Of a DNA stretch of 64,000 nt, positions 1-64,000 are shown in pieces. The stretch comes from Stentor roeselii. Lineage: Eukaryota > Ciliophora > Heterotrichea > Heterotrichida > Stentoridae. The notes under the pieces are model-generated. The model ran no database searches, had not been told where the DNA came from, and saw only the letters and a list, made by a program, of their open reading frames with translations. Numbering within the stretch: position 1 is the first letter of the stretch; each line of letters opens with the position of its first letter. The translations under genes and the position numbers were made by a program. The DNA is taken from the NCBI GenBank assembly GCA_006503475.1, contig RSEH01000001.1:1-64000 (forward strand). Reading direction: 5' to 3'.

Positions 1-456
1 ATTAAAGGACTGATAAAATTTTGTTCTTGAAAGAAACTCCAGGTCGAATTAACTAGAAAAAAATCAGTCTTCATATTATGATCTTGTAATCTTGATATTT
101 TATAGTTATCTCGCTACCTTTGTGATAATTTATATAACTTCAAGCATATAAATCTGGAAGTACCTTGAGGATATTGAATTCATTCTATAACATACAAACA
201 ACAAACCCTTTCAATATAATTATTAGGTTTTATTTTGTACAAAGTAGTGAGTGAAATAATAACTGTGACCTATAGTGAATAAATAATGTAGGAATTGTTA
301 AAAGCCAATGAATCTATAAAATTTTAATAAAGCTTAAGTGAATTTATTCAATATAAAAGCCGTTTGTTTGGAGATCAATATATTCACTTGATATTCTTTA
401 ATAAATATTCACAATAATTTTCATAAATTTTGAAAATTTCTAATCTTATTTATTAC
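1..456. other. AT-rich 3' flank, no gene seen
   Basis: AT-rich sequence downstream of the minus-strand WD40/pseudokinase gene. No open frame with coding character, tRNA or repeat was recognised, and no telomeric repeat is visible at the window edge. Confidence 0.6.
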
Positions 457-3400
457 CTAAACCATAAATGAACCTGAAATCGTTTGAGTAATATCATTAT
501 CTAATAAGTCTCTGAGTTGATGAAAATGGAAACGCTCCTCTGGTTTACATAACATTTTTTGAAGTAAATCTTTGAGCCATTTCAAGTTCATTTTTTCCAG
601 TTTTTGAATAAATGAATCTAAATTTCGTTTTAATTCTGAGATATTTTCTAAGTGAGCTAACTGAAGAATAACTAAACCCAATGAGAAAACATCGCATTTT
701 TCGAGATCTTTTTTTGAAATTTCAATTTCTTCTTCAGGGGATTTATAGTCTTTCAATAAATTTGTTGTAGTTTCGTACCAAACATCATCAGCTCTTATTG
801 CCGCAAAAGTAAAATCGGTTATAGCAAAATTAAAATTTTCGTCAACTAGTAATGATTTTGAACTAATAAAACGATGCAGAATGTTATGAGTTGCTAAATA
901 TGCAAATGATTCAATTAAAGATTTAACAATGATTGCTAGTTGGGCTACTGGAAGATTATATTCACCTGATGACTTTAGATTTTTTAATTCATTGATTAAA
1001 TCAATGAGCTTCATATCATAGTTTTTGATAACAATTGAAAAACTATTTTCTGACTTAATTGAGCCAAAGTATTCACAAAAAGAGGTTTCATTATTTCTAT
1101 AATTATCTAAAAGCTCATAGCATTTTGCTTCTTTTTCAAACTCTAACTCAATTGTTTTTGATATCTCTTTACTTATATTTTTATTTAAAATATATTTTTT
1201 GACAAGGACCTTTCTGTTATAATAAATTGAGCAGAATAACTCGATATTAAAATGTTTATGATTTATTGTATCATATAAATAATTTTCTGAGAGTTCTTCA
1301 ACATTAATAAATTTTTTCATTTCTAACAACTTCCAAGGGTTATTGTTCTGAGTGCTCTTATTTTCAAATTCTCTAGTTTTTATAAACTGGTCCAATAAAA
1401 TCCTTATCTTTTGCTTTGAATCAATTTCACTTATCGAATCATACAAAAAAATAAAAATCTGGTCATAATATTTTCCTTCTATACTAGCTTCTTCATTTCT
1501 GGTTTTATAAAAATATTCTGTTAGGATTATCCTTGCATCATGATTGAGATACTGCAGCTTATAATTCAATTTTGCAAATTTAGCAAGGTATTTAGATAAA
1601 GCTAGTGCTTTTTCAGTTCTTTTATCGACATTGAATTGTTGAAGGTATTCACTAACAATGATTGGTAGTTGCTCCTCAATTTTTATTTTACTTTGATAAT
1701 AATCATTATAATAATCATATATAAATAGAGCTACTTTTGCATCATTTAATAGTAATTTAAGATCTTTTCTTTTAATTATGCATCTTGATAGATTTTCATT
1801 TATAAGATATAACAATTTGTTCCAAAAGCTTATCTTAAAAATTCTGTTCTCGTATACAACTAATAGATACTTTTCATTATTGATAAAAAGAATGTCTTTA
1901 AGTTCAGAGCTATCATATCTTAAATCAAAATCTTCTTTACCATTCGCGCTACAGCAGCTGATAAAGTTGCTATAAGTTTTAGTTTTAATGGTAAATAATC
2001 CGTTTTTGGAGCATATAGTCTTAGCTTTGTTAGTTGATAATATATTATATTTTGATGGTTGTATCCAGCTTTTAAAATGCTTATCAAATCTTTCTGAAGA
2101 ATAGTTTTGCAAATTTGAAACTTCTCTTTTCTCTTTGATATTCCAGATTTTAATCGTATTGTCGGATAATCCAGTTGCCAGATAATTTCCATCAGGAGAG
2201 TAAGAACAGCAAGATACCGAAGCTGAATGTCCATTCAGAGTGAGCTCTTCTCTTTGCTCTTTGATATTCCAAATTTTAACAGTTTTGTCGAATGATCCAG
2301 TTGCAAGATAATTTCCATCAGGAGTGTAGGAACAGCAAAATACCCAAGCTGAATGTCCCTTCAGAGTGAACTCTTCTCTTCGTTCTTTGATATTCCAAAT
2401 TTTAACCATATTGTCGTATGATCCAGTTGCCAGATAATTTCCATCAGGAGAGTAAGAACAGCAAGATACCCAAGATGAATGTCCATTCAGAGTGAACTCT
2501 TCTCTTTGCTCTTTGATATTCCAGATTTTAACCGTTTTGTCGGATGATCCAGTTGCCAGATTATTTCCATCAGGAGAGTAAGAACAGCAAGATACCGAAG
2601 CTGAATGTCCATTCAGAGTGAACTCTTCTCTTCGTTCTTTGATATTCCAAATTTTAACAATATTGTCATATGATCCAGTTGCCAGATTATTTCCATCAGG
2701 AGAGTAAGAACAGCAAGATACCCAAGATGAATGTCCATTCAGACTGAACTCTTCTCTTTGCTTTTTTATATTCCAGATTTTAACCTTATTGTCGGATGAT
2801 CCAATTGCAAGATAATTTCCATCAGGAGAGTAAGAATAGCAGGATACCCAAGCTAAATGTCCATTCAGAGTGAACTCTTCTCTTTGCTCTTTGATATTCC
2901 ACATTTTAACCTTATTGTCGGATGATCCAGTTGCAAGATAATTTCCATCAGGAGAGTAAGAACAGCAAGATATCCAAGTTAAATGTTCATTCAGAGTAAA
3001 CTCTTCTCTTTGCTCTTTGATATTCCAGATTTGAACCGTTTTGTCAGATGATCCAGTTGCAAGATAATTTCCATCAGGAGAGTAAGAACAGCAAGATACC
3101 CAAGCTGAATGTCCATTCAGAGTGAGCTCTTCTTTCTGCTCTTTGATATTCCAGATTTTAACCGTTTTGTCGTCTGATCCAGTTGCAAGATAATTTCCAT
3201 CAGGAGAGTAAGAACAGCAAGAAACCCAAGCTGAATGTCCCTTCAGAGTGAACTCTTCTTTCTGCTCTTTGATATTCCAAATTTTAACCATATTGTCGTA
3301 TGATCCAGTTGCCAGATAATTTCCATCAGGAGAGTAAGAACAGCAATATACCGAAGCTGAATGTCCATTCAGAGTAAACTCTTCTCTTTGCTTTTTGATA

Positions 3401-4044
3401 TTCCAAATTTTAACCGTTTTGTCGTCTGATCCAGTTGCAAGATAATTTCCATCAGGAGAGTAAGAACAGCAATATACCGAAGATGAATGTCCATTCAGAG
3501 TGAACTCTTCTCTTTGCTTTTTTATATTCCAGATTTTAACCGTTTTGTCGGATGATCCAGTTGCAAGATAATTTCCATCAGGAGAGTAAGAACAGTAAGA
3601 TACCGAAGCTAAATGTCCATTCAGAGTAAACTCTTCTCTTTGATCTTTGATATTCCAGATTTTAACTGTATTGTCTTCTGATACAGTTGCAAGATAATTT
3701 CCATCAGGAGAGTAAGAACAGTACGATACCCAAGATGAATGTCCATTCAGAGTAAACTCTTCTTTCTGCTCTTTGATATTCCAGATTTTAACCGTTTTGT
3801 CGTCTGATCCAGTTGCCAGATTATTTCCATCAGGAGAGTAAGAACAGCAATATACCCAAGCTGAATGTGCTCGTTTTTCAAAGACTTTCATCGGCCATGA
3901 ATATGTTTTTTCTTTATATTCCGAATACATTGCATAGTACTTATATATCTTCTTTTGAAGCTTAGCTTCTTTACTGTTATCATTATCTCCAGGAATTTTC
4001 AGTAATTCTTCTCTCGCTACTCTGCATGAACCAGAATCCGCCAT
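457..4044 (-). CDS. WD40-repeat protein with C-terminal pseudokinase domain
   Basis: The protein has 1195 residues. A short N-terminal region is followed by 14 WD40 repeats of 42 residues (about 59-646), each with a core like YSPDGNYLATGSSDKTVKIW. Fourteen repeats would make two seven-bladed propellers. A helical, Lys/Glu-rich middle leads into a kinase-like C-terminus (about 950-1185). There the HRD motif reads HRF (about 1057) and DFG reads DFT (about 1077), so the catalytic base is absent. This suggests a scaffold rather than an active kinase. The start codon lies in CTATAAATG, the start motif of this window. The precise role is unknown; no conserved one-to-one orthologue was recognised. 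The neighbouring plus-strand gene at 5455 also encodes WD40-like blades. Confidence 0.9.
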   Translation of the reverse strand: MADSGSCRVAREELLKIPGDNDNSKEAKLQKKIYKYYAMYSEYKEKTYSWPMKVFEKRAHSAWVYCCSYSPDGNNLATGSDDKTVKIWNIKEQKEEFTLNGHSSWVSYCSYSPDGNYLATVSEDNTVKIWNIKDQREEFTLNGHLASVSYCSYSPDGNYLATGSSDKTVKIWNIKKQREEFTLNGHSSSVYCCSYSPDGNYLATGSDDKTVKIWNIKKQREEFTLNGHSASVYCCSYSPDGNYLATGSYDNMVKIWNIKEQKEEFTLKGHSAWVSCCSYSPDGNYLATGSDDKTVKIWNIKEQKEELTLNGHSAWVSCCSYSPDGNYLATGSSDKTVQIWNIKEQREEFTLNEHLTWISCCSYSPDGNYLATGSSDNKVKMWNIKEQREEFTLNGHLAWVSCYSYSPDGNYLAIGSSDNKVKIWNIKKQREEFSLNGHSSWVSCCSYSPDGNNLATGSYDNIVKIWNIKERREEFTLNGHSASVSCCSYSPDGNNLATGSSDKTVKIWNIKEQREEFTLNGHSSWVSCCSYSPDGNYLATGSYDNMVKIWNIKERREEFTLKGHSAWVFCCSYTPDGNYLATGSFDKTVKIWNIKEQREELTLNGHSASVSCCSYSPDGNYLATGLSDNTIKIWNIKEKREVSNLQNYSSERFDKHFKSWIQPSKYNILSTNKAKTICSKNGLFTIKTKTYSNFISCCSANGKEDFDLRYDSSELKDILFINNEKYLLVVYENRIFKISFWNKLLYLINENLSRCIIKRKDLKLLLNDAKVALFIYDYYNDYYQSKIKIEEQLPIIVSEYLQQFNVDKRTEKALALSKYLAKFAKLNYKLQYLNHDARIILTEYFYKTRNEEASIEGKYYDQIFIFLYDSISEIDSKQKIRILLDQFIKTREFENKSTQNNNPWKLLEMKKFINVEELSENYLYDTINHKHFNIELFCSIYYNRKVLVKKYILNKNISKEISKTIELEFEKEAKCYELLDNYRNNETSFCEYFGSIKSENSFSIVIKNYDMKLIDLINELKNLKSSGEYNLPVAQLAIIVKSLIESFAYLATHNILHRFISSKSLLVDENFNFAITDFTFAAIRADDVWYETTTNLLKDYKSPEEEIEISKKDLEKCDVFSLGLVILQLAHLENISELKRNLDSFIQKLEKMNLKWLKDLLQKMLCKPEERFHFHQLRDLLDNDITQTISGSFMV
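2107..3870 (-). repeat. 14 tandem 126-bp WD40-coding repeats
   Basis: Fourteen in-register 126-bp units, each coding one 42-residue WD repeat. Units are nearly identical in DNA as well as protein. Differences cluster at a few residues (S/D/Y/F before the conserved Asp, and the Ser-Ala-Trp/Ser-Ser-Val positions after GH). This suggests recent amplification or gene conversion. Confidence 0.9.
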
Positions 4045-5454
4045 TTATAGACTTAGATTTTCAAGCCAAATATGCCTTTAATAGTTTATACTAAAATCTA
4101 ATCAAAAGTTATAATTATCTATCTTTTGTGGTAATACTAGTTAAATACTCTTCTAAATTCAATAAATAAAACTTCAAGATTGTTCCAAGGGTAGGCCAAC
4201 AATTCAAGATTTTATCAAATTATTCATTTTGAATTTTTAATCAAATATTGAATTATAAAGCGAGTTCAGGTTCATCTTCATTCAAATCCTCACAGCAAGC
4301 TTCAAATTCAAAATTATCAGGATCATTTTTTCTGTTTTATTATGAATTATAATCTAAGTATCGATTTGTTTACTCTGATTGGCTTTTCCACCAGTATTCG
4401 AAAATTTTATGAGAAACTTGAAGAGCAATTTTTGATTTTTTTATTTTTGTCTGATGCTAATAAATTTAGTTTTCTTGCTTATGAACATTTGTGCATTTTT
4501 ACCTTTTAATTAATTGACATAGGTTTTGATTAAAAAGCTTTAAGATTTTATTAGAGAATTTGTGAATTTCTTCAAGTTTTAGATGAATTTTTTCTGGGAC
4601 TTCAACAAGAGTTCTATCGATATTCCTCAGTGCCAATTTAATATTTTTTTTGATTTAAATTTTGTTTAGTATATTTTATGGTATTTTATATTATTGTATA
4701 TTAAATCTTGATTTCATGATTTAAATTATATATTTAATGATTTGGATTTTTTTATATCTGTACTAATAATGCAGTATCATATGTGATCCATTATATGCCT
4801 ATGGTATTGTGAGTAAGGAACTAAAATGATTGAGCTATTATTAGAATATATAACAGTCAATAATGAAGAGATTTAGCCAAGAAAAATTATATCGTAATTA
4901 ATTCAGTTAAAAGACAATAAGTCGATATAGTTTAAAAGAATTAAAATTACATCATCAACCTATTAAATAAAGATTAGACTAGAACAGAACAAGTATAAAT
5001 CATCAACAATAAATATAAATACAATATTACAGCTAACAATTGATAAACAATTAATAATTCATCAAAGTCAGTAAAAGATAAATAGAGAATTCTGACTCAT
5101 GATACGTCCAAACATCCGACTGGGATTTAAGCATTACAAACCTCTATATTAACTAGGTTAGGAACGGAAAGGGCAGTGCTTTCAATTTGATTGATTATAT
5201 GGTTATCCGAAAATATATTTTGTAGAGGATTAGGAGGCCGCAAATATTTTAAAGGAGGTGAAGAGAGGAAACTGGTATAAATGTGTTAGTTGTGAATCAC
5301 TTGATTTCTGTGAATTTTTTTTAAAGAACCTAATTGCTAATTTCACTCTTTTTAGAATTTTGTCTAGAAAAACACTTGAGGTCTCATGTATTTGCTACAA
5401 GATTCTACTAAACATAAGGAAATAATTTGGTTATAGTTTATTTATTGATTATTC
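4045..5454. other. 1.4-kb AT-rich spacer between divergent WD40 genes
   Basis: This is the largest non-coding stretch in the window and separates two divergent genes. Most is AT-rich. It holds a possible minus-strand gene relic (4253-4639) and a local purine-rich, higher-GC patch around 5150-5275 for which no gene could be assigned. The promoter regions of both flanking genes should lie here. Confidence 0.55.
4253..4639 (-). pseudogene. possible decayed gene fragment
   Basis: The minus strand has short coding-like stretches: a 46-codon amphipathic stretch (contains VEVPEKIHLKLEEIHKF), a 23-codon stretch containing KIFEYWWKSQSE, and an acidic C-terminal-like tail ending in EDEPELAL. They are separated by several stops and at least one frame change. 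The hydrophobic periodicity and acidic tail look protein-derived, but no family was recognised. In AT-rich DNA such stretches could also be chance. Confidence 0.3.
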
Positions 5455-8064
5455 ATGATTAAATCGAAAAAATCAAAACTCAATCATCTAGATGAAGATC
5501 TGTCAGATATTTGCAACCCTTTAGACAGTTCCCTTCTCAGCTCATTGAAAATTCACCACTTGAACAAGATGTGCTTATCACCCGCATATTTCCTATCCCA
5601 TAAAGAAAAACTCTTACTATCTCCATACGGAAGTTATTTGATTCAGATAAAATCAGGTTTTTTATGCATCAAAAGAAATCGTGATGAAAGATTAGTTTTT
5701 TCTACTAAATTCAAACCATTATCAGATTGCAATTCCTGCTTTTCACATGATGAAAGACTTCTGGCAATTTATGGATATGAGGATAAAATTGAAATCATTG
5801 AGACAGGCAGTTGGGTTCGAATATTTGTTTTAGCTGAAAACACTTATTTGATTCAATTTCTTTGCTTCAGTAATGAAGGTGATTTACTTTCCTATTCATT
5901 GGCAAACTCCACTATAAAGATCTGGAAAATAGAAGGAAAACAATTGAAATATACCTTAAAAGGTACTTCGAAGTTTGTTTTAAGCTTATGTTTTCACCCT
6001 GATGATAAGTTCTTAGCTGTTGGGGCTGCGAATAAAGCGATAAGTATTTGGAATATAAAAAATCAAGAAAAATGTTTAGAGATTGATGGAACTGAGGATG
6101 CGATTTCTCTGCATTTTTCAGATGATGGAAAAGTTTTAGCTTCAATTTTATACGAAAAAATTATGATTCTTTCAATCATCACAGAAAAAAATGAACGATT
6201 CAATACAAGTAGAAGCATTTCCATATATGCAGAAGCTCTTTGTTTTGTTTCAAATACAAAAATTTTAACTATGGGGTCTGCTGGATTCAATGTTTTAGAT
6301 TTCAATAGTAAAAACGGTTTAATCAATATTGTGAGCAAGTCTTTTTTGTTTGGAAACTTAAAAAATGCTTCTTTTACTCAGGACAGGTCACTTTTATTGA
6401 CTGAGTCTGAAGAAGGTAAAGTTGTTTTATATGATGTGCAAGAAATTTTCAAGTTTTTTACAGCCAAAACTAGTAAATCTTTTTTTTTAAATCTCTCTGC
6501 TGATAATAAGTTTTTAGCAGAAACTGTGAACAGGAAAATTTTTGTTCGGAATATGGACTACATAGATGAGGATCCTATTGTTTACTCGTTTTCTAACAAA
6601 ATTTCCTTGGCTCGGTTTTCAGAAGATTGCGAGGTGCTTGGGATTATTTCAAATAAAAACAAGTTAACAATTATTGAACTCACTTCGGGGAAAATTTCAG
6701 AAATGTACTCTTCTCATCAGATTAATTTATTTGTATTCAATTCTAACCATACTTTGATTGCTGCTTTCTCAGACAAAGAGCAAACAATTTTCTACTTAAA
6801 TGAAATCACGACAAAAATTACAAAAAGCTTAATAAAATATGAGAAGTTCCGCGGTGCTTGCTTCACTAAAGAAGGAGCTTTATTAATTGCTACATCAACT
6901 TCAAACACTCTCACAATAAAGAAAATGGCCAATAATTTTCAGGATTATAGTATTTTAATTTGTGTTAATAACATAAAAAGAATTGAGCTCTTAGCAATTT
7001 CAAGTGTAGGAAAGTACATGGCTATTAATTACTTCTCGACAAAATCAAAAGGCAATCAGGACTTTTCACAGATGAAGTTATTCAGTCTGAACAAAATGAA
7101 AACTATATCAAAGCATAATATTTCTCCTATATACTTGGCATTCAGTCTGTGTGAAAAATATCTGATATATTCACTAAGAGGAGAATGTTACAGCTTTAAA
7201 GTTTATATAGATAGAATAAAAAAAGAGAGCAGTTTATTCCAGGATGATAAGTTTTATTATTTTGATGAACTTTCTGGTTATCAACTAAAAACAGTCTCTT
7301 CAGAAGGAAATCTTGCGTTTTTAAAGTGCGAAGCAGATATGACGCTCATTATAAATCTCCAGGAAAAGATCTTTGAAGCTGAGCTTAACGAAATAAAAAA
7401 AGATAATTTAACCACAAAAAAGTCTCCATGCAACAGATTCTGCATGATGAAAACAAGTCATAACATCATCCAAGTAAAAAGCTCAGACGAAACCAGTATT
7501 ATTCTAACATTGAAAGATTTCAACTTAAATCTAAAATTTGCATGTTTTTCACATCAATCTCAATTGTTAGCTATTGCCCCACTTACGCGACCTGTTGAAA
7601 TTTGGAACATTAATTCTAAATGTAAAGAGTTCTGTTTTGGTCAAAGTGTAAAAAAAGTTTATTTTCTTGAGTTTTCTAAGGAAGATAATTTCCTCGTTGT
7701 AGGTATACTCAACAATCACATTTTAATATGGAACGTATTAAAGAAAGCTAAAGAAGTGATTATTCGTGAATCTAACTACTTAATCAAAGGCTTCTCATTT
7801 CTTGATTCACAGATTTTAGCCACAAGAATGTCGAAATCAACTATCAAGCTTTGGAATTATCGAAAGAAAGTTGAACTTATGAAGTTCAAACATGTTTTAA
7901 AAGTTCAATCAATGTCACTCACTATAAATAAAAAATATTTTATAGTGGGTTCAACAACTAATAAAATATGTACTTTTAAAGCGGAAAATAAAGAGAAAAA
8001 GGTAGCAACCATTCTTGCTGATTCAAAAATAGGATCCATCAGAAAAATTAGAAAATTAGAATAG
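5455..8064 (+). CDS. divergent WD40-like propeller protein
   Basis: The protein has 869 residues. It has many degenerate WD40-type blades, for example STIKIWKIEGKQLKYTLKG and KAISIWNIKNQEK near residues 155-205, and PVEIWNINSKCKEF near 715. Other blades lack the Trp-Asp signature and are recognisable mainly by the alternating FSxDxxxL pattern. The end is basic. Unlike its divergent neighbour (457-4044), the repeats are old and dissimilar and there is no kinase-like tail. The role is unknown; a scaffold is likely from the fold. The ATG follows an AT-rich stretch without the exact TATAAATG motif. Confidence 0.82.
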   Translation: MIKSKKSKLNHLDEDLSDICNPLDSSLLSSLKIHHLNKMCLSPAYFLSHKEKLLLSPYGSYLIQIKSGFLCIKRNRDERLVFSTKFKPLSDCNSCFSHDERLLAIYGYEDKIEIIETGSWVRIFVLAENTYLIQFLCFSNEGDLLSYSLANSTIKIWKIEGKQLKYTLKGTSKFVLSLCFHPDDKFLAVGAANKAISIWNIKNQEKCLEIDGTEDAISLHFSDDGKVLASILYEKIMILSIITEKNERFNTSRSISIYAEALCFVSNTKILTMGSAGFNVLDFNSKNGLINIVSKSFLFGNLKNASFTQDRSLLLTESEEGKVVLYDVQEIFKFFTAKTSKSFFLNLSADNKFLAETVNRKIFVRNMDYIDEDPIVYSFSNKISLARFSEDCEVLGIISNKNKLTIIELTSGKISEMYSSHQINLFVFNSNHTLIAAFSDKEQTIFYLNEITTKITKSLIKYEKFRGACFTKEGALLIATSTSNTLTIKKMANNFQDYSILICVNNIKRIELLAISSVGKYMAINYFSTKSKGNQDFSQMKLFSLNKMKTISKHNISPIYLAFSLCEKYLIYSLRGECYSFKVYIDRIKKESSLFQDDKFYYFDELSGYQLKTVSSEGNLAFLKCEADMTLIINLQEKIFEAELNEIKKDNLTTKKSPCNRFCMMKTSHNIIQVKSSDETSIILTLKDFNLNLKFACFSHQSQLLAIAPLTRPVEIWNINSKCKEFCFGQSVKKVYFLEFSKEDNFLVVGILNNHILIWNVLKKAKEVIIRESNYLIKGFSFLDSQILATRMSKSTIKLWNYRKKVELMKFKHVLKVQSMSLTINKKYFIVGSTTNKICTFKAENKEKKVATILADSKIGSIRKIRKLE

Positions 8065-8308
8065 TTTTATTAAGTATAGTTCATTTGATAATTTTACTAC
8101 CTTTGATAATATCCGCAATCCAAGAATTTCGAAATACCTTTATAAATCATTAACTTAATATTTATAAATTTCACCAATAGATATTATCATATTGCCTATG
8201 AATATACTTCTTGAAGTCTATCAGAAGGTAGAGTTTATGTTAAATCACGCAGAGTTTATTTAATCGATATAGAATCCTAAATATCTTAATTAAAACTAAT
8301 CTTAAAGC

Positions 8309-11300
8309 TCAATCATCGATATTATTGCTACCATCGGAAAGATTTTCATTAGAGGATTTTCCTAATGGATTATTAGGCATTACATAAATTCTATTCTTTT
8401 TATTGGTTAATATATGCCAAAGTATAGTAAAAATCAAAATTATTCCAATAGAGCTCAAAAAAATAATATTGATTATGAGTGACCCTCCAAACCATAAGTT
8501 AAGCAGCCCCATAAAATTACAAAAAAAAGCAATAAAGTACCCAGCAGTCATCCAAATGGTAACTTTTCTTTGAAAATATTCAGTAATGCAAGGCTTCACC
8601 TTATAACAATAACCACATAAAAATAGCAAAGCAAAACTAGCAATAATGAGCTGTATCTTTAAATAATACTGATACGGTAAAAAAACAGTGATAGCCGCGA
8701 TGCATAGTTTTATCTGACTTAGTATAATCAAGAAAGTTGTGTCAAACCTTATCTGAAGCTCTGACTTACTGAACTGCAATATCGGGTAAATAAAAGTTGC
8801 TAAAGGATAATAAATAATTAGGCAAAATATTGCAAAAAAAAAGTGAATAATATGAAAAGACTCGTAACACACGATATCTGTATGCCAGAGAACAGGAGGA
8901 TCTGAATTTATGTTGCATGAAAATACTGAGAGCTGAGACTTGATAATAAACATGTAAAGAAGGCTTCCAGCGATTTGGATAATGAATTTTTTAAATTTTG
9001 ATGAAAGTGTTTCGTCATTGTTTAACTGACTCGAAAGAATTGCATTTTTCATTAATAAGGCGATAGGGACGTAAATCATGGCCACCCCAAAACACAACCA
9101 GAAAGTGTGAATAAAATAAGGGTTGTTTTCTATTAAAAATGAATTACTCGACTTTGCCAGAGGCTCACTCATCAATGTCCAGCTGATTTCTTTTTTTAGT
9201 CCAATAGATGAGAGCTGCAGCACTTCCATGACTTTAATTAGAATTGACATATAGTCAGTTTTCGATAAAGTAATTTTTTGATTTTTTGGTTGGCCACCTT
9301 CAAGATTTTCTCTTTCATTTTGCAACTGTTGCCCTTGATTCAAGTTCGGTTCTAAATTAACTTGCTGTACAACTTGATGCTCTTCTTTTTTACTAAAGTC
9401 ATCAATTCTTTCTTTAATTTTAGTTTTTACCTTATCAATATGATCCAGGTCACTTTCTTCATTGTTTTGGGGATCTTGTGGTTTATTCTCTTGTGTTAGT
9501 GCGAATTTTCCATTCAAGAAATCCTGAAGCTTCATACTAATGCACTTGCATCCTGAGACAATATCGAATTTTTTGTAAGATTCAATGAACCATGTATAGA
9601 AAGTATGCCGAGATGTACAGTATTTTGGATATTTCTCATAAGGTATGGTTTGTTTTTCTTCTCTATTGTTGGAGGGGATTGTTCGATCTCCATCAAAAAT
9701 TGTTTTGAATTTGATAGATCTGCTAGTTTGAACAAGGGAATGATCTCCTTTTTCCAAGTCGATTTCTTGATAATCGAGCTGGCTGTTTGGAGTACTTTTC
9801 TCGCTTTTTGAAGAGTTTTTTACACTAGGATATTTTTTTTTAACTTTTATTTTGTAAATTTCTATTTGAGCCTTCATCTCTTTAAAGTTATTCATTAGAT
9901 GTTTGAGTAAATAGTTGTTAATCATTAGGTTTTCTCTGATATCTTTGCTTTGATTCGGGAACAGGTATTCTGCGATTATTGGAAAAGCTTCATCTACAAA
10001 GATATCCTTGTTTAGAGGCCGTTGACTTGGCCTTCCGGTTAAATTATAAAATATGTATCTTAACAATTTATTCGAAAAAATTCCTTCATTAATTCCTCCA
10101 AAACGTAAGAGTAGTCCTAAAGCTTGTAGGCTTAAATAGTGTTCAGAATATTTATCATCTGGATCTGATGCTAGAGTGTCAAATAAAAAACCAAGCCAAT
10201 CTCTCCTCGCACATTCATATCTGATTGTTGTGGATTTTTTACAGTAATATCTAGAAAATTTCATAATTTGTGAGTGTTCTTCACAAATGTTCAAGACATT
10301 CATATGATGAAAATCATTAGAAATCATTTTACGAGGTTTGATAAGGAAAATTTCTTCAACACTACTTGATTCACTACTATCAATATAAAAATCTAATTCT
10401 TCACTTTTCTCACTTTCTCTATTATCTTCATCAGAGACTATCTCGATTTTATCTGTAACATTTACTTCATTCACTTCATTTTCTTCTATTTCCAGTTGGA
10501 AGCCATCCTTCTTCTCTTCTTGATACTTTCCTTTATCAAAGCATCCCATAATCTTCCAAATCGTAAGTCCTTCATTTTTATTTTTGTTCTTATCTGAATC
10601 TTCTGCATCACTTTTTGAATCTGAACAAAAAAAGATTTTTTTATACTTCACACCAGAATAATTCTCAAGTTTGAAGATTTCTTCCCATTTTGCATCAATG
10701 ATTGTACTCTTACTACCAAGATATTTATCATAAAACTTCCTAACCGTTATAAATTCGCATCTTATTTTATTTTGTAAAAGCATTCCCTGGATTTGTTTAC
10801 AGCATTCAATCGCTTTTCTTTCCTTTTGCATCTTTTTCTGATATAGATTATATAAAATACTGACCAAAGAAACTCCAATCATGAAAACAACTCCAATAAA
10901 TATTGTTGCCACTCCAATGATTTTATTTCGACTTTTCGAATCCTTTGCTCGACTAAGCGCTGAAGGAAGGCAGATCGCTAAAGGAAGCACTAGAAAAACC
11001 CATAATATAAGATTGCTGATGACTATTAAAAGTTGTCCGAACCGTTGATTCTGATATTTTAACTGAAAAAATCCAAGAGTAAGGATCATTATTATTAGAC
11101 TGCTAATGCAAGATGATAAACATGCAATTGAAATCTCAGAGCCAAGGAATCCAAGTGTTGAATACAAGATTGCTGTGATTATAGATGAAAATGAAAAAAA
11201 TAAGACAGTTCCAATTGAAAGCTTTTGAACTAGAGGTAAATCCCCTTTTAGGTTAACTTGTATTGTAAGAGATGTGGTTATGTAAAGCACAAAAATCATT

Positions 11301-12706
11301 CCAAGCATGCTTAAAATTGCACCTGTTGATGGTGAGGCGAATGGGGCTGTGAAATACATATATAGCAAAGTCCCTTCACTTGTAATAAAAATCATTGTTA
11401 TTAGAAACAAGGAAGTTTTAGTTAAGGTTGTTTTGCTTAATATTTCTAATTTTTCATATTTTGTTTTAGAATAAAATGAATTTATTTTCATGACTGCTGA
11501 AATAGCAAGAATTGAGATAAATATAAATAATGAAATGCTCATTAATATATAGACTGATATCTGATTTAAAGTACCGAATAAACTGAATGGTAAAAGAAAA
11601 CCAAGAGGAAATGCAACTAGCATGCATGATAGGGAAAGCACCCAGGAATAAAGGATTTTAGATTCAATAGAGGAAATGAATGACCAGAAAATTGTAAAAA
11701 ATAGAGGAAGTGCAACAAAATATTGAAGTATTTGCTGGTATTCAGGGAATTTTAGATATAAAATCAAAAAAGTTAAGATTGGGATCAAAGCAAATATCAC
11801 TGTGAAAAAATTGAGTTTCAAAACAAAGCTCCATTGGATTCGAGATATAGTTATTCCACAAAACATAGTAAGAGGTGTCAAGATTAAGTAAATTAAATTC
11901 AAATAAAACTCTTTAGAAAAGTTTAGATTTTTTACGCAATGATTCAAATTAATTAAGCAAAACAAATAAACTGCAAGAAAAAGTAAAAAAATAATAATTC
12001 CAGGTAAATAGTTTAGTTTTGGTTTTTTTTCCAAGATGCTTAAAGTTTTAATTGAAAGCTTATTAAATTCTTCCTGATCTTCATTCTTCGGCAGAAAGTA
12101 TTTTAAGTAGTAGCCAGTTGATGTAAAGAAAACAACTATCGCAATTAGAGAAGTTCCTATATCAAAGATTTTGAAAATATCTTCAATATTGATGTTTTGG
12201 GTGTTTAAAATTATAAAAAGAGGAATTCCAAACAGAAGTATTGGAAAAGTACAACAACAAAAAATTGGAATCCCTAAGTATTTAAAAAGTTTACCTGAAT
12301 CTGGCTGTTGATATGGGCTTATTAGTTTCATCAAAATAACCCACGCAAAGCATATTCCAAATCCTATTTCGAATACAAGTGACTGAAAGTCAAACCCTCC
12401 GATTGCAAAATGAATCAATGCAATCAAAAAAGGGGCTAAGCAAAACCCTAACATATAAAAGATGATAACTGATCTGTTGAGCTTTAACATAAGAATTCTG
12501 AATAGAAAATACAGTAGTGTAAAGAATGTTCCCACTATTGAAGCAATTAGGAACATTTTTGATAGTGGATATCTTTTAGTGTCTTTTTGGGCTTCTTCAT
12601 TAGCAAGTGAAATAAATGAAAGCACAGTTAGAATGATCCCTACACAAACTACAATAAAGTATCTAATATAATTAGCTCTTTGTCTTAATAGATCCAGAAT
12701 ATTCAT
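8309..12706 (-). CDS. giant multi-pass membrane protein, paralogue A
   Basis: The protein has 1465 residues in three parts. Residues 1 to about 620 hold a long series of hydrophobic segments (roughly 14-16 membrane passes). A charged cytosolic middle follows, with acidic and glutamine-rich linkers and a conserved block beginning RRDWLGFLFDTLASDPDD. About six more membrane segments end the protein. Motifs shared with the tandem paralogue at 13152 include LPSALSRAKDSKSRN, SEPLAKSSN, and a Cys-containing block LSVFSCNINSDPPVLWHTDI before the last membrane segments. The family was not recognised. The C-terminal pattern loosely resembles large ciliate channel-like membrane proteins, which is inference only. 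The gene is convergent with 5455 at 244 bp. Confidence 0.85.
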   Translation of the reverse strand: MNILDLLRQRANYIRYFIVVCVGIILTVLSFISLANEEAQKDTKRYPLSKMFLIASIVGTFFTLLYFLFRILMLKLNRSVIIFYMLGFCLAPFLIALIHFAIGGFDFQSLVFEIGFGICFAWVILMKLISPYQQPDSGKLFKYLGIPIFCCCTFPILLFGIPLFIILNTQNINIEDIFKIFDIGTSLIAIVVFFTSTGYYLKYFLPKNEDQEEFNKLSIKTLSILEKKPKLNYLPGIIIFLLFLAVYLFCLINLNHCVKNLNFSKEFYLNLIYLILTPLTMFCGITISRIQWSFVLKLNFFTVIFALIPILTFLILYLKFPEYQQILQYFVALPLFFTIFWSFISSIESKILYSWVLSLSCMLVAFPLGFLLPFSLFGTLNQISVYILMSISLFIFISILAISAVMKINSFYSKTKYEKLEILSKTTLTKTSLFLITMIFITSEGTLLYMYFTAPFASPSTGAILSMLGMIFVLYITTSLTIQVNLKGDLPLVQKLSIGTVLFFSFSSIITAILYSTLGFLGSEISIACLSSCISSLIIMILTLGFFQLKYQNQRFGQLLIVISNLILWVFLVLPLAICLPSALSRAKDSKSRNKIIGVATIFIGVVFMIGVSLVSILYNLYQKKMQKERKAIECCKQIQGMLLQNKIRCEFITVRKFYDKYLGSKSTIIDAKWEEIFKLENYSGVKYKKIFFCSDSKSDAEDSDKNKNKNEGLTIWKIMGCFDKGKYQEEKKDGFQLEIEENEVNEVNVTDKIEIVSDEDNRESEKSEELDFYIDSSESSSVEEIFLIKPRKMISNDFHHMNVLNICEEHSQIMKFSRYYCKKSTTIRYECARRDWLGFLFDTLASDPDDKYSEHYLSLQALGLLLRFGGINEGIFSNKLLRYIFYNLTGRPSQRPLNKDIFVDEAFPIIAEYLFPNQSKDIRENLMINNYLLKHLMNNFKEMKAQIEIYKIKVKKKYPSVKNSSKSEKSTPNSQLDYQEIDLEKGDHSLVQTSRSIKFKTIFDGDRTIPSNNREEKQTIPYEKYPKYCTSRHTFYTWFIESYKKFDIVSGCKCISMKLQDFLNGKFALTQENKPQDPQNNEESDLDHIDKVKTKIKERIDDFSKKEEHQVVQQVNLEPNLNQGQQLQNERENLEGGQPKNQKITLSKTDYMSILIKVMEVLQLSSIGLKKEISWTLMSEPLAKSSNSFLIENNPYFIHTFWLCFGVAMIYVPIALLMKNAILSSQLNNDETLSSKFKKFIIQIAGSLLYMFIIKSQLSVFSCNINSDPPVLWHTDIVCYESFHIIHFFFAIFCLIIYYPLATFIYPILQFSKSELQIRFDTTFLIILSQIKLCIAAITVFLPYQYYLKIQLIIASFALLFLCGYCYKVKPCITEYFQRKVTIWMTAGYFIAFFCNFMGLLNLWFGGSLIINIIFLSSIGIILIFTILWHILTNKKNRIYVMPNNPLGKSSNENLSDGSNNIDD

Positions 12707-13151
12707 TTTTATTAAATTTGTAGAATAGTAAATTTAAAATTATCAATAGCATAATGATGAGATTAAATATTTCTGGATCGTAAATAAAAGTTACACCTTA
12801 ATCAAAGATAATCAATCAAATAAATTTAATTTAAAGTTCTAACAGAGACTATTGATATCGAAAAATTTAATTTACTGTATAGCATGTTTTATTTAAAAAT
12901 AACACAAAATAAATTCACTAAACTTTCAAGATTCAGTTATTATCTCACTTAAATCTGTTAGTGAAATAAAAATTGTACTTATAAAAGTAGGAAATATGCA
13001 GTGTTAATAATAATGGACTATACAATAATATTTTTAATTAAGATAGTGAAGAATATTCTTTAAAATGATCAAGAAGTTATAAAAATATCAATATTTTGAA
13101 TAATGTTGTGATAAATCTAAATATTACTAAACTATTAGCTATAACCTTAAC
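12707..13151. other. 445-bp spacer between tandem membrane-protein paralogues
   Basis: Very AT-rich, with no coding stretch, tRNA or repeat recognised. It should contain the promoter of the downstream minus-strand paralogue and the 3' end signal of the upstream one. Confidence 0.5.
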
Positions 13152-16100
13152 TTATAAATTGATTTCATTCGAATTAAAGGGTCTCAAAGTATTATTTTCA
13201 GTAAAAGGATGAACATATGGCTTATCAACTTTACGATTATTGTGTAATCCTTTTACATGCAATACCGTAGCAACAACTATAGTAATAAAAACTACAATAA
13301 AAAATAAAATATTTATAACAATTGAGCCTTTTAATATAATATTTATGAGTCCCATTAAATTGGTTATAAAAGCGATAAAGTAACCTGCCGACATCCAATT
13401 ATTCATTTTTCTTGCAAGACAAGGCTTTTTGATTGTAAAGTATATAAAGAGAAAAAATATGACAATGCTGGCAAATATCAACTGATAAAAGAGATATAAT
13501 TCATGTGGCAAAAACACTGTTATAGCTGTTATCATAAGTTTGGTCTGGCTTAAGATTATCACAAATGTAGTTTGAAATTTTATTTGGAGTTTAGAATCAT
13601 TGAATTGAAGCATTGGATAGATAAAAGTCGCTATTGGATAGTAAAGCATTATACAACCAATTGCACAAAAAAAGTAAGCAATATGGGATTTATCATAGCA
13701 AATTATATCAGTATTCCAAAGAACAGGTGGATCTTCGTTAATGTTGCAAGCAAAGACAGAGAGTTGTGATTTCATGATAAACATATAAAGTTGACTTCCA
13801 ATCAGAAGAATGATAAATTTTCTAAGCCCTTCACTTGTGGTGAGTTTTTCATTATCTCCAACCTGATTTTTCCCGATATTTGACATGATAATTTTAGATT
13901 TTGAATACCAAGCAATAGGAGCATATATCAGTGCAACTGAAAAGCAAATCCAAAATATAGGAATAAAATAAGGGTTATTTTCTACAAGCATCACATCGCT
14001 GGACCTGGCAAGAGGTTCACTGAAAAAATTCCAATTCACACTTTTTTTAAATCCAAGAGAGGAAAGTTGATAAATCTCCATGACTTTAATTATAATTGTC
14101 ATGATGTTTGGAATAGAAAAGGCGATTTTTTCTATTGATTGTTCCTTGTTTGTTTGCGTACTGCTTATTTGGTCGATTGTGTCTAGCATGAAAGTATTGG
14201 CATCATCAATTTCTTTTATAATTCCAATACGTTTTTCTACTTTTTCTTCTTCATTTTCAATTTTTTCCTGCTCTTGTTTGTCTTCTTCTTTGTAAATTTT
14301 TTTCAAAAGATTTTGAAGAGATTTACTTATTCTTATAAATAATTTTACCATTTTTTCACCTTTTTTGACGAACCAGGCATGAAAACTATTTGCTAGAAAT
14401 GAAGTTTCAATAATTGAAATACCTTGAGAATTTACTCTAGAAATGTTTTCTGAATCATCTCTGACAATATATTTGCTTAAGTCATTTCGATCACTACAAC
14501 TCAAATCTTTAGTCTTTCTACTGATGAGGTGTTTCCTGACAATATCATTTTCATGACCCATATTTTCTCCTTCTAATTCCTTGCAAAGTTTCACAAAATT
14601 TTCCCTTAAATTAGTAACGAAATAATCACAGATGATAATTTTTTCTCTCTTGACAAAATCAGCACTTGGAATAACAGACTCAGCTAATGCGTTAACAGCT
14701 TCTTCAACCCAAACAGTCTTAGTTAAAGGTCTAACCTTGTGCTGTAAAGTCAAATGACAATAAACATTTATAAGTCTCTTGTTAGAGATCAACTCTTCGT
14801 TAATTCCTCCGTGTTTAACAAACAGCAAAAATATATTTAGGCTCATCCAGTTTTCTTCGATTAAATCATCTGGGGCCAATGCGAGAATATCAAAAACTGC
14901 TCCGAGCCAGTCTTTTCGCGCAGACCTGTCTTTTGACAAATCTTCTGAGTTTTGACTGAAAAGCTGTGAAAATTTGTTAATATTTAGGTCTTTCTCGTTT
15001 ATTACAGGAATGTTTTTATAGTCTAAGTCGAAATCTGGGTAGATTCCGATAGGTCTGATTTTTTTGAATTCGTCATCTGGAAGAATTTCCAACTTGTTGA
15101 GGTCTATGGCGACTATAGATGTTTCAGCTTTTATTATTTCTTCTTTACTAGAGTCACTATCCGAATCATCATTTTCGATCACATAATCTTGTTGATCAAA
15201 ACAATTCAAAAGTTCCCAGACCGTTAAATTCCTCACAGTTATTTTTTTCACTTCTTTAACTGCACCAGTACTTTTGATCTTATATTCTTTGATATACTTC
15301 TGCCTGTTTTTCGCATCCTGCAATTCAAACCCTGCCATCCATTGGTCTGTCACATCTCTTTTAAATTCATGCAGCGAGTACTTATCATAAAAAAGTCTAG
15401 CAGTGATCATATCACATCTAATAAGCTGACTTTTCATTTTAGTACAAATATTTGCACAGCATTGAATAGCTTTTCTTTCCTTTTCCATCCTTTTCTGATA
15501 AATATTGTACAAAATGCTGACAAGTGATACTCCAACCATGAAAACTATTCCAATGAAAATAGTCGCAACTCCAATGATCTGGTTCCTACTTTTTGAGTCT
15601 TTCGCTCGAGACAAGGCCGAAGGTAGTCCGACCCCCAAGGGAAGTACGAAAAAGACCCAAAGAGTCAGGTTGCAGATGACCATTAAAAGTTTCCCAACAT
15701 CAGGATTTCTAAATTTAAACTGAATTAGCCCCAGGGATAAGGGCATGAGTAGAATAAAACTAATGCAACATGTTATACAAGCCACTTCAGCTTCAGGGCC
15801 TAGATCGGATAGGACAGAGTATAAAATTCCTGAGAGAAGTATTAGAATTGAAAAAAATATCAGAATTATCAGTGAAAGTTTTAATGTCAATGCTCTGTTT
15901 AGGGAGACTTGCATTGTTAAGGAGGTTATTATGTAGAGAAGTGAAATTACTATCAGCATACCTAGAACTGCACCTGTTGCTGGGGAAGATATCGGGGCTG
16001 TGAAGTACATGTAAAGTAAAGTCCCTTCGCTGATAATGAAGATTGTTGTGATCAGGAAAAGAACTGTCTTATAACAAGTTGTTCTCTTTAAAATTTCTCG

Positions 16101-17399
16101 CTTATCTGGTTTGGGTTTTTTACAGAACTTGCAAAGACTTAGACTTATATAGTAAATCAAACCAAAAGTTGGAAATAGCAAAAAGAAACCTAGAATAGAG
16201 TAAACTGCAATCAGATTAAACTTTCCAAATAATCCAAATGGCAAAAGGAAACCTACAGGAAATGCAATAAAAATGCAGGATAATGAAAGTGACCAGGAGA
16301 AAACGATTTTTGATTTGGAAGATGATTGAAAAGACCAAAAAACTGTAAAAAAAGGTGAAAGGCCTAGAAAGTACTGAAAAACTTGCTTGTATTCAGGAAC
16401 TTTCAAAAATAAAATCAAAAATACAAGAATCGGGGCTAAACCGAACAACCCAACAAAAAAATTGACCTTTAAATCGAAACTTAGCTCAAGCTGAGAAACT
16501 GGAATTCCACAAAACATCATCATTGGTGTCAGGATCAAATATATCAAATTCAAGTAAAACTCAGCAGAAAAGTCAAGGTTTTTTATACACTCATTTAAAC
16601 TAATCAGACAAAACAAATAAATTCCTATAAAAAACACAAAAACAATAATTCCAGGAAGAAAGTTGAGCTTTCGGTGTTCTTTCAAGAATTCAATTGCTTT
16701 TGTTAAAAGTCTTTTGTTTTCTTGCTGTTCTTCTTGCTCAGGAAAAGCTTCAGAAAGAAAATTTTTGAACTCATCCTGATCAGCATCTTTAGGGTAAAAG
16801 AATTTCCAGTAGTACCAAAAGAATATAAAAGATACAATCATAGCAACAAAACACATTTCTGCATCAATCACTGTAAGAACATCTTTTAGTTCAATATTTT
16901 GGGCGTTCAAAATCATAAAAAGCGGAACAGCAACAAGAAAAATTGGGAAAGTCAGACAACAGAAGCTTGGAAGAACAAAACTCTTGAACCAATCATCTCT
17001 GCTCAACCGACTCATAACTTTAATAAAAATCACCCAACCAAAGCATAACCCAATCCCTACTTCAAATACAAGAGCCTTGAAGTTGAACCCTTTGGCAGCG
17101 AAATGAAACAAACCAATCATCAAAGGCATGACACAAAGCGCCAAGAAATAATAAAGAATAGTATATTTTTTCACCTTTAGTCTAAGAAGTCTGAATAAAA
17201 TTTACAAAAAAGTGAAAAAGGTTCCTAAAACCGATGCAATCAAGAACATCTGGGCTAAGGGAAACCTTTTCGTGTCCTTTTGAGTCTCTTTGTTGGTTAT
17301 TGAGTAGGCTGAAAGGATTATAAGGATAACTCCAACACAAGTCACTGGCAAAATTCGAAATTTTTCAATTCGATCGAAAGGAACCCAGACAGAAGACAT
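13152..17399 (-). CDS. giant multi-pass membrane protein, paralogue B (spliced)
   Basis: Two exons join through a 15-nt intron at 17191-17205, giving about 1410 residues. The spliced sequence GTFFTFLLLRLKVKKYTILY aligns with GTFFTLLYFLFRILMLKLNR in paralogue A, which confirms the splice. The layout matches paralogue A: N-terminal membrane block, charged cytosolic middle (RKDWLGAVFDILALAPDD), C-terminal membrane block with SVFACNINEDPPVLWNTDI. The linkers diverge much more than the membrane parts. The start lies in TTTATAAATG. This is a tandem duplicate on the same strand; function unknown, a transporter, channel or receptor being possible. The first tRNA-His starts 66 bp upstream of the start codon. 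Confidence 0.88.
17191..17205 (-). other. 15-nt intron in membrane paralogue B
   Basis: GTAAATTTTATTCAG on the minus strand. Removing it restores a frame that matches the uninterrupted paralogue. A is at position 10. Confidence 0.93.
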
Positions 17400-17464
17400 T
17401 TATAAATCTTGATTAGAAGACTATTAGTTGTATATATACTCTTTATGAATTGGGGTAATAAGCT

Positions 17465-17536
17465 GTCGGTATCATCTAGTGGTTAGGATCTCACGTTGTG
17501 GCCGTGAAAACCTGGGCTCGACTCCCAGTACCGACA
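17465..17536 (+). tRNA. tRNA-His (anticodon GTG), copy 1
   Basis: A full cloverleaf can be drawn. The 7-bp acceptor pairs GTCGGTA with TACCGAC. The anticodon stem TCACG/CGTGA closes the loop TTGTGGC, with anticodon GTG. The T stem CTGGG/CCCAG closes CTCGACT. There is no intron. Position 73 is A, as in eukaryotic cytosolic tRNA-His, where G-1 is added after transcription. CCA is not encoded. Confidence 0.96.
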
Positions 17537-17541
17537 TTTTT
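17537..17541 (+). terminator. Pol III T-run after tRNA-His copy 1
   Basis: Five T residues directly after the discriminator base, the usual RNA polymerase III stop signal. Confidence 0.75.
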
Positions 17542-17721
17542 ATCCTTCTTGTCTTAGGTCTAGATCATTTGACATTCAACTTTCTTTATAAAAGTTCTTT
17601 ACTTTTAAGTTTACAATTTAAATCAAAGAATAAGAAAATTTTTGAAGTATTTTTCATTTGATTAAGATTTTGATTAATAGTGTGGAATAGTATATAAGCT
17701 TTTCTGAGATGAAATTAATGT

Positions 17722-17793
17722 GTCGGTATCATCTAGTGGTTAGGATCTCACGTTGTGGCCGTGAAAACCTGGGCTCGACTCCCAGTACCGACA
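17722..17793 (+). tRNA. tRNA-His (anticodon GTG), copy 2
   Basis: Identical in all 72 positions to the copy at 17465, on the same strand, with 185 bp between them. The flanks differ apart from one or two bases, so only the tRNA itself is conserved or freshly copied. Confidence 0.96.
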
Positions 17794-17801
17794 TTTTTTT
17801 T
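17794..17801 (+). terminator. Pol III T-run after tRNA-His copy 2
   Basis: Eight T residues directly after the discriminator base. Confidence 0.78.
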
Positions 17802-18009
17802 GATCTCTCCTCATCACTTCACTTGTCAATCAATTCATTTGAAATTAATATCTTTTCCTTCAAAACATCCAAAATACCACATAATCCCTCTAATCACTAA
17901 TCTATAAATCCTATTTTTCAGCAATTGAAAAATCTCTCCCTTTAAGCCACCCCAAGCAGATCCAAAGCGAATCTTCCACCTAAGCTTCCCAATCCGTTCT
18001 CCAATATAA

Positions 18010-21000
18010 ATGAACCGAGCAGTTCTTCATTTTCTCAACAAGTACCTAAGCGACTACCTTGAAAACATAAGCAAAGACCAGCTAGAAGTTTCTATATTCT
18101 CAGGCAAAATCACGATGGAGAACGTGCGAGTGAAAAACAACGTGCTTCAAATGTTCGGCTTTCCATTCGAGTTGCGTTACGTAAAACTCGGGAAGATCGA
18201 CATCTCATATTCCTTAAGTGGAATCCTTTCAAAGCCGCTGAAGATCCAAATTTCCGACATCTTCGCCTTCATCAGCCCAGTGGACAGCTCGAAATGGTCA
18301 GAGGCGACATTAAAAGACATGCTGACCAAAACAAAACAAATGAAACTTGACCAGTTCGACGCGATGCTTGACTCCGACTTGGGACCAGCAAACATTCCTG
18401 ATTTTTTGAAGCGTTGGCTGATAAAAATAATTGATAATGTGCAGCTTTCCATTTCAAGCATTTACGTGAGATATGAAGACTCGATCACAGGAAATAATGG
18501 GTTTAACTTCGGAGTGGTTTTAAAAAGTGTGAAGGCCTCGACTTGTGACTCGAACTGGGAAAAAACCTTGAATCCGACGAGTAAAGTCATTTTATATAAG
18601 TTGCTGGAAGTTGAGTCTTTTGCAGTTTTTAATGATTTTGAAGAGGAAAACTCGATTTTTCAGAAGAGGTATATCGGAGACTTGGAAGCCATGTTCGAGT
18701 TGCTTGTGCTTCATGAGATGAATGGAGAAATTTCGCATAATTATATCATCGAGCCTTTTAATATTGAAGCTAGGGTCATGGTCAACAAGGCTCTTGACAA
18801 AAGCTCTCCGCTCATCACTGTGCAGGTCAATATGGACAAGTTCTTCTCAAATGTCTTTGATGGACAGATCAAGTCAGCCCTGCAGATTTTGGAATTCGTC
18901 AAACTTTTCTTGAAGTTCTTGGTAGGAGTTGACAAAACTATCAATTTTAAAGAATTCACTGAAGAGGAAGAACTAAACTACCGCAAAGTCTACGGAAAGC
19001 TAAGAAATGCAGTGAAAAACGGAAAAAACCCTGAAAAAATCAAGAAAAAACTAGCGGAAATAGAAAAAGATGTAAAATTCGAGAATATCATTGAACTTCG
19101 CGAAAGCGTAAACACGAATATCATCAAGTCCAAGTTGATCAAGCAAAAAGAAAAAGAAATCGCGAAGATCGACAATGACTTCAGAGGCAAATGGGCCCAG
19201 TTCAAGTCAGCCTTCGGGAAACTCACAGAGTTGGAATACGAGGAAAAGGAACAAGAAGTCAATGCGAAAATCGACGAGGCGCGAAAAGAAATAGAAAAAA
19301 TAAACGTCTCTGGAGTGACTGCCCCTGAGAAGAAAAAGGAAGAGGAATGGCTGAAGGTCTTTATTTCAATCAGCATCGGATGTATCGCGGTTTCCATGCA
19401 TTATGAAAATCAGCCTTTGTTCCGACTTGAAACTGAAGCTATTAACTTGGTTTTAGGGCTGAAGACTGGAGTTTTCGTTGAACTTCAGCTTGCCTCTACT
19501 AGGCTGCTTGATTTGGAGAAACCTCATAAAAAGTTTCCTTATTTTCTGGATATGGGAAAAGTTTCTATGTACTTGGAAGATGACCCACTTTTGATCAATT
19601 TTAATGGAGGGGATATTTTTGTTTATGTCTTGACTAAGAAAATTTTGAATGTGGCGAATATTTTGAAAAATTTGTTTATTGCTAAGGCTGATATTTCTGA
19701 ATATGCTGAAGGTGTTTTTTTAAGATATACTGAGTATATCAGGGATGGGCAGGATTTTATTAAAGTGCTGTTTAAAGAAGGCCAGATCAAACTCCCGACC
19801 ATAACAGTAAAATGCAAAGCACCAGTGCTCGTATTTCCCGGAAACTTAGAGCAAACCACAGAATATCTAGTAATAAACTCAGGAGAAATCATGGCGAACA
19901 CAGTATTCGCCTATGCAACAGAAGTACACTACTACTTCGAACTGACGAATTTCGGGATATACACAGTAAGCCACGACTCCAAATCACGTTCAAGTACAGG
20001 AAAAACCGAATACATGTTATCATTAGAAACAATAACAACATCCTTCTGGTTCAACGCTGCAACTCAAGAGATAAAACTCGACTCAAACCTCGACGACATC
20101 GCTTTGACAGTGAACCCAAGAACCTTGATCTTTTTAGACACTCTTGACAGAAACATCACAAAAGTGATTCCGAAGTTGATGATAATTCAAGCGAGTAAGA
20201 CTATCTCAAGTGTTGAGAGTATGACTCTGAATAGAAGGACTGACCAGGTAAGTGTGAATCGCCCGACAGCTTTTAACAATTTCTCCACTTTAAGAAAGCG
20301 AGGCCAGGCTCAAGGCGTCTCGGTCAGCATCGCTGCCACTGTTCGGAAGGCTTATTTGAAGGTGATTGAAGATGAAAATGATTTTTTTGAAGTAGGCGCG
20401 AGTAGGATCGGATGTATTATTGATGTGGCTCATGATCAGAGTGTCAATATGGAGTATAAAGTTAAGGAGTTTTATTTGAAGGACTTGAAACATAAGGAAA
20501 GCTACTTGAAAGTCGTTTATGACCCGTACCCGAAACAGAATCTTTATCAGATCACTTTGAAAATTGCGATATTTCCTGATACTCTACTCACTCATCTGTC
20601 AATTTCGGTTAATTCCATGAGAGTCACGGTTTTTTCTAAGTTCATTGAGGATTTGCTTGCGTATTATAAGAAAAATTATAATGTACTTAGATTGCCGACG
20701 TTTTCTTTTAATGTACCAACTGAAACTCCAGCTTATACTGTTAATAACTCACAGTTTCTTCAGATGAGCATTATTTGTCATAAGGTTGAGTTTTGGTTTC
20801 CGGCTAAAGAGTCCAAAGATTGCATTGCTATTGATTTGACCAGCCACCTCGACTTCAAATCAGTAGCCAACTACCGAGTGACTTACTCAGACAACGACCT
20901 TCCAATAAAAAGTGTAACAATAATGATGAGTCAAGAGATGGACATCCTTGCAGGTCACCTCTCAGCAAGTCTAATAAAAACAGACCACTCATCAGACGAC

Positions 21001-24000
21001 GAACAGATCATATCCCCAACCCGGGCCAAACTTCAACTAGAAATAAAAATATCAGAAGAATACAAATTAAACGAGTTAAAAATGAACATCGATGTTGATT
21101 CCATGGAAGCCGGTGTGAAGCTTCAACAACTGCCATCCTTTATCCATCTCGGTTTCGACTGGATGTTTTTTTTCATGCCTGGCGTTTTGGTCTCATCAGT
21201 GACGAACTCGACTCTATTAATGACAATAAACGTGCGATCATTTGGCCTCACCTTCGTGAACCAAAGTGAAAACCTTGAATTTCTCGCAAAAGTCGAAATA
21301 AAACAAGCAAAAGTCAAAGTTCAACAGTCTCAAGCAGGACAAATCGTTGCTTGTCAATCACAACTCTCAGTCAATCTTTACAATCGCCGACTTTCTCAGT
21401 GGCAGGCGTTCATCGAGAAGTTCCCAGTGTTCTTAGACCTGAAACTTCAAGGACAAGACGTGTCTCCAGACATCAGAATTCACGAGACTATCAAAATTTA
21501 CGTTTCTTTCGAAACAGTTGAACTTTTAATTGAAGTCCTGGAGTTTTTTTTGTTTCAAAAGCAGAAAAAAATGGTCGCTGAAGAAGGAGTCGTTATCTTC
21601 GAAAACCACCTGGACCTGCCACTTTTTGTTTCAATTGCTCGTCAAAACATTTCAGAAGTCTGGAAAGTCCTTCCTAAAGACAAGTTAAGTGTCAAGACAA
21701 GTCTCGTTGAAGAGGTGCATAAAAAATTCAGAGGCTCTTTGAAGTGGACTAAAGACATGGAAATCAGTCAACAGCAGATATGGGTCGGCTTCGGTCTGGA
21801 AAAATCGAGACTTGAGGCTTGTTATCTTCTTTTAAATGAAAGGCTGACTGAGATAATTGATACTGGAGGAAAGCGCTTGTTGATTCAGAATCAGGATCAT
21901 GGAAATTCTCGAGTTTTCGTGATTCAATACTGCAACTTTGTCCTTGATCATACAACGAAGAACTCTCAGCTGGTTTCCATCACTGACTCTGAACTCAACG
22001 GGGAAAGGGGGACGAATTTTCCGATTTCTGTAGAAAAAATCAACATCCAGTCAAATAATGTCCTTTGCTCCATCTGTGGATACAACATTATCATTGAGCA
22101 TCATGAAGTTCTTATCCGCAAAGGCCAGATCTGCAAACTCATTGAAGTCAAGCCGGAGTTCATGGTAAAAAACTTACTCAGGGAAAACATTGAAATACTT
22201 GATAAATATTTGAATGTCATTCAAACTATTCAACCTGGAAGTCTTGATATCTTTCTTGCTGCAGTTGGCAAAACATACACAATTCGATTTTTTATCAAAG
22301 ACTTAGAGTTACGCACTGAACCTTTCAAATTCTTGACAGAAATAAAAGGTAAAAAAATGATAAACATTGAAAACTTTGCTGGTGCTAGTATCTTGTTAAA
22401 GCTAAAAAAAACTGATCTTAAGTCTCATCATATCTTGCAAGACTACCCAAAAACCTTGAAAAACATGAAAACTTTTAGTCAAACTTTTGAAATCTTTTCA
22501 GAATATATCCTGGAAAATTTAAGTCAAATAGACTTAAAAATTTCTGGACTTCTGCTGATAAAAAACTCGTCAGTTTACTTTTCAGACAGTGAAAAAAGAC
22601 TTCAAATTCAAGGACCCGGTGATAAAAGCAGATCAAGTGATTTTTTTAAAATAGACACTGTCGGTGTTTCAGGTCAGTTAAAAGCTGAATATTCCGAAAG
22701 TCCAGGTAATTTCATCGGGCTTAAAATAGTTCAATCAGAAGGCCATCTGAAACTAACAAAGCACGCGATTTTCACTCCAAGGTACCTTCTATGGAACTAC
22801 CTAGAAATTCCAGTCTTTCTTACAATAGACGGAATCTCATCATTTGAGGTGTCCCCGAAGACTGAAGACGACGGGTTCCTTGTCCTGGACGGCTTCGACG
22901 AGAGCAGCAGTCTTCAACTAAGCCTGGAAAACCTTTGCTGGTCGGCACAGATGCGAATCGACGAGATAAACGATTTCCAAATACGACTTCAGCACTCTTC
23001 TTATTCATGCACCTCCTTACACCCGCCGTGGTACTTGCCTGACTTCAGCAACGACTACACCCGGTTCATTCGAGTGGTCATCAGCAGCGAAGACGGAGCT
23101 TCTCTGCACATCAGCCTATTGAACCCTTCAGACCCCGACTTCCGCATCGTGAACAAGTCAGACGAGCCGATCTTCGTCAAACAGTCAGGCCTCGAAGACA
23201 AGGAAACTTTGATGATTCCGCCTTTCGAGTCAAAGCCTTGGGCATGGGCTAATAATTTCTTGGAAAAAAAGAAAGTGAAAGTCTATCTTCTGGACTTTTC
23301 TCAAGAGTTTTCCCTTGAAAAGATTAAAAATTACAAACAAAAGCCATTAGGTGATTTTCATGTTTCAGTTGTCATTGCTGGATCTACGAGGGAACTTTGG
23401 GTCAAAGGGAAAGAATTCAATGAAAATAAACTCAGGGCGAGTAGAGACTTTTTCGTGATTACGAAAGAAACTCATGAACATCAAGTCGTTAACCCGAGGT
23501 TCGGCATTCAGGGAAGTCTTGTTCCTTTAGCAGAACTTATTGAAAACCTGGCACTTCCTGTGATTGAAAACCTGGCAGAACGTCAGAATCTTCAAATAAC
23601 TGCGAGTGTCGCGCATATCAGCGTGAATCTTCTCTCAACTGACTTGAGAAACTGTTTCGGTGTCTCGATCAGAGGTCTTCAGCTGGCTGCGAAGGTGAAG
23701 ACTTTTAAAATCCAGGGGAAAGTCAAGGTTGCTACAAATGCGATGGTGAAGCTTAAGACACTTGACGTATTTTACTCTGATGAAGAAAGGAACTGCTCAG
23801 GGACAATCGTCAGTCTGAGCCCTGGTGAAGACGCAGGTCTTTCAGTCATTCTGAACCACGACGTCGTCATCAAAATGGAAAATCGAGGCCTCCTGGACCA
23901 AAAGCACAAGTTTGAAGACTTTCAACTCGACTTAGGACCAGTTTCAATTCGCATCAACGACGAAATCTTGCATTCCTTGCTCAACTTCCGCGATTATTTA

Positions 24001-24510
24001 AAACTCCTTCAGCCCTACCTGGCCCTTAATTCAAAGAAAAACTTCGGAATCACTGAACCTGACTTTTCATCATTTTCATCAAAAAAGGTGTTTTTCAGAT
24101 GCTTTAAAATCGGGAAGTTGAACCTTGCTATTAACATCCAAAAGTCAAGAAAAAGACTAGATTTTTCAGAATTCGCAAATATTTACTTTTTTTCCGTGAT
24201 TCAAATGGCAAGTTCGATGATTCTCAGCGGGAAGACTGTTGAATTAAGTTTCAACGAGGTGCAAATTTTAAACGCTTTTCAAAACGTCGAGCATTTCGGG
24301 TTAGTTCTAGGAAAGAAGTACTTGTATCAAGGAGTGACCCAGGCGTATAAAGTTCTCGGCTTTTTGGATATTCTGGGAAATCCTTTGAAGATCATTCATA
24401 GCGTCGGCACCTCGGTTTATGACTTTTTCACTGTGAAAGAAAATTTAGACAAACAGGCGAGTTTTGCTGGTGAATTGACTCGAAGTGTAAAGACGATGCA
24501 GATGAAGTAA
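18010..24510 (+). CDS. VPS13: VPS13-family bridge-like lipid transfer protein
   Basis: The protein has 2166 residues. The N-terminus is a chorein domain: LNKYLSDYLENISKDQLEVS, then SGKITMENVRVK, a VPS13/ATG2 hallmark. A long body of beta-strand segments forms the lipid-conducting groove; residues about 325-460 add a charged coiled-coil insert. The C-terminus has the VPS13-like segment LGNPLKIIHSVGTSVYDFF, then stops soon after. At 2166 residues it is shorter than the roughly 3100 of yeast and human VPS13, and no C-terminal PH domain follows. The family moves glycerolipids in bulk between organelles at contact sites. The start lies in AATATAAATG. The frame is uninterrupted. It is convergent with the RING gene, with 10 bp between stops. 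Confidence 0.9.
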   Translation: MNRAVLHFLNKYLSDYLENISKDQLEVSIFSGKITMENVRVKNNVLQMFGFPFELRYVKLGKIDISYSLSGILSKPLKIQISDIFAFISPVDSSKWSEATLKDMLTKTKQMKLDQFDAMLDSDLGPANIPDFLKRWLIKIIDNVQLSISSIYVRYEDSITGNNGFNFGVVLKSVKASTCDSNWEKTLNPTSKVILYKLLEVESFAVFNDFEEENSIFQKRYIGDLEAMFELLVLHEMNGEISHNYIIEPFNIEARVMVNKALDKSSPLITVQVNMDKFFSNVFDGQIKSALQILEFVKLFLKFLVGVDKTINFKEFTEEEELNYRKVYGKLRNAVKNGKNPEKIKKKLAEIEKDVKFENIIELRESVNTNIIKSKLIKQKEKEIAKIDNDFRGKWAQFKSAFGKLTELEYEEKEQEVNAKIDEARKEIEKINVSGVTAPEKKKEEEWLKVFISISIGCIAVSMHYENQPLFRLETEAINLVLGLKTGVFVELQLASTRLLDLEKPHKKFPYFLDMGKVSMYLEDDPLLINFNGGDIFVYVLTKKILNVANILKNLFIAKADISEYAEGVFLRYTEYIRDGQDFIKVLFKEGQIKLPTITVKCKAPVLVFPGNLEQTTEYLVINSGEIMANTVFAYATEVHYYFELTNFGIYTVSHDSKSRSSTGKTEYMLSLETITTSFWFNAATQEIKLDSNLDDIALTVNPRTLIFLDTLDRNITKVIPKLMIIQASKTISSVESMTLNRRTDQVSVNRPTAFNNFSTLRKRGQAQGVSVSIAATVRKAYLKVIEDENDFFEVGASRIGCIIDVAHDQSVNMEYKVKEFYLKDLKHKESYLKVVYDPYPKQNLYQITLKIAIFPDTLLTHLSISVNSMRVTVFSKFIEDLLAYYKKNYNVLRLPTFSFNVPTETPAYTVNNSQFLQMSIICHKVEFWFPAKESKDCIAIDLTSHLDFKSVANYRVTYSDNDLPIKSVTIMMSQEMDILAGHLSASLIKTDHSSDDEQIISPTRAKLQLEIKISEEYKLNELKMNIDVDSMEAGVKLQQLPSFIHLGFDWMFFFMPGVLVSSVTNSTLLMTINVRSFGLTFVNQSENLEFLAKVEIKQAKVKVQQSQAGQIVACQSQLSVNLYNRRLSQWQAFIEKFPVFLDLKLQGQDVSPDIRIHETIKIYVSFETVELLIEVLEFFLFQKQKKMVAEEGVVIFENHLDLPLFVSIARQNISEVWKVLPKDKLSVKTSLVEEVHKKFRGSLKWTKDMEISQQQIWVGFGLEKSRLEACYLLLNERLTEIIDTGGKRLLIQNQDHGNSRVFVIQYCNFVLDHTTKNSQLVSITDSELNGERGTNFPISVEKINIQSNNVLCSICGYNIIIEHHEVLIRKGQICKLIEVKPEFMVKNLLRENIEILDKYLNVIQTIQPGSLDIFLAAVGKTYTIRFFIKDLELRTEPFKFLTEIKGKKMINIENFAGASILLKLKKTDLKSHHILQDYPKTLKNMKTFSQTFEIFSEYILENLSQIDLKISGLLLIKNSSVYFSDSEKRLQIQGPGDKSRSSDFFKIDTVGVSGQLKAEYSESPGNFIGLKIVQSEGHLKLTKHAIFTPRYLLWNYLEIPVFLTIDGISSFEVSPKTEDDGFLVLDGFDESSSLQLSLENLCWSAQMRIDEINDFQIRLQHSSYSCTSLHPPWYLPDFSNDYTRFIRVVISSEDGASLHISLLNPSDPDFRIVNKSDEPIFVKQSGLEDKETLMIPPFESKPWAWANNFLEKKKVKVYLLDFSQEFSLEKIKNYKQKPLGDFHVSVVIAGSTRELWVKGKEFNENKLRASRDFFVITKETHEHQVVNPRFGIQGSLVPLAELIENLALPVIENLAERQNLQITASVAHISVNLLSTDLRNCFGVSIRGLQLAAKVKTFKIQGKVKVATNAMVKLKTLDVFYSDEERNCSGTIVSLSPGEDAGLSVILNHDVVIKMENRGLLDQKHKFEDFQLDLGPVSIRINDEILHSLLNFRDYLKLLQPYLALNSKKNFGITEPDFSSFSSKKVFFRCFKIGKLNLAINIQKSRKRLDFSEFANIYFFSVIQMASSMILSGKTVELSFNEVQILNAFQNVEHFGLVLGKKYLYQGVTQAYKVLGFLDILGNPLKIIHSVGTSVYDFFTVKENLDKQASFAGELTRSVKTMQMK

Positions 24511-24520
24511 TTATTAATAA

Positions 24521-25762
24521 TTAGGCGAGGTTTAATACTCCTTGCTCTGGAACTCGCTCTTGAATCGGACCGGAACTTTCGAAGTAGTTTTCGTTGTTGT
24601 AGTCTTTCTTGCAGATGCAGCAGATTTTCTGTCTTTGGAACCACTCGTCTATACAGTCTTTGTGGTAAAAATGACGGCATTCTAAAATTCTTATTGCTGA
24701 GGATACTTCGAACTTCACCTGGCAGATTGAACAGGTGTCGTCGTCTTTTTGGGTCATTTCTTTGTAGTGGAGAACAGGGAATTTGTCGTCTTTTAGGATT
24801 ATTTTAAATGTTGCAAGTGTTTTTCGCTTGTTTTTAAATCTGCAGCATTTGAGAACTGCAATCACACCCCAGACCATTATGACTAAACAAGCAACACTTA
24901 GCAAAATCCACATCACAAGTGGAGACTTTTGGGTGCTATTCGAATCAGACTTCTTCGAACAAATAAAGTTAATTTTTTGATTTTCCATCGAAAAAAATCC
25001 AAGAATAGAATTCTCAGAAAACTGACATTTTTTGTTAGTATCATTCAAACCTAGGCTACATCGTTGATCATAGTCAAGTCTTCCAGTGACTTTCGAAATT
25101 CTAACTTTCTATTACCCCGAAAGTATTTCTTTAGAAAAAATCCTCAAAGCAGGAGCCTTTTTGTTAACTTCACATTCAAAAGAAAAGTTGTAATCAAAAC
25201 GAAAAAAAGAGTAAATCTGCGCAGAAAGAGCAAAACTATAAACTCTATTCAAATACCCGTCTTGAACAGGAATCGAGCAGTCGTTACCCGCAAAAAAATC
25301 TCCGCAATCACATCGACTTTTTATACATTTTCCATTTTCAGAGCAGGAATTCAAGCATTTATGCTGATCTTCATAAGAATTACCCAAAGTTGTTACTTTT
25401 AACTCCCACTCGACAGGTTTTTCAAGTTCATAAATAAAAATTCCGAGTTTCCAGTCCTGTTGTGCTTCAAGTTGCAAGGTGTGATTCGGTGAGTTTGAAA
25501 TCCAGGAGTCTTTGTCGAAGACATCAGCTTTGACTGACCAAATTTCGGATGATGTTGAAGATTGTTCCGGGTTTTTTGACTTTCTTGCTGTTAAAAGGGC
25601 CTCTTTAGCATTTTCTGATTTTTGAAGAAGGTTGACTTCGAGCCCAGTTGAAGAGAGGTTGAACTGGTTGAGAGATAAGAAGTGCTCTTGAGTTGTTTGC
25701 TTGAAACGGAGAAGGTACGAGTTTATTATACAGAACAAAGCGAGTATTACAAAGATCTTCAT
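24521..25762 (-). CDS. EGF-transmembrane-RING-H2 protein (spliced)
   Basis: Two exons join through a 15-nt intron at 25101-25115, giving about 408 residues. A signal peptide (1-17) leads a lumenal part with an EGF-like Cys cluster (CSENGKCIKSRCDCGDFFAG, around 135-160). One membrane segment follows (about 277-300). The cytosolic tail carries a RING-H2 finger (about 339-379) with the spacing C-x2-C-x14-C-x-H-x2-H-x2-C-x10-C-x2-C. This is a complete zinc ligand set for an E3 ubiquitin ligase. The layout resembles membrane RING ligases of the endolysosomal route. A lumenal sensor or cargo-binding role is inference. The two halves look like separate genes unless the tiny intron is recognised. Confidence 0.9.
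25101..25115 (-). other. 15-nt intron in EGF-TM-RING gene
   Basis: GTAATAGAAAGTTAG on the minus strand, with A at position 10. Splicing fuses the EGF half to the RING half in frame. Confidence 0.9.
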
Positions 25763-25893
25763 ATATATGAATATTTCAGTCCTTAGAATAATTTAAACAT
25801 TTATAAATTTCACAACTTGGGTTAATTTAGAAATTTATTGAAAAGTATTAGAAATGTGAAATTCATCTAAAAACCAGTTTAACTTAAGCTACT

Positions 25894-26310
25894 CTAAAAA
25901 TCAAATTTTCTAATTAAAGAAGAATCGTTGAATTTCAAGGCGAAATCAATTGAATTGCGATTCTCAGCAGATATTTTCTTAATCACTGAAGATTTGAGAT
26001 ACACCCAATCCCCGTCCGAGTTAGCGACCTTCTCAGTTTCCTTAAAAAATGGAGTCACTTTATCACAAAAATTTAAACAGTAACAATTTTTTTCTAGTTT
26101 TTTCGACAACTTGAAGAATTTTTCAGAAACTTTAGAATCAGGAGTGAAAATCCCTGACCCATGCTTGTCAATCTCGAAATTTTTATCAAATTTCGAGACT
26201 TTAATAGGAGTTAAGAGTTTATTCAGCACCTGTATTTTTACTTTTTTCTTGATTTCCAAGTTTTTTTCTTGTTTTTCCTGACAATCTTTTGAATATTCCC
26301 TGAAATTCAT
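25894..26310 (-). CDS. hypothetical basic protein
   Basis: The protein has 138 residues and is rich in Lys, Phe and Ser. No family was recognised. The N-terminal third is a charged, probably helical stretch; the C-terminal half contains CYCLNFCDKVTPFF. There is no signal peptide or membrane segment. It lies 19 bp downstream of the stop of the Arb2-like gene on the same strand, so it may share regulation with it. Support is an intact frame in a gene-dense context and base composition like its neighbours. Confidence 0.65.
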   Translation of the reverse strand: MNFREYSKDCQEKQEKNLEIKKKVKIQVLNKLLTPIKVSKFDKNFEIDKHGSGIFTPDSKVSEKFFKLSKKLEKNCYCLNFCDKVTPFFKETEKVANSDGDWVYLKSSVIKKISAENRNSIDFALKFNDSSLIRKFDF

Positions 26311-26329
26311 GAATTATTAGCCTAAATGT

Positions 26330-28909
26330 TCAAATTAAATAAGGATTTTCCTCATTTATCCGAAGTAAAAACTTTTTAATCGACTTTCGTGCAGATCCAG
26401 TGGTGTACTCATGTCGCTGGTGTCCAGAGCTCACAAAGACGATGGGGTCCATTCTTCCGACTCTCTGGTCCAGTGGCAAGCCAGAAGCGACCCAATCAAC
26501 AGCCCTTCTTTTAAAGAACTGAATTTTTTCCTGATCCATTCCATAATATCCATGAACGGCGTCAGTAAAAGCGATTCCTTTCACCCTTTCCCTGAACTCT
26601 TCCCAGAACAAGGCAGCTAAAGAAACAGTCGAAACTCCTCCACACGAATGTCCGATAATAAACAAGTCTTTCGGCGAATTATCTCGAATAAAAGTTCTCC
26701 AAATATAATTTCCATGACTTTCTAAACTGTTGTTCTTCGGAATCGGCCTTCCTTTGCTTCGGTTTTTATTTGGGTTGAAGATGATCACTTCGAACCCGTG
26801 CTTGTTGGCGAAGGATAAGAAAGAATTCATACTGCCTGTCTTTAGTGAGTCGTTAATACAAACTGATCTTGCCCAGATCCCTGGTCGGACAGCTCCAGCG
26901 CCTTGAATGAGAAGAAGTGCTTTTGGGTGTTGTTTTTCGGGGTTGTTGAAATTGGGTGAGATGTAGATGTAGCTTTTTGGAGATGAATCTTCAGAATCAA
27001 TTGGAATTTCCACACGTTTTAAACCGTAAGTTTCAGTCATCATCTTTTCTATGCATCTTTGAACTACTTTTCCGATTTTCACGTAGTGGTCTTGGGTGGT
27101 GAACTTGAAACCTTCACCGGTTTCTATTTGAACCAGTTTTTGTCTTTCGTTGAATTCGTATTTAAACTCAAGACCTAGCTTCACGTCAGGGTTTTCATTG
27201 AGGAAAGAGTCTCGCTCTGGTATTGGAATTGATTTGAACTTTTGGATTAGGAGTGAAAGCCTTGAAGGTTTTGAAGATAAAGATTCATCTGGGCGGGATG
27301 GGATTGGGTTTTTGGGAGAGGGATAATCTGCTGATTCGGGTAAGTCGGTTGATGGCTCTTTACGGTCTTTTGGAATATCTACTGGCTCTTGGATTAGATC
27401 TGGAATTTTTGATTGTGGAAGGGAGAAGTTGGGGAAGTTGGGGAAGTTTTCTGGGATATCACTTGGGAAGGCTGGGATTATTGATGGAAGGCTTGGAGGA
27501 AGAGTTTCTTGGTAGATTGTGTCAGATTTTTCTTCGGATTGATCAGTTTTTATGGATTTTTCATGGTTTTGGTCATTTTCTTCAAATTTTTCTTCTTTTT
27601 TTTCTTCAGCCTTTTCGATTTTTTCTTCAACTCTATCAGATTTTTCTTCAACTTTCTCAATTATCTCAACTTTTTCTTCAGCTTTATGAACTTTTTCTTC
27701 AGCTTTATGAACTTTTTCTTCAGCTTTATGAACTTTTTCTTCAGCTTTATGAACTTTTTCTTCAGCTTTATGAACTTTTTCTTCAGCTTTATGAACTTTT
27801 TCTTCAGCTTTATGAACTTTTTCTTCAGCTTTATGAACTTTTTCTTCAATTATATCATCTTTTCCTTCAACTATATCATCAACTTTTTCTTCAATTTTAT
27901 CATCAATTTTATCAGCTTTTTCTTCGATTATCTCAACTTTTTCTTTAGTTTTATGAACTTTTTCTTCAATTATTTCATCATTTCCTTCAAATTTATCATC
28001 AATTTTCTCTTCAACCTTTTCTATTTTTTCTTCAACTCTATCAGATTTTTCTTCACCTTTCTCAATTTTTTCTTCAATTTTATCAGCTTTTGCTTCAACT
28101 ATCTCAAGTTTTTCTTCAAGTTTATTATCAATTTTATCAGCTTTTTCTTCAATTATCTCAACTTTTTCTTCAACTTTTTCTTCATCTTCATCGACGTTTT
28201 CTTGAATTTTTTCAACTTTTTCTTCAACTTTATCAACGTTTTCTTCAACTTTATCAACCTCTTTTTCAACTTTATCAACTTCTAATCCAACTTTATCAGC
28301 TTTTTCTTCAACTTTATCAGCTGTCGCTTCAACAATCTCAACTTTTTGTTGAATTTGAACCTCTTCTTTTTGATATAAGTTGTTTGTTATTTCTTCAGAT
28401 TGGTTTTTAAAATCTTTATGTTCTTTAGATATATTTTCTTTCAATTCTTTAGGATCTTTACCAGCAATTTCTTGATTCAAACTAAAATCTCCTTTAAGCT
28501 CTTCTTTTTGATGAGAAAGCTCCTCTTTTTTTACTATTTTACCTTCATCACAATGTGCAGAATCCTCTTTTCCATCAATAGTATCTTGTTTCAAATCATT
28601 TTCATTTTTAATTTCTTCATTTTTTTGATTTCCATAAGCACCCCTCACTTTTCTTCCCTCATCCTGATTCTCTAAACATTCATTCAACTCTTCTTTCCCA
28701 CGCTCTTCAGAGATCACCTTAATTTCAGTTTCCATTTCTTCACTATCATTTTTCACTTCATCATTTTTCCTCTTCAAATCTTCTTCTTTCTCTTCAACCA
28801 ATCCCCTTTCATTCAAATTCTTTTCCTCAACATTCTTTTTCCCCTCATCATTTTGAAGTTTTTCTTTCAATTCCTTATCAAGAGCAGATTCGTCTACATT
28901 ATCCGACAT
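26330..28909 (-). CDS. Arb2/FAM172-like hydrolase domain with long charged repeat N-terminus
   Basis: The protein has 859 residues. Residues 1 to about 470 are Glu/Lys-rich, built from variants of EEKVEKI/EEKADKI and eight perfect VHKAEEK heptads, probably a long helix or coiled coil. A Pro-rich linker (about 480-570) follows. The C-terminus (about 600-855) is an alpha/beta-hydrolase-like Arb2/FAM172 domain: LLLIQGAGAVRPGIWARSV, then GHSCGG with Ser at about 755, FTDAVH with Asp at about 783, and SSGHQRHEYTT with candidate His at about 830-833. A Ser-Asp-His triad is therefore conceivable. Arb2 and FAM172 proteins act in Argonaute and splicing-related silencing in other eukaryotes; a link here is inference. 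The start is 5 bp after the stop of the CELF-like gene. Confidence 0.85.
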   Translation of the reverse strand: MSDNVDESALDKELKEKLQNDEGKKNVEEKNLNERGLVEEKEEDLKRKNDEVKNDSEEMETEIKVISEERGKEELNECLENQDEGRKVRGAYGNQKNEEIKNENDLKQDTIDGKEDSAHCDEGKIVKKEELSHQKEELKGDFSLNQEIAGKDPKELKENISKEHKDFKNQSEEITNNLYQKEEVQIQQKVEIVEATADKVEEKADKVGLEVDKVEKEVDKVEENVDKVEEKVEKIQENVDEDEEKVEEKVEIIEEKADKIDNKLEEKLEIVEAKADKIEEKIEKGEEKSDRVEEKIEKVEEKIDDKFEGNDEIIEEKVHKTKEKVEIIEEKADKIDDKIEEKVDDIVEGKDDIIEEKVHKAEEKVHKAEEKVHKAEEKVHKAEEKVHKAEEKVHKAEEKVHKAEEKVHKAEEKVEIIEKVEEKSDRVEEKIEKAEEKKEEKFEENDQNHEKSIKTDQSEEKSDTIYQETLPPSLPSIIPAFPSDIPENFPNFPNFSLPQSKIPDLIQEPVDIPKDRKEPSTDLPESADYPSPKNPIPSRPDESLSSKPSRLSLLIQKFKSIPIPERDSFLNENPDVKLGLEFKYEFNERQKLVQIETGEGFKFTTQDHYVKIGKVVQRCIEKMMTETYGLKRVEIPIDSEDSSPKSYIYISPNFNNPEKQHPKALLLIQGAGAVRPGIWARSVCINDSLKTGSMNSFLSFANKHGFEVIIFNPNKNRSKGRPIPKNNSLESHGNYIWRTFIRDNSPKDLFIIGHSCGGVSTVSLAALFWEEFRERVKGIAFTDAVHGYYGMDQEKIQFFKRRAVDWVASGLPLDQRVGRMDPIVFVSSGHQRHEYTTGSARKSIKKFLLRINEENPYLI
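27671..27838 (-). repeat. eight perfect 21-bp tandem repeats
   Basis: Eight identical consecutive copies of a 21-bp unit, each coding the heptad VHKAEEK on the minus strand, inside the Arb2-like gene. The copies show no sequence differences. Because 21 is a multiple of three, other frames also stay open here and give spurious Phe/Leu-rich open frames on the plus strand. Confidence 0.95.
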
Positions 28910-28914
28910 ATTTA

Positions 28915-29591
28915 CTAACTATTTTTCTTGAATTTCACTTTTAACCTTTTGCCCAGCACTGAAAAGCCGTTCATTTCTCTCACTGCATTGGAAGCTGAGA
29001 CAGAAGTTTCAAAGTTAACAAATCCGAAACCTTTACTTTTTCCTGATTCTTTGTCAAACGCGACTTTTGCACTGATGATCTGCCCGAAAGAAGTGAAAAG
29101 TTGATGAAGGTCGTGATCTTGGTATTCAGGAGGAAGGTAAAAAACAAAGACTTCGTTGCTTTGGCTTGTCTGGTCCAAGGGAATTATGTAGCCTTTCTTT
29201 GGCCTGCTCCATTGGGTACGGCCTGTGATTGAGTTCCAGTAATAAGAAACACCTTCTTTTGTTATGTACTCCGCCCAAGTCAGAGAACTAGGAATTCCAA
29301 GTCTTTCCTCTTCAGCGTCGGCCCATTTGATAGACATGCTTGACTAATTTTTCTTTGTAGTCTTTACTTTACCTGAGTATGATTCAGCTTTGCCATTACT
29401 TCCTCACCTTCTGATCTTATTGCAAATTTTACATTCGCACAACCAAGACCTGAAAAACGATTACTTTGATTTAGAGATTTGAATAAGGATACTTGCAATA
29501 CTTTACCATGGGCTGAAAAAAAATCGAATATCATGGATTCAGTCCAGTCTTTTGGAAGATGGTTTACAAACAGCTTTAGTCCTGAATCCAT
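28915..29591 (-). CDS. CELF-like RNA-binding protein, RRM-WW-RRM (spliced)
   Basis: Two exons join across 29344-29372, giving about 215 residues. The first RRM starts at LKLFVNHLPKDWTESMIFDF; across the splice its last strand reads SIKWADAEEERLG, which matches the VKFADTEKER segment closing the second RRM of CELF/Bruno proteins. A WW domain follows (WAEYITKEGVSYYWNSITG, then TQWSRP), and then a CELF third-type RRM (VFVFYLPPEYQDHDLHQLF, KGFGFVNFET). CELF proteins bind GU-rich RNA and control splicing and translation. Read as two genes, the first RRM would lack its last strand. The apparent intron is 29 nt, unlike every other one in the window. Confidence 0.82.
29344..29372 (-). other. apparent 29-nt intron in CELF-like gene
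   Basis: Begins GTAAAGTAAAG and ends AATTAG on the minus strand. Only removal of all 29 nt joins both RRM/WW halves in frame; the nested 15-nt GT...AG stretch inside it does not restore the frame by itself. Confidence 0.7.
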
Positions 29592-29854
29592 TATTTGGGA
29601 AAGATTTTATTAATAATTTAGTTGAGGTTTAGGATTAAATGTTGAAAAATACTTGAAAAGCAAATTTGATCGAAAATTGAATATTGCTTAACTTGAAATA
29701 ATTGAAAATAAACTCTGATTTTAAACTTTTGCTTTTAAATCCTTTATTGTCTTATCAGAATAGGATTTTTAAATAAAACCATTTGTGTTTCGATAAAGTA
29801 TATCTGAGATTATCATAATCATTTATATGTTCTCACATAATTAATTACCTAAAG

Positions 29855-31894
29855 TTAAGATTTTTTTGGATTTGTAAAATAATGACGGTAAATCACTCCT
29901 GTTATTTTGTATTCTTTTGTAATGTAAAGTTGCATAAGTCCTAGCATCAGGAACAAGTAATGAATTTTATACAAAGAAGTGTTTTCTTCCACAGAAATCG
30001 GACTTCTATTACTTTTGAGATCCTTCGATGAAAAATCAACAGGAAGTGTCCAGAAAACGACAGAAATCTTTTCCGGGTCAAATCTTTTCTCCCTTTCAAA
30101 AACTTCAAACTCCCTATCTTCAAACTTCTCATTAACAATATTATTCATCAATCTTCGATACTGTTCCTCACTGAGCATATATTTCATCTCGTTTAGATTA
30201 GATTTCAAATACTTTTTCACATTTTCACAGCTGAAATCAGCAAGAATATATTTATTCTCATCAATTAAAACAATTTTTTCGGCAACAGAACTGAAAGCTA
30301 AGTCTCGAAGTTGCTTAAAGTTGCAAGAAAGTCCAACAGAATTAGGACGATCCATGATATCTTTAATTTTCGTTGAATAAAGTTTAGTTTTTCTAACAGC
30401 AGGTAAATACAAAATCTTTTTCAAAACAATAATCGCATCGAAAATATTAAGCCCAATAGAAGATCCGATACTATACGAAATAATCACTGCCAACAACATG
30501 GGAACCGCATAGTGAATCTGTCCAGTCATCTCAAAAATAATCAAAGACACTGACAAGCAATGACAAGTAGAAGCCACAAAAGCCCCTCCGCCAACAGCAG
30601 CGAACATAGCAACCGAAGCCTTTCCTCCCATATAACTAGACCCAATATAAGCGATTCTTCCAAAGGCAGCTCCAGACATGATAACAGGTAAAAAAACTCC
30701 TCCAGGTATCTGAACACTGGTGCTGATAGAAGTGAAAATCATTTTCAAAGCACAGAACAATGCCAAACTTCCAACATTTCCACAAAAGCTCCAGTGAACT
30801 GGAAGACTTCCAGTCAACAACAGCTGGTTAAGCACTTGTTTCGCATTAAGCAGCATGAAAGGTAGAACAAAGCAAGTGAATGAATAGACACTCGTCACTA
30901 CCCAAGCATATCGAAACCTTTTATGAAGCCAAGGAACTTTTTTCTCTGCTCGCCAGGCGACCATCTGCTTGGTGATCATTGTGAAGCTCACTCCAACGAC
31001 TCCTCCAATGATCCCGAGTAAGACAAAGAATAAAAGGTCGACATTGTTGAACCCTTCAGGGATATTTGTTTGATTTACTATTTCAGTGAAATTCAACAAA
31101 CGGAAGCCATTCAGGATCAAAGAACTTAAAAATCCGCAGTATAAAGAATAGATAATGTTTGGGATCATGTAATGAGTCGCTGTTAATTCCATGCTGAAAA
31201 AAACTGAACCCAGTGGAGCAGCCATCACTGCAGATACACCAGCAGCGATAGAAGCTTCCATAATTCTTGTCTGGATCCCTGGATGAGTTTTAAGAGACTG
31301 AAAAGCCTTGAAGTCAAGAGTTTGCTTTGAAAGAATTGCAGCCAAATGAGCATGAGGCCCTTCCTTACCGATACTCAAAGCACCTGAACAGCAGATGAGT
31401 CCGAAAATCTTGCAGATGAGGGTCTTTAGTGTTAGGTACTTGGGAAGATCAACTCCTGAAAGAATCGCTTTCACTTCAGGGATGCCTGATCCGTCAGCTT
31501 CTGGAGAGAAAAAATAACCGAAAGAAGTTGCAGCGGTTATGAAGATTAGAGAAATGAAGATCCATGTCAAACATCCTAAGTAAGGATTTTCTATTTGATG
31601 AGTTAGGATCTTCTTACCGGAGATCAGCTTGAAGGCAACTAAGTCGATAAAACATGCGACTATCGATGTCATTGATGAGATCAAGGTCAAGACTAGGATT
31701 GTCAGTAGGGTTAGCTTTATTTGTTTCAATTTTGATTTCAATTGAGATTGCTTTCGCTTGTGCAAGGCGTTTGAAAAAGAGTAGTTTTGGAATGACTCGA
31801 TGTTGAAGACGTTTTCTTGGATTATTGATAGGGATTCACCTGAGGATCTCATGTTTGTTAGAGATTTCAGAGTTTCAGTCAATTGGTTTTCCAT
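29855..31894 (-). CDS. CLC-family chloride channel or Cl-/H+ exchanger
   Basis: The protein has 679 residues. Its selectivity motifs are GSGIPE (135-140), GKEGP (176-180) with the gating Glu at 178, and GGVFLPVIMSGAAFGR further on. About 17-18 helical membrane segments fill residues 60-480. Two CBS-like domains end the protein (about 510-570 and 630-675). Length and order match eukaryotic CLCs. The gating Glu is retained, so both channel and exchanger modes remain possible. Family members set chloride and pH of endosomes, contractile vacuole or plasma membrane. The start codon is followed by a short cytosolic N-terminus. The 1.16-kb spacer upstream is unusually long for this part of the window. 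Confidence 0.93.
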   Translation of the reverse strand: MENQLTETLKSLTNMRSSGESLSIIQENVFNIESFQNYSFSNALHKRKQSQLKSKLKQIKLTLLTILVLTLISSMTSIVACFIDLVAFKLISGKKILTHQIENPYLGCLTWIFISLIFITAATSFGYFFSPEADGSGIPEVKAILSGVDLPKYLTLKTLICKIFGLICCSGALSIGKEGPHAHLAAILSKQTLDFKAFQSLKTHPGIQTRIMEASIAAGVSAVMAAPLGSVFFSMELTATHYMIPNIIYSLYCGFLSSLILNGFRLLNFTEIVNQTNIPEGFNNVDLLFFVLLGIIGGVVGVSFTMITKQMVAWRAEKKVPWLHKRFRYAWVVTSVYSFTCFVLPFMLLNAKQVLNQLLLTGSLPVHWSFCGNVGSLALFCALKMIFTSISTSVQIPGGVFLPVIMSGAAFGRIAYIGSSYMGGKASVAMFAAVGGGAFVASTCHCLSVSLIIFEMTGQIHYAVPMLLAVIISYSIGSSIGLNIFDAIIVLKKILYLPAVRKTKLYSTKIKDIMDRPNSVGLSCNFKQLRDLAFSSVAEKIVLIDENKYILADFSCENVKKYLKSNLNEMKYMLSEEQYRRLMNNIVNEKFEDREFEVFEREKRFDPEKISVVFWTLPVDFSSKDLKSNRSPISVEENTSLYKIHYLFLMLGLMQLYITKEYKITGVIYRHYFTNPKKS

Positions 31895-33058
31895 TAATTT
31901 TAGTAATGAACGATTTTCATTGCTTTCTAATAATTTTAGAATTTGGTTGGGTTATTTTCCTTCTTTACTGTATTATAAAAAAAATTGTTCTTCTCTAATT
32001 GGAAAGTAAAGCTCGGGAAATGAATTTGAAATGTATTGAATATTAAGGAAATAGTTTAAATTATGGCTTTTTAAACTTTTAATATATCGATAATGAATTT
32101 ATCTTAAAATCCTTTATTAGATTCAAGTTTTATTTAGATTATATATGAAAGAGAGAAATAAATTACTGTTGGCTATGAATTTTCATGAGTCTCTATATTT
32201 TTCCTAATAATTTAATTTTATGTTGTATCATAAAACATCAATAAATTTTCTCTTATAAGTATCATAATTAAAAATAGTTCTAATGAAAAATTTCTCTTCA
32301 TATTTCCAATCTTTGCATTTAATTATTCATTTCTGTTAAAAATAATGAATCAGTTTTCACAACTCAAAGTTATTTAAGCATATTTTACTTTAAAAAAAAA
32401 ATTTCCTAAGCTATTAAAAATAGAATATTTACATTTTAATTAATCTAAGATACTAATTTTTCGAATTGATATATTTTGGATCGATATAAATATTTCAATC
32501 ATATGCATAAAAATATCCCTCCAAATAATCTAAATATCAATGAATCTTTAAAAATCTCCACTTATTGATAAAGATGAGTCAAATATCTTATATGAAAAGC
32601 ATAAGATATGCACATCCAATATCTCGAAAGTTTTTCGAGAGCAAAATTTTGTTTGTGAATTGATCATCTTAGTAGCAAGATTACAAAAGGCCATAAGAGA
32701 CTTTATTAACTAATAGTTCAAAAGGTTTAATAAAATAAGGAAGTATTATATCGATCTTATTACGCCCGATTGAAACATCAGTAAATTTTAAACATAAGAA
32801 ATCAAAACATCATAATACTTATCTTCTTAAAGAATCCTGTGTTTAAGGTATAGTCACTGTGTTAAAATTTGAACCATTTGTTCATATTATTAAATAATCA
32901 AACCACAAAAATTTCATTCTCATGGTTAATTTCTTTTACCTAAAATAAATCCAGAGGAAATGATTATAAAAGTGAGTCATTTCCTCATCTGATTAATTTC
33001 AGAAATTGTACTAAAATTAATTTAGGATTAATAACTTAAGATAACAACCTATTATTGA
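31895..33058. other. 1.16-kb AT-rich spacer with a stem-rich element
   Basis: Non-coding and very AT-rich, between the start of the CLC gene and the stop of the F-box-like gene. No open frame with coding character was seen. It contains a cluster of nested inverted repeats at 32571-32670. Confidence 0.55.
32571..32670. other. nested inverted-repeat element, possible structured RNA
   Basis: An outer stem pairs AAGATGA-G-TCAA (32571-32582) with TTGATCATCTT (32660-32670): 11 pairs with one bulged G. Inside sit a 9-bp hairpin (ATATCTTAT with ATAAGATAT, 32583-32609), an 8-bp hairpin (TCTCGAAA with TTTCGAGA, loop GTT, 32622-32640) and the palindrome CAAAATTTTG (32642-32651). The order resembles a multibranch RNA. 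No known RNA family was recognised, and AT-rich DNA produces such stems by chance. Confidence 0.3.
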
Positions 33059-33649
33059 TTAAGAACTTTTTAGATAAATTTCTCTCCAATTAAGATTCTT
33101 TAAATTGAAATTGCAATTTCCATATTTCGCATAATAAAGATCTCTCCACAAATTCTGGTAATCACAGCATCTCTTATAATCCCAGCAAGTAACCATAAGA
33201 TTAGACAAAGACCGAACATCTAAAAACACAAAAATTTGCGCAAGTAAAACTTTCGGCAACTTCTCAAACACAAAAATTTGCTTCTGAAACAATCTCCTCA
33301 GTATAAAAAAAAGTCTTTTTACCATACTCTGATTAACATACTTGCGAAAAGGGCAAGATTGCGAGACTTTATAAACTTTTCTTCCAAAAGGTTGAATAAA
33401 ATGATCAACCTTAAGATAAACCTGCGAATCCCCCAAAGAAACCACAGCAAAATCTTTAATATAAAACAAAACAACTTCTTTTTTTTCCTCCCCTAAAAAA
33501 ATTCCAAGTTTCAAGAAATCATCTCCATCCTCATCAACCTGAACCTGAGTGATTTTTCCAACTAAATAAAAAACAAGTGCATCAAAAATCTCGAATTGAT
33601 TCCTGACTTCTTTCCCTTCAAACAAGTCCAAAGGAAGATCCAGCTCCAT
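33059..33649 (-). CDS. F-box-like protein
   Basis: The protein has 196 residues. The C-terminal third reads as an F-box: LPKVLLAQIFVFLDVRSLSN, then CWDYKRCCDYQNLWRDLYY (about residues 133-180). F-boxes bind Skp1 in SCF ubiquitin ligases. The N-terminal 120 residues are a beta-rich stretch of unknown type (LVGKITQVQVDEDGDDFLKL). The F-box lying C-terminal with no repeat domain after it is uncommon. The start is in AATATAAATG. It lies 31 bp after the stop of the pseudokinase gene on the same strand. Confidence 0.65.
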   Translation of the reverse strand: MELDLPLDLFEGKEVRNQFEIFDALVFYLVGKITQVQVDEDGDDFLKLGIFLGEEKKEVVLFYIKDFAVVSLGDSQVYLKVDHFIQPFGRKVYKVSQSCPFRKYVNQSMVKRLFFILRRLFQKQIFVFEKLPKVLLAQIFVFLDVRSLSNLMVTCWDYKRCCDYQNLWRDLYYAKYGNCNFNLKNLNWREIYLKSS

Positions 33650-33680
33650 TTATATTGACTAATCTATTACCTTAAGTAAT

Positions 33681-34724
33681 CTAGTTGCTAGTCCAACTCT
33701 CCATAGTTGCCAAAACCAAAGACTTTTCAATCTTGGAGACTTGATGAATACCAGCTGACTCCAACTCATTACTAAAATCCCAACTTTCCAACAAACTACT
33801 GGAAGCCTCTTCAGAGATCTTCTCGATTTCGTTCAGTTCTTTGCTGAAGTCCTTTGCAAAGAAACTGGGACATGAAGTATTCCAATTATAAAGTGAAACT
33901 TCTCGCAAAGTCGGCTGTTTTCTTCGACTTTTCATCATTTTTTTAATGAATTTCAAGTCTTGTGGGTCGATTTTCAGCTGTTCAAGTCTAATAAAAGCCT
34001 CTTCTAAGCTAAAAAAGCTAACAGGAGCAATAAAAAGTTTAATCAGAACAAGTCCAAAAGTGAAAACCTCAGGGTTTACAGTAGTTTCCCCTTCCTGCAA
34101 GAAATTCCCTGATTCCTTAAAAAAAACCGCTGAAACCGCGATTTTCAAAGAGTTTTTAATCAAAAACACGTCAGTTTCAGCAAGGTGCTTTGCAGGTATT
34201 CCGAGTTTCTGCAGGTGCATCAGTGCTTTCAAGATCTGAGTGGCAAAAGTCAGAGCAGGTCCGAAAGGAATCCTGTTGTTTTTCAGCACATCTTTCAAAG
34301 TCTTCTGGCCTGATACTTCTGTGAAAACTTGAAAAGATCCTTCTGTTCTTAACACCTTGAAGACTCGGACAATGTTTTCATGAGGAAAATTTAAAAGCTT
34401 TTCGCAGCTGATTTCAAGGTTTTCGTAGTCAGATTGGTAAAAACTGCTTTTTTTGAATAAAATAAGCTCTTGTTGGCCTTGTGAAGGGCTATGAATGCAT
34501 GAATAACGACTGAAAAAAGGATCTGAAGTGATTTCGTGGGTCACAGTGTAAAAATTATTCGGGTCGTTTTGAGGATCTGGGAAAATTTTCAGGTTTTCCA
34601 GTTTTTGCAAAAGCAAAGAACTCCGACTCGCTTTTTTGTAACTTGCTGAATGGTCTTGCATTGGGAGAGGCTCCAGGGTGATCTGCTCCTCGATGGAGCA
34701 GTTTATGTTTTGACAGCATCCCAT
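33681..34724 (-). CDS. putatively acylated pseudokinase
   Basis: The protein has 347 residues and begins MGCCQN, a candidate for N-myristoylation at Gly2 and palmitoylation at Cys3/Cys4. A kinase-like fold spans about residues 60-270: SCEKLLNFPHENIVRVFKVL resembles the alphaC-beta4 region, and VFTFGLVLIKLF resembles helix F. The catalytic loop position reads IPAKHLAETDVFLIKNSLKI instead of HRDLKxxN, and no DFG is present. No glycine-rich loop is apparent. This points to a membrane-tethered pseudokinase or scaffold. The C-terminal 70 residues are Ser/Glu-rich. It diverges from the RCC1 gene, with 171 bp between starts. Confidence 0.75.
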   Translation of the reverse strand: MGCCQNINCSIEEQITLEPLPMQDHSASYKKASRSSLLLQKLENLKIFPDPQNDPNNFYTVTHEITSDPFFSRYSCIHSPSQGQQELILFKKSSFYQSDYENLEISCEKLLNFPHENIVRVFKVLRTEGSFQVFTEVSGQKTLKDVLKNNRIPFGPALTFATQILKALMHLQKLGIPAKHLAETDVFLIKNSLKIAVSAVFFKESGNFLQEGETTVNPEVFTFGLVLIKLFIAPVSFFSLEEAFIRLEQLKIDPQDLKFIKKMMKSRRKQPTLREVSLYNWNTSCPSFFAKDFSKELNEIEKISEEASSSLLESWDFSNELESAGIHQVSKIEKSLVLATMESWTSN

Positions 34725-34895
34725 ATTTATTTGAAAGGTTTATCGACAGAACACTTAAATTGAGCAGAAATTCCAAAAATCACTCTTTTTTCATATCAGA
34801 AAATTTTCTCTTATCGAAAAAAAATCATCTTTAAAAAACATCAGAAAAGAACAACCTAAGAATTCTTTCAATTTAAAAAATGGTCGTTAATAATC

Positions 34896-36689
34896 ATGAA
34901 AAAGTTCTCAGAAATCATCGGCTGGGGCAACAACCACTTCGGCCAACTAGGTCTTTCAGAGACTTCTCATTCACAAGAGTCAATTCCGAGGATCTACACT
35001 TTCCAAATCGAAATTTCATCTCTTTCCTGCGGAAATTCTCACACCTTAATATTATCCTCAGCAGGTTACGTTTATTCTTTCGGCAACAACGAAGAAGGCC
35101 AGCTAGGTCTCGGAGACTCGATTTCAGCAGAGCAGATTTCAAGTCCAAGTCTAATAAAAACGATTTCAAAGGTCTCAAAGATCAGCTGCGGTGGTTGGCA
35201 TTCAATGGCCCTGTCAATATCAGGAGAACTCTACACCTGGGGCGACGGGTCTTCAGGCTGTCTGGGGTCCGGGCAGTTCGTGAGTCATTCAGAGCCTTTT
35301 AAAGTGCCTCTTCCTTATTCTTCAGCTTGCATTCAGATCTCAGCCGGTTCTGCACATTCAGCTGCTGTTTTAACTGACGGGTTCAAAGCAAGTCTTTTCA
35401 CATGCGGAGAAGGCAGAAAAGGACAACTGGGCTCGGGGAGACAGGCAAGAGAGCCTTGCTTTGGAAAGGTCTTCGACAACGTCCTGGCAGTGGCCTGCGG
35501 TTACGACCATACAGCGCTCATCACGCAGAATTACAAGCTGTGGGTCTGTGGAAGTAATGAAAATGGACAAATCGGCCTCACTGCTCAGATCAGTCCTTCT
35601 TTTGTTAGACTTGAAAGTGATGACGTCATCAAAGTCTCTTGCAGCAACTTAACAGCTTGTATTACTTCAACGGGAAAACTTCTTATTGCTGCTTCTTTCA
35701 CACGTGGGTTAACTTGTGTTAAAAGTAATTTGGTTGTTGCTGATCTTGCAGCGGGGAATAACTTCTGCATACTTGTCGACTCGAATAGATGTCTTCATCT
35801 TTGGGAAGCTGGAAAGGTCAAGTGCTTTAAAAACTTGACTGAAAAAAATGTTGAAAAAGTCGCTGCTGGTCCGGATTTTTTTTTGGCTATTGCGAAAAAA
35901 AATGAAAAAAAGGGGAAAAAAAATAGGAACTTTTCGATGACCTTTGAAAGACCTGCGACTTGTCGATACTCGCAAAGGGAATTTTTTCCGAAAGAAAATT
36001 CTTTTCGGCCTTTTTTGGATGAGGGAAAAGTTGTCAATGGATATGAAAAAAATCCTGATATCCCTGAAAGGACTGGACATGTTGAAAGACTTGATAGTGA
36101 AAAACATGAACTCCGAGAACTTGTAGAAAACCTTCAGAAAGACCTGGAAAAACTCAGGACTGAAAGCAGGATATTTAAACAAAATAAAGAAAAAGAACTC
36201 AATGACTTAAAAAACTTGCTGGAAAACTCAGAAGCCGAAAATCGACTTCTAAGAGAAGAAAGCACAGAAATGAAAAATTCTTTCATTGAAAATGAAAAAC
36301 TAAGAATTAACCTCAGGTCCTTAACCAAAGAAAACCAAGAACTAATCCATTTAACTTTAAAACTCGAAACTGAGTTCAACTCTCTTCATTCCGTAAAAAA
36401 CGACGCACTTCAAAACCTTGAAAGACTTGAAAGTGAAAACGATGAACTTAAAATAAAAGTCTCTGAACTAACAAAGGCAAATCACGACCTGGTGAAAGAA
36501 ATCGAAGAAGACATCAACAGCCAAGTCAGAAGTTACAAAAAGAAGACCATGGGAATTCTCAATGGTTCGACAGTGACTCCGCTAAGCGAAACGCTTCTGA
36601 CACGGCAACTGACTCCTCAAAAAGAAAACCTTAAAACCAAACTAGCAGCTCTTCAGTCGAACCGTGTAAGATTTGATGTAAATTACTAG
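34896..36689 (+). CDS. RCC1-repeat protein with C-terminal coiled coil
   Basis: The protein has 597 residues. Residues 1 to about 330 hold RCC1-type blades: GWGNNHFGQLGL, SFGNNEEGQLGLGD, TWGDGSSGCLGSG, TCGEGRKGQLGSG and VCGSNENGQIGL. A Lys/Arg-rich linker follows, then a long coiled coil (about 390-560). RCC1 propellers act as nucleotide exchange factors or protein docks; without other domains the partner cannot be named. RCC1-coiled-coil proteins are common in ciliates. It is followed after 38 bp by a same-strand gene of unknown function. Confidence 0.88.
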   Translation: MKKFSEIIGWGNNHFGQLGLSETSHSQESIPRIYTFQIEISSLSCGNSHTLILSSAGYVYSFGNNEEGQLGLGDSISAEQISSPSLIKTISKVSKISCGGWHSMALSISGELYTWGDGSSGCLGSGQFVSHSEPFKVPLPYSSACIQISAGSAHSAAVLTDGFKASLFTCGEGRKGQLGSGRQAREPCFGKVFDNVLAVACGYDHTALITQNYKLWVCGSNENGQIGLTAQISPSFVRLESDDVIKVSCSNLTACITSTGKLLIAASFTRGLTCVKSNLVVADLAAGNNFCILVDSNRCLHLWEAGKVKCFKNLTEKNVEKVAAGPDFFLAIAKKNEKKGKKNRNFSMTFERPATCRYSQREFFPKENSFRPFLDEGKVVNGYEKNPDIPERTGHVERLDSEKHELRELVENLQKDLEKLRTESRIFKQNKEKELNDLKNLLENSEAENRLLREESTEMKNSFIENEKLRINLRSLTKENQELIHLTLKLETEFNSLHSVKNDALQNLERLESENDELKIKVSELTKANHDLVKEIEEDINSQVRSYKKKTMGILNGSTVTPLSETLLTRQLTPQKENLKTKLAALQSNRVRFDVNY

Positions 36690-36727
36690 CATTATTAATA
36701 TTCCAATATAATTTAAATATAAATTTA

Positions 36728-37270
36728 ATGAAAAGATCAACTTCTTACTTCGAGCGTAACACCCAAAAACACACGAAAAGAGCGATCACTTTCAATGAAA
36801 TCAACGTCGAAAGAACTGTTCAACTTTCATCTTCTCTTTCGCCGACATCAAAAAAGTTATTCGAAACGGTGAAGTCCGATCATAACCTGATAGTTTCTCC
36901 AGCTTATATAAAAAAACCAGCCAATTCAATCATCAGTAAAATTTTCACTTCTGACTTCTGGACACCCACGATGAAACTTCAGTACAAAAAATTGTCTGAA
37001 GGGAAATTGACTCAAAGTCCAGGTGGAAAAAAAGCCAGAAGTCCAGTTCTTTGCATTCCTCTTCTTGAAGAAAAGTTTAAAAGAACCTTCGACGATTATC
37101 CTAAAAGTGACGCAAGAAATTACACGAAAGTGGAAAATCTTGATAAAATCATCCAAGAGTGCAGAGCTGCCCGAAACACTAATCTTCGACTTGGCAAGGA
37201 CCTTCACTTGAAGCGAGAAACAATGAGAAAAGAGTTCATGAGTGTAAAAAAGTCAATAAAACTTTACTAA
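36728..37270 (+). CDS. hypothetical basic protein
   Basis: The protein has 180 residues, basic and Ser/Thr-rich. No family was recognised. The N-terminal part is probably disordered; the C-terminus (LDKIIQECRAARNTNLRLGK onward) is predicted helical. It follows the RCC1 gene by 38 bp on the same strand. An intact frame of matching composition, closed 48 bp before the convergent small MGC gene, supports it as real. Confidence 0.7.
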   Translation: MKRSTSYFERNTQKHTKRAITFNEINVERTVQLSSSLSPTSKKLFETVKSDHNLIVSPAYIKKPANSIISKIFTSDFWTPTMKLQYKKLSEGKLTQSPGGKKARSPVLCIPLLEEKFKRTFDDYPKSDARNYTKVENLDKIIQECRAARNTNLRLGKDLHLKRETMRKEFMSVKKSIKLY

Positions 37271-37318
37271 GAGTATGAAGTAAAAGAACATTAATAAACA
37301 GTTTAAATCTCTGCATGA

Positions 37319-37477
37319 TTAAGTCCTTGATATTCTCTGCTGATAAAGTTGGTTTTTTCTTAAGTCCAGCAGAGGAACAGTCCTGAAGAGTCTTGAGTTA
37401 TCTGCGGCTTTTAAGTAACTTGGCACTTTAGATGATAAATCTTCTTGTTTGATAGAATGAGGAATTCCGCAGCCCAT
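37319..37477 (-). CDS. 52-residue small protein with N-terminal MGC acylation motif
   Basis: A short frame starting MGCGIPHSIKQEDLSSK and ending LYQQRISRT. The MGC start is a candidate for Gly2 myristoylation and Cys3 palmitoylation, as in the CDPK (56032) and pseudokinase (33681) of this window. The ATG lies in TAGTAAATATG, the start context used by neighbours. It starts 25 bp after the stop of the gene at 37503 and fills an otherwise empty gap. No homologue was recognised. It is the last member of a five-gene minus-strand run. Confidence 0.55.
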   Translation of the reverse strand: MGCGIPHSIKQEDLSSKVPSYLKAADNSRLFRTVPLLDLRKNQLYQQRISRT

Positions 37478-37502
37478 ATTTACTAGTCTTACTTAGCTCT
37501 AG

Positions 37503-37724
37503 TTACTTGTCTTTTCCAACCAGCAGTGGGACTGTTGAGTAAGTCGTCGGCCCTTCAATGCCCCACAAGGCTCCTAGTCCTATAGAAAGAACCACCAAAA
37601 GCATGAGAACTATCAAAATCCCTGACAATGCTGATGGATTTATTGGAAGTTGATGCTTTTCATCTGTTGTCGAGTTGCTTCCTAAGCAGGCCAAGAGCAT
37701 CAGGCAGAACACCAGAGTTTTCAT
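37503..37724 (-). CDS. small type I membrane protein, perhaps V-ATPase Ac45/Voa1-tail-like
   Basis: The protein has 73 residues: a signal peptide (about 1-15), a short lumenal stretch, one membrane segment (SGILIVLMLLVVLSIGLGAL) and a short tail GPTTYSTVPLLVGKDK. The membrane-tail pattern resembles the C-terminal end of V-ATPase accessory subunits of the Ac45/Voa1 type, but without their large lumenal domain. This comparison is from memory and weak. The start is in TTAATAAATATG. It is 15 bp downstream of the EF-hand gene. Confidence 0.6.
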   Translation of the reverse strand: MKTLVFCLMLLACLGSNSTTDEKHQLPINPSALSGILIVLMLLVVLSIGLGALWGIEGPTTYSTVPLLVGKDK

Positions 37725-37739
37725 ATTTATTAATCAAGA

Positions 37740-38069
37740 TTATTCATTAATCTCGTATTGCACCCAAGCTCCTCTACTCTTCAAGTTCTCCAACTCTTCA
37801 TTCAAGTCTTCATTCGTGTAACCACTTTTCTTCACTCTTCCCCAGAATATCAGCCATTCTTCTAATGATATCTCTTGATTACCGTCTTTATCTACTGTTT
37901 CAAAGAAAGATCTTGCGTTTATTTTAGCGAAATTATTGCGCCACCAGTTTTGAGCTTCAGATAAGTTGATGGTCAAATCGTGATTCAAGTCCATCATTCT
38001 AAATATCTCTTCGGCTAAGGCCTTGTTAGGTTCAGATAAAGGAGAGCCAGGTTCTGAGTTATTTTCCAT
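37740..38069 (-). CDS. small EF-hand calcium-binding protein
   Basis: The protein has 109 residues with two EF-hand loops: DLNHDLTINLSE (residues about 27-38) and DKDGNQEISLEE (about 64-75), the second canonical and the first with weaker ligands. No signal peptide or membrane segment. Its ATG lies inside the end of the NAD synthetase gene: the two coding regions overlap by 11 bp in different frames. The next Met is at residue 25, inside the first EF-hand, so the overlap cannot be avoided without damaging the domain. It is probably a small calcium sensor. Confidence 0.85.
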   Translation of the reverse strand: MENNSEPGSPLSEPNKALAEEIFRMMDLNHDLTINLSEAQNWWRNNFAKINARSFFETVDKDGNQEISLEEWLIFWGRVKKSGYTNEDLNEELENLKSRGAWVQYEINE

Positions 38070-40161
38070 TTATTCTATTCAATAATTCGTCCATTTTGCG
38101 GTATTGGAAGTCCCAGGAATAATTATAAAGAAAAGGTCGAGTGTCGAAACGATTATCATCTGCGGAGTACCCTTCAACGTGGACTGAAGGAGTAACGACA
38201 GTCATTTTGTGGCGGTTTCTTCCGTGAAGTTGGTAAAATCTTTTTACCTTTGTGCAAATTGTTGAGGCTGGCATGTCCCAGTTACTTAGAAGTGACTTGA
38301 ATGAAAAGTAAGGACCTAAATGGTGGATTCGTCGAAGTCTACCAAGTTCTGACATTTCAGGGTAGGTTAGGCCTAAGTCTTCTTCGTCTGTTTGGAGAAT
38401 TTTGCCTTCGGATAAGGGTTTTAACTCTGCTGAAGGAGCTGCTAAGGCTATGTCTTTTAGACCTGAGTAGCTGAAGTTCTCGCATGCCCATAGCATGAAG
38501 GATTTTAAGTCGACTTTAGAGATTCCGCCGATTAGGTTGATATCTGCACTGGAACAGTCGTATTTTGTCATATATCCAGTCAATCCTTCCTCAAGATTTC
38601 CACTAGCCAAGACCAACAACTTTCCATTTTTTCCATACCCAGAAGGTAGTAGCTGCCCTAAAAGATAACTCATAACCATCCTACTCCTTGCCTGGATATT
38701 CTGCAATGCGATATCTTCGGCCCAAGAGCCTCCATCTTCCAAATACTTAGGTGTAGGGCATCCTGAAATATCTAAAAATCTTTCTTTCAGCTCTTGAGTG
38801 ATCCTGTCCATTGAGATCTCTAAATGCTTGGATCCGACTTCTTCAGCAATTTTTTTTGCTCTTGATCTTGTTTCTTGACTGGAATTCACAGTTGAAAGAT
38901 AAGCTGTGTGCATAATTTCATTGACCAGGTCTTTATCGTCTTTTGGAATGCGTCCGATAATTCTTATTAAGTCTTTTCTTGTAACGTCTTGGTTATAACC
39001 TTCTGTTTCTAACGATTTCATCACTAGTTTGCACATGATTCCTACGAATGCGAGGGTTGAGGCAGAGTCGGCACCTCCTGATAATGGTAAAAAAAAACCT
39101 GGCTTTCCGGATCTTCGAAGGTAGTCCCATAACCAACAAGCAGGTCCATAGCTAAATTCTTTCTCCTTTTCAAACAAATATTTCGGCACTTCCTCACTAA
39201 CTCTAACATTCCGAGATGTAAGTTTAAACCCATGAACTAAAATATCCACAAAAACATCATCTTGTCTCTTCCCCTCATTCATTTCCAAAACACAACAAGG
39301 TGTCCTATAAGATTCAATAACATCCAAATCAACACAAGCCGAAACAACTTCAACATCTTTAATAATAAACTGTTCAGTCCTAGCAACAACCTTTCCATTA
39401 ATCATAACAAAAGAAGACCCATCAAAATAAAGCCTTGTCCCATCACATCCACAATGATTAGAATACATATAAACCCCTCCTGATTTCAAAGTAATCGACC
39501 TCACAATCCTTTCTCTACTTTCCTGTTTCCCCGGCTGGTAATGAGATCCAGAGATATTCAAAACAATATGAACACCCTGCTTATAAAGCGCAGCAGAGGA
39601 CGTAACAGGAGCCCAGAGTTCTTCACAACATTCAGAGCCAATTAAAAACCCGTCTTCTGACCTTAAAATCGCATTTCCAAACAAAGCAGTTTTCTGACCA
39701 GTGACTTCAAAAATACTCTCAGGAAGTAAAAAGTCAACTAGCTGGTTACTCAAGTTCCAAGGAGTGAACCACCGAGACTCTCTGTAAATCCCGTCATCTG
39801 CTAAAATGAGTTTCGGTTTAATAAGAACTATTTTCCCTCCAAAGCAAAAAACTCCACAATTATAAATCTTGCTGTTGAATGTCAAACACATGCCAAAAAG
39901 ACAAAGAATTTGGGAATAAGGCTCTTCTGAAGTGAACCGAAGCAGCCTACTAAGAACTTTCCAAGACTCATGAATGGTTTCAAGTTCAAAGAAATGATCT
40001 TCACAGCCATATCCTGAAATTTCCAATTCAGGTCCAATCCTGATTTTCGCCTTATGAAAAAGACTAGCTTCTTTAATAGACTGTTCAATTCTTGAGTAAT
40101 TCCCTTCGAAATCCATAGCCCAAGAGTTAAGAGTCGCGACGGCCAAGACAGTATTTTTCAT
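38059..40161 (-). CDS. NADSYN1: glutamine-dependent NAD+ synthetase
   Basis: The protein has 700 residues, the usual length for the eukaryotic enzyme. The N-terminal nitrilase-type glutaminase has all three triad positions: Glu in GPELEISGYG, Lys in LIKPKLILADDGIYRESRW, Cys in IGSECCEELWAP. The synthetase half has the PP-loop LPLSGGADSAST. It makes NAD+ from nicotinic acid adenine dinucleotide, ATP and glutamine, in the cytosol. The ATG directly follows the stop codon of the CLEC16A-like gene (CTATAAATG contains both). The last 11 bp overlap the start of the EF-hand gene. Confidence 0.96.
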   Translation of the reverse strand: MKNTVLAVATLNSWAMDFEGNYSRIEQSIKEASLFHKAKIRIGPELEISGYGCEDHFFELETIHESWKVLSRLLRFTSEEPYSQILCLFGMCLTFNSKIYNCGVFCFGGKIVLIKPKLILADDGIYRESRWFTPWNLSNQLVDFLLPESIFEVTGQKTALFGNAILRSEDGFLIGSECCEELWAPVTSSAALYKQGVHIVLNISGSHYQPGKQESRERIVRSITLKSGGVYMYSNHCGCDGTRLYFDGSSFVMINGKVVARTEQFIIKDVEVVSACVDLDVIESYRTPCCVLEMNEGKRQDDVFVDILVHGFKLTSRNVRVSEEVPKYLFEKEKEFSYGPACWLWDYLRRSGKPGFFLPLSGGADSASTLAFVGIMCKLVMKSLETEGYNQDVTRKDLIRIIGRIPKDDKDLVNEIMHTAYLSTVNSSQETRSRAKKIAEEVGSKHLEISMDRITQELKERFLDISGCPTPKYLEDGGSWAEDIALQNIQARSRMVMSYLLGQLLPSGYGKNGKLLVLASGNLEEGLTGYMTKYDCSSADINLIGGISKVDLKSFMLWACENFSYSGLKDIALAAPSAELKPLSEGKILQTDEEDLGLTYPEMSELGRLRRIHHLGPYFSFKSLLSNWDMPASTICTKVKRFYQLHGRNRHKMTVVTPSVHVEGYSADDNRFDTRPFLYNYSWDFQYRKMDELLNRINGK

Positions 40162-40166
40162 TTATA
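40159..40166 (-). promoter_or_regulatory. TATAAATG start motif containing upstream gene's stop codon
   Basis: On the minus strand TATAAATG holds the TAA stop of the CLEC16A-like gene and the ATG of NAD synthetase with no base between. Any promoter for the synthetase must lie in the upstream coding region, unless both share one transcript. Confidence 0.55.
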
Positions 40167-42294
40167 GACTTTTATTTAGACTATTGAGAGATTCCAGTAA
40201 AAATGACTCAACCATGCTAAGTTCCAAGGACCTCGAACAGCTGATCCTAAGAGCGAGTTTTTCTTGTTCACGGTAAAAAGCCTCTGGACTGTCGAAGCCG
40301 AGTAAGTACTTCACAGGTTTTTTCCTTTGGACATTGAGTTCGATTTGCAAGTTGTTTTCAAGAATCGTCGCTGATAAATATCGCCACTTTTCCATCACGT
40401 TCACTGAGGCGAAGTCAACTTTGTAGAGGTCAGGAGTCACAATGACGAAGAAGTCCTCGTCGTCTGCTAAGTATTTCAAACTATACTCGAAATTATCTCC
40501 AACAAGGTAAACCCTGTTAAAGCTGATTCCTTCTGTTGAGTAACAGGAACCCTCTTGCCAGTCATTCATTTTACTTGAATAGACAAATGGGTACTGGTTC
40601 GGATCTTTTTCTTCAAATTTGTCTGTCAAAAGGATGAGTTTTCGCATTAAAAAGAAAATTTTAGTCAAAGCTTTGCAGAGGTCTAAGTCACTCACAGGTT
40701 TTTTATGATCTTCTCCGATTTTCACGTCTTCTGAAAGAACTGGAAGGATGTTATGGTTCTGAACATGCACTTTTGCATTAAGGTTGATTTTTTTCACGTA
40801 GTCCCACTGGTCATCGAAGAAATTCAAAATATTTTCTCCGAATTCTCGAGATTCTAAAAGTTTTTGAAGCCTTTCAATGTTAATACAACAGATTTTCTTT
40901 GTTTTAAACTCGTACTCTGGAGAAACTGTTAAATTTGTGAAGATTTCGAAGATTATCTTAGAAACTGTTTGGTAAACTGCGAATCTGAACAATGGGTAAG
41001 TTTCATAAATGTTGAGAATAATGTCGAGAATCTCTCGAGTCGCTTGAGCAGAAGAAGCATCGAGTTCTTTCACTTGTTTAGAATTAGCAAGTCCGAGACT
41101 TAGAAGAGTATTTCTGGAGACTCCTTGATTCATGAGCACTCCTTGGATTACCAGCAAGGACAACAGTACCAAGTTATCATCTTTGCACTTTAAAAAGGAA
41201 AAAAGTGAAGTTCTGATAGGATTTTTTACAGAAACTGAATCACCAAAGCTAAGAATTTCTGGAGGTGATAAAGGTGGAGATTCTGTGCAGATGTCAGATA
41301 AAAGACATGGAATCTCAGGTTTCAATAGGCAGCTGGCGAAGGTGTCGACCATCCAAGAGTTTCGGAAAACGTTGAAAATTTGGACTAACATGTAAAAAGC
41401 GACTTGAATTGAGACGTGATAAGGTAAATGGACTTCGCTGTTTATGGAACCGATTAGAACTGGCCCTAGGACCATGAAGAATGTGTTGCAAACGTTGTCT
41501 GTGAAGATCGGGTCGATTTCTTCTGTCATGTCGTTTATGTAGTATAGGGTGTCGATGCATTCGTTTATTTTTAAATCGAGTTTTTTTTCTTTGTTACCGG
41601 ATTTTATTGTCTCGTCTATTGAAGTGATTTGAGAGGTTAGCACTCCTACGATTTTAAAAATAAAACCGGATTCGATTATGTAGGAGTTGATTGACTCGTC
41701 GTTGACTAGGTGGAGATTACATTTTAGTAATGTTAGTATCACGGTTCGGGCTGCTGTTTTTACCAGATTATCAGGATAATTGATAAACATAAGCGACCTT
41801 GCATACAAAGACAAATTGTTATCCTTAACAAACCCAATCAATTTATCCGACGAAGTATTTGTAGACAGTCCTTTAAGCAAAGAAGTGAAATTTTCAACGA
41901 TTTCTTCATCTCCAAATTCAAAAGGATAAGCGACAATATTAGAGTAAAACTCAGAAGACAACAAATAAACCTTATGTTCAGGTTTATTAAGATTATGAGT
42001 CAAGATATTCGCAGTCTGAATCAACTGAATAACAACAATTTTTTCATGACACTTATCAAGTATTTCAGCGAATATCATCAGCGAGTTCTCTTCAATAAAG
42101 TCCCTTTTTACAACTCACACAAAAAAGCTTTCCGAGTGTTGTTCACTCCAAACAAGACTTTCCGCGATATACCTGAGCAGTTCAACGATATGTTTACTTT
42201 CTCCTTTCGGATTTTTAACACTTTGTCCCAGGTCTTTCAAGGCAGCGCTAAGAAAAGCTTACTTGAAGTTCCTCTTCGTGAAAGTATTTGACAT
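40162..42294 (-). CDS. CLEC16A: CLEC16A/EMA/GOP-1-like FPL-domain protein (spliced, two introns)
   Basis: Three exons join through 15-nt introns at 42248-42262 and 42104-42118, giving about 700 residues. The spliced N-terminus contains IVELLRYIAESLVWSEQHSE and VDFIEENSLMIFAEIL, then VIQLIQTANILTHNL and EFGDEEIVENFTSLLKGLS, matching the order of the CLEC16A FPL domain. The family works in endolysosomal membrane traffic and mitophagy through Rab and HOPS factors. The remaining body is helical with no other domain seen. Without the splices the gene would begin at an internal Met and lack about 62 residues of the FPL domain. Its start is 6 bp from the divergent start at 42301. Confidence 0.88.
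42104..42118 (-). other. 15-nt intron 2 of CLEC16A-like gene
   Basis: GTGAGTTGTAAAAAG on the minus strand, the only one with GTGAG at the 5' site. A is at position 10. Confidence 0.88.
42248..42262 (-). other. 15-nt intron 1 of CLEC16A-like gene
   Basis: GTAAGCTTTTCTTAG on the minus strand. It has no A between positions 5 and 13, unlike the other eight introns of this size, so a branch-point A at position 10 is missing. Confidence 0.8.
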
Positions 42295-42303
42295 ATTTAT
42301 ATG
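42292..42303. promoter_or_regulatory. bidirectional start, ATG codons 6 bp apart
   Basis: The sequence CATATTTATATG carries the CLEC16A-like ATG on the minus strand and the ATG of the 42301 gene on the plus strand. Six AT-only bases separate them, leaving no room for a conventional promoter or 5' UTR. Confidence 0.6.
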
Positions 42304-42924
42304 CTCAAACGAAAGAGGTACTTGAAGATCAATGACTGCAGCGTTTCGAACCTTTCCAATCAAATCAAATGTGAAATTCCTTACTTGGTGTCGAAGTATT
42401 CGTCAAAACAGTCGTTCATTCCTTTCTTAAGAGAAAGAGACTCGCTCGGGAAAATCATCGAAAAATCAGAATTTCCAGTCCTCAAGACCCGCAGCCAGCC
42501 CCGGCTTCGAAAACCAAAAAAACCACGACTTTCAAGCCCAAGACTCTTAAAAAAAACCCACTTCGAGACCCCAGCAGTCGGCACATATGAAACGCGACAA
42601 CCTTGGATAAAATCTTCTTTTTCACATAAAAAACCCGTTTTTTCTCCAGTTTCGAAAAACCCTGAAAGCCCTTCAAAAAAACGAGGAAAAGAAATCATCT
42701 TCAAAAAACCTTTCGAATATCGCCTTCCTAGAACAGAGTCACTTCCAGAAAGACCAAAAGGCATCTGGGAAAGTTTTCAGTTATTTGGAACCCCAGAGCA
42801 CATGAAGAGAGTTTTTAACTTTAAAAGAGATTTAAAGCAAGTCCTTGAATATCAACTGGAAATTGCGAAGGGTCTGGAAAAGTTGAGAGAAATTAATTCT
42901 GATAATGTTTTAGAAAAAAGTTAG
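42301..42924 (+). CDS. hypothetical basic protein with one PxVGxY-type motif
   Basis: The protein has 207 residues, very basic and Ser/Pro-rich. It contains TPAVGTYETRQPWIKSSFSH, which resembles a single STPGPGxY (SHIPPO) repeat, so a link to axoneme or cortical microtubules is possible but unproven. The C-terminus (KRDLKQVLEYQLEIAKGLEK) is helical. No family was firmly recognised. Its stop overlaps the stop of the convergent TCF25 gene. Confidence 0.7.
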   Translation: MLKRKRYLKINDCSVSNLSNQIKCEIPYLVSKYSSKQSFIPFLRERDSLGKIIEKSEFPVLKTRSQPRLRKPKKPRLSSPRLLKKTHFETPAVGTYETRQPWIKSSFSHKKPVFSPVSKNPESPSKKRGKEIIFKKPFEYRLPRTESLPERPKGIWESFQLFGTPEHMKRVFNFKRDLKQVLEYQLEIAKGLEKLREINSDNVLEKS

Positions 42925-44450
42925 TCTATGTAGTTCCATGGCAGGAAAGTTGCGAAGAAGAGGTACCAAGGAGATGAGTTAATGTTTAAGTTTCCTTGTG
43001 GTCGATTTTGTTGGATTTCCATATCTTGTGGAATTACTGTCCTCACGTCAAAGCTGAAGTCATTTGAGTCTAGTTTTGAATATTTTTCTAACAAGTCATC
43101 AGCGCGCTCAGCGGCGCTGATGTTGATTTGAGTATTTTTTATAGTCTTTAGCCAGTTTAAATAAGGTTTCCACAGGTCTTCAGTCCTTCTTGCGTAGATT
43201 TCACAGACTTTAGAGATTTCTTCTAGTTTCTTGTCACTTGGGGCAAGTTTCTGTTCAAGAGCTGCGACGTATTCAGGGTGCCAATTGACTGCACATAAGA
43301 GGACCACTGACGAGTTTTTATCAAAAAGTTCTATTGAAGAGGTGATGCTTTCAGCGACCTGTCGGTCACTTTCACTGCAGCCGAAGTACCCAGTTTGAAG
43401 CGCTTTGGCAAGAGCGAGACTGTAGATCAGATGAGGGAAAACCAGGGTGTTACCCAAGCCGTGGACTTCAGACATGAAATTTTGAAGAAAGTGAAAAAAG
43501 TACTTAAACTTTCTCGCCCTGATCGAGTAGTAATCAACTAGAAAAATACATCCAAGAGGGTCATTCCGAGGGTCTAAGGAAAAAATCAACTTGACCACCT
43601 CTAAAGCGGTCCTCACACAGCCTTTCCGACCAAGACAGTCAGCATGCATGAACAAGGTCCTCATGAAGATCTTGTTAAAGCCGTTCATTGTGATGTCTAT
43701 CTCAGCGTCATTCGAAATCACTGAAAACTGGAAATGAAAACTCAGCTGAAATGAATATAAAAGTCTTTCAAGTAATGATCCTACATGTTCGAAGTTTCCT
43801 TGCATTTGGAAAACCATGATCATCTGGAATAATGACTCGATGTGGAAAGGGTATCGCGCTAGGAATTGGTTTAACATGTTCACGTCGCTTGACTCGATGC
43901 ACTCGATGTAGTTCGGGTGCAGCTTTGAGTAACCCTTTGACAGGTCGAAGAAAAATATGTTGCGGGTAGGGTCAGATACTTTTTCCATTGAAAGCAAGTA
44001 GTCGACCTTTTGGTAACTTGTGAAAGATGGGGTCAATGATAGTCCTTTTCCGGACTGGTGAAGAGATTTTTGAGTTTTTTTTGAGTTTTTAAAGAGTTTG
44101 TCGGTTTCTGTTCTGGAGTCGAAGTATTTCTTTTGTCGTCTGAAGACGGATTCTACCTTTGAAGTCTCTGGAAAAGGCTGAGAAGTGACTGGGTGTTCTT
44201 CAAAGACAAAATCATCAAGATTGAAATTTTTGACCTGTTCTTTTTTATTACTTTTCTTCTGATTTTTTTTCTTTTCAAGATTTTTCTGTGGAACTTGAAG
44301 TTTTTCCTCATCTTCTTCACTTTCAATGTCGTCAACATCAACATCAGCGAAAAAGTTCTTCTTGACTTCAGGTTCTTCATCCTCTTCCTCTTCTTTCACT
44401 TTTTCTTTCACCTCTCTCGCAACAATCTTCTTCACCTGCCGATGCGACAT
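42921..44450 (-). CDS. TCF25: TCF25/Rqc1-like protein
   Basis: The protein has about 509 residues from the ATG at 44450 (MSHRQVKK); the frame extends 4 codons further upstream but without an ATG. An acidic/basic N-terminus (about 1-90) precedes the TCF25 domain: KLHPNYIECIESSDVNMLNQ, LFQMIMVFQMQGNFEHVGSL, GRKGCVRTALEVVKLIFSLD, and DPLGCIFLVDYYSIRARKF. TCF25/Rqc1 belongs to the ribosome quality control complex with Listerin and directs ubiquitin chains on stalled nascent chains. It diverges from the syntaxin gene with 19 bp between start codons, and its stop overlaps that of the plus-strand gene at 42301. Confidence 0.92.
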   Translation of the reverse strand: MSHRQVKKIVAREVKEKVKEEEEDEEPEVKKNFFADVDVDDIESEEDEEKLQVPQKNLEKKKNQKKSNKKEQVKNFNLDDFVFEEHPVTSQPFPETSKVESVFRRQKKYFDSRTETDKLFKNSKKTQKSLHQSGKGLSLTPSFTSYQKVDYLLSMEKVSDPTRNIFFFDLSKGYSKLHPNYIECIESSDVNMLNQFLARYPFHIESLFQMIMVFQMQGNFEHVGSLLERLLYSFQLSFHFQFSVISNDAEIDITMNGFNKIFMRTLFMHADCLGRKGCVRTALEVVKLIFSLDPRNDPLGCIFLVDYYSIRARKFKYFFHFLQNFMSEVHGLGNTLVFPHLIYSLALAKALQTGYFGCSESDRQVAESITSSIELFDKNSSVVLLCAVNWHPEYVAALEQKLAPSDKKLEEISKVCEIYARRTEDLWKPYLNWLKTIKNTQINISAAERADDLLEKYSKLDSNDFSFDVRTVIPQDMEIQQNRPQGNLNINSSPWYLFFATFLPWNYID

Positions 44451-44469
44451 AATTATAAACAACTAATAA

Positions 44470-45129
44470 ATGTCTTTCAGCTCCCAGCCTCGAGGCCTCC
44501 AAAGATATTCCTCAGAAACCGCGACACAGCGACAAGGAAAACAAGCAAAGCAGCAAGTTGACGAAGTACAAAAGCTCCTTCGAAACATGAAGTCAAAAAA
44601 ATGCAACAATTCTGATTTCCACGAGCTCGACAATCGTCTTCACGATTTAAAGTCTTCAATAAAAGCTCTTGAAACAATAGTTCCTAGTTCCCAACACGAA
44701 ACATTCGAAAAGAAAGAATTTTTACATCATTTCAAAAAAGAACTTGAAAAAATAAGCAACGTCATTCAAAGTCTCAAAGCACTTCCAGAGCCATCCCCTG
44801 TTGAAAAAGAAGTCCAAGGTGAAGAGCAGTTGAAAGTCGAGGAGTATCAAGACGAGTTGTTAGAAAAAGCTGGAATGTTAAGAGAGGTCCAAAGCAGCAT
44901 CATTGAACTTAACTCAATGTTCAAGGATTTAGGAATGACTGTAGAAGACCAAGGAAAAACCTTAGATATCATTGAAAATTTTGTGGAAATTTCTGAACAG
45001 TCCACGAAAAATGCTGGAGAAGAACTTGAAAAAGCCAGCGATTATCAAAAGAAGCAAAGGTGCTATGCTTTGGTTTTAATACCTGGAGTCATTGCGCTTA
45101 TACTTATTTTAATTTATTGTTTTGCTTGA
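44470..45129 (+). CDS. Qa-SNARE (syntaxin-7/endosomal type)
   Basis: The protein has 219 residues: N-terminal Habc-like helices (about 20-100), a SNARE motif (about 135-190) with LNSMFKDLGMTVEDQGKTLD containing the central Gln layer, and a C-terminal anchor (CYALVLIPGVIALILILIYC). Syntaxins of this class mediate fusion at endosomes and vacuoles. The Qa assignment rests on FKDLG and the following DQG pattern. The start is in TAATAAATG. It ends TGA, which confirms TGA as a stop here, and PDCD5 begins 7 bp later. Confidence 0.9.
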   Translation: MSFSSQPRGLQRYSSETATQRQGKQAKQQVDEVQKLLRNMKSKKCNNSDFHELDNRLHDLKSSIKALETIVPSSQHETFEKKEFLHHFKKELEKISNVIQSLKALPEPSPVEKEVQGEEQLKVEEYQDELLEKAGMLREVQSSIIELNSMFKDLGMTVEDQGKTLDIIENFVEISEQSTKNAGEELEKASDYQKKQRCYALVLIPGVIALILILIYCFA

Positions 45130-45136
45130 GATATAA

Positions 45137-45469
45137 ATGGAACACCAAATCAACCCTGAAGTACAGAAAAGGCAAGAAGAACAGGCACGGGCTGCTGAAG
45201 AACAGAGGGAAGTCTTCCTTACACAGATTCTTACTCCTTCTGCTAAAGAACGTCTTGCAAGGATCGCTTTGGTCAAACAGGATAAAGCCAGGGAACTTGA
45301 AAATAGTTTAATTCAGATGGCCATGAAGAGGCAGATCACTGGAAAAGTCACTGAAGAACAACTTATTAGCTTGCTTGAAAAAACTTCTGCACAAGGGAAT
45401 TCTTCGATTAAGATTGTTAGGAGGAGAGGAGCTTCGGACTCTGATGATGATGATTTAGATGATCTCTAA
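45137..45469 (+). CDS. PDCD5: PDCD5-like DNA/nucleic-acid-binding protein
   Basis: The protein has 110 residues, the usual family length. It matches the PDCD5/TFAR19 pattern: EEQREVFLTQILTPSAKERL, ARIALVKQDKARELENSLIQ, GKVTEEQLISLLEK, with an acidic tail (DDDDLDDL). In other eukaryotes it acts in apoptosis regulation and with the TRiC chaperonin. The start, GATATAAATG, follows the syntaxin stop by 7 bp on the same strand, so its start motif abuts the upstream stop codon. Confidence 0.95.
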   Translation: MEHQINPEVQKRQEEQARAAEEQREVFLTQILTPSAKERLARIALVKQDKARELENSLIQMAMKRQITGKVTEEQLISLLEKTSAQGNSSIKIVRRRGASDSDDDDLDDL

Positions 45470-45521
45470 ATAATTAGGTGGATTTTCAGGTTAGACGAGG
45501 TTTACTCAAAGCAGTAAATAA

Positions 45522-46040
45522 TTAATCACCATCAAATTCAACTCCATCAACAAGTTCCTCAAGTTCCGCGAGTTCTTTTTCAATCTGATCAACCTGTTCC
45601 CACTCATTCATCTTGCTCTGATCTCTCCTGGCATTGATATTAAGCCTATCAAATTCCGAGTTCCATTCAGATAAAACTTTGCTGAGGTCATCTCCAGTCT
45701 TAAACAATTCATAATTCTCAACAGGTCTTACACCAGGCACAGAAATAATCGATTGAGGTTTGTGCTCCTTGACCTGAACCAAGTGAAACTGCTGACATTT
45801 CAAGTATTCAATGTCAGGCGCCGTGATTTCCACTTCCGCGTGAGTTTCCTCATCGACTTCAACTTTTCTGTTCATCCGCTTTTCGGCCAGTTGTTTTTCG
45901 AGGTCCTCATCAAGTTTCTTTTCCTTCTCTTTCCACTTCTTCAGGTCTTCAAGTGTGCTGTTGACTTCTTTCAACAGGTTCCCTTGCTCTTCTTCGTCTC
46001 TGCCCTGCAAGCGACTTTGGATTGAGTTTGGGGCAAACAT
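45522..46040 (-). CDS. hypothetical acidic coiled-coil protein
   Basis: The protein has 172 residues. A coiled coil (about 20-60, KKWKEKEKKLDEDLEKQL) is followed by a central stretch with QFHLVQVKEHKPQSIISVPG and a second helix ending in an acidic tail (ELAELEELVDGVEFDGD). No family was recognised. Its 3' end is 52 bp from the convergent PDCD5 stop. Confidence 0.7.
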   Translation of the reverse strand: MFAPNSIQSRLQGRDEEEQGNLLKEVNSTLEDLKKWKEKEKKLDEDLEKQLAEKRMNRKVEVDEETHAEVEITAPDIEYLKCQQFHLVQVKEHKPQSIISVPGVRPVENYELFKTGDDLSKVLSEWNSEFDRLNINARRDQSKMNEWEQVDQIEKELAELEELVDGVEFDGD

Positions 46041-46419
46041 TTTTGAAAATTATAAAAGTGAGACTCAGCCGACACTGAGTAGTAAGTCGTTCTTGAGATA
46101 GTTACTAATAGTACTGCATGAGTCTCAGATAAGATCTTGGTAAAAAAATATATAGTGGCATTTTTTTTTCATTTTAAGTGTGGGAGATCTGGGTGGGTGG
46201 GTTGAAGTTGGTGGAAAGTGGATGGTTTTAAGGGTTTTTAAGGAGTTTTAGTGGATCAGGAAGTTTTAGAGAAGTTTTTAGATTTTGGTTGTTGAATGGT
46301 TGTTGGTGTTAGTTAAATGATTAGGTCAGGATTTTTTAGGAAATCTTGTTAGTTTTGTTGAGTGAGTGAATGATAAATTTTCCACTGATGAAAAACACTG
46401 GCTAATAAAAATCCGTTAA
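46041..46419. other. 379-bp G/T-rich divergent spacer with G-quadruplex motif
   Basis: Non-coding spacer between divergent genes. The plus strand is strongly G/T-rich from about 46170. It includes the four-tract motif at 46182-46201 and a 9-bp inverted repeat (TGAGACTCA at 46059, TGAGTCTCA at 46119). No RNA gene was recognised. Confidence 0.5.
46182..46201 (+). promoter_or_regulatory. G-quadruplex-forming motif
   Basis: Four GGG tracts with spacers of 6, 1 and 1 nt, a canonical intramolecular quadruplex pattern, in the spacer between two divergent starts. A regulatory role is inference. Confidence 0.45.
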
Positions 46420-48624
46420 ATGGAAAGTCAAGAAAACATCTGGATGAAGAGCAGTTCCGGCTTCGCAGACTTGCAACCAAGCCTCTACGAAGATCTAACA
46501 GTAGGCCCAGGCCAATACACTCTGAAATCAGGGATTCCATCAGGTCCCAGCTACTCATTCCCAAAGTCATGCCGTTTTTCCACACCTCCAGGAAAAGGCG
46601 AGTCTCAAAATCTATTCGAAACTCCACAAAAAGAAGGAAACCCTTCTCAAAACCCTAGAAATTTAGACTTTTCCCCATCAAGGTTCAAAATGCAATTAGA
46701 TCATTCTCCAGGTCCAGGTGAATACGACTTAAGCAGCACTTTGTACAACCAAAAAATGACCCTCGGAGGAAAATTTCGAGAAATTTCGAATTCCACAACT
46801 CCAGGACCAGGACACTACGAGGTTCAAGCGAAGAGCTCCTCAGGGTTTCCATTTTTGACTGAAAAACGAATGAAGGACTTTAAATCTGTTACTTCTAATG
46901 TGGACTTTTGTGGCAATAGTCTTAGAAATTCTAGTCCTTCTTATTCGATGGGGCAAAAACTTAGAAGCTCTTCAGCGCCGTCTATTCCAGGACCTGGAAG
47001 TTATGAATTGCCTGGATCATTGTTGTCGAAACCTTTCACGATTATGCCGAAACGAGAACCTTTGAGCTCACTTGATACTCCTGGACCTGGAAGTTATAAT
47101 TTAGATTTGCTTAATGAGTCGCAAAGGTACTCTATTGGACTTCCTTATAGTCCGGAAAGAGCTAATGAAGTACCTGGACCGGGACAATACTCATTAGATC
47201 TGAAATCCGAAAGCCCAAGCTACTCAATGCGACAGAAGTTCCAAGAAAAGCAAAAATTCGACCCAAGAGACTTCGGAGAAGTCAGAACTTCATTAACATC
47301 TCAAGCCCCCCTTCTTCGAGGAAAGCCAAAAGACCCCCCATCATCCAAAATTCCAGGTCCAGGTGAATACTCATTGCCAGAAAGAAAACCAGAAGGTTTT
47401 TCCCAAAGCCGTTCTAACCGTTTTTCAGAAATCGAATCAAGTCCAGGGCCAGGGGATTACTCAACAGGAAGGCCCTCAAAAGGCTTAAACTACAGTTTTT
47501 CATCAAGTCAAAGATTCTTCAAAGCCAAGTCCAGTTCTCCTGGTCCAGGTGCATACGACGAAAAAACCATCGACCGATCCTTAAAAATCACTCTTCGGGG
47601 TAAGCCGAAAGAAGAGCCTACTTCAAAAACTCCTGTAAAATTTACTTAGGGACCTGGAAGTTACAGCCTTGATAAACCAGGAAAATCTTCATCTTTTCCT
47701 TTTGGAAGGAAATTTGAACAGAACTTCGAAAATGGCGTCCCAGGCCCCGGGGCTTATTCAGTAACTCAAAGGTCCTCTTCACCTGTTTGGACCATCTCTG
47801 AAAGAAGAAACTTGAACAAATGTGAAAGTTTGCCAGGGCCAGGAGCTTACGATGGTGAAATTCGAACTTCTGTAGTGAGTTACTCGTTTACTTTGAAAAA
47901 AGAACAGAAAATCGAAAAGACTCCAGGACCTGGGGATTATGAAATTCTTGAGAAAAAAACAACTGGCTTTACTTTTGGACAGAAATTTGAAGAGACTGTC
48001 GACGAAACACCTGGCCCAGGGTCTTATGAGGCGAAGCCGAGGAATTCAAGTCCTTCCTGGACTATTCATCCCAGAAGATCATTAAAAAAAGAAGAAGTTT
48101 TTCCTAGTCCTGGTCAATACAGCCTCCCAAGGACCTCCAGTGCTCAGGCGATTTCTTTTTCAAGACTTGAGAGAAAGTTTTCGCCGTCAAAGACTCCTGC
48201 GCCAACTGATTACAATGTGAATCCAAGCTCTTTGAATAATTCTATCAAGTACTCGGTTGGAAGAAGCCAGAGAATTGATTTTACTAAATTGAAAGGAAAA
48301 ACACCTGGACCTGGAAGTTATTATAAAGAAAATAATTCGAAAGTGTTGGCTGCTAAATTTGGAACTGCGAAGAGAGAAAGTAAGTTCTTGGTTAATAATA
48401 CTGCACCTTTTATCAAGTGTGAATTGAAACCTAGTGGACCTTTTTATAGTATTTCTGGAAAGAGGAGTGAAAGGAGTAAGAATAATACACCGGGACCTGG
48501 AGCTTATAACAATAATCTCCAGTTTAAACCTTCTTCACCTGCTTTTACTATGGGAGCTAAGAGGAATTTGAAGAAAAAGGGGAAAATTTATGAGAATTAC
48601 ACTCCGATTAGAAGTAGAAAATAA
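46420..48624 (+). CDS. SHIPPO/ODF3-type sperm-tail PG-rich repeat protein (spliced)
   Basis: Two exons join through a 15-nt intron at 47635-47649, giving about 729 residues. About 18 repeats of the type TPGPGxY run through nearly the whole protein (for example SPGPGEYDL, TPGPGHYEV, IPGPGSYEL, TPGPGAYNN), the signature of SHIPPO/ODF3/CIMAP proteins. These sit in or around axonemal and cortical microtubules. The intron falls exactly within a TPGPG repeat (ACT CCT, then GGA CCT GGA), which supports the splice. Late repeats degrade to PSPG and PAPT. The number of repeats is high for the family. Confidence 0.93.
47635..47649 (+). other. 15-nt intron in SHIPPO-repeat gene
   Basis: GTAAAATTTACTTAG, phase 0, ending in an in-frame TAG if retained. 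Splicing restores an intact TPGPGSY repeat. Confidence 0.95.
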
Positions 48625-48782
48625 TAATTAATAGTGAGTTATTCGATTTCAAGAAAAAATTGGAGTTTATGAGATTTTTATTAGTATTAGAGTAGAAATA
48701 ATAATTTATCATAATTATTCGATTTATCTAGTATCCTCGCAAATGATTTAAAGATCATTATTGAGTTGATTCATCTATAAAT

Positions 48783-49820
48783 TTACAAAAGAAGGTTAAA
48801 ATTAGGGAATCCGATTAAAATCACAGACAAATTATCACTTGACCCTTCCACAAGAGCCTTTTTCATTAACTCCTTAACTGACCAAGACACCCTATCCTCA
48901 AGACTTCCTCTAAGCTTATCCAAAGATGTCCACAAACTGTTGATAATCTCTTGTTTACTTAAAACACTCCAAATTCCATCACTAGTCAAAAGCAAAAAAT
49001 CCATCTTTTTCGTGATTTTCGATACTTTAATATCAGGAATTGCAATAACACCCGACCCTTCAGCGATTTCGCATCCAAAACATCTTGTCACATTGAGCAT
49101 TGCAGGTTTTACTCTAAGAACTTCTTGAAATTCTACAATTTCTCCATTTTCTCTTAAAATTCTTTCATTTTCCTCAACATTTCTAGTGAGATGATCTTCA
49201 GTTACCAGATCTTTTTCAAATCCTTTTAAAGAGCTAAGAAAACATCGACAGTTCCCAAGGTTGGCAATATAAATAAACTTTCCAACAATCAAACAAACCA
49301 AGGCACAAGCTCCAGTTTTCTGCACTTTTGACTTATACTGAGACAGCAGGTCTGACTGAACTTTAAAAAACCCTTCTTGAATGGCTTTTGCAGTATTTTC
49401 TTCAAAATCCGGATGTTTAAAGATCTCTTTATGAAGATTATCCCTCAGATAACTCGCCACGAAAGTCCCTGAAAATCCATCAAAAATAGCGAAATACGAA
49501 ATATTTTTTCCTGAAACCTTTGAAATCTTTTTAAAAATAACGACGCGATCTTCATTAACATCTTTTCTTCCAGCTGAAGTGCACCCAACAAAAACCTGAA
49601 CTTTTCCATGTGGCCTTTTCGAGACCTGAGTACTGAAAATATCCTCAAATTGTTTCTTTTCAAGAGAAGGTAATAATAAAGATACTTTTTTCTCAATCTT
49701 CGGAAGAACTGTCATCAAAGTCGAAGCTCTTCTAGGTAAGACCTTTTTCTGAGAAGTGATTTCATTGATTAAAGTCATTTTTTTCTGTAAAGTCGGGAGC
49801 CTGATGACTTTTTTTTCCAT
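48783..49820 (-). CDS. PP2C-like protein phosphatase with altered DGHGG motif
   Basis: The protein has 345 residues. It has the PP2C plan: VGCTSAGRKDVNEDR (Arg and Glu positions), FAIFDGFSGTFVASYL, LGNCRCFLSS, LLLTSDGIWSVLS and GSSDNLSVIL. The metal-binding Asp in DG, SDG and DN are kept. The DGHGG motif reads DGFSG, so the His that acts as general acid in the human enzyme is Phe, and GDSR reads GNCR. Reduced or non-catalytic activity is possible. The basic N-terminus is about 80 residues. The divergent ACP-like gene starts 24 bp away. Confidence 0.85.
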   Translation of the reverse strand: MEKKVIRLPTLQKKMTLINEITSQKKVLPRRASTLMTVLPKIEKKVSLLLPSLEKKQFEDIFSTQVSKRPHGKVQVFVGCTSAGRKDVNEDRVVIFKKISKVSGKNISYFAIFDGFSGTFVASYLRDNLHKEIFKHPDFEENTAKAIQEGFFKVQSDLLSQYKSKVQKTGACALVCLIVGKFIYIANLGNCRCFLSSLKGFEKDLVTEDHLTRNVEENERILRENGEIVEFQEVLRVKPAMLNVTRCFGCEIAEGSGVIAIPDIKVSKITKKMDFLLLTSDGIWSVLSKQEIINSLWTSLDKLRGSLEDRVSWSVKELMKKALVEGSSDNLSVILIGFPNFNLLL

Positions 49821-49844
49821 TATTTTTTCTTTTCTGCCATAAAA

Positions 49845-50189
49845 ATGTTCGTGACCCGAGTTTTAGCAAAGAAAGTTCTTCTCCGGGCCTACCAGCCTGA
49901 TTATATCGTGATGCCCAGACACGAGGGGCACTGGGTGGACCCTGAAGACGTGACTCGAAGAATCATCAACATTATCAGAGCACACGACCGAATCAAAGAC
50001 CCAAAAATCGTATCACCTGAAAGACCCTTCAAGGAAATGGGACTTGACAACCTCGACCTAGTCGAGATTTTCTTAGAAGTCGAAAAAGACTTTTTCATGG
50101 AGTTCAGTGATGAGCAGGTTGAAAAATTTGCAAAAATTTCTGATGCTGTTGAAGTGGTCTCGAATCATCGGTTCGCTGATGGATATTAA
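49845..50189 (+). CDS. mitochondrial acyl-carrier-protein-like subunit lacking the attachment serine
   Basis: The protein has 114 residues: a short basic N-terminus like a mitochondrial presequence, then an ACP fold. The core MGLDNLDLVEIFLEVEKDFF aligns with the LGLDSLDxVE motif of NDUFAB1, but the phosphopantetheine serine is Asn69 (codon AAC). It therefore cannot carry an acyl chain in the usual way. NDUFAB1 homologues bind LYR-motif proteins in complex I and Fe-S assembly, and the rest of the surface is acidic as in that family. A structural-only complex I role is the likely reading; this is inference. Confidence 0.85.
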   Translation: MFVTRVLAKKVLLRAYQPDYIVMPRHEGHWVDPEDVTRRIINIIRAHDRIKDPKIVSPERPFKEMGLDNLDLVEIFLEVEKDFFMEFSDEQVEKFAKISDAVEVVSNHRFADGY

Positions 50190-50243
50190 CTTAGAAGATT
50201 AGACTTTGAATAGGATTAACCGGGGGAATCGAGTTTTTTATAA

Positions 50244-51038
50244 ATGGAAAAGTGCAGTTCGATTAGTACTCAGAAGAATGATAATGAAAGTGAACAAAAC
50301 AAACTTAAAATAAATATCTCGCTTGTTCTTTTTATCTTAACGGTACTGGCTACTTTGATACTTTTTGGGAACTTGACTGTCGCTTGCTTTACTAATTTTA
50401 CATGCTCGAAGTTCATTCCTAGTCCAGGGTACCTGGGCTGTTTTCGAGGTCATGATCGAGTTTTTATAGCAGGGTGTACTTTGAGTTCATTCACACTTCC
50501 AATATTCTACTTGTCAACTTTTATCAACTTCTCGAACCGATTTTCCGAAGTTAAGAAAAAAAGCTTTGTGATTCTTGCTTGTCTTTCGAGTTTTAGTCTT
50601 CCTGTGCTTTCTTTGAGTGATGAAGTGATTTCTTTTCATTATTTACCAATTGAGTTTATTTATAGGTTTTTTTCTTCTACTTTTGTGGTGGCTAGTTTTA
50701 TGATATTAATGCTTATTATGAATGAAATGCAAATTTTACAGGTTTCTTTGACTGAATCTGAAAAAAAATGGTATCTTTTTTTGAAGGGTGTTGTTGTTTT
50801 TTTAGTTGTATTGATTTGTTTTGATTTTATGCAGTGGAAATATGCAACTAGTGACTTTAAAGGATTTTTATTTAATGAAAAGATGCAGTCGCAGGTTGAG
50901 TGGTTAATCCTCTTCCTCTCCTTATTCCTCCCATCCTTCATATCCAGATTCTTCCGCGAATCAACCTTAACAATCGAGTTAAAAAACCCAATCCAAACCT
51001 CCGAATTCGAGCTTACAAGTATCCTGGAAAATAGTTAG
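50244..51038 (+). CDS. six-span membrane protein, possibly Frag1/DRAM/PGAP2-like
   Basis: The protein has 264 residues with about six hydrophobic segments. The first (LVLFILTVLATLILFGNLTV) is followed by a loop with two Cys and FIPSPGYLGCFRGHDRVFIA, then closely spaced spans. This topology and the IPSPGYLGCF loop resemble the Frag1/DRAM/Sfk1 family, whose members act in GPI-anchor remodelling or lysosomal function. The match is weak. The start is in TTTATAAATG. The stop abuts the stop of the convergent actin-related gene with no base between. Confidence 0.72.
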   Translation: MEKCSSISTQKNDNESEQNKLKINISLVLFILTVLATLILFGNLTVACFTNFTCSKFIPSPGYLGCFRGHDRVFIAGCTLSSFTLPIFYLSTFINFSNRFSEVKKKSFVILACLSSFSLPVLSLSDEVISFHYLPIEFIYRFFSSTFVVASFMILMLIMNEMQILQVSLTESEKKWYLFLKGVVVFLVVLICFDFMQWKYATSDFKGFLFNEKMQSQVEWLILFLSLFLPSFISRFFRESTLTIELKNPIQTSEFELTSILENS

Positions 51039-52178
51039 CTAAAAAGAATACTTATGAATCATAGAAAGTTTAATATTGTTGTCTTCTCCCCATTCATCCT
51101 TCTTAATCACCATGAAATTTCCAAAAGTGCTTAAACTAGCAAGCATACTTCCTCCAATCCAAGCCGCATGTTGCCTAAAAGAGTCTGCATGAACCCTGAT
51201 TTCATTTTCCCCAGCAAGTGGTTCAAGTTTACTTTTAACATCCCTATCAAACCGTTCATAAAACCCTTTCATCATCGTAGTTCCTCCACTCAAAACAATA
51301 TTTCCAAGCATATCAGGTCTCAAGTCCAAGTCGCACTTTCCAATGCTATCCGCGACCTGATCACTGAGTCCCTTGATAGGACTTGCAATAATCGAGGGGT
51401 TAAAAACGATTTCAGCGGCAGTTGCCAGGATGTCCTGATCGACGTTGATGATTTTTCCTCCTGGCAGCTCGTAAAATCGTTTTTCTTCACTCAACAGTTG
51501 CTGACCTTTGCGATATGAAAGAGGCGCGACAGTCATTTCTTCTTTTATCGCCCTTGACACGAAGAGTTGATTAGGCTTCAAGTGGCTGCTGAGCTTTGAG
51601 TGAATGAAAGAAGTGATGTCATGTCCTGCAAGAGGAATCTTTTGAATAGCATGAGGAAGGGCGTATCCTTCAAAGATAGGCACGACACTAGTAAGTCCAC
51701 AGCCGACGTCAACAACAGTGCCTTTGGTCTTTCCTATTGAAAACAAGGAAAGTACCGGCGCGGGCATGATTCCTAAAGAGTTGACTCCGATGGTGTCGAG
51801 AAAGACACTTGCCAGCTTTTGACGATTTTCTCTTGTGTTGAGGATTGAGTCAGTTATCAGGACATTTGCGGAGTTTAGGTCTTCACTCATTGAGGTCTTT
51901 ATTATGTGCTCCCAAACGTATGACATGCACTCCCAGTCCATGTCTGAACTTTTTATCACACCTCGGTCGATTGGAAAGATCAGCGGCTTTTCAGGGTTCT
52001 TTAATATGTCCGGGTTGAAGTCAAAGGTTCTTCCGCGGGACTGCTCTTGACTTTCTCCAACACACATCGCTGTTGGGATGATTATCTTTGGAGCGTCTTC
52101 ACCTGAGTACCCTGCTTTTATGTACCCTGTCCCGTTGTCGATTACGATGAATTCTTTAGTGTCTAGTTCAGCTTCCAT
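51039..52178 (-). CDS. divergent actin-related protein
   Basis: The protein has 379 residues, actin length. It is clearly an actin fold: FIVIDNGTGYIKAGYSGEDA, GVIKSSDMDWECMSYVWEH, VVDVGCGLTSVVPIFEGYAL, NIVLSGGTTMMKGFYERF and WIGGSMLASLSTFGNFMVIK. It is too divergent for conventional actin: residue blocks at 35-60 and the C-terminus (LSMIHKYSF) differ. It was not assigned to a named Arp class. ATP-binding glycine motifs (DNGTG, DVGCG, SGGT) are kept. Confidence 0.93.
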   Translation of the reverse strand: MEAELDTKEFIVIDNGTGYIKAGYSGEDAPKIIIPTAMCVGESQEQSRGRTFDFNPDILKNPEKPLIFPIDRGVIKSSDMDWECMSYVWEHIIKTSMSEDLNSANVLITDSILNTRENRQKLASVFLDTIGVNSLGIMPAPVLSLFSIGKTKGTVVDVGCGLTSVVPIFEGYALPHAIQKIPLAGHDITSFIHSKLSSHLKPNQLFVSRAIKEEMTVAPLSYRKGQQLLSEEKRFYELPGGKIINVDQDILATAAEIVFNPSIIASPIKGLSDQVADSIGKCDLDLRPDMLGNIVLSGGTTMMKGFYERFDRDVKSKLEPLAGENEIRVHADSFRQHAAWIGGSMLASLSTFGNFMVIKKDEWGEDNNIKLSMIHKYSF

Positions 52179-52185
52179 TTATTAT

Positions 52186-53640
52186 TTAAAGCAAAAATGG
52201 CCTTTTTTTTAAACCGTCGCCGTGCATTGGACTTTTACTGAGAGTTGAACGGTTTTTGTTTAAACTACTTTTGGTTTCTTTTAAGAAACTATGGGAAAGT
52301 TGCTTTTTTAACTTGGATTCTTTTTCTAAGGACTTTTCAAGGGTTTCTCGAACTGGGGATTTTTTTTGGGTTTCTTCGAAGAAGGAGTCGAGATTTTTTA
52401 AGGTTTTTCCTGATTTTAAATAAATTCCTTCTTTTGTATAGGCCAAGTCGAGGACCTGGTCGAGGACTTGGATGGAAAAAAGACTCAGTTTTTTGCAGAT
52501 TGGGAATTTTTTTAAAAAATCATTTAAAAGTGATTCGAACCTTGAACCGTAACAAGCTGATGGCTTTGAAGGACTGGAATCTTGGGTTGCAAGAAGAAGT
52601 TTTAACTCTTCGTTTTCCATTTTCATTGATAGGACGTGCATGTCTCCACTTCTTTTTATTTCTTCTGTGAGAAGTTTTAGCATTGCTATTTCTTGGTCTT
52701 TGGCGTTTATTTGGCGGAGTAACATGGTGTCTTCTGTGGTTTCTTTTAAGGATTTGCTTAGAGATATTAACTTTTTGTTGAGGTGGTCTTGGACTTCTTC
52801 TGATCTTCTGAGGAGGGTTCGGGAATTGCTTAGTTCTTTTTCGAGGAATCGGTTTTTTTCTAGTTCGAGTTCATATCGAGTGATTTTATTTAAAAGGTGT
52901 TCTTTTTCGTTTTCGGTTACTCGAAGTCGGTTTTCTAGGGAACTGTTTTGGTTTATTAATTGACGTAGCTGAACTTCCTTCTCCTGCACCAAATCAATCA
53001 GCTCTTTCTCAGCTAAAACCCCTTGTTTCAAAGCCTGATCTCTTTCAAAATTCGCATTTTCCAAACAACTTTCTAAATTTTTAACTTTTTCATTGCAACT
53101 TAAAATCCTATCCCTAAGATGTTCAAGTTGTTTCGCAAGTATTTTAGTGATAGTGCACTGTCTCTTATACTTTCCATAACAATCCGAGTTTTGCATTAAG
53201 TCCTGTGAATCCAGACTAGAATTTTCCATCATAGAGACCAAAGCGAGTTCAGATGCGAAACTTTCTAAAAAATCCTGACTATCATGTTCATTCAATCCCT
53301 TAATAGGAAGTAACTCAATAAGCAGCCTAGGAACATTGACAGGTTCTGAAAAAGTTTTACTAACAGCAGGCTTTCCGGAAGGTATCAAAGGAATCCATTC
53401 AGTTTGCTTTCGAAGCATGACTAAAGGAAACTCAATGTGACTTACCAGTTCTTTCGTGATCGAGTTGCTGATTCGGATGCTGATAGTCTCTGAAGTGTTT
53501 AAATCGTAAGAAGACTGAGACACTTCAGAAAGACTCATCTCGAAAAATTGACCTGATGAAGAAGTCAGGATGAAAGACAAGGAGTCTTTGTTTTGCCAGT
53601 TCTCTTCAAGTAGCAGTATCTTTAGTCTGTGAGTTTTCAT
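52186..53640 (-). CDS. coiled-coil protein with N-terminal C2-like region
   Basis: The protein has 484 residues. Residues 1 to about 115 are beta-rich and may be a C2-like fold (HRLKILLLEENWQNK, VPRLLIELLPI). A long coiled coil follows (about 150-335), then a basic Ser/Lys-rich tail (SPMHGDGLKKRPFLL). No catalytic motif was seen. The pattern resembles centrosomal or ciliary scaffold proteins in general, but no orthologue was recognised. It diverges from the 53659 gene with 18 bp between start codons. Confidence 0.75.
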   Translation of the reverse strand: MKTHRLKILLLEENWQNKDSLSFILTSSSGQFFEMSLSEVSQSSYDLNTSETISIRISNSITKELVSHIEFPLVMLRKQTEWIPLIPSGKPAVSKTFSEPVNVPRLLIELLPIKGLNEHDSQDFLESFASELALVSMMENSSLDSQDLMQNSDCYGKYKRQCTITKILAKQLEHLRDRILSCNEKVKNLESCLENANFERDQALKQGVLAEKELIDLVQEKEVQLRQLINQNSSLENRLRVTENEKEHLLNKITRYELELEKNRFLEKELSNSRTLLRRSEEVQDHLNKKLISLSKSLKETTEDTMLLRQINAKDQEIAMLKLLTEEIKRSGDMHVLSMKMENEELKLLLATQDSSPSKPSACYGSRFESLLNDFLKKFPICKKLSLFSIQVLDQVLDLAYTKEGIYLKSGKTLKNLDSFFEETQKKSPVRETLEKSLEKESKLKKQLSHSFLKETKSSLNKNRSTLSKSPMHGDGLKKRPFLL

Positions 53641-53658
53641 TTAACTTAAGAAATAATT

Positions 53659-54501
53659 ATGTCTGAGGATACTGGGCAAAGATACGTCAATAATCTTGAC
53701 TTTATACTCTCAAGCAAAGGAGATGTCAATGAAAACTTTGAATCGCCGGTGATCACTGAACAGTCTGAAGTTGAATATTCTGAAATGCATTCTGAAATTA
53801 ATTTCATGTTGGAGACTCTCACGCATATCATCAATTCTGAATTTCGATATAAAAGTTTGAGTGATGTTTTTATTCCACCTTTTGATTTCAAGGAATCTGA
53901 ATTGAACTTAAAGGTTTTTTATTTGCAGGACTTGACTTTTGCACTTGCTGAGTTTTTGAAAAGTGGAAAGTTTTTAAAACCGGAGTTTCAGTCTAAGGGA
54001 TTTGATGATGAGATTGAAATGCCTAAACCGAGAATCAGGAAAGATGTTATTACGAAGTTGATTAATTGTCAAGAAGGAGTTACTTTGAATTCGGAGGATT
54101 TGAAACAGTTGTCTGCTTTGCTTGTGGGAAGTACGAGAGATGGAGCAAGTTTTTTACTTGAAAAAAAATCTCACATAACTAAAGAAAAACTTGAGAAAAA
54201 AAAACAAGAATTCAAAACGATTACAGAAGAAAACGAAAAAATCACAATCTTCCTTGAAAAACTTAATCTCGAAAACACTCGACTAGTGAAAGAGTAAAAT
54301 CCACTCAGCCTTAAAAAATTCAAGCAACAAATAAGCATGCTAGAAAAAGAGCTTGTCTTCAGCAAAACAAAATGCGACCAACTAACCCTCCGTTGCAACA
54401 ACCTGCGAGAAGAGCTAATCTTCGAGCGCAAGCGAGTCCAAGACAAACTTCAAACCTCTCCAACCCTTCATACCCTTTCCCTATCTTTCCAAAACCCTTA
54501 A
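53659..54501 (+). CDS. hypothetical coiled-coil protein (spliced)
   Basis: Two exons join through a 15-nt intron at 54294-54308, giving about 275 residues. The N-terminus is acidic; the C-terminal half is a continuous coiled coil (EKKKQEFKTITEENEKITIF across the intron into QQISMLEKELVFSKTKC). The heptad pattern runs through the splice, which supports it. No named family was recognised; small coiled-coil proteins of this kind are common in ciliate basal bodies and cilia. It is convergent with the DYRK gene, with 10 bp between stops. Confidence 0.8.
54294..54308 (+). other. 15-nt intron in coiled-coil gene
   Basis: GTAAAATCCACTCAG, phase 2, A at position 10. Removing it adds about 64 residues of coiled coil. 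Confidence 0.9.
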
Positions 54502-54511
54502 AATCATTTTA

Positions 54512-56014
54512 TTAACTTTTACTTTTCCCTGCTTTCTTCTCTCCAATTTTCTGTTTATTAACAATCCAAGGATGAGCCAAAGCTTCTCCAGGCCTGATTC
54601 GTTTTTCCGGGTCCCACTCGAAGCACTTTTCAATAAACTCTAAAAAATCCTTATCAATACTTTTAACAACATCATCAAGTCGATACATGAAAGGACTGAT
54701 TTCTTTTCCATCATTCAAATTTTTTTTTTTGAGTTTTCCATTTTCAAAGAAGAGACTTTTGCGAGTAGAGACATCAAGTAATGCAGAAGGCGGCATGCCA
54801 AGATAAGAGATGATATGCAAAAGTTGATCATTTTCACATTCCCCAGGCCATAAAGGCTGTCCAGTGTAAAGTTCAATTAAAATACAGCCAAGGCTCCAAA
54901 TGTCAATTGCGCATGTGTAAGGAATTCCAAGCATGATTTCAGGAGCTCTGTAAAAACGGCTTTGAATGTAAGTATGAAGTCTTTCTGATAAAAAACAAGA
55001 TGAGCCAAAGTCAATTAATTTAATCACAGCTTTTTGAGGGTTTACAAGAAGAATGTTTTCTGGCTTCAAGTCGCAGTGGACGATTGAAAGACTTGAGGTG
55101 TAGTCTAAAGCGTTTAGGACTTGCTTTGCGAAACATTTTATAAGAGATGTGGAAAGTCCTTGAAAATGGTTGAGTCTTAAAAACTCGTATAAGTTGATAC
55201 TAATCAGTTCGAAAGTAATGCAGATGTGATTGCGAAACGAAAAATAATTCTTCATCCTGATGATGTTTCTACTGTCTTCTTGGTCATGCTCTCTTAAACA
55301 GTGCAGGACTTTTACCTCGATTGCAGCTTGATGATGAAATTTCGGCTTGTTTTTTATGACTTTCAAAGCAATTTTTTCTTTTTTCTTGTGATCGAAACAC
55401 TCACAAACTTGACCAAAACTTCCTTTTCCAAGAAGATTTAAAATCTCGTAACGATAAGCTATATGATCATTTTTCACTAGTAAGTAATCAGTGTGACTAT
55501 CGTCGAAACCGTTGTTTTCTTGCTCCGGCTTCGGTTTTAACTTGTTGTTTATGCTGCCGACGTAGTAAATTTCACTGTACTTCAAAATTTCTCCATGCTC
55601 GAAAGTAGTTAGCTCGTTTTTCATTAATGACAAAGCTTTTGAGGGTTTCATTGGAAACTCAAGTTTTTCGAATGCGAAATGAGTGCTTTTTGGAGATGTT
55701 GTCAGTTTCAGAGAACGATTTGAACCTGTTGAGTAAAGTCTTGAAGAGTTTTTACGTGTGTTGAGACTTGGGGAACTCAGTTTTAAACGCTTTCCGGATA
55801 CGTTTTTAGAAGTGTTTAGGGTTGTGGATACTTTTAAACTGTTTCTTGTTGGAATTGAATCGATTTTTAGTTTTAGAAGACTTTTCTTGCTTTTTGTTCG
55901 GGTTTGACTGATTTTTGAGGATTTCACAACGATTCTTCTGGATTTTGGGGTTCGGGTGGATTTGTCTGTTGTTTGGTTGGTCACTCGATATGAGTAGTCA
56001 AAAGAAGAAATCAT
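54512..56014 (-). CDS. DYRK-family dual-specificity kinase
   Basis: The protein has 500 residues. The N-terminus (1 to about 180) is basic and Ser/Thr-rich and probably disordered. The kinase domain (about 184-490) has the Gly loop LLGKGSFGQV, ALKVIKNK, HCDLKPENIL with the catalytic Asp, DFGSSC, and the DYRK activation loop YIQSRFYRAPEIM with its autophosphorylated Tyr. HCD replaces HRD, as in many DYRKs. Members control cell growth and cytoskeleton and autophosphorylate on Tyr while folding. It follows the CDPK gene by 17 bp on the same strand. Confidence 0.95.
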   Translation of the reverse strand: MISSFDYSYRVTNQTTDKSTRTPKSRRIVVKSSKISQTRTKSKKSLLKLKIDSIPTRNSLKVSTTLNTSKNVSGKRLKLSSPSLNTRKNSSRLYSTGSNRSLKLTTSPKSTHFAFEKLEFPMKPSKALSLMKNELTTFEHGEILKYSEIYYVGSINNKLKPKPEQENNGFDDSHTDYLLVKNDHIAYRYEILNLLGKGSFGQVCECFDHKKKEKIALKVIKNKPKFHHQAAIEVKVLHCLREHDQEDSRNIIRMKNYFSFRNHICITFELISINLYEFLRLNHFQGLSTSLIKCFAKQVLNALDYTSSLSIVHCDLKPENILLVNPQKAVIKLIDFGSSCFLSERLHTYIQSRFYRAPEIMLGIPYTCAIDIWSLGCILIELYTGQPLWPGECENDQLLHIISYLGMPPSALLDVSTRKSLFFENGKLKKKNLNDGKEISPFMYRLDDVVKSIDKDFLEFIEKCFEWDPEKRIRPGEALAHPWIVNKQKIGEKKAGKSKS

Positions 56015-56031
56015 TAATATAATCTATCTAA

Positions 56032-57525
56032 CTATCTCGCTAGTTTTAACATCATTTCCTTAAACTCATTCAAGTCAATCTCTCCATCTCCGTTCTGATC
56101 AACTTCCTTGATCAAATCCCCCCAAATAGGTTCATTACTATAAGCTCCACTTCCAAGTAACTCCTTCAATTCCGCAGCACTAATCTTTCCGTTACCATCA
56201 GAATCAAAAGTTCTAAAAGCAGAGTCGAGATTATTCTTGCTTAGCAAGTTCTCCTTCTGTGAGCTAGCAAGTAAAAACTCAGAATAATCAATAAACCCAG
56301 AATTATTCGAATCAACCTGCTGCATAATTTTTTCAACTTCTTCAACAGCAGCTTCATATCCAAGAGTATTTTTATAAGCTTCAAGCAATTCTTCTCTGCT
56401 AAGTTTTCCATCTCCATTTTTATCAAGAGCCTTGAAATGTTCAGCTAATTTTTTCGACTCTTCCCTTGAAATGAGCTGAGAAGAAATAAAAGTCAAGACC
56501 GCATGTTGAAGTTTTATTTCAGTGCGAAAAGCTTTCAAATTATTCAGAGAACTGCCTTGGTTTTCAGTTTGTCTAAAGGAGGTCTGGGTGTTAGTCACTA
56601 CCCACTCGTCTTCTAAAGCTTCATAAGCACTGATTCGATCAGCAGGTTTAAACTGCAACATCTTTGAAATAAGTGCCTTTGCTGAAGGAGAGACCCTGCT
56701 CCATTCCTGGTCCTCCATACTATAAGTTCCTTTCTGCACCCTTTCCAGGATTTCTCTGTCATTTCTTCCATAAAAAGGTGGTTTCCCTGAGAGAAGGATA
56801 TATAAAATAACCCCACAGCTCCAAACATCACACTTTTCATTATAATCCCGTTTCAAAACCTCAGGAGCTATATAATAAGCAGTGCCGTACTTTTGAGTCA
56901 TTTTCGACCCAGTATCATAAATTTTCGAAGTTCCAAAGTCGATGATTTTAAGTAGCGAGTCAGGACTATCTTTTTCCAGTAAAAGGTTTTCAGGTTTCAA
57001 ATCTCGATGTACGATTTTATTTGAATGGCAATAAGCGACTGCACTTAAAATCTGCTTCATAAAGTGAGCTGCAATAGGTTCAGTCAACATTCGACTTTTG
57101 ATGATAAAGTCGAATAACTCGCCACCACTCACAAATTCAGTGACTAGATGATAGTACTTCTCATCTTCGTAGAACTCGTAAAGACGGACTATGTTCGGAT
57201 GGTCCGCCTTTATCAAGATGTCCACTTCACTGAAAAACTTTGAATGTTCTTTCATGTCTTTCGTGATTGTTTCTTTTTGGATTGTTTTTATTGCTCGCTT
57301 CTGACCACTGGTCTTGAAAGTTCCAACTCTCACAAAGCCGAAAGCTCCTGATCCTAGCTTGTTACCGATTATGTATTTGTCTTTGATGTTTCCTTTACGA
57401 CGACCTACGAATGTGCTTGAGTCTATTTTGAATTCTTCTTTGTTGCCTGAGTCACTTGGAAGTATTTGCTTCGATTGGGAAGTGCCTTTTGGAATTGGAC
57501 GGTTTTTATTTGGAATACAGCCCAT
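56032..57525 (-). CDS. calcium-dependent protein kinase (CDPK)
   Basis: The protein has 497 residues. MGCIPNKN suggests myristoylation and palmitoylation, hence membrane attachment. The Ser/Thr kinase domain (about 50-308) has LGSGAFGFVRVG, AIKTIQKE, HRDLKPENLL, DFGTS and GTAYYIAPEVL. An autoinhibitory junction leads to four EF-hands: DKNGDGKLSREE, DSNNSGFIDYSE, DSDGNGKISAAE and DQNGDGEIDLNE, all with full calcium ligands. CDPKs couple calcium to motility, secretion or contraction in ciliates and apicomplexans. DYRK lies 17 bp downstream on the same strand, so the two may be co-expressed. Confidence 0.97.
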   Translation of the reverse strand: MGCIPNKNRPIPKGTSQSKQILPSDSGNKEEFKIDSSTFVGRRKGNIKDKYIIGNKLGSGAFGFVRVGTFKTSGQKRAIKTIQKETITKDMKEHSKFFSEVDILIKADHPNIVRLYEFYEDEKYYHLVTEFVSGGELFDFIIKSRMLTEPIAAHFMKQILSAVAYCHSNKIVHRDLKPENLLLEKDSPDSLLKIIDFGTSKIYDTGSKMTQKYGTAYYIAPEVLKRDYNEKCDVWSCGVILYILLSGKPPFYGRNDREILERVQKGTYSMEDQEWSRVSPSAKALISKMLQFKPADRISAYEALEDEWVVTNTQTSFRQTENQGSSLNNLKAFRTEIKLQHAVLTFISSQLISREESKKLAEHFKALDKNGDGKLSREELLEAYKNTLGYEAAVEEVEKIMQQVDSNNSGFIDYSEFLLASSQKENLLSKNNLDSAFRTFDSDGNGKISAAELKELLGSGAYSNEPIWGDLIKEVDQNGDGEIDLNEFKEMMLKLAR

Positions 57526-57834
57526 TAAATTATTAAAGTTGGATAAGTGTGTTAAAGTTTTATTTGAAGTTTTGGAGGATTGAGTTTTGGATTTGGAAAA
57601 ATTAGAAGGTTGATGGAAATTTTAGCTTTAGAGATTAAAAGTTTGGGAATGAGAATTTGGTTAATAGGGATTTTGGTTGTTTTTATTTGAGATGAGAATA
57701 TTTTAGGATTTTCTAGTCACTTCTATTGATGGATGGAAAAAAGGGTGAAAAGAGTGAATTTATTTGAAAACTAACCTGAGAATGCTCAATATAAATACGG
57801 ATTAATGGTACGAAGCATATTGAATACTAGAATA
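57526..57834. other. 309-bp G/T-rich spacer upstream of the CDPK gene
   Basis: No gene seen. The plus strand is G/T-rich to about 57720, then mixed. No repeat or RNA was recognised. It should contain the CDPK promoter. Confidence 0.5.
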
Positions 57835-58491
57835 TTAATCAGAGTCACTTGAAATATAACCAATCTCATCTTTTTCTTCAGCGAAGTGAATCAATAGGAT
57901 TCCATTTAGTCTTTGTTGGTAATCGACATACAAGTGAGGAGTGCTTTCTCCTGAGGAGTTCCAATAAAATCCGTCTCTTTTCTCAGTAACGTCGAGTTTT
58001 ACCTCTTCTTGTCCTTTGGGACTATCACAAAATTTTAAAGTTGATTTTTTCTTTTCGTTTGATTGGCCTAATATCGTTTTGCTTCTCTTTTCAGTTCTTT
58101 CTTTTGGTTTTTGTGTCTGGTTGATTATATTTTGAGATGGACTCAGTGGAGGCTTGGTTTTCTTATTGAGTCGATTTGGACTTTTAGGTTTTGAAGGAAA
58201 TTTTATGTAGGAAGAGTCTTCGATGATTCCAATACTTTCGGAAGATATGTTATTCATTGAAGCTGATTTAAAATCTCTTTGAACGCCTGGAAGAAGAAGA
58301 TTCGAATGAGGGACCTGCAGATAATTTGAGTTTTCTCTAGAGTCCTCAGCGAAAACCACCAGAAGCTCTGGCGCTGGACACGTCATATGTCTTTTATTCT
58401 ACCTGAAACTTACATTTCTCATGAATTTTTTTCTAACAATCCCAGAATCTTTACTCTCTTCAGAAATTTTATCGATGTTTCGCTCTTCCAT
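57835..58491 (-). CDS. hypothetical disordered protein (spliced)
   Basis: Two exons join through a 15-nt intron at 58399-58413, giving about 213 residues. The N-terminal exon adds about 26 residues (MEERNIDKISEESKDSG). The middle is Lys/Pro/Ser-rich and probably disordered. A short C-terminal block (KRDGFYWNSSGESTPHLYVD, then GILLIHFAEE) is more ordered, and the end is acidic. No family was recognised. Without the splice the gene would begin at an internal Met (58386). Confidence 0.68.
58399..58413 (-). other. 15-nt intron in hypothetical gene 57835-58491
   Basis: GTAAGTTTCAGGTAG on the minus strand, phase 0, A at position 10, in-frame TAG at its end if retained. Confidence 0.75.
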
Positions 58492-58754
58492 AATAATCCA
58501 TGCAACTAATCGATTAAGTGATTCAATTAAACATGGTTTTTCATCTATATTCGAGATAAAGGATGAAAATCACTGTGATTTTCCCATATCATCTTAAAAA
58601 TTTCGAAAAGAATTATTAACAGTTGTTTAATTATAAATTATTGAGCTTAAAGAGGACTTTTTAAGAATAACGAAATTTTATCTTAAAATCCTTTTTGATC
58701 TAAAAGACCTTAAAAAGTAAATAATTCAACAAGTAAATTTTAAAGAAATAAACA

Positions 58755-60224
58755 ATGAAATACGGAAGCTATGGAAGTTCTAAAGTCACTTTCGCACAGG
58801 CACCCATAAAAAGAGGGAAAAAACCATCAGAGAGAAAAAGAGATCTTGCTAAGCTCAAGAAAATGTTTCCAAATATCTTACAAGGTGAAATTGAAGCAGT
58901 TTACAATGAAAACAACGAAAATATTGAAGATTCGATTCTTAATCTTTCTAGTTTTGCTGCTGATGTCAAGGCAGTTGAATCTGAATCGTTTTTAGTTGAT
59001 GAAAAAAGTGAAAATTCGTCGAGAAAGGCAAACAACTTGGCTCTGCTTCATGATATGTTTGAGGATAAAGATCAGGAGTACATTGATAAAGTCTTCAGTC
59101 AGTGTAATGAGGATGTCTCGAAAACAACTGCTTTTATCATAGAATCAGTTGAAGAAAATGAAGACGACCTTAGTAGTGGATTTGGAAGTGATTTTATTGG
59201 ATTCGTTAACAAACAGGCACTTGATAGAAGGTGCAACCAGAACTTTGAAGAGATGGTTGTTGAGATGTTTCCTAATGTTAGCAGAGATGATGTGATTAGA
59301 GTTTTTAATCAGTGTAACAAGAACTTTGTACTGACTATTGATGTACTTGGCCACACGAACGAGTCGATAGAATTCGAAAAACCCAATCCACCTCCCAAAA
59401 AATACGACGAAGAATACCCAGACATGATAAAAGCTCCAAGAAGCAAGCTTCTAGTCGACGGTTACTGGTCAAAAGACCGTAACAACCATTTCCTGGAAGG
59501 CAACAACGTAGACGCAGTAAAAAAAATCAAGATCCTAAAGCAATCCTTTCCAGCAGTAGACGACATCATAATAAAAGAGACTTTTTTCCAGTTAGGAGAC
59601 AGTCTAACAGCGACTTTAGACCATTTAAAAGAGTTATTTCCAAGCAACTACCGAGAAATCCAAGCAGAGGGTCCGATTTTCATCCCCCACCCAGTCCAAC
59701 CCTCTTCCCAGAAGCCTTCCCCTGCCGAGCTGCTGCCTCTGGTGACTGACTCACGGCTTCCAGACCAGCATTTCGAGGACCTAGTGGCAACAATGCAAAG
59801 AGAAAAGCAATCTCACGACACTATCTTCCAAATAGCGGCAAATACAGCAGCTGGAGGAAACTTGACTGAGGCAAAAAAACTTTCAGATGAAGGAAAAAAA
59901 CATCAAAAACGGTTTCGTGAGATTTACTTGAAAGTCTTTAGAGAGATTTTTAGAAGAAATAACCCTGATGTTGAAAATTCTGATAAAATTGACTTACATG
60001 GACTGCAGATTGAAGAAGCTTTAGCCATGCTTGATAGTTTTTTGAATCATGTGAAAGGAAGTTTCAAGAAGGTTGAGGTGGTTACGGTATTTATTATTTA
60101 GGGCAGAGGGTCGCACTCGGTCAGGGGAATTTCGAAGTTAAAGCCGGCGGTTTCAGACTTTTTAAGTCAAGGCGGGTTTAAGTTTAGCGAACTGGATGGA
60201 GGGTACCTGGTTTCTTTGCCTTAG
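58755..60224 (+). CDS. CUE-domain and Smr-domain protein (spliced)
   Basis: Two exons join through a 15-nt intron at 60087-60101, giving about 484 residues. Two or more CUE-like units occur (KMFPNILQGEIEAVYNENNE; EMFPNVSRDDVIRVFNQCNK; QSFPAVDDIIIKETFFQLGD). The C-terminus is a Smr domain: DLHGLQIEEALAMLDSFLNH and, across the splice, VTGRGSHSVRGISKLKPAVS. Smr domains act as nicking endonucleases or RNA-cleaving modules; CUE domains bind ubiquitin. This layout resembles Cue2/NEDD4BP2-type ribosome rescue nucleases, where collided ribosomes are cut. A role in no-go decay is inference, but it is notable beside TCF25/Rqc1 in the same window. Confidence 0.9.
60087..60101 (+). other. 15-nt intron in CUE-Smr gene
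   Basis: GTATTTATTATTTAG, phase 0, ending in in-frame TAG if retained. Splicing completes the Smr motif TGRGSHS. Confidence 0.95.
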
Positions 60225-60332
60225 CTGAAGGATTGGGTTTAGTTAGGTTTAGATAATGGTTTGGTTATTTTAGAATTAGACTTGCTGGATTTGTGGATTA
60301 TCTTAAAACTTTATTTTTAGAAAAGTTGGTTA

Positions 60333-61748
60333 TCAGAGCTTTTTATTTTGCAGTCTTCTTCGGATTAAGTCGAAAGTATCTAAAAAGATGAGATTGTGTC
60401 CGAAGATTTTCCTGAAGTCGAATTTTATGTCGTTTTCAGATAAAAACAGAGAAATCTCGAATTTCAAATCTCTTCCCAGGTCAGTTCTATTATCATTTTC
60501 ATTCATTCTCGTTCTTGTGACCATGCCAATAGTCCTCACACGAATTTTAAACTTTTCTATAATTTTCCATTCAAATTTACAGTCTTTAAGTACAGTGAAA
60601 AGAACCTCAACCATTTCTTCAGTGCTCATCTGAGCAAAAAATCCAAATTTCCAGTCATTCGGAGGATTGCAAGTGCGAAAAGGAAAAAAAAGTCCAGGAA
60701 ACATCTTAGCGGGTATTTCAATCGCATTTTGATTATACTGTTTACTATCATAAAGCAACTCATAGCTGGTAGTGAACAAGTCAAACCCTTTCCTCTCTAA
60801 AATCTTTTCTTTCAACCTGGCAGCTTCTTCACTAAGTCCTGAAAACTGTTGACTATTAAGCAAACTATAAAAAATCCCATCATCAATTCCAACTTTTTTA
60901 AACTTTTTCATCTTAGGGTATGATAAAAGTTGCATCCTGCCAAGCCAAGGATGATTCATCACTTCTGGCAAAGTGATTCTATTCAAGGGGTCAACTACAA
61001 AGCATTGACTTAGAAGACTGCAGAGAGCAGAAGAGACGTGGTAAGGAACTCGATAAACTCCATTTTTGATCTTATCGTAAAGACTCGGCAAAGTCGGCTC
61101 ATCAAAGGGGAGACTTCCACAGACAATAGTATATAAAATAACACCCAAACTCCATACATCAACCTCACTTCCACAGTACTTCGAGTTCGAAATAACTTCA
61201 GGAGCTGCGTAGTTAGCTGAACCACAACAAGTCTTTAAAAATTCTCCATCTTTCATGTAGTTTGAAAGACCAAAGTCAGAAATTTTCGGATTAAAACGCT
61301 CGTCGATTAGGATATTTTCTAGTTTTAAGTCTCGATGAGAAATTTTACGACTGTGGAAGTAATGAACGGCTTCTGTTATTTTTTGGAAAAGGATGCATGC
61401 ACGGTTTTCATCGAGTCTTCCTTCTCGCTCGATGATGTTGTAAAGTTCCCCGCCTGGAACGTATTCTAAGATGAGATAGAAATATTTTTCTGAGATGACA
61501 ATGTCGTATCTAGATGACTGGTACAGTTTTACTATGTTGGGATGATTGAAACTTCGAAGGATTTTTGCCTCTCGACGGATGTTGTGATAAAGGTTTTCAT
61601 TTTTCGCTTTTTCTATGTCGATTAATTTTATAGCGACCCGTCTACCAGTGACGTTATGTTGAGCCACTATTTAAACCTTACACTTAACTTTACCGAAAGC
61701 TCCTTCTCCAAGTCCTCGAAGAATCCTGTAGTTTTTAAGGTCTGACAT
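60333..61748 (-). CDS. AMPK/SNF1-type kinase alpha subunit (spliced)
   Basis: Two exons join through a 15-nt intron at 61667-61681, giving about 466 residues. The first exon supplies the Gly loop RGLGEGAFGKVK. Then come VAIKLID, ISHRDLKLENILID, and DFGLSNYMKDGEFLKTCCGS with the LKB1-type activation Thr. The C-terminus (GFFAQMSTEEMVEVLFTVLK, FEWKIIEKFKIRVR, FLDTFDLIRRRL) matches the AMPK alpha C-terminal domain that binds the beta subunit. It is a regulator of energy state. Without the splice the kinase would lack its nucleotide-binding loop. The start is in ATATAAATG. Confidence 0.95.
61667..61681 (-). other. 15-nt intron in AMPK-alpha gene
   Basis: GTAAGGTTTAAATAG on the minus strand, phase 1, A at position 10. 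Confidence 0.95.
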
Positions 61749-61969
61749 TTATATGGCCTTTGATGTCATCTCTTGAAACTAGTGAATGATTTAGATGAAT
61801 ACTGACAAACTGTTTAAAATGGAATCTGGAATAAATCAATATCATTAGTTTAATGAAATTGAAATTGATTAAAATTATTATCTACAATTCAAAGCCATTC
61901 AACAAGTATAAACATTTAATATCCTTAAAATTCCTTCTCAATAATTATTAAACTATTCAAACCTTAGCA

Positions 61970-62278
61970 TTAATAACTTTTTTGGCTTGAATGAGAACCT
62001 GATAAAGTCTCCTGGCTTTCAATTGTTTGGGTCGAGTATCCGACTTCTGCAAGAAAGCCGTAAGGATCTTCAAGACACTCAGAACCGTCACTTGAACATG
62101 CCCAACCAGGAGCACAGCATCGACTATTTGAACAGCAAACTCCAGCTGCGAATATGCAACAGCCCCATTTGTCATTGTCTCCTTTACAACAGCTGTATTC
62201 GCCTTCACAGATATGCTTATCTGAACATCTGCTTCCTAGGGTGACTAGAATTAAGATGAAAACCAAGGACAATTTCAT
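61970..62278 (-). CDS. small secreted granulin
   Basis: The protein has 102 residues: signal peptide (1 to about 18), then one granulin domain with paired cysteines (CEGEYSCCKGDNDKWGCCIF, VCCSNSRCCAPGWACSSDGS), then a Ser/Thr-rich tail with no Cys. Single granulin modules of this kind are secreted or lysosomal in other eukaryotes. The paired CC pattern leaves little doubt on the fold. The start is in TTATAAATG and lies 5 bp from the divergent CWC22 start. Confidence 0.93.
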   Translation of the reverse strand: MKLSLVFILILVTLGSRCSDKHICEGEYSCCKGDNDKWGCCIFAAGVCCSNSRCCAPGWACSSDGSECLEDPYGFLAEVGYSTQTIESQETLSGSHSSQKSY

Positions 62279-62286
62279 TTATAATG
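62276..62286. promoter_or_regulatory. bidirectional start, ATG codons 5 bp apart
   Basis: CATTTATAATG holds the granulin ATG on the minus strand and the CWC22 ATG on the plus strand, with TTATA between. Both transcripts must begin inside each other's coding region or at the start codons themselves. Confidence 0.6.
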
Positions 62287-64000
62287 GCGAGGAACAAAGA
62301 AGGAGTTTATATTCCTCCGTTTAGACTGGCTCAAATGAGGGATGAGATTGAAGATAAGTCTTCAGAGGAATATCAAAGGTTAATGTGGGACCTGCTTCGA
62401 AAGTCATTGAATGGAATTATTAATAAGGCAAACATCAGCAACCTGCCAAAGATCATATTTGAACTATTCAGTGAGAACCTCCTACGTGGTCGTGGCCTAC
62501 TCTGCAAAAGTCTCCTTCAAGGTCAACTAGCCGCTCCAAACTTCACCCACGTCTACGCAGCCCTAGTTGCCGTGATAAACACAAAACTTCCCGAAGTCGG
62601 TCTCCTGATAGTTCACCGTCTAATAAATCAATTCCAACGTTCTTACAAGCGCAGTGACAAGTTAACCTGCGTAGGTTCATTAAAATTCATTGCTCATCTA
62701 TTTAACCAGCAAGTAGTTCACGAGATCCTTCCCCTTCAAGTATCAGCCTTACTAATAGAGCAATCAACAGAAGACTCTATCGAGATAGTCTGTGACTTTC
62801 TAATAGAATGTGGTCAAGTGTTAAGTGAAATGAGTCCATTAGGAACAAACGTGATTTTCGAGAGACTCAGAGCGATTTTGCAAGAAGGAGGCACTTCAAA
62901 GCGAGTCCAATACACGATCGAGCAGCTGATGAACGTCCGCAAGGAAAAGTTCAGAGACAACCCGGGAGTCCTGCAGCAGTTGGACCTTGTTGAAGATTCT
63001 GATAAAGTCACTCATGAAGTCACTTTAGATCAGTCACTTGACTTGCAAGAAAAGTTTAATGTTTTTAGAGTCGACCCTCAGTTCATTGAAAATGAGAAGA
63101 TTTGGGAAGAAATTAAAAAAGAAATACTTGGAGATGAGGATAGTCAGGAAGATGTTGAAGAGGAAGAAGAAGAGCAAAGGGAAAAAGTCGTCATTCGTGA
63201 TATGACTGATGCGGATACTGTGAATTTAAAGAAAATGATTTACTTGAATGTGATGTCTAGTGTTGATTTTGAAGAATGTGCTAATAAAATGTTGAAACTT
63301 AAAATACGTCCTGGACAAGAAGGGGAAGTCGCTCATATGATTGTAGAATGTTGTATGCATGAAAGGTCTTATTTGAGGTTTTATGGATTGTTAGCTGAAA
63401 GGTTTTCAATTCTTAACCCGCTGTATAAGGACTTCTTGGAGGAGGAGTTTTTCAAGTTTTACAGTACAGTCGATAGATATGAAACTAACAAGTTAAGAAA
63501 CATCAGCAAGTTCTTCGCTCATCTTCTATTCACTGATGCGATCACCTGGGGAGTCATGAAAATAATCGTCTTGTCTGAGGACCAGACTACTTCTTCAAGC
63601 AGGATTTTTATTAAAAACTTGATGCAAGAAATCGCTGAAAACATCGGCACTGAAAATATGATTCTTAGGTTTAAGGACTTTGAATTAGAAGGGTGCTTTG
63701 ATGGGTTGTTTTTGAAAGATATTCCTAGAAATACAAGGTTTTGCATCAACTTCTTCACTTCTATTGGACTTGGAGAACTCACTGAGGAACTTAGAAAACA
63801 TTTGGAGACTTTTCCTGCACAAGCTGATGAAGAAAGTGATACTAGTGAAGAGACCTCGGAAAGTGATGAGGATCAGGTTGAGGTCATGCAGATTGAAGCA
63901 CTTAAGGATCCGATTAAGAAGATTGAAGAGGATCGGCTTAGTGTTTCTATGAGTATTGATTCTGGATTTTCATCGAAAAGGTCTAGCTCGTCGTCTAGAA
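62284..64000 (+). CDS. CWC22: CWC22 spliceosome factor, partial (runs off the window)
   Basis: About 572 residues are visible with no stop before the edge. MARNKEGVYIPPFRLAQMRD begins the MIF4G domain (SLNGIINKANISNLPKIIFE, RGRGLLCKSLLQGQ, FTHVYAALVAVINTKLPEVG). After an acidic linker comes the MA3 domain (SSVDFEECANKMLKLKI, ETNKLRNISKFFAHLLF, IPRNTRFCINFFTSIGLG). The acidic Ser-rich tail is cut by the window end. CWC22 places eIF4A3, hence the exon junction complex, on spliced mRNA. This is of interest in an organism with 15-nt introns. Confidence 0.96.
   Translation, partial: MARNKEGVYIPPFRLAQMRDEIEDKSSEEYQRLMWDLLRKSLNGIINKANISNLPKIIFELFSENLLRGRGLLCKSLLQGQLAAPNFTHVYAALVAVINTKLPEVGLLIVHRLINQFQRSYKRSDKLTCVGSLKFIAHLFNQQVVHEILPLQVSALLIEQSTEDSIEIVCDFLIECGQVLSEMSPLGTNVIFERLRAILQEGGTSKRVQYTIEQLMNVRKEKFRDNPGVLQQLDLVEDSDKVTHEVTLDQSLDLQEKFNVFRVDPQFIENEKIWEEIKKEILGDEDSQEDVEEEEEEQREKVVIRDMTDADTVNLKKMIYLNVMSSVDFEECANKMLKLKIRPGQEGEVAHMIVECCMHERSYLRFYGLLAERFSILNPLYKDFLEEEFFKFYSTVDRYETNKLRNISKFFAHLLFTDAITWGVMKIIVLSEDQTTSSSRIFIKNLMQEIAENIGTENMILRFKDFELEGCFDGLFLKDIPRNTRFCINFFTSIGLGELTEELRKHLETFPAQADEESDTSEETSESDEDQVEVMQIEALKDPIKKIEEDRLSVSMSIDSGFSSKRSSSSSR

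Follow-up and report, generated by a model that had tools for sequence, protein, structure and literature searches.

Divergent granulin and CWC22 genes with start codons 5 bp apart in a compact Stentor-like ciliate genome

A granulin-domain gene on the minus strand and the gene for the splicing factor CWC22 on the plus strand form a real divergent pair, and their start codons, read directly from the sequence, stand 5 bp apart with only the spacer TTATA between them (Table 1). The pair is the extreme case of a tight packing that extends throughout the genome, and is itself ordinary rather than singular. The explanation held here, with moderate confidence, is that such genes would be transcribed almost without leaders from AT-rich initiators next to their start codons, with TTATA serving both strands at granulin/CWC22; the tight arrangement would then reflect extreme genome compaction, with no special device for these two genes. 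An earlier sequence-only reading had described the two ATGs as facing apart with TTATA between them, and the letters at 62276-62286 confirm this.

The window, meaning the whole stretch of 64,000 nucleotides that was analysed, lies in contig C92 of an assembly of 44.4 Mb in 522 contigs. Genome-wide statements draw on a 314-kb sample, consisting of the window and loci L002-L026, in which genes were predicted with our own gene finder, trained on the same 314 kb.

Table 1. Features at and around the granulin/CWC22 start codons (window positions; offsets are relative to the start codon named)
Feature	Position	Strand	Basis
Granulin-domain coding sequence, 102 aa	61970..62278	-	ORF; PF00396; PDB granulin A; TAA directly before ATG
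Intron-like GT..AG 15-mer GTGACTAGAATTAAG	62241..62255	+	GT..AG scan
Out-of-frame upstream ATG, -28 from CWC22 start	62256..62258	+	sequence
In-frame TGA closing the CWC22 frame upstream, at -27	62257..62259	+	stop scan
Granulin start codon	CAT at 62276-62278, ATG 62278..62276	-	sequence
Spacer TTATA between both start codons	62279..62283	.	sequence
TATAA abutting granulin ATG (TATAA-ATG)	62279..62283	-	sequence; TATAA at exactly -5 in 17/157 sampled starts
TATAA overlapping A of CWC22 ATG (TATA-ATG)	62280..62284	+	sequence; TATAA at -4 in 12/157 sampled starts
CWC22 start codon ATG	62284..62286	+	sequence
CWC22 splicing factor coding sequence, runs past window end	62284..64000	+	ORF; Pfam; similarity to solved CWC22 homologs; gene model

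Gene identity and gene spacing

The minus-strand reading frame belongs to the granulin family by its match to PF00396 (29.3 bits, E 1e-6, against a cut-off of 20.9 bits), and it also matches PDB granulin A (E 4e-06); its N-terminus is a hydrophobic stretch that, judged by eye only, is a putative signal peptide. The plus-strand gene is predicted to end 345 bases beyond the window and to encode 681 aa, with one 16-nt intron. Its product matches both MIF4G (68.4 bits) and MA3 (73.6 bits) above cut-off, and phmmer aligns it with the solved homolog 5mqf, taken here to be the human protein, at E 6.6e-165, query residue 6 onward corresponding to 5mqf residue 130 onward. The cwf22 chain 9esh, presumably from fission yeast, aligns from query residue 5, and chains 9l5s, 6yvh and 4c9b likewise align from residue 5-6. 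On the combination of MIF4G, MA3 and CWC22-specific full-length similarity, the predicted protein is CWC22.

The gene finder used for the sample admitted intron lengths of 15 and 16 nt only and required 15-nt introns to contain a stop; an earlier version lacking the stop requirement over-called introns (184 versus 42 with it). The resulting 180 gene models take in 84.8% of bases and hold 42 introns with GTAA..TAG-like ends, 35 of 15 nt and 7 of 16 nt, lengths that were preset and not freely tested. Within the window, 15-nt introns are seen at 60087-60101 in a plus-strand CUE/Smr-like gene, whose domains were named by eye, and at 61667-61681 in a minus-strand protein kinase gene (Pfam Pkinase; model 60333-61748).

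Close divergent spacing is common in the sample. Gaps of 50 bp or less separate 18 of the 39 divergent pairs, and gaps of 24 bp or less separate 11 of them (5, 6, 8, 9, 13, 14, 18, 19, 19, 24 and 24 bp), the granulin/CWC22 gap being the smallest of all 39. Were the gaps exponentially distributed, only 2.8 of 39 would fall at or below 24 bp, given their mean of 333 bp (P 6e-5). The same eleven close pairs appear, among 30 pairs, in an intron-free list of plain ORFs. Three further close pairs lie inside the window, with gaps of 19, 24 and 18 bp at 44451, 49821 and 53641. In the 24-bp pair, at 48783-50189, genes for a PP2C phosphatase and an acyl-carrier-like protein (PP-binding, a phosphopantetheine carrier) diverge with 24 bp between their ATGs.

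Both partners have Pfam matches in the pairs with gaps of 9 bp (ion channel / MORN, contig C1), 19 bp (tRNA methyltransferase / PP2C, C10), 24 bp (PP2C / phosphopantetheine carrier, C92) and 25 bp (THAP4-like / zinc finger, C80), and another four of the eleven pairs at or below 24 bp have a Pfam match on one partner. Of the 22 proteins encoded by those eleven pairs, ten lack any Pfam family at E 0.001, and an eleventh has only an EF-hand match, below the curated cut-off. That granulin and CWC22 might be linked by special regulation was considered and rejected, as short gaps also separate other, unrelated genes.

Compaction extends to the other gene orientations. Convergent neighbours lie 24 bp or less apart in 13 of 39 pairs, and in 24 of 87 same-strand pairs the stop codon is followed by the next ATG after 0-24 nt, a count in which some tandem gaps of 0-5 may represent split gene models. 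At such same-strand distances the 3' UTR, terminator and next promoter must therefore overlap, or the transcripts may be dicistronic. Divergent pairs are not explicable by polycistronic transcription, and so the 5-bp gap sets a limit on the DNA needed for a Pol II start.

AT-rich sequence at start codons

Signals at start codons were sought at 157 predicted starts, each belonging to a protein of 100 aa or more, out of 169 with enough flanking sequence. TATAA occurs in the last 12 nt before 38 of the 157 starts (24%) but in only 1.8% of 12-nt control windows taken from -90..-19; for ATAA the figures are 86 starts (55%) and 9.2%. The enrichment is also present at starts preceded by gaps longer than 100 bp (n=74, intergenic controls), with TATAA at 16/74 versus 2.0% and ATAA at 42/74 versus 12.6%; the AT fraction of the last 12 nt of these starts is 0.82, compared with 0.72 further upstream. 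When the final 12 bases were shuffled separately for every one of the 157 starts, 500 times over, TATAA was found at 15.3 starts on average and at 27 at most, versus the 38 observed, and ATAA at 41.3 on average and 55 at most, versus 86. The TATAA excess is thus partly plain AT-richness, with an excess of about 2.5-fold remaining for TATAA after shuffling (about twofold or more for TATAA and ATAA). The exact word TATAA is absent from the last 12 nt of most starts (119/157). Counted in the last 12 nt together with the A of the ATG, ATAA is present at 50-69% of starts whichever of six orientation and gap classes is taken. A similar association is seen from the side of the word itself: 38 of the 135 ATAAATG words in the sample are predicted starts, against 172 of 9539 for all ATGs. 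The base at -1 is A in a fraction of 0.67.

The sample thus contains an AT-rich element placed at gene starts, as in initiators of the Giardia type. TATAA begins mainly at -4 (12 starts), -5 (17), -7 (13) and -10 (4), with single cases elsewhere; it never begins at -6 among the sampled starts. At granulin/CWC22 the spacer spells TATAA on both strands, as TATAA-ATG for granulin and TATA-ATG for CWC22, and because TATAA reads on both strands, TTATA would act as a start element in both directions. Under the mechanism favoured here, transcription of the two genes would begin within a few bases of their ATGs, at an initiator-like AT-rich element that marks the start, giving mRNA leaders of perhaps 0-15 nt. 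The core promoter machinery would sit over the first codons of both genes, and one polymerase complex would be loaded at a time on TTATA, in either orientation. TTATA may be one element firing both ways, or may comprise two overlapping unidirectional starts. Alternatively, TATAA may act in translation, as a start-codon context, and have no part in the promoter.

A stronger and more tentative proposal, which we regard as possible but would not bet on, is that a TTATA(A) box of 5-8 bp, palindrome-like and in contact with both ATGs, is a complete bidirectional initiator. Pol II would begin each mRNA at its ATG or no more than a few bases away, with everything else of the core promoter contained in the coding DNA of the two genes; roughly one divergent pair in four has a gap no larger than 24 bp (11/39, 3 with the box alone), and these pairs would then be variants of the same arrangement. 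Site counts are 35 for the exact palindrome CATTTATAAATG and 12 for its reversal, used as a control; the control word ACTTTATAAAGT has 13 and its reverse 38. Over-representation of CATTTATAAATG by word count was consequently judged unconvincing (35 versus 12, 13 and 38); its ORF context is convincing instead. Fourteen of the 35 sites were inspected, namely thirteen in the fetched loci (sites on C146 and C148 were passed over) and one on C70. At ten of the 14 the site abuts, on one side, the start of an ORF whose frame is 133 aa or longer, several of these frames running off the fetched end, and 3 of the 14 have ORF starts on both sides, the shorter partner being 84 to 172 aa; leaving out the C70 site, the figures are 9/13 and 2/13.

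Among 6-mers at -60..-11 of starts with gaps of at least 60, none was judged, without a significance test, strong enough to be an additional upstream promoter word. Base composition likewise gives no trace of an embedded promoter: the GC fraction of codons 2-16 is 0.411 in pairs with gaps of 24 bp or less and 0.386-0.401 in the other classes.

Leader length and alternative explanations

Upstream ATGs offer a measure of how far leaders extend. Out-of-frame upstream ATGs number 1 at -10..-4 where 6.9 are expected (P 0.008), 2 at -15..-11 where 5.8 are expected (P 0.07), and 5 at -20..-16 where 5.7 are expected, and most bins beyond are near expectation; milder deficits occur further out (8 versus 12.3 at -40..-31, and 44 versus 59.5 at -100..-61), and all of these depletion figures rest on small counts. 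Because the depletion is confined to about 10-15 nt, leaders are probably shorter than about 20 nt, and the out-of-frame ATG at -28 of CWC22, whose frame of about 22 codons (length by eye) overlaps the CWC22 start, agrees with this estimate. The leader of granulin is unconstrained by upstream ATGs, since the nearest one is 129 nt away.

The main competitor to near-leaderless transcription is a pair of overlapping antisense leaders, in which each gene would start tens of bases inside the coding sequence of its partner, the two 5' UTRs would be complementary, and TATAA would serve as translation context only. Several observations can be accommodated in this way: a conventional core promoter that avoids the coding DNA would not fit into the 5-bp gap, the AT-rich context before the ATG (including the preference for A at -1) is plausible for translation, the TATAA excess is in part mere AT-richness, and the distant upstream ATG of granulin leaves its leader unconstrained. 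Against this, upstream ATGs are back at about the expected level beyond about 20 nt, and the CWC22 mRNA would bear its out-of-frame ATG at -28, which is expected to be inhibitory. Moreover, among the 22 genes of pairs no more than 24 bp apart, partner-strand ATGs show no depletion in the first codons (14 in nt 4-48 versus 16 in nt 101-145), and TATAA occurs at several offsets, with no single fixed register. Overlapping antisense leaders are therefore considered unlikely here, though they retain some weight.

The choice between leaderless transcription and mutually antisense leaders had been posed by the sequence-only reading, and that dilemma is real; the depletion of ATGs over about 10-15 nt, the undepleted partner-strand ATGs and the CWC22 ATG at -28 favour the near-leaderless horn. 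The companion statement that there is no space for separate promoters stands as far as DNA outside the coding regions is concerned, but it assumes that promoters must lie there, yet ATAA or TATAA is found near many starts. If ATG-proximal starts are true, core promoters would be embedded in the coding DNA of a ciliate that is seemingly free-living and not a reduced parasite, and the TATAA-like element would be a simple candidate to mutate. A start-proximal signal would also be useful to gene finders on such genomes.

Splicing could in principle supply a leader from elsewhere, by joining a non-coding exon inside the granulin gene to CWC22 through removal of the 15-nt GTGACTAGAATTAAG, which has GT..AG ends and the right length. 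Since the in-frame TGA comes after it, GTGACTAGAATTAAG could only be a 5'-UTR intron; the out-of-frame ATG and the TGA would both remain before the CWC22 start, and no coding sequence would be gained. Four GT..AG stretches of 15-25 nt fall in the 150 nt upstream of CWC22, all ending before the in-frame TGA, and three of the stretches in these 150 nt are 15/16-mers of the kind that arises by chance; the 150 nt upstream of granulin contain no GT..AG stretch of 15-25 nt, and the granulin side is thus without a counterpart. A 5'-UTR intron is accordingly very improbable. More generally, an upstream exon joined by a 15/16-nt intron fits neither protein, because the first in-frame upstream stop of granulin is the TAA at -3, directly before the ATG, and that of CWC22 is the TGA at -27, the GT..AG stretches ending earlier.

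Equally remote is the suggestion that granulin, CWC22 or both are translated from a later Met, with more space between them, for although CWC22 has its next Met at codon 18, chain 5gm6 (presumably budding yeast) aligns only from CWC22 residue 28, so that the first residues are not universal, and moving all sampled starts to the next Met leaves 0/39 gaps of 50 bp or less, so that start choice matters, Met18 lies 17 codons in, within the region of homology, the G-x-YIPP segment that opens the core (GVYIPP in CWC22) precedes it and is aligned in both printed alignments (5mqf and 9esh), granulin has no Met other than its start codon, and ATAA/TATAA words are concentrated at the chosen ATGs. A CWC22 start at Met18 is disfavoured because the GVYIPP segment would be lost. 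The earlier description of both N-termini as well supported thus holds, given the aligned GVYIPP start and a granulin ATG that follows an in-frame TAA and is the sole Met.

Comparison with known systems

Stentor coeruleus uses the standard genetic code. In the genome of the window, too, UGA seems from the reading frames to act as a stop: TGA occurs in 21 of 63 frames that are delimited by TAA and TAG alone and are 400 codons or longer, mostly near frame ends or in frames littered with TGA, with a few internal cases. The tryptophan reading of UGA in Blepharisma stoltei (PMC9942806) is a difference from the genome studied here, where UGA behaves as a stop. The somatic genome of B. stoltei is otherwise described as gene-dense, with 41 Mb, introns of 15-16 bp and short intergenic and untranslated regions (PMC9942806); neither the spacing of start codons nor an element close to them is treated in the passages of that paper covered here. 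Stentor introns are given as 15 bp (PMC7858049), a length that the preset 15-nt introns of the gene models would match. From the intron lengths and the apparent use of UGA as a stop, the genome is probably that of a Stentor-like heterotrich with the standard code. The main text of a S. coeruleus paper (PMC9505925) makes no mention of UTRs, intergenic regions, transcription starts or promoters. For heterotrichs as a group, no mapped start sites or start-proximal element were found in the literature covered, which does not extend to the Stentor genome paper (PMC5659724).

Short leaders are reported from other ciliates. In the excerpts drawn on here, Cap-Seq puts the median 5' UTR of Paramecium tetraurelia at 19 nt (PMC5485702), and the leaders of Halteria grandinella average about 18 nt, a TATA-like motif preceding the transcription start (PMC7858049). 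This Halteria motif begins some 17 bp ahead of the transcription start and so would lie about 35 bp before the ATG (PMC7858049). Halteria genes are mostly single on nanochromosomes, whereas here the motif is at the ATG and is shared by divergent genes on one chromosome. In Spironucleus, multiple As precede the start codon and a C-rich motif lies about 10 bp upstream (PMC3916229).

The parallel is closest with Giardia, a compact genome in which, in the passages considered, leaders are mostly below 20 nt and the start site is contained in an AT-rich, somewhat symmetrical consensus (PMC3792122). Some Giardia starts proceed both ways from the same nucleotide between adjacent genes and others are two close or overlapping starts, and the authors allow that supposed bidirectional transcription may represent unidirectional events near each other (PMC3792122); Giardia promoters have also been suggested to be bidirectional (PMC3610916). 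The points of likeness are a compact genome and an AT-rich element at gene starts, which adjacent divergent genes would share. The genome studied here, which looks like that of a heterotrich ciliate, differs from Giardia in its predicted 15-nt introns and in the placement of ATAA/TATAA at the ATG.
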